A stretch of 44,967 bases of DNA, taken from the NCBI GenBank assembly GCA_009921245.1, contig RFXW01000002.1, forward strand, positions 1 to 44,967, in the 5' to 3' direction. Numbering within the stretch: position 1 is the first letter of the stretch; each line of letters opens with the position of its first letter. Below, piece by piece: positions 1 through 44,967 of the stretch. The notes under the pieces were generated by a model. It had not been told where the DNA came from. It was given only the letters and a program-made list of their open reading frames with translations, and ran no database searches. The translations under genes were made by a program, and so were the position numbers. This DNA comes from Candidatus Fonsibacter lacus (lineage in GTDB: Bacteria > Pseudomonadota > Gammaproteobacteria > Burkholderiales > Burkholderiaceae_C).

Positions 1-2
1 GC

Positions 3-53
3 AAGCAGGTGGCCGGCAAGGGCTGGTGCAGCGCGTGGGTGAAGAAAGCCTAA
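3..53 (+). CDS. C-terminal end of a high-potential iron-sulfur protein (HiPIP), truncated by window edge
   Basis: Open frame from the window edge: KQVAGKGWCSAWVKKA*. The GWCxxW(xKK) ending is typical of the HiPIP C-terminus with the last cluster Cys. Only 16 codons are visible. Confidence 0.7.
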   Translation, partial: KQVAGKGWCSAWVKKA

Positions 54-86
54 TTAGGCACGCAGCAAGCGCACGCGCCCAAGGCG

Positions 87-113
87 CCCAGGCGGCGGTA
101 CCTTCCGCCTGGG
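87..113. terminator. Stem-loop between HiPIP and tspO 3' ends; possible terminator
   Basis: Perfect 9-bp stem CCCAGGCGG / CCGCCTGGG with a 9-nt loop, lying between two convergent genes. No clear U-tract. Confidence 0.55.
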
Positions 114-122
114 GGCTGCGCT

Positions 123-602
123 TTAAGCAAAGGGTGCGTTGGCGTTAACCACCGCGGCGTTAAGGGCCGCAGCAAACGAAACCCATGCGGCGTAGGGCAC
201 CAAGCACCACGCCGCTTTTGGGCTGTACTGGCGGGTGACCCACCACAGGTGAATCACCGACGCCCACAGCACGCCAACCTCGGCCAGCGCCCAGTCTGGG
301 CGTTGCGCGTAAAAAAACAAGGCACTCCAGGTCACGTTGCATACGCTGTTGATGGCATAAGCCAGCAACACCTGGCGCTTGGCGTGTGCCGTGCTGGCGC
401 CGCGCCACGCGTTGACGCCAGCCACCACACACAGCGCAAACAGTGTGGTCCAGACCGGGCCGAACCATAGGTCGGCGGGTTTCCAGGCCGGCTGCTGCAG
501 CGCAAAATACCAAGCGTCAAGCGTGGTGAGCGCGCCGCCCAATGAGGCCACCGCCAGCGCCCACAGTGACCCCAGCCACCAGTGGCGGGCCTGACCACTC
601 AT
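123..602 (-). CDS. tspO: TspO/MBR family tryptophan-rich sensory protein
   Basis: 159 aa, Trp-rich, five-TM pattern; motifs QQPAWKPADLWFGPVWT and YAINSVCNVTWSALFF fit the TspO/PBR family. Confidence 0.88.
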   Translation of the reverse strand: MSGQARHWWLGSLWALAVASLGGALTTLDAWYFALQQPAWKPADLWFGPVWTTLFALCVVAGVNAWRGASTAHAKRQVLLAYAINSVCNVTWSALFFYAQRPDWALAEVGVLWASVIHLWWVTRQYSPKAAWCLVPYAAWVSFAAALNAAVVNANAPFA

Positions 603-1789
603 ACCCGTGCCATGCCAAGCAAATGGGCCAAGTCTTTAAAGAAGATACGAATGTGGGCCATGGGTTTGCGGCGCACCAAGCGTTTGTTCATGTAGGCGTC
701 GAAGGTGAGTTGTTGCACGTCTTGATCTTCGCAAATTTTGACAAACCTTTCGCGCCGTCGGTTGTTGCGGTACCAAAACGATTGCATGATGCCCAGCACC
801 CAAAAAATCTTGCCATGGGCGCGCATGAATTTTTTGCGTGCCAGTTTGAGCGAGGCTGGGTTGCCCCCGCGCAGGTAGGCGTGCGCAGCCTCAGCGGCGA
901 GTTGGCCGCCCAGCATGGCGTAGTAAATGCCCTCGCCCGAGGCGGGTGCAACCACGCCGGCGGCGTCGCCGGCCAACACCACGTCACGGCCGTTGTCCCA
1001 GCGTGGCAGGGGTTTCATGGGTATGGGCGCGCCTTCGCGGCGCACGGTGGTGGCGTGTTCCAGGCCGCTTTGCTGGCGTAGGGTGGCAACAGCGTCGCGC
1101 AACGAGAAGCCTTTGTTGGCGCTGCCTGTGCCGACGCTTAAGGTTTGTCCATGGGGAAAGACCCAGCCGTAAAAGTCGGGTGAGATATGCCCTTGGTACA
1201 CCACATCGCAGCGCTCGTGGTGGTAGTTGGCGGGGGTGTGCGCCGGCGTGCTTAGGATTTCGTGATACGCAAAAACGCATGGCATGCGCTCGGCGTGTGC
1301 AATGTTTTGCTTGGCCACCGCGGAGCGCGCGCCATCGGCGCCAATCACCACCCGCGTTTGCGCCTCACCAACACGACCATCGGCGCAGCGGTAGCGCACC
1401 ACGGGTTGGTCGCCTTGGTCGCGGTCGATGTCGATGAACGTGCCGGTGGCGCGTTGAACGCCGGCGTTCGCCGCGCGGGCGCGCAGCCATTCGTCAAAGT
1501 GTTCGCGGTCGACCATGCCAACAAAACCGTTGTCGATTGGAATGTCAACGTGTTTGCGGCTGGGCGCCACCATGCGGGCGCAGCGCGCTTTGGCCACCAG
1601 CATGTGGTCGGGAATGGCAAAGTCGCGGATTAACCGCGGCGGAATGGCGCCACCGCAGGGTTTGATGCGACCACCGCGATCGAGCAGCAGCACGCGGTTG
1701 CCCGATTCGGCCAGGTATTGCGCGGCGGTGGCGCCGGCGGGGCCGCCACCGACGACAACCGCATCAAAAAAAGGACGTTCGATGTTCAT
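599..1789 (-). CDS. bchP: Geranylgeranyl diphosphate / geranylgeranyl-bacteriochlorophyll reductase
   Basis: FAD GG-reductase: VVGGGPAGATAAQYLAESG, DRGGRIKPCGGAIPP, VVLAGDAAGVVAPASGEGIYYAM. ATG at 1789 fits the family start better than the longer ORF start at 2026. Confidence 0.95.
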   Translation of the reverse strand: MNIERPFFDAVVVGGGPAGATAAQYLAESGNRVLLLDRGGRIKPCGGAIPPRLIRDFAIPDHMLVAKARCARMVAPSRKHVDIPIDNGFVGMVDREHFDEWLRARAANAGVQRATGTFIDIDRDQGDQPVVRYRCADGRVGEAQTRVVIGADGARSAVAKQNIAHAERMPCVFAYHEILSTPAHTPANYHHERCDVVYQGHISPDFYGWVFPHGQTLSVGTGSANKGFSLRDAVATLRQQSGLEHATTVRREGAPIPMKPLPRWDNGRDVVLAGDAAGVVAPASGEGIYYAMLGGQLAAEAAHAYLRGGNPASLKLARKKFMRAHGKIFWVLGIMQSFWYRNNRRRERFVKICEDQDVQQLTFDAYMNKRLVRRKPMAHIRIFFKDLAHLLGMARV

Positions 1790-3153
1790 GCGTGTTCTCC
1801 TTGCGGCCCAAGGCTTGGGTGCCGTTGACGATGGGCGGTGAGTGCCGCTTGCCCGGGTCGAATGCGCAGCGCCAGCCAGGCCGATAGACCAAACAAGCCA
1901 GCTTCGAGTGCAAAAACGCTGGCGTAGGCGGTACCGGGGTCGGCCCAAAGGGCGCGCGCCAAATCGGCGGCGCCGGTGCCAACCAGCCCGCCCAACGCAA
2001 AGGCCATGGCCTGCGCCGCGCCCCATAAGCCCATGCGGGTGCCTTCGCGGGCTTGGCGCCCTTGGTCGGCCAGCATCATCATGGAGCCGATGGCGCCAAT
2101 GGAAAACATGCCGTTGGCCACGCCCAAGGCAAACACGGTGCCACGCAGCGGCCAGGCGTGCCCCACCACACCCGCAGCAACCAGTGCCAACAACGCCAGC
2201 GCCGAGGCGGCGCAGCCCACCAGGGTCCAGCCGCGCAGCGAGGCCAGTCGTTGTCCCCAGCGTGATTGAAGGTGGCGTCCACCCCAGGCGGTGGCCAGCG
2301 CCACGCCTATCATGCCCAGCAGCACGCCGCCGTGTTGGACACCGGCAAGCTGTGTGGATTGGCCGGGCGTCATGCCAAAAGCGGCGCCAGCGAAGGGCTC
2401 AAGAATCAGGTCTTGGGAGCTGTACGCCAGCATGGAGACAAACACAAAAATGGTGAAGTGCCGCGCCTGCGGCTCGCGCCACACCTGCTGCAACGCTTGG
2501 CCAAAGGCCTGCCAAGACAGTCCGTTGGCCGACGGCGGCTCGGGTGCGGCCGTGGCTTGGGTAACGCGCGGCTCAAGCCCGGTTAAGGCGATCAGTGCCA
2601 GCAGCAAGGCCAACCCCGAGACGGTGGCGGCCACAGCCAGCAGACGCGCCGGGCTGTAGGGGTCTAGAAAGTGACCCGCCAAGCCGGCGGTGATGGCAAA
2701 GCCAGCGATCATCATCATCCACACCACCGCCGCGGCGGCGCCGCGCCGCGCCGGGGCCACGCATTTGGCCAACAACGCCAGCAGCGAGGTGCCTGCGGCC
2801 GAGACGCCAAGGCCGATCAGGACAAACGCCAACGCCGCCAATGCCATGCCGGCGGCGGGGTCGGATTGCATCCACACCACCGCGGCCGCTGCAAGCACGC
2901 CACCAATGGCCAAGCCGGTCATGCCGCCGACAATCCAAGGGGTGCGGCGTTGCCATACGTCTGAGCCGTAGCCCATGGTGGGGCGCGACAGCTGCACCGC
3001 GTAGTGCAGCGCCACCAGCGCCCCTGGCAGCAGCGCCGGTAACGCCAGCTCAACCACCATGACCCGGTTGAGCGTGGAGGTGGTGAGCACCACCACCGCG
3101 CCCAGTGCCATTTGCACCAAGCCCAAGCGAATGATTCCAAGCCAACTTAGCAT
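1786..3153 (-). CDS. PucC/LhaA-type MFS protein (BCH2 family) between bchG and bchP
   Basis: 12-TM protein starting MLSWLGIIRLGLVQMALGAVVVLTTSTLNRVMVVELALPALLPGALVALHY; conserved PucC-family N-terminus and bchG-orf-bchP position. Confidence 0.88.
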   Translation of the reverse strand: MLSWLGIIRLGLVQMALGAVVVLTTSTLNRVMVVELALPALLPGALVALHYAVQLSRPTMGYGSDVWQRRTPWIVGGMTGLAIGGVLAAAAVVWMQSDPAAGMALAALAFVLIGLGVSAAGTSLLALLAKCVAPARRGAAAAVVWMMMIAGFAITAGLAGHFLDPYSPARLLAVAATVSGLALLLALIALTGLEPRVTQATAAPEPPSANGLSWQAFGQALQQVWREPQARHFTIFVFVSMLAYSSQDLILEPFAGAAFGMTPGQSTQLAGVQHGGVLLGMIGVALATAWGGRHLQSRWGQRLASLRGWTLVGCAASALALLALVAAGVVGHAWPLRGTVFALGVANGMFSIGAIGSMMMLADQGRQAREGTRMGLWGAAQAMAFALGGLVGTGAADLARALWADPGTAYASVFALEAGLFGLSAWLALRIRPGQAALTAHRQRHPSLGPQGEHA

Positions 3154-3160
3154 GTGCTGC

Positions 3161-4042
3161 TCACCCCAGGCTTGCGCCGCGTAGGGCAAACGCGCTGACC
3201 ATCATGCCGGCGACAAACAACGGCACCCCAACGCCGCTGTACCAGCGGGCTCGGCCCATGACGTCTCGCAAAAAGCGTTGCATGAGGCGTGCTTGCACAA
3301 CCATAAGTGCCGCCACGGCAAGGGCGTGCCACGCTTGCCCCCACTGCAGCAGCAGCCCAACCACCACCGCTTGAGGCAGCAGCATGATGGCGCAGGCCAC
3401 GCGGGCGGCGCGTTGTACGCCCAATTGAACCGGCAACGAGCGCACGCCCATGCGGCGGTCGCCGTCGATGGCTTTGAAGTCGTTAAGGGTCATGATGCCG
3501 TGGGTGCCCACGCTGTAAAGCGCGGCCAGCAGCAGCGAGCGGCTTTCGGGCCACACGCCGCCGGCCATGATGGCGGCCCCGGTAAGCCAGGCAATGCCCT
3601 CGTAGCTGATGCCGCAAGCGGCGTTGCCCCACCAGCCATTGGCCTTAAGGCGCAGCGGCGGCGCGCTGTAAGCCCACGCCAAGGCCAGTGCCAAGGCCGT
3701 GGCCAGCAGCCCCACCGGGCCCAGCGCCAGGCCCACCACCAGCGACAACACGGTCCACAGCAGCGCCAGGTACAAGCCCCAGCGACCGGGGATACGGCCC
3801 GATGGGATGGGGCGGTGCGGCTCGTTGATGGCGTCCACGTGCCGGTCGAACCAGTCGTTGACGGCCTGACTGGTGGCGCAGACCATGGGCCCGGCCAGCA
3901 ACACGCCCAGCAGCAGCAGGTGCCACTGCCCATTCATGGGCGCGGCAGAGGCCACCACCCCACAGGCAAAGGCCCACATGGGGGGGAACCAAGTGATGGG
4001 TTTAAAGAGTTCGGCTACCGCCGACAAAGACGGAATCGTCAT
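3161..4042 (-). CDS. bchG: Bacteriochlorophyll synthase (chlorophyll synthase, UbiA family)
   Basis: UbiA prenyltransferase motifs NDWFDRHVDAINEPHRPIPSGRIPG and NDFKAIDGDRRMGVRSLPVQLG. Confidence 0.95.
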   Translation of the reverse strand: MTIPSLSAVAELFKPITWFPPMWAFACGVVASAAPMNGQWHLLLLGVLLAGPMVCATSQAVNDWFDRHVDAINEPHRPIPSGRIPGRWGLYLALLWTVLSLVVGLALGPVGLLATALALALAWAYSAPPLRLKANGWWGNAACGISYEGIAWLTGAAIMAGGVWPESRSLLLAALYSVGTHGIMTLNDFKAIDGDRRMGVRSLPVQLGVQRAARVACAIMLLPQAVVVGLLLQWGQAWHALAVAALMVVQARLMQRFLRDVMGRARWYSGVGVPLFVAGMMVSAFALRGASLG

Positions 4043-4071
4043 ACCGGCATTGTGGGATGCCGGTTGGGTTG

Positions 4072-4089
4072 TGTCAATTTATATTTACA
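4072..4089. promoter_or_regulatory. Putative PpsR/CrtJ operator upstream of bchG
   Basis: Perfect TGT-N12-ACA: TGTCAATTTATATTTACA, 30 bp upstream of the bchG start in the ppsR-bchG gap. Confidence 0.7.
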
Positions 4090-4102
4090 CTAACCAAGTA
4101 AT

Positions 4103-5503
4103 CTAGATTTGACTTCCGGCTTTGGCCGAGGCTTCATCAACCCCGTCGGTCATTTGAAAGCGACGCAGCTTGATGTATAGGCTTTGGCGCGACAAGCCCA
4201 GCATTTCGGCGGCTGAGGCGCGGTTGTCTCCGGTGAGCTCGAGCGCGGCTTGGATGCACAGCTGTTCGATAAGGTCGGTGGTTTCGCGCACGATGTCTTT
4301 GAGCGGCAGCCGGCCAACCAGTTCGGTCATTTCGCTGGCGGTGCGGGGCAGCTCTTTGGGGGTGTCGTCCAGGCGGCGGCTGACATCGCGTATGACCAAG
4401 CCGTAGCGCGGCGCGGGTGCGTCGCCAACGGCTGCAGCCGATATTTCGATGTCGGTGTTGGCGCCTTGGCTGCCGCGCAGCTCGGTGGCGAACAAGCGCA
4501 CGCTGCCGTGTTGTTTAAGGTTGGACAACAGCACGCTTTGATCGACGTCTTCGCGCCCAAGCCATGCTTGCAGCGCGGTGCCCACCACTTGTTCGGGGCT
4601 GACGCATTGCGTGAGGCGCAAAAAACTGGCGTTGGCGTGTTGGATGACACCCGCCGCGTTGGTAATAAGCAGCGCATCGGGCGCGGTGGCCACCACCGGA
4701 TCCCAGGTGTTGGGGTTGGGCTCCAACGCGGTGGCCTGCGTAGACAAGCGCAGCAGCCACTGGCTGGCGCCGCCCATGTCGGTGCGTTGCAAGGCCGCGT
4801 GGCAAGCTTGGCCGTTGGGTTCAAGTTCGAGCTGCGCCACCCGTGGCAGGTTACCGGCGCGCAGTTCGCCGGCGTGCTGCAGCAAGGCTTGGCGTGAGGC
4901 GTCGCCCAGCTGGCTGAGCAGGTTCCAGCCCGATTGTTCGAGGCCTGGCCCAAGCAGTTGGTGTGCTGCGGCGTTGGCTTGTACCAAAGTAAAGTGCTCG
5001 GCGTCGAGCACCAACAAAGCGTCGCCGCTGAGTTGCATGAGGGCGTGCGCACGGGCTTGCAAGCGTTGTTGCATGCGGGTGGTGTCGCGCAGGTCGCGCC
5101 CAATCGCTGCAAATTGGGCGCTGTGTTCGCGCGCGCCCAGTGGCACCACACGGTAGTTCATGGGCAGGTCGCTGCCCATGGCGCTGGGGTGGTTGACTTG
5201 ACGCGCCACGGCGGGTTGCCCACGCCTGGCGTCGTTGAGCATGGCTTGCACCTTGGGCACGCTTTCACCGGTCACGGTGTTGGCCCACGCTTGGCCAATC
5301 CATTCGGTAAGGTTCCAGGCCGCCAAGTCTTCTCGGCTGCAGGCGAGGTCCAGTATGTTGCCGTCGGCGTTGAGGAGCAACACCACGTCACCGCTGGCAG
5401 CCAACAGCGAGGCGGCCGACGATGCCGAGAGGGCGCCCAGATGCTGATCAGCCGAACTGAAGTTCAAACTGGGCTGGGGTTGTCGTGCGGTCATATCATT
5501 CAA
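4103..5503 (-). CDS. ppsR: PpsR/CrtJ transcriptional repressor (PAS domains plus FIS-type HTH)
   Basis: 466 aa; PAS-like repeats; C-terminal LCIQAALELTGDNRASAAEMLGLSRQSLYIKLRRF HTH. Confidence 0.94.
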   Translation of the reverse strand: MNDMTARQPQPSLNFSSADQHLGALSASSAASLLAASGDVVLLLNADGNILDLACSREDLAAWNLTEWIGQAWANTVTGESVPKVQAMLNDARRGQPAVARQVNHPSAMGSDLPMNYRVVPLGAREHSAQFAAIGRDLRDTTRMQQRLQARAHALMQLSGDALLVLDAEHFTLVQANAAAHQLLGPGLEQSGWNLLSQLGDASRQALLQHAGELRAGNLPRVAQLELEPNGQACHAALQRTDMGGASQWLLRLSTQATALEPNPNTWDPVVATAPDALLITNAAGVIQHANASFLRLTQCVSPEQVVGTALQAWLGREDVDQSVLLSNLKQHGSVRLFATELRGSQGANTDIEISAAAVGDAPAPRYGLVIRDVSRRLDDTPKELPRTASEMTELVGRLPLKDIVRETTDLIEQLCIQAALELTGDNRASAAEMLGLSRQSLYIKLRRFQMTDGVDEASAKAGSQI

Positions 5504-5508
5504 AACAA

Positions 5509-6378
5509 TTAACGATGCGCTTTGAAATTAGGTTGTAGGTATTGTGCCGCCAAACGGGCAACGTCGGGGGCGGTACCGGCCACGGCGTTGAGGCCAAGGT
5601 GGGTGGCGGGTATGTCTAGGTCGGCCAGTCCCGCGCCGCCAGCCAACAAAACCAAGTTGGGGTTGGCGCTGGCGGTGCGCAGCGCGCGGGCCAGTTCGGC
5701 CAGTGGCGCGGTGCCGCTGGTGTGGCCCACGCTAAGGGCAACCACTTGCACGTTGTGCCGCTGAATCCAGCTTACCGCCTCGGCTTGATGGGTGAATTGT
5801 TGGCGTTGCACCACCCAGCCGGCTTGCAAAAGAAATTCGGCCACCATGGACAGGCCAAAGGTGTGCTGCTCGCCAGGTAGCGGGCACAGCAGCACTTGTC
5901 CGGGCGAGGCAAGGCCGCTGACAGGACGGCTTAAGGGGTGCTCGCGCAGCAGCTGCTGCAGTTGCCCCATGCCCCAGGTGACCTCAACAAAATTACAGGT
6001 ATCGGTTTCCCAGTGCCGGCCCAAGACCCGTGCCGCGGGCGCCAGCAGATACATGTACATGTCCTCGGTGCTGACGCCAATGCCGAGTTGATCGCGCACC
6101 AACTGCCGCGCGGGCTCAATCGATTCCTCTAGCACGTGGCCGGCCAGTTCCAGCACCGCCGCTTCGCTGGGCAGGACGCGGGCTTTGTCGCCGTTGGCCG
6201 CACGCCCCAATAAGGTAGGCACCACGCGGTGCGTAATGGCTTGCCGTAACAGCTCCCGTGGGAGGTTGGAGGGCCGGTTGACCGCGTCTGGCGAAGGCCG
6301 TGGTGAAGGCATGGGTGCCCTTTGGTTGGGTGGTCCCAGCGATTGATTACCGCCAGGTGCACAGAGTATTACGGACAT
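5509..6378 (-). CDS. ppaA: PpaA/AerR-type cobalamin-binding photosynthesis regulator
   Basis: B12-binding-like domain with GEQHTFGLSMVAEFLLQAGW and LLAGGAGLADL; directly upstream of ppsR. Start may be 6378 or ATG 6312. Confidence 0.9.
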   Translation of the reverse strand: MSVILCAPGGNQSLGPPNQRAPMPSPRPSPDAVNRPSNLPRELLRQAITHRVVPTLLGRAANGDKARVLPSEAAVLELAGHVLEESIEPARQLVRDQLGIGVSTEDMYMYLLAPAARVLGRHWETDTCNFVEVTWGMGQLQQLLREHPLSRPVSGLASPGQVLLCPLPGEQHTFGLSMVAEFLLQAGWVVQRQQFTHQAEAVSWIQRHNVQVVALSVGHTSGTAPLAELARALRTASANPNLVLLAGGAGLADLDIPATHLGLNAVAGTAPDVARLAAQYLQPNFKAHR

Positions 6379-6457
6379 GTTGGATGGGCGTCAAGGCGTG
6401 GTTCTTTAGAGTAGTTTTAAAGTATTCATCATTAAGGGTTAACCGGGGTCGTTGAGA

Positions 6458-6491
6458 TGTAAATAAATATTGACGTCATTAAAAGTTGACA
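6458..6491. promoter_or_regulatory. Tandem degenerate PpsR boxes in the bchF promoter
   Basis: TGTAAATAAATATTGACG (TGT-N12-ACG, 6458-6475) overlaps CGTCATTAAAAGTTGACA (CGT-N12-ACA, 6474-6491). Confidence 0.6.
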
Positions 6492-6514
6492 CAATCGCCC
6501 CGTCGGGCTAAATT
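6486..6514 (+). promoter_or_regulatory. Candidate sigma70 promoter of the bchF operon
   Basis: TTGACA - 17 nt - TAAATT, immediately upstream of the bchF ATG at 6521. Confidence 0.6.
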
Positions 6515-6520
6515 GACGCC

Positions 6521-8310
<1,790 letters not shown>

Positions 8311-8315
8311 ACGCC

Positions 8316-9816
8316 ATGGAACTGACGCTTTGGACGTATGAAGGCCCCCCGCACGTAGGGGCCATGCGTGTGGCCACCGCCATGCGGGATGTGCACTACG
8401 TGCTGCATGCGCCGCAAGGCGATACCTACGCCGATTTGTTGTTCACCATGATTGAGCGTTTGCCGCGCCGCCCACCGGTGACGTACACCACCTTTCAGGC
8501 GCGTGATTTGGGCAGCGACACGGCGCAGTTGTTTAAAGATGCGGTGCGCGACGCGCACGCGCGCTTTGCACCCAAGGCCATGCTGGTAGGGGCCTCGTGC
8601 ACCGCCGAATTGATTCAAGACGACCCGGGTGGCTTGGCGCAGGCGCTGCAGCTGCCGATTCCTGTGGTGCCGCTGGAGCTGCCCGCGTACCAGCGCAAAG
8701 AAAACTGGGGTGCGGCCGAAACGCTGTACCGCATGGTGCGCGCCATGGCCGAGAACGTAAGCGTGGATCGCGCCAGTGTGCCCAAGGCCACCTGCAATTT
8801 GCTGGGCCCCATGGCGCTTGGGTTTCGGCACCGCGACGACGTGAAAGAAATTACCGCGCTGTTGCAGCGCATGGGTGTGCAAGTGCAAACGGTGGCGCCA
8901 TGGGAGGCCACGCCCGAGGACTTGGCGCGCTTGCCGCACGCGAACTTTAACGTGGTGATGTACCCCGAGTTGGCCGGTACCACCGCGCAGTGGCTGTGGC
9001 GACGCTTTGGCCAGCCGTTTACCCGCACCGTGCCCATTGGGCGTGGGGCCACCGCCGACTTTGTGCGCGAGGTGGCGGGCTTGGCCGAGGTTGACCCCGA
9101 ACCGGTGCTGCAGGGTTTGGCCGAACGCGCGCGCTGGTACGCGGCGTCGGTGGACAGCACCTACCTAACCGGCAAGCGCGTGTTTGTGTTTGGCGATGCC
9201 ACGCACGCCGTGGCCGCGGCGCGGGTGGCCAAAGAAGAAATGGGCTTTGAGGTGGTGGGCCTGGGCACCTACAGCCGTGAGCAAGCGCGTGAGGTGCGCG
9301 AGGCGGCCTCGCGCCTGGGGTTGCAGGCGTTGATCACCGACGATTACTTGCAAGTTGAAGCCGCCATTGCTGAACTTCAGCCCGAGCTGGTGTTGGGCAC
9401 GCAAATGGAGCGGCATATTGCCAAGCGCCTGGGTATGCCGTGTGCGGTGATTTCGGCGCCGGTGCATGTGCAAGATTTTCCGGCACGCTACGCGCCGCAA
9501 ATGGGCCCAGAAGGCGCCAACGTGTTGTTTGACACCTGGGTTCACCCCCTGATGATGGGCTTGGAAGAGCACCTGATTGGGATGTTCCGAGGTGACCACG
9601 AATTTCACGAAGACGCCGCCCCCTCGCACCTGGGCCACGGCACGCGTGCCGCCCCCGCGCCGGAGGTGAGCCCCGCCGAGGGTGGCTTGTGGGGCGACGA
9701 CGCCGAGCGCGAACTGCGCAAGGTGCCATTTTTTGTGCGCGGCAAAGCCAGGCGCAACACCGAACGTTTTGCCCGTGAGCATGGGCTTAGTCAAATCACC
9801 GTCGACACACTTTACG

Positions 9817-9842
<26 letters not shown>
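8316..9842 (+). CDS. bchB: Dark-operative protochlorophyllide reductase subunit B
   Basis: [23 protein letters not shown]..., [14 protein letters not shown], and conserved C-terminal domain. Confidence 0.97.
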
Positions 9843-14432
<4,590 letters not shown>

Positions 14433-14433
<1 letters not shown>

Positions 14434-15122
14434 TGCCAGACACCGCGTACCTGCAGCGCCGCGCGCAAATTGAGCACTACTTTGACCGCACCGCGGCCAA
14501 GGCATGGGAGCGGCTGACCTCAGACGCCCCGTTGGGTCGCATACGCGCCTCGGTACGCGCCGGGCGCGACGCCATGCGCGAGACGTTGCTGCAGTGGTTG
14601 CCTCTGGATTTGCAGGGCCAGCGCGTGCTTGATGCCGGCTGCGGCACGGGCTTGTTGGCGCAGGCGTTGGCTGAGCGTGGGGCGCAGGTGGTGGCGGTGG
14701 ATTTGTCACCAACGTTGATTGAACTGGCCCGGCAGCGACAAGCCGAGGGCAGCACAAACGTGCAGTACCTGGCCGGTGACATGCTGGACGACGCCTTGGG
14801 TGATTTTGATTACATGGTGGCCATGGATTCGCTGATTCACTACGAACCGCAGCAGCTGGCCGATGCTTTGCAGCGCTTGGCGCCACGGGTTCGGCAGGCG
14901 ATGCTGTTTACTTTTGCACCGCGCACCCCGGCGTTGGCGCTGATGCATGGGGTGGGTCGTTGGTTCCCGCGCGGTGAGCGCTCGCCGGCGTTGCAGCCCA
15001 TGGCGCAGACGCGCCTACGCCCGCTGCTGAATCAGGCGCTGGGTGCGGCGTGGCAAGAGGGGCGTGGGCAGCGCATCTCGCGCGGCTTTTACACCTCGCA
15101 GGCTTGGGAGTGGCATCGGTGA
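14433..15122 (+). CDS. bchM: Mg-protoporphyrin IX O-methyltransferase
   Basis: SAM methyltransferase (VLDAGCGTGLLAQAL, FDYMVAMDSLIHYE); ATG overlaps the bchL stop. Confidence 0.95.
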
Positions 15123-16494
15123 AGGCTTGGCGCATGCACCCCCCGGCGTGGGCGCAAGCCCTGATGGCGCGTTATGTGCCGTTTGCAGACGCGGCTTCGG
15201 CCGATTTGCCGTTGGCCAAGTTGTGGCGCTTGTCGTTGTTTCAGGTGGCGATTGGCATTGCCACGGCGTTGCTGGTTGGCACGCTGAATCGGGTGATGAT
15301 TGTTGAGTTGGGCGTACCGGCGTGGTGGGTGGCGTTGTCGGTGGCGCTGCCTCTGGTGTTTGCGCCGATGCGCGCCATGATTGGCTACCGCAGCGATACC
15401 CATCCTTCGGCCTTGGGCTTGCGCCGCTTATGCCGTTTGCCTTGTTGCTGCTGGCCGACCCGCCCCCCGGCAGCCTTTGGCTGGGGCGTTTGGGCGCTGG
15501 TTTGGCGTTTGTGCTGGCTGGCGCGGGCATACAAATTACCCAAACCGCTGGCATGGCCTTGGCCTCGGATTTGGCCACCGAGCAAACCAGGCCGCGCGTG
15601 GTGGCGTTTTTGTATACCGCGCTGCTGGTGGGTTTGGTGCTGGGTGCGGCCGGCTTGGGGTGGATGCTGGCCGATTTTTCACCCAAGCGCTTGATTCAGG
15701 TGGTGCAAGGTTGTGCCGTGGCGGTGATGGTGCTTAACCTCACCGCGCTGTGGCGCCAAGAGGCACGCGGTGCACGCCGTGGCGCACGCGCCCCAGGCGG
15801 CTTTGCGTTGCAATGGCAGGCCATGATGGCCATGCCCGGCATGCGACGCTTTTTGTGGACGGTGGGTTTGGGCACCTGCGCATTTAGCATGCAAGACATT
15901 GTGCTTGAGCCCTACGGCGGCGAGGTACTGGGCTTGGCGGTGAGCCACACCAGCGCCTTAACGGCACTGAGCGCATTGGGTGCGATGTTGGCCTTTGCCT
16001 GGTCGGCGCATCAGGTGGCACGCGGCACCGATACCTGTCGGCTAGGGGCCAACGGCGTGTTGCTTGGTCTGCCAGCGTTTGCCATGGTGGTGTTTGCCGC
16101 GCCGTTGCAAGCGCCTTGGTTGTTTCAGTGCGGCGCGTTTTTGATTGGTATGGCGGGCGGCTTGTTTGCGGTGGGCATGCTGCTGACCGCCATGGAGTTT
16201 GTGCAAGGTGGCGCCAGCGGCTTGGTGTTGGGCGCATGGGGTGCGGTGCAAGCCAGCGCCGCGGGTGTGGCCATGGCATTGGGCGGGGCGTTACGCGATG
16301 GCGTGGGGCACTTGGCCATGGCGGGCCACTTGGGCGTGCCGTTGCAGTCGCCGGTGACCGGCTACAGCTTTGTTTTTCACCTAGAAATTTATTTGCTTTT
16401 TGTGGTGCTCATTGCGTTGGGCCCACTGGTGCGGCGCCGGCGGGGGCAAGCCCCCTCGGCCAATAGGTTGGGTCTGGCAGAAATGCCGGGATAA
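15119..16494 (+). pseudogene. lhaA: LhaA (PucC-family LH1 assembly factor), disrupted by a frameshift at ~15413-15427
   Basis: Frame 1: ...LFQVAIGIATALLVGTLNRVMIVELGVPAWWVALSVALPLVFAPMRAMIGYRSDTHPSALG; frame 2: LAPLMPFALLLLADPPPGSLWLGRLGAGLAFVLAGAGIQITQTAGMALASDLA... GTG start at 15119 overlaps the bchM stop. Confidence 0.87.
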
Positions 16495-16524
16495 GGGTGT
16501 GCGTTGTTTTTATAAGGAGAAACG

Positions 16525-17286
16525 GTGATGGGAACAGGAGCAATCACGCAATACGTTGATGTGGCCCAGATCGTGTTGTACATGTTCTGGATATTTTTTG
16601 CTGGGTTAATTTTTTACCTTGTCCGAGAAGGGCATCGTGAGGGTTACCCCATGGACTCAGGCCGCGAAAACGGCCCGGTGATCACGGGTTGGCCCGTGCC
16701 CGAGCCCAAAACCTATCGCTTGGCCAATGGCCGCGAGGTGCTGGCGCCCGACTTTAATCGGCCCGACAGCAGCTACCAAGCGCAGCCTGTGACGCCGCTA
16801 AACGGTGCACCACTGGAGCCTGTGGGCAACCCGCTGACCGCTGGGGTAGGACCGGGTGCTTGGTCGGCGCGTGCCGATGAAGTGGACCGCACGTTGCACG
16901 GCGACGCCAAAATTGTGCCGCTGCGCGTGGCCTCTGACCATGGTGTGGCAAGCAAAGACGTGGACCCACGCGGCATGTCGGTGGTTGATGTGCACGGCAA
17001 TGTGGCCGGCAAGGTTACTGATCTGTGGGTTGACCGCATGGAAATGATGTTTCGTTTTCTTGAGGTCACCACCCAAGGCGGTCGGCAGGTGCTGGTGCCC
17101 ATGACTTTTGCGCGTATCACGCGGCAAAGCATCACGGTGCACGCCTTAATGGCCGATCAGTACGAGGGTATACCGGCCACGCGTAACCCCGATGAGATCA
17201 CGCTGCTTGAGGAAGAAAAAATCACCGCGTACTTTGGTGCCGGTACCTTGTACGCCACCCCTGAGCGGCAAGAGCCACTGCTATGA
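16525..17286 (+). CDS. puhA: Photosynthetic reaction centre H subunit
   Basis: TQYVDVAQIVLYMFWIFFAGLIFYLVREGHREGYPMDS; AAGGAG upstream of the start. Confidence 0.97.
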   Translation: MMGTGAITQYVDVAQIVLYMFWIFFAGLIFYLVREGHREGYPMDSGRENGPVITGWPVPEPKTYRLANGREVLAPDFNRPDSSYQAQPVTPLNGAPLEPVGNPLTAGVGPGAWSARADEVDRTLHGDAKIVPLRVASDHGVASKDVDPRGMSVVDVHGNVAGKVTDLWVDRMEMMFRFLEVTTQGGRQVLVPMTFARITRQSITVHALMADQYEGIPATRNPDEITLLEEEKITAYFGAGTLYATPERQEPLL

Positions 17287-17942
17287 GCGCGGTCCACGAG
17301 CACGAGTTTGAGGCCGCCCCAGGCCTGCCCGAGCCGTTGCCGGCAGGCGAACGCGTGCTGTGGCAAGGCGCGCCGCAATGGCGCACCTTGGCCGTGGAGG
17401 TGTTTCATGTGCGCGCGGTGGCGATTTACTTGGTGGCGATGCTGGCCTTGCAAGCCAGCGCCGGCGTAACCAGCTCCGTGACTGCCTATTGGCAGGGCTT
17501 GGCGGTAAGCGCCGTGCTGGCGTTGGTGGCATGGGGTGTGCTGTGTTGGTGGGCGTGGCTCAGCGCCCGCACCACGCTGTACACCCTGACCAACAAACGG
17601 GTGGTGATGCGCATTGGCATTGTGCTAACCCTGACCCTTAACTTGCCGCTACGCCGCCTGGCGGGTGCGGCGATTAAGCAGGGGCGGCACGGTGTGGGCG
17701 ATGTGTCGGTGACCTTGGTTGATGGTGACCGCATGGGTTGGGCGCACCTGTGGCCACACGCACGACCATGGCATGTGAAGCAACCCCAGCCCAGCCTGCG
17801 CGGCGTGGCCGATGTGCAACGCGTGGCGCAACTGCTGCAGCAGGCATGGCGTGCCGCCAACCCCGACGTTGCGGTAACGGTGGCCGCGCAAGGTGAGGGC
17901 GCTATGGCCGAGCGCCATCAGCCCTCGGTGGTGATGTCGTGA
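17283..17942 (+). CDS. puhB: Photosynthetic complex putative assembly protein PuhB
   Basis: EHEFEAAPGLPEPLPAGERVLWQGAPQWRTLAVEVFHVRAVAIYL (PH-like/PuhB); overlaps puhA stop. Confidence 0.93.
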   Translation: MSAVHEHEFEAAPGLPEPLPAGERVLWQGAPQWRTLAVEVFHVRAVAIYLVAMLALQASAGVTSSVTAYWQGLAVSAVLALVAWGVLCWWAWLSARTTLYTLTNKRVVMRIGIVLTLTLNLPLRRLAGAAIKQGRHGVGDVSVTLVDGDRMGWAHLWPHARPWHVKQPQPSLRGVADVQRVAQLLQQAWRAANPDVAVTVAAQGEGAMAERHQPSVVMS

Positions 17943-18379
17943 ACACATTAAGCCTTCGCGCTCGCAGCCGCCCCCCGTGGCAGCTGATGGCGGTGGCGCT
18001 GGCCCTGCTGGGCTTGGCTTGGTGGGTGGCCCAAGGCGCGCCCACCGACACCGCCCCGGCGCAGTGGCAACGCCCGGTGATGTTTGATCAAGCCGCCGAC
18101 GGCAGTGTGTTGGCAATTGAGCCCAGCACCGGTGAGGTGCTGCGCCGTTGGCAAGGTGAGCAGGGCTTTGTACGCGGCGTGGTGCGCACCATGGCGCGTG
18201 CGCGCCTGGCCCATGGGCTGCCTCCGGGTGGGCCGTATCAGTTGATTGGGCGCCAAGGCAGCCGCTTGCAACTGGCCGATGCCGCCACCGACACCCGCAT
18301 TGATTTGGAGAGTTTTGGCCCGAGCAACTGGGTTGAATTTGCCGCACTGGCACCGCAATCCGCTGGAGAGTATCGATGA
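17939..18379 (+). CDS. puhC: Photosynthetic complex assembly protein PuhC
   Basis: One N-terminal [43 protein letters not shown]; position between puhB and acsF. Confidence 0.88.
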
Positions 18380-19491
18380 GTAACGCCCCCATGACATTGG
18401 ACGACGACCCTTTAATGCACCTCATGGCGCGGGTGGACAGCGCGGCCGACGCGCAGGCCAAGGCCTTAACCGATACCGTGATTGCACCACGCTTTTACAC
18501 CACCGATTACCAAGCCATGGACCGGCTTGACGTGACGCCGGTGCGCGCGGAGTGGGACGCCATGATGGCCGAGTACGAAGGCGACAACAACCACGACCAC
18601 TTTCAGCGCGACGCCAGTTTTGCGCAAGAGGCCAAAGCGCAGGTGGCGAAGTTGCCACCGGCGTTGCGTCAAGAATTTTTAGATTTCTTAATCGGTTCAC
18701 TGACCTCAGAGTTCTCGGGTTGTATTTTGTACAACGAGGTGCGCAAACACGTAACCAACCCCGACATCAAAAAGCTCATGACCTTCATGGCACGTGACGA
18801 ATCGCGCCATGCAGGATTTATTAATCAGTCGCTGCGCGACTTTGATTTGGGTGTGGATTTGGGTGATCTCAAGCGCACCAAACGCTACACCTTTTTTAAG
18901 CCCAAGTTTATTTTTTACGCCACGTACTTGTCCGAGAAGATTGGTTACGCGCGTTACATCACCATTTATCGTCAGCTGGAGCGCCACCCCGACAAGCGCT
19001 TTCACCCAATATTTAAGTGGTTCGAGCGCTGGTGCAACGACGAGTTTCGTCATGGCGAATCGTTTGCATTGATCATGCGCGCCAACCCCGAGCTGCTGCG
19101 CGGGCACAACGTGTGGTGGATTCGGTTTTTCATTTTGGCGGTGTACGCCACCATGTACGTGCGTGATCATCAACGGCCGGGTATGCACCAAGCCATGGGC
19201 TTGGCACCCACCGAGTTTGACTACACCGTGTTTCGGATCACGTCTGACATTGCCAAACAGGTGTTTCCGATTGAGATTGACACCGACCACCCGGCGTTTC
19301 GCCAGGGTATGTCACGCCTGGCGGCCATTAACACCCGCATGACGATGGCCAGCGAACGTGGTGGCGTGTGGGGCAAGCTACGCCAAGGCTGGTGTGCATT
19401 GCAAGCGGCGGCGGTGTTTGCCCGGGTGTATTGCATTCCGGTAAAAAAACAAGCGCTGCCGGTGAGCGTGCGGGTGCAGCCCACGTGGTGA
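18376..19491 (+). CDS. acsF: Aerobic Mg-protoporphyrin IX monomethyl ester oxidative cyclase
   Basis: Di-iron motifs EVRKHV...[13 protein letters not shown] and [48 protein letters not shown]. Confidence 0.97.
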
Positions 19492-19495
19492 ACCC

Positions 19496-20296
19496 ATGAC
19501 CAACGCCTTGTGGCAATCGCCATGGCTGGCCGCGCTGGTGGCGGTGTTTAGCTGGTGGCTGGGCACGGGTGTGATTTTGTGGTTGGTGCGGCGTGCCCGC
19601 CCCACCTTTGGCCGCAGCAATTTGTGGCTCACTGTGTTGGCATTGGGGTCGTTGGTGTTGGCCTGGCAGTCTATGCAAACCGTGGGTACAGCGCATGCTT
19701 ACTTGGGGTTTGTTGCGGCCATGGTGATGTGGGCGTGGCACGAGCTGATGTTTTTAACCGGTTGGCTAACCGGCCCGCGCCGCGTGGCGCAAGAGCGCCA
19801 AGTACAGGGCTGGCGCCGGTGGCAGCAAGGCGTGGCGGCGGTGGCGTGGCACGAGGTGGCGCTGATGGTGAACTTTGCGCTGCTGGTGGTGTTGCAGCAA
19901 GGCCAGCCGAATCACACCGCGCTGTGTACCTTTGCGGTGTTGTGGTGCATGCGTTTTAGCGCCAAGATCAATTTGTTTGTGGGTGTGCCACAAATTGGTA
20001 CGCAGTTTTTACCGCCGCATTTGGTGTATTTGGGCAGTTACTTTCGCAGCCAGACACCGAGTTGGTTTTTTTATGTTTCGGTGGCGGCTGCAAGCACCGC
20101 GCTGGCCTGGCTGGTGTGGCAGGCGCAAACCGCAGCGGTAAACGTAACACCCGGCTGGACTTTGTTGGCCACGCTGCTGGCGCTGGCCATTGTGGAGCAT
20201 GTGCTGATGGTGCTGGCAGCTCCCGTGCAAAGGTTGTGGGGTTGGGCCATGGGGCGTACACCGCCGTTGACGGCGATCAAAGCGGAGGGTGGATGA
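19496..20296 (+). CDS. puhE: Putative photosynthetic complex assembly protein PuhE (DUF3623-like)
   Basis: Multi-TM; LTVLALGSLVLAWQSMQTVGTAHAYLGFVAAMVMWAWHELMFLTGWLTGPRR; follows acsF. Confidence 0.9.
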   Translation: MTNALWQSPWLAALVAVFSWWLGTGVILWLVRRARPTFGRSNLWLTVLALGSLVLAWQSMQTVGTAHAYLGFVAAMVMWAWHELMFLTGWLTGPRRVAQERQVQGWRRWQQGVAAVAWHEVALMVNFALLVVLQQGQPNHTALCTFAVLWCMRFSAKINLFVGVPQIGTQFLPPHLVYLGSYFRSQTPSWFFYVSVAAASTALAWLVWQAQTAAVNVTPGWTLLATLLALAIVEHVLMVLAAPVQRLWGWAMGRTPPLTAIKAEGG

Positions 20297-21852
20297 ACGC
20301 GTATTACACCGACGAGGCGCGCGCAAGTGGCGAGCCCACACCAAGGCCCAAGGCGTTGGTGATTGGCAGTGGCTTTGGTGGCTTGGCCGCAGCCATACGC
20401 CTGAGCGTGATGGGGTACGAGGTGCAGGTGCTCGAGCAACTCGACGGCCCAGGGGGCCGCGCGTATGTGTTTGCCCAAGACGGCTACACCTTTGACGCTG
20501 GCCCCACCATCATCACGGCGCCGTTTTTGCTTGAAGAGTTGTGGGCGCTGTGTGGCCGTCGTTTGCAAGACGACGTGGACCTGCGTTTGATGGAGCCTTT
20601 TTATCGGATACGTTTTGACGACGGTCGCATTTTTGACTACAACGCCAACGACGAACAAATGGAGCGCCAAATCGCGACATTTGACGCGCGCGACGTTAAG
20701 GGTTTTCGGCGTTTGGTTGAGGTGGCTGAGCGTTGCCGCCGCATCGGTTTTGAGGGCATGGGCTCGATTGCGTTTGATCGGTTCATGGACTTGATCAAGG
20801 CCTTGCCTGGCTTTGCCCGCATGCAGGCATGGCGCACCATTTACGGTGTGGTGGCCAAGCACCTGCGGCATCCGCAACTGCGTATTGCGTTTAGCTTTCA
20901 CACCTTGCTGATTGGTGGCAACCCGTTTTCTGTGACCAGTGCCTATGCGTTGATTCATTCGTTGGAGCGGCGCTGGGGCGTGCACTCGGTGATGGGCGGC
21001 ACCGGCGCGTTGGTACGCGCCATGGTGAAGTTGCTGCAGCAGCGTGGCGTGGCGATTCGATACCAGGCGCGGGTGGCAGAAATTACGGTGGAGTCAGGGC
21101 GCGCCACGGGCGTGCGATTGGCCAATGGCGAAACCTTGGCCGCTGACATTGTGGTGAGCAACGCGGACTCGGCGTGGACCTACAAACACCTGGTGCGGCG
21201 CGAACACCGCCGGCACTGGAGCGACAGCCGCATTGAACGCGGGCGTTATTCCATGGGACTGTTCGTGTGGTACTTTGGCACCAAGCGGCGCTATGAAGAG
21301 GTGCCGCATCACATGATGGTGCTTGGGCCGCGCTACAAGGGCTTGCTGCGTGATATTTTTAAGCGCAAACACTTGGCCGACGATTTCAGTTTGTATTTGC
21401 ATCGTCCCACCGCCACCGACCCCTCGCTGGCGCCGCCGGGCTGCGATACGTTTTATGCGTTGTCGCCGGTGCCGCATTTGGACAGCGGCACCGATTGGCG
21501 CACCCATGCCGAGCGTTACCGGCAAGCCATTCAAACGCGGCTGGAGACCACCGTGCTGCCCGGTTTGGGGGCCGAACTCACCACCTCACGACTCATGACG
21601 CCGTTGGATTTTCAAGACCGATTGGCCAGCTACAAGGGCGCGGGCTTTGGGCTGGAGCCGCTGTTGCTGCAAAGCGCATGGTTTCGGCCGCACAACCGCA
21701 GCGAAGATGTGGACGGTTTGTATTTGGTTGGCGCGGCCACGCACCCGGGCGCGGGTGTGCCCGGGGTTTTGATGTCAGCCAAGGCGCTGCAAACCGTGGT
21801 GCCTACAGTGCAGGCGTGGCGCGCCGCCCAAACCAGTAAGGCCACGTTGTGA
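20293..21852 (+). CDS. crtI: Phytoene desaturase
   Basis: KALVIGSGFGGLAAAIRLSVMGYEVQVLEQLDGPGGRAYVFAQDGYTFDAGPTIITAPFLLEELW; C-terminal LVGAATHPGAGVPGVLMSAKA. ATG 20293 overlaps puhE stop. Confidence 0.95.
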   Translation: MNAYYTDEARASGEPTPRPKALVIGSGFGGLAAAIRLSVMGYEVQVLEQLDGPGGRAYVFAQDGYTFDAGPTIITAPFLLEELWALCGRRLQDDVDLRLMEPFYRIRFDDGRIFDYNANDEQMERQIATFDARDVKGFRRLVEVAERCRRIGFEGMGSIAFDRFMDLIKALPGFARMQAWRTIYGVVAKHLRHPQLRIAFSFHTLLIGGNPFSVTSAYALIHSLERRWGVHSVMGGTGALVRAMVKLLQQRGVAIRYQARVAEITVESGRATGVRLANGETLAADIVVSNADSAWTYKHLVRREHRRHWSDSRIERGRYSMGLFVWYFGTKRRYEEVPHHMMVLGPRYKGLLRDIFKRKHLADDFSLYLHRPTATDPSLAPPGCDTFYALSPVPHLDSGTDWRTHAERYRQAIQTRLETTVLPGLGAELTTSRLMTPLDFQDRLASYKGAGFGLEPLLLQSAWFRPHNRSEDVDGLYLVGAATHPGAGVPGVLMSAKALQTVVPTVQAWRAAQTSKATL

Positions 21853-22937
21853 TTGCCCCCGAATTGCAGGCTTGTTTGGAGCTTATGCGCGGGGGCTCCA
21901 AAACCTTTTTTGCGGCAAGCCGCTGGCTACCGCCGCGGGTGCGCAGCGCCGCGGTGGTGCTGTATGCGTTTTGTCGGGTGGCGGACGATTTGGTGGACGA
22001 GGGCGACGACTGCCAGCAAGCGCTGGCGCAGTTGCATGAGCGTTTAGACGCCATATACGCCCAAGCGCCGCAGCCGTTTGTGGAGGATCAAGCCTTGGCC
22101 GTGGTGGTGCAGCAGCACGATTTACCGCGCGCGTGGCTGGATGCATTGCTCGAGGGCTTTGCATGGGATGCGCAAGGGCGCCGCTACCACACGCTGCAAG
22201 ACGTACACGCCTACGCCGCGCGAGTTGCCGGCAGCGTGGGCACCATGATGGCTTGGCTGATGGGCGCGCGCAGTCAAAGCACCTTGGCGCGAGCGGCGGA
22301 GCTGGGCCTGGCCATGCAGCTCACCAATATTGTGCGAGACGTGGGTGAAGACGCGGCCCGCGGCCGGGTGTATTTGCCGGAGCAATGGCTGCGTGAAGAA
22401 GGCTTAAGCGCGGCCACGGTGATGGCCAGCTTGCAAACCTCGGCGCCGCTGCAACGGGTCACGGCGCGTTTGCTGGATGAGGCCAGCGCGCTGTATGAGC
22501 GCGCCAGTGTGGGCATTGCCGCGTTGCCGGCTGACTGTCGGCAAGCGATTTGGGCGGCGCGTTGGGTGTACGCCGAAATCGGCGCGCAGGTGCGGCGCCA
22601 CAACCTTGACTCGGTGTCACGCCGGGCGGTGGTGGGGCGCTCGCGCAAGGCGTGGTTGCTCACCCGGGCATGGATGGACGCCCAGGCGGCGGCGCAGGTA
22701 AGCAGCGCGGTGCCACCCGCGGCGGTGCCGGCGATTGAGTTTTTGCTTGGTGCGGTGCCCGCCGATTTGGTTGATGGCGCCGGGGTGCGCACACCGGTGC
22801 GGCGTAACCCAGAGCAACGTGTGGTGTGGATGCTGGAGCTGTTTGAGCGCTTGGCTCACGAACGCCGCGGCATGCGCCACGGCAGCATGGCTTGCACCAC
22901 CGACGAGCGCAGCCGGGGCACGTACAGCGTTTCGTGA
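21849..22937 (+). CDS. crtB: Phytoene synthase
   Basis: GSKTFFAASRWLPPRVRSAAVVLYAFCRVADDLVDEGDD and LAMQLTNIVRDVGEDAARGRVYLP; GTG start overlapping crtI stop. Confidence 0.96.
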   Translation: MIAPELQACLELMRGGSKTFFAASRWLPPRVRSAAVVLYAFCRVADDLVDEGDDCQQALAQLHERLDAIYAQAPQPFVEDQALAVVVQQHDLPRAWLDALLEGFAWDAQGRRYHTLQDVHAYAARVAGSVGTMMAWLMGARSQSTLARAAELGLAMQLTNIVRDVGEDAARGRVYLPEQWLREEGLSAATVMASLQTSAPLQRVTARLLDEASALYERASVGIAALPADCRQAIWAARWVYAEIGAQVRRHNLDSVSRRAVVGRSRKAWLLTRAWMDAQAAAQVSSAVPPAAVPAIEFLLGAVPADLVDGAGVRTPVRRNPEQRVVWMLELFERLAHERRGMRHGSMACTTDERSRGTYSVS

Positions 22938-23917
22938 AAGCTGGTGACGCGTTCACCCAGCAATTCACTTTGCACCACCGCCCGCTGATAAAACGGCGTG
23001 TCTTCAAGCTGGTCTTGCACCGTAACCGGCGCGTCGCTGCGTAGCCGTCGTTCGATCCACCACGCCGTGCGTCGCATGCGCTGCTGCGGCGGCGCGGCAA
23101 AAGGTTGAATGTCGCCGTTGGGCAAAAAGCGCAGCGCCAGCACCTGGCCATCGGCGCGCCATGGTTCCGTGTCGTAAATCACCGCACTGCTGCCGTCGCG
23201 CAGCTGGCAGCGTGACCAATCCCAGGCCTCAAACCCCTCGGTAATCGGTTCATCGCCCTCGTTGCTGTCCAGGTAACCTTGGCCCTGCCAGTGCAGGGCC
23301 GGCTGTTGCAGCTCAACTTCAACGCGCGCGCTGGGCGCCAGCGGCCCCCAGCGGTGCGCGCCGCGCGCCTCCAGTGGGGTGCTAAACGTAAACAGCTGTG
23401 TTGGGTGTACCCGCACCTCGCCGCGCACCGGCCACGGCACAGGCACCGCGCGCTCGTGCAAGCGAATCGACAAATAACGACCGTTCCAATGCAAGGCGCT
23501 GGGGCCAATGGTGAAGTGGGTGGCATCGCGTGCGCACCATCGGGCGCCGCGCTCGGTCATGGTCCAGCGCCGCGCCGGCCCGTACAGCGAGACATTGAGG
23601 CAGCAGTAGTGGTTGGGGTCGGGTTGGGCGCCGCCACGCCGCGCCCAGGTGTAGTAGGGCGAGAACACGCTGCCAACAAAGGCAATGATGCTCAGCCCAT
23701 GCTGGCCGCAGTCGCTCAGTGCGTCAACGTACCACCAGAGGTAGCCGCCGGATGGAACCGTTTGGTCAAAGCGCGGTTCGCCATCACGGCCACGGCCGCC
23801 TGATGCCCCGACAGCGCCGCCATCGGCACCCCCGGGCCCGGGTGCACGCTGCCCCCCGCCAAATAAAGCCCCGGCACCATGCTCTGCGCCCCCGGGCGGG
23901 CGAACGCCGCCATCCAT
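22856..23917 (-). CDS. crtC: Acyclic carotenoid 1,2-hydratase (hydroxyneurosporene synthase); start uncertain
   Basis: GGYLWWYVDALSDCGQHGLSIIAFVGSVFSPYYTWARR, NVSLYGPARRWTMTERG. No ATG/GTG/TTG close to the conserved N-terminus: nearest in-frame ATG is 23917 (inside crtD), next GTG is 23668. Confidence 0.9.
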   Translation of the reverse strand: MDGGVRPPGGAEHGAGALFGGGQRAPGPGGADGGAVGASGGRGRDGEPRFDQTVPSGGYLWWYVDALSDCGQHGLSIIAFVGSVFSPYYTWARRGGAQPDPNHYCCLNVSLYGPARRWTMTERGARWCARDATHFTIGPSALHWNGRYLSIRLHERAVPVPWPVRGEVRVHPTQLFTFSTPLEARGAHRWGPLAPSARVEVELQQPALHWQGQGYLDSNEGDEPITEGFEAWDWSRCQLRDGSSAVIYDTEPWRADGQVLALRFLPNGDIQPFAAPPQQRMRRTAWWIERRLRSDAPVTVQDQLEDTPFYQRAVVQSELLGERVTSFHETLYVPRLRSSVVQAMLPWRMPRRS

Positions 23918-25254
23918 CCATGCGTGGCCTGGCCGTACAGGGCGCCGCCCGAGGCCGCAAAGCGCTGGTGAAACGTCACCGGGGTGCTGCGCAGCATGTG
24001 GTGGGGTTGCGGCTGCCAGCGCAGGCCGCAGCGCTGTAGCAAGCGCATGGTATGGGTTTCGCATTGGTGCCAGTCCTCCTCTTGCCAGTCGCTGCTGTCG
24101 CCACGCGCCGGCGCGTTCACCAAAACCAGCATGCGCTCGGCCTGTTCAGCGGCGGGGTCGCGTCCCACGCCACGATCTTGTGCACACAGGTAAACCGTGG
24201 GTTTGGGCGGCAGCCGCCCGGCGCCAAATATGGCATCGAACTCGCTGGCGTAGTCGTCGTCAAAAAACACATTGTGTCGGTCCATGGCCACGCCGGCTGT
24301 GGCGGTGTGCACCGCCCACGTGACCGCCGACAGTGACCGAGGCGGCGGCGTGGCCGCCACCGCGCCTTGCACTGCCTCGCCCAGCAGGCGCTCGCGCAGT
24401 GCGTTGGGGTCGCCGTTAAACACCACCGCGTCGGCGCGCAGATGGCTGCCGTCTTGCAAAATCACGCCACTCACACGGCCTGCGCTCAGCTCAATACGCT
24501 CTACCGCTGTGCCGCAGCGCAGCTCGGCCCCTTGCGATTGGGCCAAAGTGGCCAATGCCTGCGCCAGTGCCCCCATGCCGCCTTGCACCGCCCACACGCC
24601 TTGCATCTCCACGTCGGCAATCAGCATCAGCGTGGCTGGCGCGTGCCACGGCGACGAGCCGCAGTAGGTCGCGTAGCGGCCAAAGAGTTGCTGCAATTTG
24701 GGGTGCTGCAGTTGGCGTTGCAAGCTGCTCATGAGGCTGCGCATCGGGCCGATGCGGGTGAGGGTGCTCAAGCCTTGCCAGCCCAGCGCTTGGGTGAGCT
24801 GCGCCATGCTGGGCGCCGGTGCCCGAATGTAAGGTTCTTCCAGTGCTTGATACACCTGGGTTGCGGTGCGGCAAAAGGCGGCAAAGCGCCGACCCTCGGC
24901 GGCGCCGGCAAAGCGGGCCACCGCGTCTTGGCTGGCCTGGCGGTCGGCAAACAAATCGAGCGCGCTGCCATCGCTCCAAAAGTGGCGCGCCAACACCGCC
25001 AGCGGCTCCAGGGTGACGGCATTGTCCAGTCGTTGCCCGCAGCGTGCAAACAAACCGTCAAACACCCAGCGCATGGTCATTACGGTGGGGCCGGCATCAA
25101 TGGCCGCGCCATCCACTTCAAGCGTGCGCATTTTGCCGCCCACGGCGGCGGCGCTTTCGCACAACGTGACGCGCATGCCTTGGTGGGCAAGCTCGGCGGC
25201 ACAGGCCAAGCCCGCCACACCGGCACCCACCACCACCACGTGTGGCTCAGGCAT
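23716..25254 (-). CDS. crtD: Methoxyneurosporene dehydrogenase (hydroxyneurosporene desaturase)
   Basis: CrtI-family: HVVVVGAGVAGLACAAELAHQGMRVTLCESAAAVGGKM; YLAGGSVHPGPGVPMAALSGHQAA. Alternative start 25263. Confidence 0.92.
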   Translation of the reverse strand: MPEPHVVVVGAGVAGLACAAELAHQGMRVTLCESAAAVGGKMRTLEVDGAAIDAGPTVMTMRWVFDGLFARCGQRLDNAVTLEPLAVLARHFWSDGSALDLFADRQASQDAVARFAGAAEGRRFAAFCRTATQVYQALEEPYIRAPAPSMAQLTQALGWQGLSTLTRIGPMRSLMSSLQRQLQHPKLQQLFGRYATYCGSSPWHAPATLMLIADVEMQGVWAVQGGMGALAQALATLAQSQGAELRCGTAVERIELSAGRVSGVILQDGSHLRADAVVFNGDPNALRERLLGEAVQGAVAATPPPRSLSAVTWAVHTATAGVAMDRHNVFFDDDYASEFDAIFGAGRLPPKPTVYLCAQDRGVGRDPAAEQAERMLVLVNAPARGDSSDWQEEDWHQCETHTMRLLQRCGLRWQPQPHHMLRSTPVTFHQRFAASGGALYGQATHGWMAAFARPGAQSMVPGLYLAGGSVHPGPGVPMAALSGHQAAVAVMANRALTKRFHPAATSGGTLTH

Positions 25255-26047
25255 GGGCCGCAATGGGGCCGCGCCACACCCCGCGCTGACTCAGCAGACT
25301 CAGCCGCACAAACAACGACTCAGAAAAGAAATCGTTTTTATAGGCCGCTGCTGCGGCCCGCTGGTGGGCGCCGTCTTGGGCGTAATCGGTCATGGCTTGG
25401 GCGTCACGCCACAAACTGAAGGTGCATTGGCGCACCAACGGTGCCTCGCCCAGCCCCATGGCCAATAAACAGCCGTCGCTGGCTTGCAAGTCTTCTTGCG
25501 CCGCCGGTGCATGACGCCAAAACGCCATGGCCTTGGCGGGGCGAATGCTGGCGCGCGTTAACACCGCCATGGGCATGGCCTGACGGGTGAGGGGGGCGGC
25601 GTAGCTGGGCGCAGCCGATGGCTGCCAAGCGTGTCCATCCCAACTGCCACGTGCCGATTGAATCGCCATGATGCCTGCCCACCACTGTCTGGCGCGCTGC
25701 TGATAGCCTTGCGCCAAGTCGCTCTCAAGCAGGGCTTGGGCTTGTCCTTGGTTGGGGACCATGGCCACCAAACCTTGGTGGGTGGCGCTGGGGCGCAGCG
25801 TAAAGCCGCCGTCGTGTCCGCTACCCATCACCTTGGCAAAGGTGGCGCCGGCTTGCTCGCGCCATACGCCGCCGCCGCGCATCAGGCGTCGCCAGCCCCA
25901 ACTTTGGTGATGCGGATGAAAATCCACCAACAACACCACGACCACCCCGGACAGGGCACCGTCGCCGGGCTCTGCGGGGGTGGGTCGTTCGGTCAAGTTA
26001 CTTGGCTCCGCTGGCCAGCGAGGGGTAGTCCTTAAGCATGGAAGCAC
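25247..26047 (-). CDS. crtA: Spheroidene monooxygenase
   Basis: GDGALSGVVVVLLVDFHP...AKVMGSGHDGGFTLRPSATHQGLVAM; SFSLWRDAQAMTDYA-like C-terminus; between pufC and crtD. Start ATG 26047 or GTG 25945. Confidence 0.85.
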   Translation of the reverse strand: MLPCLRTTPRWPAEPSNLTERPTPAEPGDGALSGVVVVLLVDFHPHHQSWGWRRLMRGGGVWREQAGATFAKVMGSGHDGGFTLRPSATHQGLVAMVPNQGQAQALLESDLAQGYQQRARQWWAGIMAIQSARGSWDGHAWQPSAAPSYAAPLTRQAMPMAVLTRASIRPAKAMAFWRHAPAAQEDLQASDGCLLAMGLGEAPLVRQCTFSLWRDAQAMTDYAQDGAHQRAAAAAYKNDFFSESLFVRLSLLSQRGVWRGPIAAHA

Positions 26048-27023
26048 CCAGCAGCGGCTTGTTCACGCCTTGGTGGCAGGTGGCGCAATTGACCTTGGCC
26101 AAGTCACCCAAAACGCCTTTGCGATTGGCGGGAAACACCTCGGTCAACGGCGTGATGTATTCGTTGTTCACATCACGTGCCATACGAATGCCGTGCCATG
26201 CCTTGACGCGTTGTGGGGGGACATCGTCCCAGCTGGAGAAGGCGCGCGAGTTGTGGCAGTAGGTGCAGTTCACCCCAAGCGAGGCCGACATGTGCACCAT
26301 CAAGCCGTAAGTCCACTCGGTTTGCTTGATCGAGCTGCGGTTACCCGTGGGCAAAGCCGTGGTGCCATTGACTCGAATGGCGTGGTCGCCCAGCAAAAAC
26401 GGTGTAAACGGATCGTTGGGCAATGAGGCCAGCTTGACACTGGCGGCCGGGCTGTTTTGTCCAGCCTTGTCGCCAATGAAGTTCGCGCCCTTGGGCTCGT
26501 GGTCGGCCTTAAACCACACCTCGGCCGGCACCGCTTGGCCGCGGTGGCAGGTGTAGCAGGTTACCCCGGTATCGGCGACGTGCGTTTTCCAGTTGGCGTT
26601 GATGTTTTGTGTCATTTCAATCATGCGCCGCGACACCACCTTGGTGTACTTGCTGTCGTCGGCCAAATTCGCCGGGTTATGACAGTAGTTGCAACCCTCT
26701 TGCGGTGCAATCCAGCTGGTAATGGCCACCATCAAGCGCGTGAATTGACCCACGCTTAAGTCACCAAGCACCTGCACGTTTTGATAAATCTCCGAGGCCT
26801 TGGGACCCGCCGCCGGTGCCATAGGCGTGGCCATGGGCACGGTGTTGGCTGCTGCGCGGTCGTCCAGCGTGCGCGGGTTCACCACCTGCACCATGCCGGT
26901 GCCGCGGTAGCCGCTTTGCTCGCTTTGCATGGGGGGGCGCTCGCACGCGGCCAGCGTCACCAACGAGGCCAACGCCGCGAGCTTGGCGCCCCGCGTTAAC
27001 CAAAGTTTGGATGAATGCAACAT
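25998..27023 (-). CDS. pufC: Tetrahaem reaction-centre cytochrome c subunit, lipoprotein
   Basis: Four CxxCH motifs (CNYCH, CYTCH, CTYCH, CATCH); lipobox-like LVTLAAC; QNVQVLGDLSVGQFTRLMVAITSWIAPQEGCNYCH. Confidence 0.97.
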   Translation of the reverse strand: MLHSSKLWLTRGAKLAALASLVTLAACERPPMQSEQSGYRGTGMVQVVNPRTLDDRAAANTVPMATPMAPAAGPKASEIYQNVQVLGDLSVGQFTRLMVAITSWIAPQEGCNYCHNPANLADDSKYTKVVSRRMIEMTQNINANWKTHVADTGVTCYTCHRGQAVPAEVWFKADHEPKGANFIGDKAGQNSPAASVKLASLPNDPFTPFLLGDHAIRVNGTTALPTGNRSSIKQTEWTYGLMVHMSASLGVNCTYCHNSRAFSSWDDVPPQRVKAWHGIRMARDVNNEYITPLTEVFPANRKGVLGDLAKVNCATCHQGVNKPLLGASMLKDYPSLASGAK

Positions 27024-27025
27024 GT

Positions 27026-28000
27026 TCAGCCTCCTGAGCTAAGCGCGGGGTCGACCGCAGCGGGGAATACGTCGGGGTAGGGTGGCGCCACACCGTGCTT
27101 GATGGCCCACAGGTACCAGTTGTCTACCACCGTGCCGGTAAGCAAGATGCCAATGCCGCCGGTGATGGGGCACAACACCGCAAACCACCACGCCCAACGG
27201 TGAATCGATTCCATGGTGGCGTTAAAGCCCATGGTCCAGCGCCAGAACAAACCAGCGCGTTCACTGGCGGTGCCACGGTCAATGATTTGCTCAATCTCAC
27301 GCTCACCGCCGAACCGCGTGACCGCCAAAATGGTGGCGCCGTGCATGGCAAACAGCAGCGTGGCACCATACAAAAACACGATCGACAAGGCGTGGAACGG
27401 GTTGTAAAACAAGTTGCCGTAGCGCAGCGAGAACGCCGCGGTCCAGTCCAGGTGGGGGAAGATGCCGTACGGCACGCCCTCGCTCCAAGAACCCATCAGA
27501 ATGGGGCGGAACAAGCCCAAGCACAGGTACAGCCATAGCGCCGCGGCAAATGCCCACGCCACGTGCGTGCCCATGCCCAGCGCGCGGGCGCGGCGGTAGG
27601 TGCGAGCCCACCAAAACGCCAGCGACGCGGTTAAAAACAGGCCGACAATCAAATGCCACCCGCCTTGATTCAGCGGTGGAATCTCCAGCCCATAGGTGGG
27701 CGGTGGCGGCTCAAGCGAGAGCCAAAACAACTGCCGCACAAACTGAATCGGGTCCCAGCCCACCGAGGCCAGCATGTTCATGCCGATCAAAGTAAAGGCA
27801 AACACGCCCAGTATCAGCGAGGCCAGGCCCAGACCACCCAAATAAATTGGGCCGATTTGGGCGTTGCCCAACTTGCCTAGCCAGTACGACACCCAGGGCT
27901 GCTTGCCGGTGCGCGGGCTGTTGCCCGGCCCCAGCGGCACGCCGTCGTGCAACGGGCCAGTGGCCTGCACGGTGGTGAACAAATTTTGGTATTGCGCCAT
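27026..28000 (-). CDS. pufM: Photosynthetic reaction centre M subunit
   Basis: [58 protein letters not shown]. Confidence 0.98.
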
Positions 28001-28019
28001 GATGTGCTCTCCTACAGGC

Positions 28020-28859
28020 TTAGCTCAAAGGCCATTGCGACCAAATGGGCAGGTTCAGCCACCAGCTCCACCACTCGGGCCAGCCCAAGCTCCAAAACGG
28101 ACCGCTGATGACGATACAAAGCGCGCTAAAGAGCACCGCTGCCAAAGCCAAGAACAGGCCCAAGCGGTGAATCCCCAACGTGCCGATGGAATAACCAATG
28201 AAGTCACGGAAGAACGTGTCCTCGTGCTCAGGTGTTTTCACTTCAGTCCCTGGCGCTGGGTTGGTGGCCGACAAAATCAGCGAACCGTGCAGCGACAGCG
28301 CAAACACCGTGGCAAAGAAAAAACTTACCGCCAGCATGTGGGCCGGGTTGTAGTGAAAGTGCAGGTACTGGTAGCCCACGTTGGAGACCCAGTCGAGGTG
28401 GCTAAAAATGCCGTAAGGAAAGCCGTGCCCCCAGGCACCCATCAGCACCGGTCGCACCACCACCAGCGTGACGTAGGCCAAAATGGCCACGCCAAACGCA
28501 AACGGCACGTGGTATCCCATGCCGAGCTTGCGGCAGATTTCTACCTCACGCAGCAGCCACGAGCCAAACGCGCCGATGGCGCACACCGTGATCAGCTGCC
28601 ACAAGCCGCCTTCCATAAGCGGTGCCAGCGCCAAGCCATACGATAAATCGGGCGGCGCGATATTGATTTGCCACAGGTTCCAGGTTGGCCCCTGCGAGGC
28701 GCCCCACAAAATCAGTGCGGTGCCTAAAAACGTAAAAAATGCCGTGGTGACCCCAAAAAATCCAACATAAAACGGGCCAACCCAAAAGTCAAACAGGTCC
28801 CCGCCCAACAGCGTGCCACCTCGCACCCGGTATTTCTTTTCAAAGCTGAGCATGGCCAT
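28020..28859 (-). CDS. pufL: Photosynthetic reaction centre L subunit
   Basis: [55 protein letters not shown]. Confidence 0.98.
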
Positions 28860-28898
28860 TGCGAGGCCCTCCTGCGTCGAGTGAATTGCTGGTTATGA

Positions 28899-28939
28899 GC
28901 AGGCGCTGCACACAACCTATGGCTGAGCACAACGCCTGC
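28899..28939 (-). other. pufA-pufL intercistronic stem-loop
   Basis: GCAGGCG / CGCCTGC 7-bp inverted repeat in the ~93-nt pufA-pufL spacer, where puf mRNA-stabilising hairpins are known in other purple bacteria. Confidence 0.6.
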
Positions 28940-28952
28940 GTTTGCATCGTTC

Positions 28953-29153
28953 TTAAGCCTTGCGGGCCGGAGTGACCGCGGGCAACGGGCTGTACTGCGC
29001 CGATGCTGACGCGGCCGCTTTCGGGCCGTCGAGCCAATTGAACTTGTTGGTGCTCAGCAAGATGAGATGAATCATCGCTGCCAGACCGAACAGGAAGATT
29101 CCCTGCACAACCATGGCTCTGAGCGGGTCGTAAAGACGCCAGATTCTCCACAT
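28953..29153 (-). CDS. pufA: Light-harvesting LH1 alpha subunit
   Basis: [44 protein letters not shown]...; SD aggag upstream. Confidence 0.96.
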
Positions 29154-29164
29154 AGTGGTTTCTC

Positions 29165-29389
29165 CTAAATGATGTGGGACATGAAGGTATAAACCGCTGC
29201 CTTTACGCCGCCCAACATACCGTTGGCATGTTCGGCGCCAGGTAGCCAGTCTCGCCAGTGCATGCCGGCAACTTGACCGAGCAATGCAACCGACAGCACC
29301 AGCACAAAGCAGGGCGCAAAAATTAACCACGAAGCAAGCTTGTCGTTTGCACGTGGGGCCTTATGCGTAACCAAAGACGTAGCGGGCAT
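29165..29389 (-). CDS. 74-aa single-TM protein of unknown function encoded between pufB and pufA
   Basis: [83 protein letters not shown] 6 nt before ATG; 29 nt after pufB and 11 nt before pufA. Confidence 0.85.
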
Positions 29390-29418
29390 GGTTAAACCTC
29401 CTTGCAACACGAAGCTAC

Positions 29419-29562
29419 TTAGAACCAGGGCCGCCAAGCCCAGACCAGCAGGTGCGCGATCACGGCAACAGCCGTAAACGCCACGGTCCCCTGTATCCAG
29501 TATTGGTGGAACTCCTGAGCCTCATCGTCGGTCAGGCCGGAAATCGAAGTCCGAGTTGACAT
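29419..29562 (-). CDS. pufB: Light-harvesting LH1 beta subunit
   Basis: [56 protein letters not shown]. Confidence 0.97.
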
Positions 29563-29597
29563 ACGAACGCTCCTTCTCAAATGGCCTTGCGGCCGAT

Positions 29598-29682
29598 GCT
29601 GCGCACGGCCCGCGCAGCGTGGGCAGTTCTGGCCGAGCACCAGAACGTGGGGTTGGGCCGCCGCGCGCGTTGTCGCGCGGCG
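29598..29682 (-). other. Three consecutive stem-loops in the bchZ-pufB spacer
   Basis: Perfect stems: GCTGCGC/GCGCAGC (29598-29618), GTTCTGG/CCAGAAC (29626-29646), CGCCGCGCG/CGCGCGGCG (29659-29682). Confidence 0.65.
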
Positions 29683-29710
29683 TGCACCACAATGAAAGAG
29701 GTCAGGGCGG

Positions 29711-31180
29711 TCACGCGGGCTCTCCCAGTCCCAGCGTATGACCGGCTTCATCTACGTGATTGGCCAGCACCGCCTCGGTGCCTTGCGCGCGCGCACGTTG
29801 TTCGGCGTCGTCGCGCAGCCGCTTGGCGGTAGAAATTTGCACCAGCACCGGCTGGTTGGCCACCAGTCGCGCCAACAAGGCTTGTGCCGCTTGGTCCCAT
29901 GCCAAGGGCGCTTGCGCATCGGCGCGTGCCGGGGTGGCTTGGGCCTGGGCGTCCATGCTGGTGCCCAGTGGCAAGATATGGAACAGCGCATCAAACAACG
30001 CGTTGCACACTTCTTGCAGCACATAGGTGGCGCCGGCGTAGCCCATAAATGGGGTGCCGGTGGCGCGCCGAATAATGGCGCCTGGAAACGAGGCCGGAAT
30101 AAACGTGGCGCGCATGGCGCCACCTTGCGCGGCTTCGGCCAGGTACATGCGTTCGTTGTAGCTGCCAAACAAAATCAATGGGGTTTGCTTATGCACCAGT
30201 TCGCGCACTTGAGCGTTGTCGGTTTTGGCGCCGGCGTGGCGCGACACCGCAAAGCGGCACGGCAAACCCAAGTCGTCTTGCAGCAAGGCGCGTAAGCCTC
30301 GGGTGTAGGTGTCGCTGGCGACCACCGCAAAACTGGCGGTGGCAAAAAAATCTTGCGTAACCGAGCGCCACAAATCCCACAAGGGCTTGAGCGTGGTGTG
30401 GCGTTCGCGTTCAATGAATGGCTCGGCGTCGAGTTCGAGCAACTCGGCGAGTTTGCGCAAAAAAGCCGTGGTGTTGTGCAAGCCCATGGGGGCTTGCAGG
30501 TAGGGCCTATCCAAGGCCTCACACAGCAGCCGACCGAATTCACGGTACATGCAAATGTTGACGTCGGCTTGGCTGAGTTGCGGGATGTCTTCGAGGTGGC
30601 TACCCAGCGGAAACACCATGTTGATTTCTGCGCCCAAGCCTTCTACCAAGCGGCAGATCTCAGCCACATCCGAGGCGCTGTTGAACACGCCGTAGCTCGG
30701 TCCAATGATGTTCACCCGTGGCTTGTCGCCGGGTTGGCGCACGCGCGGGCTTGGCTTTTTTTCACCGTATTGCTGCCACAGCCACAACAACGCGCGGTTG
30801 GCGCATTGCCATTGGTCTTCGTCAATGGTGCGCGGCAAAAAGCGCATCAGGCCTGTGCCTTCTGGGGTTACGCCGCCACCAATCATTTCGGCAATTGAGC
30901 CGGTTACCACCACCGCCGGTAGGTCGGGGTCCAACGTGCCGTGGGCGCGCTTCATGGCGCCTTCGGTGCCTTCACGGCCCAGTTCTTCTTCGGCCAAACC
31001 CGTCACCACAATCGGCAGCTCGTGTGGGGGCAGACCGTCGGTGTAGTGCAGCACCGAGGTAACGGGTAGGTTTTCGCAACCCACCGGGCCGTCGATCACC
31101 ACTTGCAATCCTTTGACCGCGGTAAACACATACACCGCGCCCCAGTAGCCGCCGGCTCGGTCGTGATCGAGCACCAGCAT
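29711..31180 (-). CDS. bchZ: Chlorophyllide a reductase subunit Z
   Basis: [68 protein letters not shown]. Confidence 0.97.
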
Positions 31181-32703
31181 CAGATCATCTCCTCGGCTTT
31201 GCGCCGTTTCGCGGCTTTGTCGCGCAGGCGGCGCTGCTCTTTACGAAACCCGGCGTGCTCGGTCGGTGGGTCGCGCCACACGCCGGCGCCGTCGCCTTGG
31301 CCAACCTCACCAAAAAAGGCACTCATGGTGTCAAAGCGCGCTTGGTTGGCCATGGCGGCTTGCATCACTTGCACCAGCGAGCCCGCACCGGCGGCGCCCA
31401 TCAGCGGCCGCGCCGATATCAGGTTGGTGAAGTAAAGCGAAGGGATGCGCGCTTCTTTGGCCGCTTGCACCACCGGCGTGGTGCCAATCGTGAGCTGCGG
31501 TTGGTAGGCACGCATGGCTTCAAGGTCTTGTTCCAAAGACGCACGAAACTGCACCTGCACGCCGTGTGCTTGCAGCCAAGCGGCGTCGTCGGCGTTGTGC
31601 GCGGTGGCGGGACACGCGCTGCCAACGTAGCGCAAATCGGCGCCCAGTTCCACCAGCAGCCGGCCCACCAGCAGCTCCGAGCCTTCGTAACCGCTGAGCG
31701 TGATACGTCCGTCAAGGCGGGCGCCTTGCTCAATCACTTGGCGCCATGCTTGTTGCGCGGCGTTTTGCGCTGCGCCAACTTGCTTCTTAGCAACACCTAA
31801 GGTTTGGCCCAAATGCGCCAGCCACGCTTGGGTGCCTTCGTGACCCACTGGGGCCGAGCCCACGATCGGCCGACCCGCTTGTTCAAATTCGCGCACGCTG
31901 GCGGTGTAAAACGGGTGAATCGCAGCCACCGCCGCGCAGTCGAGCGCGGCGTACAGTTCGCGCCATTCGCGCGTGGGCACGCTGGCGCCTACGGCCAATT
32001 GCATGGGGGCCAGCATGTGCCCCAACACCACCGGATCCGCCGGAAACATCTCGCCCAGCAAGGTCACCGTGGGCAACGCGGCGCGCCCTTGTTGCGGTGC
32101 CGGTACCGGACCTGCCATCACCTCTTGGCGCGCCACGCGCAACATGGCGGCGGCGAGTACGTCTTTGGCTTCGGCATGGGTCGGTACACCAAAACCGGGT
32201 ACGTCAATGCCAATCACGCGCACGCCGTCGATGTGGGTGGGCAGCAGCTTGAGTGGCACGCCGCTGGCGGTGGGCACGCACAAGTTGATCACCACAATCG
32301 CATCGAGTTTGTCGGGGTCAGCTTGGGCGTACACCGCCTCGCGAATGTCTTCAAACAGCTTGCCCGTGACCAAGGTTTCGCTGTTAAAAGGCACGTAACC
32401 CACGCTGCGTCGCGCGCCGTAAAAGTGTGAGGTAAACGTCAGCCCGTACACGCAGCACGCCGAGCCCGAAAGCAGCGTGGCGGTGCGCTTCATGCGCAGA
32501 CCCACGCGCAGTGAGCCAAATGCCGGACACATGCTTTGCGGTTGGTCGTGCGGGCCTAAGGGATAGTCTTTGGCGTACTGCACCAAATCGGGGTTGTGCG
32601 CTTGCGCTGCTTGCTGCGCGGCGGCGCGTGCGGTGGCGTCGCCATGGCAGCCCTGGCCCGGTGCGTCGGTGCTGGGCGTGATGGCAATGGTGCGCGCGTT
32701 CAT
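31180..32703 (-). CDS. bchY: Chlorophyllide a reductase subunit Y
   Basis: [72 protein letters not shown] 32703 follows the bchX stop. Confidence 0.97.
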
Positions 32704-32708
32704 GGCAA

Positions 32709-33722
32709 TCAGGCCGCTTGTTGTTCGTAAATGACTTCCAACGAAGGCTTGGTAACCAGCGCCTGGCCCATCATGTCTTCGTCGGTGGCCGGCTGCAGCA
32801 CCACATCGCGCCCTACGCTGTCGCCGCTGAACAAGCCCAGCAACTCGTCTTGCGACAAAGGCTTGGGCTGCTGCGGTGGCGCCACCGCCACTTGGGTGGC
32901 AAGGCCAGCGAATAGGTCGCCCCATTCACCGTCGGGACGGCCAATGATTTCGTAGCTGGCGCTTTTGCGCCGAATGTCTTCGTGCGCTGGAATCGAGGCC
33001 AACACCGGAATGCCCGCGGCATTGGCAAACGCTTGCGCTTCGCCGGTGCCGTCGTCTTTGTTGATCACCAAACCGGCCACGCCTACGTTGCCGCCGAGCT
33101 TGCGAAAATATTCCACTGCCGAACAGACGTTGTTGGCCACGTACAGCGACTGCAAGTCGTTGCTGCCCACCACAATCACTTTCTGGCACATGTCGCGCGC
33201 AATCGGCAGGCCAAAGCCGCCGCAAACCACATCGCCTAAAAAGTCGAGCAGCACGTAGTCAAAGCCCCAATCGTGGAAGCCAAGTTTTTCTAGCGTCTCA
33301 AAGCCGTGAATAATGCCGCGCCCGCCGCAGCCACGGCCAACCTCGGGTCCGCCGAGTTCCATGGCGTACACGCCGTCGCGTTTAAAACACACGTCACCAA
33401 TGGCCACCGGTTCACCGGCCAGTTTTTTACGTGACGAGGTTTCAATGATGGTGGGGCAGGCTTTGCCACCAAACAGCAAACTGGTGGTGTCGCTTTTTGG
33501 GTCGCAACCAATAAGCAAAACCTTTTTGCCTTGCTGCGCCATCATGTAACTCAGGTTGGCCAAGGTAAAGCTTTTGCCAATGCCGCCTTTGCCGTAGATG
33601 GCAATGATTTGCGTTTCTTTGGTCACTTCGCTGGGCTGTATCGGTTGCGGCTCTTGCGCGGCTTCGCGGCGCAAACGCTCCACAAATTTCACCGGTTGGG
33701 CGGTGCCAGGTTTGGCGCTCAT
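32709..33722 (-). CDS. bchX: Chlorophyllide a reductase iron-sulfur subunit X
   Basis: [57 protein letters not shown] 33722 overlaps the bchC stop. Confidence 0.97.
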   Translation of the reverse strand: MSAKPGTAQPVKFVERLRREAAQEPQPIQPSEVTKETQIIAIYGKGGIGKSFTLANLSYMMAQQGKKVLLIGCDPKSDTTSLLFGGKACPTIIETSSRKKLAGEPVAIGDVCFKRDGVYAMELGGPEVGRGCGGRGIIHGFETLEKLGFHDWGFDYVLLDFLGDVVCGGFGLPIARDMCQKVIVVGSNDLQSLYVANNVCSAVEYFRKLGGNVGVAGLVINKDDGTGEAQAFANAAGIPVLASIPAHEDIRRKSASYEIIGRPDGEWGDLFAGLATQVAVAPPQQPKPLSQDELLGLFSGDSVGRDVVLQPATDEDMMGQALVTKPSLEVIYEQQAA

Positions 33723-34669
33723 GTGTTGCTCCAATCTAAGGCCATCTTGAGGCAGTTGGCGTCACCAAAGGCGGTGTCGTACGCTTGTTTGGCTTGCGCC
33801 GGTGTGGCGTGGTGCGTAACCAAACCGCTGAGGTCCAGGCGTTGCTCGCGCAGCAACTCGGCTACGGCACGCATGTCCGATCGCGTCCACTCCGCGGCCA
33901 CGCGTACGCGCGCCTCACGCATGAAAGCGGGTGCAAAATCAAACGCCAACGGCGCGTGATAAAACCCTGCCAGCACCACCTCACCACCGTGGGCGAGACG
34001 CGCAATCAGACGGTTGAGTAAGCCGTTGTCGCCACTGACGTCGTAAATGCTTGTGTAGTCGTGGCGTGGGTCGTCGTCGGGGTGGCACACGCGGTAGCCT
34101 TGTGCGCCGCTCATGCGCGCGGGTTGTGTTTCCCACACCGTGGGTGGCGTTGCCCCAGCGGCCACGGTCAGGCGGGCCAGCAAACGGCCCATCACGCCAT
34201 GGCCAACAATAAGCTGCGGGGGCTCAGCCGGGGCTTGCTTGCCGCCGCGTGACACACTGTGATAAGCGGTGGCGGCCAAGGCCAACAACAGCGCGTCGGC
34301 ACCCATGGTGGGTGGCACAGCCACCAGTTTGTCGGCGGGCGCAACCAAGGTGCCACCGGCGCCACCAAACAGGTTGTGTGCATCGGCAAAACTGCGCGAG
34401 CCCGGCACAAACACCGTGTCACCCACGGCAACTGCGCCTTGGTTGTCGGCGCGGGTCACCACACCCACGCTTTCGTAGCCTGGCACCAGGGGGTAGCCCA
34501 TGCCCGGAAAAGGCGGCATGCTGCCATCCCAAAGCAAACGCTCGGTTCCCGTGCTGATGCCGCTGTGCTGCACTTGAATCACCGCATCTTCTGGCTGTAC
34601 CGGGCGTAGCGCCAGTCGCTGCACCGATAGGGTGCAGGGCTTTTGAAAGACAATGGCGGGTGCGTGCAT
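33719..34669 (-). CDS. bchC: 3-hydroxyethyl bacteriochlorophyllide a dehydrogenase
   Basis: IVFQKPCTLSVQRLALRPVQPEDAVIQVQHSGISTGTERLLWDGSMPPFPGMGYPLVPGYESVGVV. Confidence 0.95.
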   Translation of the reverse strand: MHAPAIVFQKPCTLSVQRLALRPVQPEDAVIQVQHSGISTGTERLLWDGSMPPFPGMGYPLVPGYESVGVVTRADNQGAVAVGDTVFVPGSRSFADAHNLFGGAGGTLVAPADKLVAVPPTMGADALLLALAATAYHSVSRGGKQAPAEPPQLIVGHGVMGRLLARLTVAAGATPPTVWETQPARMSGAQGYRVCHPDDDPRHDYTSIYDVSGDNGLLNRLIARLAHGGEVVLAGFYHAPLAFDFAPAFMREARVRVAAEWTRSDMRAVAELLREQRLDLSGLVTHHATPAQAKQAYDTAFGDANCLKMALDWSNT

Positions 34670-34673
34670 GGTG

Positions 34674-34717
34674 TGTAACGATTAATTTACATTATGCACT
34701 GTCAATTCAGCGTTACT
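34674..34717. promoter_or_regulatory. Putative tandem PpsR boxes upstream of bchC
   Basis: TGTAACGATTAATTTACA (perfect TGT-N12-ACA, 34674-34691) and TGTCAATTCAGCGTTACT (TGT-N12-ACT, 34700-34717); the latter contains TTGACA on the minus strand. Confidence 0.7.
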
Positions 34718-34736
34718 ATAGGGTTTACCCTTATTT

Positions 34737-35927
34737 TTAAGTATTTGCATGGTTTTTGTCGCCTGGTTTTCGGCCGAGGACCACGCCGCCATGCATAGGC
34801 AGGGGGGTAGGAAGGCTTTCAATATGAACAAAACCTGCTTCAGACATCAAAAGCGCCAGGCGTTGAGCGGTTCGCAGGCGGCCTTGACCCATGGCCAATA
34901 AGTAAAAGTGGTAGTAGGGGTCAACCCGTTGCGCGCCCTTGGGTTGCTCGGCCATGGGTTCGGCCAGCAAAAGGGTGCCGCCGGCGGGCAGGGCCTGCCA
35001 GCAGGCTTGCATCAGCTGCCGCACCACCTCGTCGGGGTGGTCGTGGGCGACACGCAGCAGCGTGATCAAGTCAGCGCCCGTGGGCAGACTTTCCTTACCA
35101 AAGTGCATGCCGTGGCAACGTACCCGCTCGCTTAGGCCTGCCTCTGTCAGGCGCTGCTTGGCCAGCTCCGCCACCGGCGGCAAGTCCACCAGCGTCAGCT
35201 GCAAGCGGTCAAAACGTGCGGCCAGTGTGCCAACCCAGGCGCCTTGGCCACCGCCCACGTCCATCACATGGCGGTGTTGATCAAACGGATAAACCTGCAG
35301 CAGTTGCTCACGCAAAAAACCTTGTGAGCTTGCCATCAAACCCGAGTACGCCGCCACGCTGCCGGCGCTCCAATCGTGCGCGTCTTGGCTGTTGTGTGCC
35401 AAGCCATTGCTGCCATCGGTGTAAAGCCAAAAGCGGTGCATGCCGCTTGCTTTGGGTTGGCGCATCAAGGCCAAAGGGTTTTGCATGTCGGCGTACAACA
35501 AGGCGTTGTGGCGCACCATGTCGCGTATGCCGGGGTGCGCCAACAACGGTGTGGCCAGTGGCCCAAGCGTGTACAGGTCGCGGCGGCGGCGCAAAAGGCG
35601 CAGCGTCACCGCGCTGTCAAGCAGCGCGGTCATCGCGTCGGTGTCCATGTCATAACGTTTGGCTAAGGCCGCCGCGCTTTGGCCGCCGTGTTGCAGGCGT
35701 GGCAGCAGCTCCAGCTCAAGGCAGGCCAGCAGCACCTGGGTGTGCACAAAGCCGGCCATAACGTCAAACAATTCATGCGCTCGGCGTCGCACCAGCCAAC
35801 GGGTGAACACGCTTTGGCTGGCCCATGCGTGCAAGCGTGGGTTGCTTAGCCACTCGGTGCGCTTTTGCGCCAGGCGCAGCAGCCAACTGGTGGGCGCGGC
35901 GCGGGTGGCGACGTGTGCCGGGGGCAT
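34737..35927 (-). CDS. crtF: Hydroxyneurosporene O-methyltransferase
   Basis: Class I O-methyltransferase: HVMDVGGGQGAWVGTLAARFDRLQLTLVDLPPVAELA; DLITLLRVAHDHPDEVVRQLMQACWQALPAGGTLLLAEPM. Alternative start 35966. Confidence 0.94.
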   Translation of the reverse strand: MPPAHVATRAAPTSWLLRLAQKRTEWLSNPRLHAWASQSVFTRWLVRRRAHELFDVMAGFVHTQVLLACLELELLPRLQHGGQSAAALAKRYDMDTDAMTALLDSAVTLRLLRRRRDLYTLGPLATPLLAHPGIRDMVRHNALLYADMQNPLALMRQPKASGMHRFWLYTDGSNGLAHNSQDAHDWSAGSVAAYSGLMASSQGFLREQLLQVYPFDQHRHVMDVGGGQGAWVGTLAARFDRLQLTLVDLPPVAELAKQRLTEAGLSERVRCHGMHFGKESLPTGADLITLLRVAHDHPDEVVRQLMQACWQALPAGGTLLLAEPMAEQPKGAQRVDPYYHFYLLAMGQGRLRTAQRLALLMSEAGFVHIESLPTPLPMHGGVVLGRKPGDKNHANT

Positions 35928-35932
35928 GGCGC

Positions 35933-36823
35933 TTAGGCCGTGGCGCGTGGGTTGGGGTGGCGCCACGCAATCGAAAGCTGCGGCACCAGCCGCAGCGCCT
36001 CGTGCCGCACCAGTTCACGCATGGCGCTTTGTTGCGGGCACGGCGGCACCGCTGCCACGGCGTCTTGCATCAAGCTCTCAAAGCGCTGCAGCGCGCCGCT
36101 CAAGCCCAGGGTTTGCATGGCGTTGGGGCGGTCGTGGGCTTGGTCTTGGCCGATCGGCTTGCCCAGTTCGGCGGCGTCGCCCACCACGTCGCGTATGTCG
36201 TCGGCCACTTGGTAGGCCTCACCCAACTGCTCGCCCAGGGTGCGCCACGGCTCGGGCGGGGCGCCGGCGGCTTGGGCGCCCAGGGTGGTGGCCGCAACAA
36301 ACAGGGCGCCGGTCTTGGCTCGCTGGTATTGCGACAAATCAACCTCGGTTTCGCATTCCCAAGCCTGCCCGGCCACCACGCCCGATGGCGAGCCGGCGGC
36401 CTGCGCCAAGGTTTGCTGCATGGCCAGTGCCCGCGTGGCATGGTCCGCCGCTTGGTGCGTCAGCGTTTCAAAGGCCAGCACAATCAAGGCATCACCGGTC
36501 AACAGGGCCAGCGGCTCGCCAAACTGGCGCTGCACGCTGGGCCGCCCGCGGCGGGTTTCGGCGTCGTCAAAGCAGGGCATGTCGTCGTGCACCAGCGAGG
36601 CGCAGTGCAACAGCTCCACCGCTGTGGCGCCGCCCAGCGCCAGCTCGGGCGCTTCGCAGGCGCATGCTTGGGCCACGGCCAGCGCCAGCTGCGGGCGAAT
36701 CCGCGCGCCACCAGGAAACACCGCATGCTGCATGGCCTGCAGCAACTTGGGTGGCGCCCCGTGGTGGTGGGTGGGAGCCAGCCGACTCTCAAGCGCTTGC
36801 TCAATACGTTTGCGCATGTCCAT
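35933..36823 (-). CDS. crtE: Geranylgeranyl diphosphate synthase
   Basis: Trans-prenyltransferase DDMPCFDDAETRRGRP and DDIRDVVGDAAELGKP motifs. Confidence 0.95.
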   Translation of the reverse strand: MDMRKRIEQALESRLAPTHHHGAPPKLLQAMQHAVFPGGARIRPQLALAVAQACACEAPELALGGATAVELLHCASLVHDDMPCFDDAETRRGRPSVQRQFGEPLALLTGDALIVLAFETLTHQAADHATRALAMQQTLAQAAGSPSGVVAGQAWECETEVDLSQYQRAKTGALFVAATTLGAQAAGAPPEPWRTLGEQLGEAYQVADDIRDVVGDAAELGKPIGQDQAHDRPNAMQTLGLSGALQRFESLMQDAVAAVPPCPQQSAMRELVRHEALRLVPQLSIAWRHPNPRATA

Positions 36824-36870
36824 GAGGCCCCCAATCGGTGATGGTGTAAAAAATAATCGACATTACGTAG

Positions 36871-36888
36871 TGTCAATTTAACACGACA
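36871..36888. promoter_or_regulatory. Putative PpsR box on the crtE side of the crtE/ccmA divergent region
   Basis: Perfect TGT-N12-ACA: TGTCAATTTAACACGACA, 48 bp upstream of crtE. Confidence 0.72.
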
Positions 36889-36906
36889 CTCGAGAATGTC
36901 AAGGAT

Positions 36907-36935
36907 TTGCCTTGTGTCATTCAAAGTTGTATGCT
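36907..36935 (+). promoter_or_regulatory. Candidate sigma70 promoter for ccmA
   Basis: TTGCCT - 17 nt - TATGCT, 38 bp before the ccmA ATG. Confidence 0.55.
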
Positions 36936-36940
36936 ACAAG

Positions 36941-36958
36941 TGTCACAATTAGTTGACA
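36941..36958. promoter_or_regulatory. Putative PpsR box at the predicted ccmA transcription start
   Basis: Perfect TGT-N12-ACA: TGTCACAATTAGTTGACA, 5 nt after the candidate -10 and 15 nt before the ccmA ATG. Confidence 0.7.
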
Positions 36959-36973
36959 CCAACCGGTTACCTC

Positions 36974-37591
36974 ATGCTCTCACTTATTGATGTCGGTCTG
37001 CGACGCGGCCACCGCTGGTTGGTGCGCGGCTTGGCGCTGCAGGTGCTGGGCGGCCAAACCTGGCAGATTGAGGGCGCCAATGGCGCGGGTAAGACCACCT
37101 TATTGCGTGCGTTGGCCGGTTTATTCCCCTTGGGCCAGGGGCAGATTCTTTGGCGCGGTCGGGCTTTGGTGGGCGACGGTTGGCAGGCCGTGCACCAAGA
37201 AATGGCTTGGATGGGCCACACCCCGGCGCAAAAAGCCAACCTCGACGCGCCCACCAACCTCACCATGGCGTGCGCCTTGGCGGGCCAAACCGTGGCCACG
37301 TCCTCGGTGCAGGCGGCGCTGGAGGGCTGCGGCTTGGGGCGCTTGGCACGCCGGCCTGTGGGGCAGTTGTCGCAAGGGCAGCGGCGCTTGGCCGCTTTGG
37401 CCCGCTTGGCTTTGCCTGGCGCACCGGCGCTGTGGCTGCTGGACGAGCCGTTTGTGGCGCTCGACGAAAAGGCATGCCAGTGGTTGCAACAACTGATGCA
37501 GCGCCACGTACAAGGCGGTGGCGCGGTGGTGTTTACCGCGCACGGCCATGTGGGTGAGGCGTATCACGGCCTTAGGCGGTTGGCGCTATGA
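36974..37591 (+). CDS. ccmA: Haem exporter ATP-binding protein CcmA
   Basis: ABC ATPase: IEGANGAGKTTLLRALAGL, QLSQGQRRLAALARL, LWLLDEPFVALD; followed by ccmB. Confidence 0.94.
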   Translation: MLSLIDVGLRRGHRWLVRGLALQVLGGQTWQIEGANGAGKTTLLRALAGLFPLGQGQILWRGRALVGDGWQAVHQEMAWMGHTPAQKANLDAPTNLTMACALAGQTVATSSVQAALEGCGLGRLARRPVGQLSQGQRRLAALARLALPGAPALWLLDEPFVALDEKACQWLQQLMQRHVQGGGAVVFTAHGHVGEAYHGLRRLAL

Positions 37592-38304
37592 CGGCGTCGG
37601 TGGTTTGGGCCGGGGCGCCCACGCGCGACGCGCGCAGTGCATGGCGCGCGCTTGCGGTGGTGTGGCGCGCCACCATGCTCAGCCAGTGGCGGCAACGCGC
37701 CGATTTGGCGGCCGCGTGGTGTTTTTTTTTGGTGGTGGTGGCGCTCTTTCCGTTGGCGGTGGGGCCAGAGCCGCAGCTGTTGCAGCGCATGGGTCCGGGT
37801 GTGATTTGGGTGGCGGCGGTGCTGGCCACGTTGGGCTCGCTGCCGCGTTGGTTTCAAGACGATTGGCAAGACGGCACGTTGGAGCAAATGGTGTTGTCGC
37901 CGTATCCGCTGCCGTTGTTGATGTTGGTTAAGGTTGCCACGCACGGCGCGTTGGCGTTGCTGCCGCTGGTTGCCTTGTGTCCGGTGTTGGCGTTGCCTTA
38001 TGGGTTGGGGGCCGAGGCCTTGGGTGTGCTGATGGCGGGCTTGGTGTTGGGCCTGCCGGTGTTGTCGTTGTTGGGTGCGGTGGCCGCGGCCTTGGTGCTG
38101 GGCGTGCGCAGCGGCGCGGTGTTGCTGGCGTTGTTGGTGTTGCCACTTACGGTGCCACTGTTGGTGTTGGGTGCGGGCGCGGTTGGGCAACCCTCCGAGG
38201 TGGTCACCGCGCACTTGTCGTTAATGGCTGCCATGGCCTTGATGGCGGTGGTGGGCTTGCCGTGGGCGGTGGCCAGTGCGGTTCGTTTGGCGGTGGAGGG
38301 TTAG
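37588..38304 (+). CDS. ccmB: Haem exporter permease CcmB
   Basis: LPRWFQDDWQDGTLEQMVLSPYPLPLLMLVKVATHGALALLPLVALCPVLALPYGL; six-TM. Confidence 0.93.
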   Translation: MTASVVWAGAPTRDARSAWRALAVVWRATMLSQWRQRADLAAAWCFFLVVVALFPLAVGPEPQLLQRMGPGVIWVAAVLATLGSLPRWFQDDWQDGTLEQMVLSPYPLPLLMLVKVATHGALALLPLVALCPVLALPYGLGAEALGVLMAGLVLGLPVLSLLGAVAAALVLGVRSGAVLLALLVLPLTVPLLVLGAGAVGQPSEVVTAHLSLMAAMALMAVVGLPWAVASAVRLAVEG

Positions 38305-38306
38305 CC

Positions 38307-39030
38307 ATGGGCACGCGCGTGAATTGGTTTTATTTTGCGGCGCCGTCGCGTTGCTATAGGTTGGCGCAACGGCTGCAGCCATGGCTACTGGCCGCGGCCT
38401 TGGTGCTGGCAGCTTGGGGGCTGTATTGGGGGCTTTGGCTGGCGCCTACCGATGCGCAACAGGGCGAGGTTTATCGCATTGTGTTTGTGCACGTGCCGGC
38501 GGCTTGGATGTCGATGGTGATTTATCTGGCCATGGCGGGCTGGGCAGCGGTCGGCTTGGTGTGGCGCTCACGCTTGTCGCACATGATGGCACAAGCGCTG
38601 GCACCCACCGGCGCGCTCATGACCTTTGTGGCGCTGTGGACTGGTGCCCTTTGGGGGCAACCCACCTGGGGCACATGGTGGGTGTGGGATGCGCGCTTAA
38701 CTTCTGAATTGTTGCTGCTGTTTTTGTACCGAAGACGTGGACCGTGCCGATCGCGCCGCCAGTCTGCTGGCGATTGTGGGCGCCATCAACGTACCGGTGA
38801 TTTATTTTTCGGTGGTGTGGTGGAACACCTTGCATCAAGGCGCATCGATTGGCCCGAGTGGCTCAAGCATGGCCGAGCCCATGCTGCGCGCGTTGCTGGT
38901 TATGGTGGCTGCCGCGTGGTGCTACACGCTGGCCGCGGTGCTGGCGCGTTTGCGCGTGATTTTGTTAAAGCGAGAGCGTCATACCGCGTGGGCCACACGC
39001 GTGTTGCAAGCGCAGGAGACCAACGCATGA
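38307..39030 (+). pseudogene. ccmC: Haem exporter/haem-handling protein CcmC, disrupted by a frameshift at ~38729-38731
   Basis: Frame 1: ...YRIVFVHVPAAWMSMVIYLAMAGWAAVG...GTWWVWDARLTSELLLLFLY; frame 2: EDVDRADRAASLLAIVGAINVPVIYFSVVWWNTLHQGASIGPSGSS. About 10 conserved residues are missing between FLY and ED. Confidence 0.9.
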
Positions 39031-39203
39031 CTACGTTTGAGGTGTGGTTGACCATGGGTGGCAAAGGCTGGTATGTGTGGGGCGCATTGGGCATGACGCT
39101 GCTTGCGCTGCTGGCCGAATGGTGGGTGTTGCGGCTGCAACGGCGCGCGCTGTTGCGCCCATCGCAAGACGACACCTGGGACATGGGGTTGGAGTCGTCA
39201 TGA
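39027..39203 (+). CDS. ccmD: Haem exporter protein CcmD
   Basis: 58 aa, one [45 protein letters not shown]; between ccmC and ccmE. Confidence 0.87.
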
Positions 39204-39655
39204 CAGCCAGGCAATGGCGCCTGCTTTGGTTGGCCGCTGCGGTATTGGCCGTGGGCGCGGCGACCACGTTGGTGCTGCGCGCGTTTGAGAGCAACTTGGT
39301 GTTTTTTTATAGCCCCACACAAGTTGCCGCGCACGAGGCGCCAACCGCGCGAGCCTTTCGCGTGGGCGGGTTGGTGCAGCAAGGCAGCGTGCAGCGCGCT
39401 TCCTCGGGGTTAACGGTGAACTTTGTCGTCACCGATGGCGCGCATCAGGTGCCGGTGCGCTACACCGGCATGCTGCCGGATTTGTTTCGCGAGGGCAAAG
39501 GCGTGGTGGCGCAAGGTCGGCTGGACGGCAGCGGCTGGTTTGTGGCGCAACAGGTCTTGGCCAAGCATGACGAAAACTACATGCCACCCGAGGCCGCTGC
39601 GGCGTTGCAAGCCGCGCGCGCAGGTGCGGGCACACAGGTGGCGTCGCAGCCGTGA
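39200..39655 (+). CDS. ccmE: Cytochrome c maturation haem chaperone CcmE
   Basis: [56 protein letters not shown]...[11 protein letters not shown], including the haem-binding HDENY. Confidence 0.96.
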
Positions 39656-41592
39656 TTGCCGAGCTCGGGCACCTGGCGCTGGCCGTTGCCTTGGCCGCCA
39701 GCGTTGCGCTGGCCTTGCTGGGGTTGGGCGGTGGCGCGTGGCAGCAGGCGGCGGTGATGCGTCAGGTGTCCAACATGGTGGCGCTGCAAATGGCGGCGGT
39801 CACACTGGCGTTTGGCGCGCTCACGTGGGCGTTTGTTGCCACTGATTTCTCTGTGGCTTTGGTGGCCGGTTACGCGCACTCGGCCTTGCCCATGACGTAC
39901 CGCTTCACTGCGGTGTGGGGCAACCATGAGGGCTCCATGCTGCTGTGGGTGTGGGTGCTGGCGGGTTGGACGTCGGCGCTGGCGTGGCGCATGCGCGGCG
40001 CCCACGCGGTGCAGCGCGCGCGCGTGTTGGGCGTGATGGGCCTGATTGGCATTGGCTTTTTGGCTTTTTTACTTTTTACATCGAATCCGTTTTTGCGTGC
40101 CTGGCCGGTGCCAGCGGATGGTCAGGGCATGAACCCATTGCTGCAAGACCCAGGCATGATCTGGCATCCACCGTTGCTTTACATGGGCTACGTGGGCTTG
40201 GTGGTGGCATTTGCATACACCGTGGCAGGGCTGTTGCAAGGTCGGCTGGACGCTGCATGGGCCCGCGCCATCCGCCCCTGGACTTTGGTGGCGTGGGCAT
40301 TTTTAACCGTGGGCATTGCCTTGGGCAGTTTTTGGGCGTACTACGAGTTGGGTTGGGGCGGTTGGTGGTTTTGGGACCCGGTTGAAAACGCCTCGTTCAT
40401 GCCGTGGCTGGTGGCCACCGCGCTGCTGCACAGCGCCGCCATGGCCGATGCGCGCGGCAGCTTCAGGCTGTGGACGGCGCTGCTTGCGCTGCTTGGTTTT
40501 GCGTTGGCGTTGCTCGGTACGTTCATCGTGCGCTCGGGCGTATTAAGTTCGGTGCATGCGTTTGCCTCAGACCCTGGCCGTGGTCTGTTTATTTTGGCGT
40601 TCTTGGTGCTGGTGGTGGGCGGCGCGTTGGCCCTTTACGCATGGCGCGCGCCGGCGGTGGGCGCGGGGGCCAGTTTTCAAGGTTGGTCGCGCGAAGGCTT
40701 GTTGTTTGGTCAAACCTTGTTGCTCATGGTGGCGGCGGCCAGCGTGTTGTTGGGTACGTTGTACCCCATGCTGCTTGATGCGCTGGGGCTGGGCAAATTG
40801 TCGGTCGGGCCACCGTATTTTGAGGCGGTGTTTGCGCCCCTCATGCTGCTTGTTATGGCGCTGATGGTGCCTGGTCCGCTGTTGGCTTGGCGGCGTGCGG
40901 CGTGGGCTTGGCCCAGTCGTGGTTGGCTGGGTGCCGCGGCGCTGGCCCTGGCATTGGCCTCGGCCGTGGCCTGGTGGGTGCCGGGCGCGTCGTGGGCCAC
41001 ATGGGCTGGCTTGGCCATGGCGGCGTGGGTGGTGTTGGGTGTGGCGCGGCATGTTCTGCAATGGTTAAGCCAACCGCTGCCGCGCGCCGTGCGTTGGCGC
41101 ACGCTGCGCGGTGCCAAAGGCGGCATGTGGTTGGCGCATTTGGGCGTGGCGGTGTTTGCCATCGGCGTGGCGGTGGTGTCCACCTGGGGGCACGAACAAG
41201 ACCTGCGCCTGCGCCCTGGCGAAGAAATGGCGGTGGGTGACGTACGCTTGCGCTTTGACGGCATCACCATGGCGCCCGGGCCGAATTACTTTGCCATTCG
41301 CGCCAGCTTACCCATGCTGCAAAACGGGCAAACGCTCACCACTTTGCAGCCTGAGCGCCGCTTGTATTTGGCCAACGGTCAAACCATGACCGAGGTCGCC
41401 ATCGACCGTAGCCTGTGGCGCGACGTGTACGTGGCTCTGGGTGAATCGGTGGGCAACGACGCCTTTGCCTTTCGTGTGCACCACAAACCTTTGGTGAATT
41501 GGATTTGGCTGGGCTGCTTGATGATGGCTTTGGGTGGTCTGATGGCCGCCGTTGATCGGCGTCGCGTGGGGCCGGCAGAGGGCACCGCATGA
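39652..41592 (+). CDS. ccmF: Haem lyase subunit CcmF
   Basis: [50 protein letters not shown] start overlapping ccmE stop. Confidence 0.96.
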
Positions 41593-42131
41593 CGCAAGGC
41601 CCGAAACGCCTTGGCCCATGGCTGGCGCTGGCGGTGTTTGCGCTGCTAAGCGTTGCGTTGGCGTTGGGGCTTAAGCTGAATCCGCGCGAGTTGCCATCAC
41701 CTTTGGTGGGCAAACCGTTGCCCTCATTCACGTTGCCGGCGTTGGGGGCGGCGTCCGCGCCCGTCAGCTCGCAACAATGGCGCGGCCAATGGTGGGTGCT
41801 TAACGTGTGGGCGTCGTGGTGCACGCCATGCGCGGTGGAGCATCCGGTGTTGCTGCAGCTGGCGCAAAGCCAGCGCGTGACGCTGGTGGGGTTGAACTAC
41901 AAAGACGCCAGCCCAGCTGCGCAAACGTGGCTGGCGCAACGTGGTAACCCGTACCAAACGGTTTGGGTTGATACCCAGGGCAGCGTGGGGTTGGATCTTG
42001 GCGTGTACGGCGTGCCCGAAACCTACATCATCGACCCGCAAGGGCGGGTACGTCATAAGCACACCGGCGCGGTCACACCGCAGTGGGTGCAGTCCACGTT
42101 GCTGCCGTTGCTGGAGACCTCGCGTGGCTAA
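41589..42131 (+). CDS. ccmG: Thiol:disulfide interchange protein DsbE/CcmG
   Basis: Thioredoxin fold with WWVLNVWASWCTPCAVEHPVL and YGVPETYIIDPQGRVRHKHTGAV. Confidence 0.95.
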   Translation: MTQGPKRLGPWLALAVFALLSVALALGLKLNPRELPSPLVGKPLPSFTLPALGAASAPVSSQQWRGQWWVLNVWASWCTPCAVEHPVLLQLAQSQRVTLVGLNYKDASPAAQTWLAQRGNPYQTVWVDTQGSVGLDLGVYGVPETYIIDPQGRVRHKHTGAVTPQWVQSTLLPLLETSRG

Positions 42132-42540
42132 GCCGGGCATGCGCGGCGCATGGCTCAACGCCGTCGTGGTCCGGACAGCGCTTGGCTTGGCCTTGCTGTT
42201 GCCCATGCCAGTCGTGGCCGACTCCGTGCTCGAAGACAAGGTGCAACGCGTTGCCGGTGAACTGCGTTGCTTGGTGTGCCAAAACGACACCATTGCCGCG
42301 TCGCAAGCCCCGCTGGCCGTGGATTTGCGCAACCAGGTGCGGCGCCTACTGGCGCAGGGCCAAAGCGAGGCCCAGGTGCTGGAATACATGACACAGCGCT
42401 ACGGCGACTTCGTGCGTTATCGCCCCCCACTCAAGCCCAGTACCTGGCCGTTGTGGTTCATGCCGGTGGTGTTGTTGTTGCTGGCCGGACTGGGTTGGTG
42501 GCGCTTCACGCGCGCGCGGCCAACGGGTGCTCAGTCATGA
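42124..42540 (+). CDS. ccmH: Cytochrome c maturation protein CcmH (CcmL)
   Basis: LRCLVCQNDTIAASQAPLAVDLRNQVRRLLAQGQSEAQVLEYMTQRYGDFVRYRPPL; GTG start overlapping ccmG stop. Confidence 0.94.
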   Translation: MAKPGMRGAWLNAVVVRTALGLALLLPMPVVADSVLEDKVQRVAGELRCLVCQNDTIAASQAPLAVDLRNQVRRLLAQGQSEAQVLEYMTQRYGDFVRYRPPLKPSTWPLWFMPVVLLLLAGLGWWRFTRARPTGAQS

Positions 42541-43136
42541 GTGCGCGCGGTGTGACGTGGGTGGTGTGGTTGGGTGTGGGCGCGCTGGCGGTGGCGGTGT
42601 ACGCCACGCTGGGTCAACCCACGTGGCTGCTGGCCGGTTGGCCGCCGGCACCGGCGCCGGTGGCGGCCGAGGCCAACGCCGCACCCAGCGACGTCACACA
42701 AACCCCGTTGGTGCAGGCCATGGTGCAACGCCTAGAGGCCAAACTGCAAGGCCCCGATGGCCAAACCAACGCCCAAGGCTGGCACATGCTGGCCAAGTCG
42801 TACGCCGCCATGCAGCGCTGGAGTGATGCCGCCGACGCGTTGGCAAAGGCCGTGGCCATTGACGCCACCCAAGCCGACTGGTGGGTAATGCGCGCCGACG
42901 TCACCGCCATGGCCCGCGGTGGATCGCTGGCGGGCGAGCCCGAGCAATGGTTGCAGCGAGCGCTCAAGCTCAACCCGCAACATGCGCAAGGTTTGGTCTT
43001 GGCGGGGTTTGCGGCGGCGGAGCAACGCCAACCGGCGCAGGCACGGCAGCACTGGCAGCGCGCGCTGCAGCAGCTGCCAGCAGACGCGCCGCTGACGCAA
43101 ACCGTTCAGCAGCGCTTGGCCGCGTTACCCCAGTAA
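42537..43136 (+). CDS. ccmI: Cytochrome c maturation TPR protein CcmI
   Basis: TPR-containing: NAQGWHMLAKSYAAMQRWSDAADALAKAVAIDA; ATG overlapping ccmH stop. Confidence 0.88.
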   Translation: MSARGVTWVVWLGVGALAVAVYATLGQPTWLLAGWPPAPAPVAAEANAAPSDVTQTPLVQAMVQRLEAKLQGPDGQTNAQGWHMLAKSYAAMQRWSDAADALAKAVAIDATQADWWVMRADVTAMARGGSLAGEPEQWLQRALKLNPQHAQGLVLAGFAAAEQRQPAQARQHWQRALQQLPADAPLTQTVQQRLAALPQ

Positions 43137-44066
43137 GTCGGCGGCTTTGCCGCCGTAAGGCGCCCAAACCTGCCAAATACTTTGCGCCACCTCCTGTGGT
43201 GCTTCTTCGGGCGCCAAATGCCCCAACAACGGCCACTCGTGCACCCCCGCGCGCATGGCCGGCGCCAGGTGTTGCGCCGCCCGATACGACTGGCTGGGCC
43301 GCACCGTTTGGTCGCGGCTGCCATGCAGCAAAGCCAGCGGCGTGGCCAGGCGAGGCAGGTCGTGTTGCAAGCCCGGCAAGTCCCACGCCGCCATCATGCG
43401 CAATGCGGCTTGGGCGTGTTCCGGTCGTGCCACCAGCCGTTGCCATAGCGCCAAAGACGCCTCGCTGAGCGTGGAGCCGGTGCTGTCGGCCAAGCGTTGC
43501 ACGGCGCCCGGTTGGTTGGCCCATGCGGCAAACCACTTGGGTACCGGTCCGAGTGCTGCCAAGCCACGCGCCATCGGCCCAAACCAACGCCCAGGTAAGC
43601 CACGCCACGGCAGCAGCGCCGCGCCAATCCCAATCAATAAACGCGCTTGTGGCACATGCCCGTCCAGCGCCATGCGCACGGCCACCGCGCAGCCGGCTGA
43701 GTGCCCCACCACCAAGGCCGGTTGCCACTGCCAGGCCGCCAACAACGCCGCCACGCCAGCGGCCATGCCCTGCAGACTCATACCTTGCGGATCCGATGGG
43801 GCGGTGCTAAAGCCATGGCCCGGTAAGTCAAGCGCCGCCACCTCGGCGTGCTCGGCCAACGCCGGCGCCACGTCGCGCCAGCAATGCGTGCTGCCGCCGG
43901 TGCCGTGCAGCAGCAGCACCTTGGTGGGGGTTGCGGTGTTGGCAGGCGCTGGCCAGTGCTGCACATGCCAGGTCAACCCACCGGCGGCCACAAAACGGCT
44001 GCGCTGGTGGTGCGGCCACGTGGGCCCCTCGGTGCGCCAGTGGGGTGGGGCGGTAGCGTCCGGCAT
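43125..44066 (-). CDS. bchO: Magnesium chelatase accessory protein BchO (alpha/beta hydrolase)
   Basis: LLLHGTGGSTHCWRDVAPALAEHAEVAALDLPGHGFS, VVGHSAGCAVAVRMALDG; adjacent to bchD. Confidence 0.92.
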   Translation of the reverse strand: MPDATAPPHWRTEGPTWPHHQRSRFVAAGGLTWHVQHWPAPANTATPTKVLLLHGTGGSTHCWRDVAPALAEHAEVAALDLPGHGFSTAPSDPQGMSLQGMAAGVAALLAAWQWQPALVVGHSAGCAVAVRMALDGHVPQARLLIGIGAALLPWRGLPGRWFGPMARGLAALGPVPKWFAAWANQPGAVQRLADSTGSTLSEASLALWQRLVARPEHAQAALRMMAAWDLPGLQHDLPRLATPLALLHGSRDQTVRPSQSYRAAQHLAPAMRAGVHEWPLLGHLAPEEAPQEVAQSIWQVWAPYGGKAADLLG

Positions 44067-44967
44067 CAGGGGGCGCCGCTGGCGGCTTGCACGGCTTGTG
44101 CCATGCGCTCAGCGGTGGCGTGTGGCATGGGTAGGTAACGAGCCCCCATGGCGCCCGCCAATTGCGCCGCCTCGGGCTGCGGGCGTACCGAGGTGTCCAG
44201 CCACAATGCGGCCACGCCGGTGGCGGCAAACGCACGCGCCGCTTGGTGGGCGTCTTGGCTGGCTTGTTCGCGTCCTTGGCTACCGTCGCGCGCCACGTTG
44301 GCGCGGCCATCGGTCAGCATCACCACCACCGGTCGTTGCTGTTCGCGGCGAATGCTCGCGGCCAGGGTTTGGGCTTGCTCAATGGCGCTGGCCAAGGGGG
44401 TGCCGCCGCCGCCAGGCAAGGCGGCCAAACTGCGTTTCGCGCGCGCCAACGCGCGCGTGGGCGGCAGCAGGGTTTGCGCGGTACTGCCGCCAAACGCCAG
44501 CAAGGCCACGCGGTCGCGCCGCACATAGCATTCGGCCAGCAGCAGCTCCACCGCGCCCTTGGCCTCGGCCAATCGATGCAGCGCCGCCGAGCCCGAGGCG
44601 TCCACCACAAACACCGTGGTGGTTTGGCCACGCGGTTTGTGGCGCCACACCCGCAAGTCGTCGCGCGTCACACGCAGCCGGTGCGCGTCATCGGCCGCTT
44701 GGCGTTGACGCAAGCCCTGCCAGGGTGCGGCGGCGCGTAGTGTCTCAAGCAGATGCAGGCGTGCCTTGGCGTGCGGGCTGCCACGGCGGGCTCCAATCGG
44801 TCGCCCGCGCCCACCTGGCCCGGCACTGGGTGGTTGGCGTGCCCCGCCTTGCGCGGCGCCGCGCAGCAAGCCTTGTTGCAAAAGCGCCAGCAAACCCGGC
44901 GGAATCGCGGCTTGCGCGGCCTCCAGCACCTGTGGCGGCAGCTCGGTGTCGGTGGGTGCGGCGCGCG
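44066..44967 (-). CDS. bchD: Magnesium chelatase subunit D (C-terminal part, continues past the window edge)
   Basis: VWA/MIDAS domain: TTVFVVDASGSAALHRLAEAKGAVELLLAECYVRRDRVALLAFGG, VVMLTDGRANVARDG; frame open to the right edge. Confidence 0.93.
   Translation of the reverse strand, partial: RAAPTDTELPPQVLEAAQAAIPPGLLALLQQGLLRGAAQGGARQPPSAGPGGRGRPIGARRGSPHAKARLHLLETLRAAAPWQGLRQRQAADDAHRLRVTRDDLRVWRHKPRGQTTTVFVVDASGSAALHRLAEAKGAVELLLAECYVRRDRVALLAFGGSTAQTLLPPTRALARAKRSLAALPGGGGTPLASAIEQAQTLAASIRREQQRPVVVMLTDGRANVARDGSQGREQASQDAHQAARAFAATGVAALWLDTSVRPQPEAAQLAGAMGARYLPMPHATAERMAQAVQAASGAP

Follow-up and report, generated by a model that had tools for sequence, protein, structure and literature searches.

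A predicted LH1 beta homologue without the bacteriochlorophyll-ligating histidine is encoded between pufB and pufA in phototrophic Burkholderiales

The stretch of DNA analysed here (the window; 44,967 nucleotides of contig RFXW01000002.1, assembly GCA_009921245.1, Candidatus Fonsibacter lacus) carries a betaproteobacterial photosynthesis gene cluster. Its minus strand reads, in order, bchY, bchZ, pufB, a small ORF that we call ORF74, pufA, pufL, pufM, pufC and crtA; the identities of pufM and pufC were confirmed together with those marked below. We use the term pufQ slot for the place between bchZ and pufB. The features relevant to this study are:

29711-31180, minus strand: bchZ, identity confirmed
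29565-29700 (to 29714 as folded), minus strand: structured leader between bchZ and pufB, several hairpins (z -3.8), with no pufQ-slot gene in it
29419-29562, minus strand: pufB, encoding the short form of LH1 beta (no tail, His retained), above the cut-off of NCBIfam NF040862
29397-29403, minus strand: strong Shine-Dalgarno sequence AAGGAGG of ORF74, 7 nt before the ATG, read from the sequence
29165-29389, minus strand: ORF74 (ORF2 of Rvi. gelatinosus), ATG start, 74 aa, putative His-less LH1 beta paralogue
29259-29327, minus strand: predicted transmembrane helix of ORF74, residues ~21-43
29273-29275, minus strand: codon of ORF74 Gln39, in the column of the bacteriochlorophyll-ligating His of LH1 beta
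29168-29257, minus strand: C-terminal part of ORF74 (residues 45-74; WRxWLPGAE ... [11 protein letters not shown]), conserved and homologous to the long LH1 beta tail
28953-29153, minus strand: pufA (LH1 alpha), above the cut-off of NCBIfam NF040861
28898-28939, minus strand: strong RNA hairpin in the pufA-pufL interval, from folding
28020-28859, minus strand: pufL, identity confirmed

ORF74 starts 29 nt past the pufB stop (29419) and ends 11 nt before the pufA ATG (29153). Its frame, start codon, length and both spacings agree with the first-pass annotation, which had also recognized the AAGGAGG but placed it 6 nt, instead of 7 nt, before the ATG. The 74-residue product has one hydrophobic helix. 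Its tail had been described as conserved and amphipathic; the conservation is evident, but the amphipathic character finds weak support, with a mean hydrophobic moment of 0.18 (0.15 for the window copy) compared with 0.11 +/- 0.05 for shuffled sequences. The Pfam and NCBIfam models gave no match to the window protein. An AlphaFold model contains helices at residues 14-47 and 59-73; we gave it no structural weight because its mean pLDDT is 66 and a Foldseek search of it against the PDB returned no match.

The gene itself has been reported before. The copy in Rvi. gelatinosus is ORF2 of Nagashima 1994, as cited in PMC12817894, where ORF2 is described as lacking the alpha His and is rejected as the origin of Gemmatimonas pufA2. 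The copy in Roseateles depolymerans is ORF74 (RD2015_RS05155), which the major 1-kb puf transcript carries alongside pufB and pufA; the pufB, ORF74 and pufA loci top the list of genes decreased in a sigma-factor mutant of Roseateles (PMC10037100). Both correspond to the window ORF in identity and position, with no difference in kind, and we read Rvi. gelatinosus homologues directly (loci L014 and L021). Neither PMC12817894 nor PMC10037100 gives a family or function; these belong to the open-access literature, and an assignment in a subscription journal could be missed. The earlier label 'uncharacterised' is thus right for the function of the gene but not for its existence. What is new here is the family assignment: a gene described in 1994, and to this day carried as an ORF without known function, now has a family identity.

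A pattern scan of GTDB genomes found 234 relatives, 80 of which were kept; after adding those that came from searches of whole genomes, we read 118 loci. The homologues come from records that include Rubrivivax, Hydrogenophaga, Limnohabitans, Ideonella and Polynucleobacter by name. The synteny survey proposed in the first-pass annotation shows the order pufB-ORF-pufA in nearly all of them, the exceptions being a few in which a neighbour was not recognized or assembled. Across the 118 loci, the protein is 69-79 aa long, the gap to pufB is 17-54 nt and the gap to pufA is 5-22 nt; an ATG start is found in 117. Eight alignment columns are invariant among 76 sequences. ORF74 is under purifying selection, with dN/dS of 0.00-0.61 in 51 independent close pairs. 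The lack of conservation and dN/dS near 1 on which the earlier proposal was to be abandoned were not observed, and a non-functional ORF is refuted by this protein-coding selection.

We searched 399 Burkholderiales genomes both with a profile built from nine homologues and for reaction-centre genes. ORF74 is present in 43 of the 48 genomes with reaction-centre genes. In two of the remaining five (G183 and G336), the contig stops before the ORF74 place; the other three (G105, G224 and G255), all of one genus, have reaction-centre genes and a different small gene upstream of pufB. Apart from one genome (G310), in which ORF74 lies near a contig end and reaction-centre genes were not found, no genome without reaction-centre genes had ORF74 in this search. 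ORF74 is therefore nearly universal among the phototrophic Burkholderiales sampled. No relatives were found in viral contigs.

Profile comparisons identify ORF74 as a homologue of the LH1 beta polypeptide. A search of the PDB with the single sequence found LH1 beta chains at E 5e-4; the ORF74 profile matched LH1 beta at E 6.8e-16 over columns 13-72, and 40 of its 41 matches are LH beta chains. In hhalign, the profile scored 99.1% to long alphaproteobacterial LH1 beta and 97.0% to short beta, with reversed-sequence controls below 1%. An LH1 alpha origin is ruled out (4.9%). Single ORF74 members fall below the Pfam (PF00556) and NCBIfam cut-offs for LH1 beta. ORF74 shares with the long-form alphaproteobacterial LH1 beta (PufB, PF00556) the helix register, the Ala of AxxxH (Ala35, invariant), WRxW and the C-terminal tail. 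However, the bacteriochlorophyll-ligating His of beta is replaced in every ORF74 member: among 110 distinct sequences, this column holds Gln in 78, Thr in 13, Ser in 12, Ala in 4, Glu in 3 and His in none. In pufB of the same loci, the His is always kept and the tail is never present (96/96). Since pufB has the pigment site and ORF74 has the tail, the two genes split the features of a long beta chain between them. As judged from sequence, ORF74 is thus an LH1 beta homologue that lacks the pigment ligand, and we infer that it arose by duplication of an LH1 beta gene. Its helix and N-terminus are far more variable than those of pufB. These data suggest that pigment-less proteins have evolved from within the antenna gene family.

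LH1-gamma, PufX and protein-W resemble ORF74 in being small LH1 accessory polypeptides without pigment ligands. The ORF74 profile matched no chain of any of the three in the PDB, and no gamma chain appeared at E up to 10. Membership in PufX was rejected, with no match in Pfam, NCBIfam or the PDB and with ORF74 outside the PufX place after pufM. The comparisons with PufX and LH1-gamma suggested earlier thus gave no sequence support for membership in either. The gamma-like polypeptide of Rhodopila globiformis has 22 aa, is reversed in the membrane and is encoded far from puf (PMC9640540).

Rhodobacter has pufQ directly upstream of pufB. In many Alphaproteobacteria, we found a second small protein directly upstream of pufB, either with the ORF74 profile or by inspection beside pufB. 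These pufQ-slot proteins, encoded between bchZ and pufB, occur in Alphaproteobacteria and in some Gammaproteobacteria. In hhalign they scored 98.1% to ORF74 over 64 columns, 96.4% to long beta and 88.9% to 31 Rhodobacteraceae PufQ sequences. Like ORF74, they have lost the His and lie in the puf operon, and the two appear as alternatives to each other. Unlike ORF74, they are encoded upstream of pufB, have Arg at the His column (28/30) and a basic C-terminal flank, and have mostly lost WLPGAE. The basic flank is also found in PufQ and is absent in ORF74, so the membrane topology of ORF74 may differ from that of PufQ and the slot proteins. In a tree of ORF74, pufB and alphaproteobacterial beta sequences, ORF74 forms one group (100/100); the sequences are short and the tree unrooted, so it cannot tell a single His loss common to ORF74 and the slot proteins from separate losses. 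By score, 113 of the 118 ORF74 members are nearer to long LH1 beta than to the slot proteins. Two gammaproteobacterial genomes (G833 and G896; loci L212 and L219) have slot-like proteins for which the next 900 nt downstream yielded no pufB.

The Burkholderiales genomes examined carry either ORF74 or a slot gene, never both in our sample. The three genomes without ORF74 all carry a slot protein. No slot gene was seen in the 118 ORF74 loci, and a search of 17 ORF74 carriers with the slot profile revealed no separate slot gene: the matches were ORF74 or pufB, plus one chance match elsewhere, and two carriers had no match. This mutual exclusion tracks lineages and may therefore rest on few events. 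The three genomes (loci L197, L198 and L201) also have an alphaproteobacterial-type pufA and no crtA match, suggesting that their photosynthesis cluster came from another lineage. Both ORF74 and a slot protein are absent from Sphingomonadaceae-like phototrophs (PMC3176799), which indicates that the function is not universal.

Like ORF74, PufQ of Rhodobacteraceae (PF05398) is encoded in the puf operon and is a small protein with a single helix and a conserved C-terminus; the two are linked through the slot proteins. Their direct match is weak (hhalign 64%), and PF05398 does not reach ORF74: it did not match the window protein, hit one of 76 ORF74 members at E 0.015 and found nothing over its cut-off among 29 Burkholderiales genomes. 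The operon position also differs, ORF74 lying between pufB and pufA and not in the PufQ place between bchZ and pufB. The earlier suggestion of a relocated PufQ-like protein is therefore partly supported, by the profile homology to, and mutual exclusion with, the slot proteins, but not by the PufQ model itself. We infer that ORF74 is orthologous to the slot proteins, i.e. their Burkholderiales counterpart, and it is probably also distantly related to PufQ, which regulates pigment supply.

The RNA around the gene is also informative. A hairpin better than -20 kcal/mol is predicted within 50 nt after pufA in 99 of 99 loci (median -30), and the pufB/ORF/pufA junctions of the same loci have no hairpin of that strength. 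In the known puf operon, such a hairpin delimits a stable transcript segment that codes for the LH1 polypeptides. ORF74 would thus sit inside the hairpin-bounded LH1 segment and be co-transcribed with pufB and pufA in the window, in agreement with the Roseateles transcript (PMC10037100). An LH1 beta homologue encoded in this segment fits the earlier proposal of an LH1-associated protein that would be made in balance with LH1 beta and alpha. The structure of the leader upstream of pufB is not consistently above that of shuffled sequences in relatives (median z -1.3; 23/66 below -2). Positions 29577-29714 of the window may be the counterpart of the ORF1 that has been described for Rvi. gelatinosus upstream of its pufB.

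We tentatively favour, at a little under an even chance, the reading that ORF74 is an LH1 beta paralogue without pigment that serves, in the manner of PufQ, the assembly of LH1 or the supply of pigment. In Rhodobacter, PufQ binds ferrochelatase and directs porphyrin into bacteriochlorophyll, and LH does not reach normal levels without it (PMC5725709). In the proposed mechanism, a descendant of LH1 beta would have lost the bacteriochlorophyll-ligating His, leaving an antenna-like single-helix protein without pigment. Co-transcribed with LH1 beta and alpha, it would stay with the nascent LH1 polypeptides or with pigment enzymes and couple bacteriochlorophyll supply to LH1 assembly, as PufQ does. 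The conserved C-terminal tail could contact a conserved partner, such as ferrochelatase, a bacteriochlorophyll enzyme or an assembly factor. ORF74 would then fill in Burkholderiales the slot that PufQ fills in Rhodobacter. The homology to the pufQ-slot proteins is the reason to prefer this PufQ-like role over a PufX-like ring opener. Against it, a pure regulator would have no use for the WRxWLPGAE face that ORF74 has kept. Conceivably, though we would not quite expect it to hold, PufQ itself, which regulates the branch point between haem and bacteriochlorophyll, descends from an LH beta polypeptide minus its pigment ligand, ORF74 is a Burkholderiales branch of that family, and many purple bacteria thought to be without PufQ have an overlooked relative. 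Our results suggest that PufQ-type function may extend well beyond Rhodobacteraceae, with ORF74 and the slot proteins as concrete candidates for it.

A close rival, which we regard as somewhat doubtful, is that ORF74 is a permanent non-pigmented LH1 subunit, placed within the ring or next to it at one or several beta-like positions, that either provides a quinone channel by interrupting or spacing the ring, as PufX and protein-W do, or stabilizes it, as LH1-gamma does. The nearest profile match is LH1 beta, and with WRxW and the beta-like tail ORF74 preserves the beta face more fully than the slot proteins do. Its coding place between beta and alpha in the hairpin-bounded segment suggests supply at the level of LH1 (PMC10037100), and such a subunit could have been missed, since the solved structures include no close relatives of this group's LH1 chains. 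The gene crtA serves spheroidene-type carotenoids, which fill ring pores. It was found in 35 of 44 ORF74 genomes vs none of the three without ORF74, a difference confounded by ancestry; however, nine ORF74 genomes do without it. The homology to and mutual exclusion with the slot proteins also argue against a ring subunit, as do a helix and N-terminus that vary much more than those of pufB, unlike a tightly packed subunit.

An unlikely alternative to the PufQ-like role is a transient LH1 assembly factor functionally unrelated to PufQ, which would pair with LH1 alpha at insertion until the pigmented beta displaces it. The shared operon, the ligand-less beta-like helix and the order beta-ORF-alpha are consistent with it, but it overlaps the PufQ-like role and leaves the replacement by slot proteins unexplained. 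That the ORF is leader-like, coupling pufB to pufA translation through a functionless peptide, is suggested by its shortness and its tight operon with Shine-Dalgarno sites but is hardly credible given the dN/dS values in the 51 pairs, the eight invariant residues and the nearly constant length.

Several minor observations were made. In two genomes of the window's own genus (loci L008 and L009), pufA is strongly diverged, with YNINSW replacing FNWLDG, and ORF74 is also strongly diverged, with the tail VDTVISQLC; these possibly represent a different LH1 type. Within positions 25247-27023 of the window (minus strand), pufC encodes a lipoprotein-type cytochrome with LAAC near its N-terminus, and the longest crtA frame overlaps the end of pufC by 50 nt. 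The gene bchH (magnesium chelatase H; 9682-13522, plus strand) is split over two frames, 9682-11475 covering model positions 1-531 and 11333-13522 covering positions 535-1243. This is probably a frameshift or an assembly error; otherwise the gene is broken.
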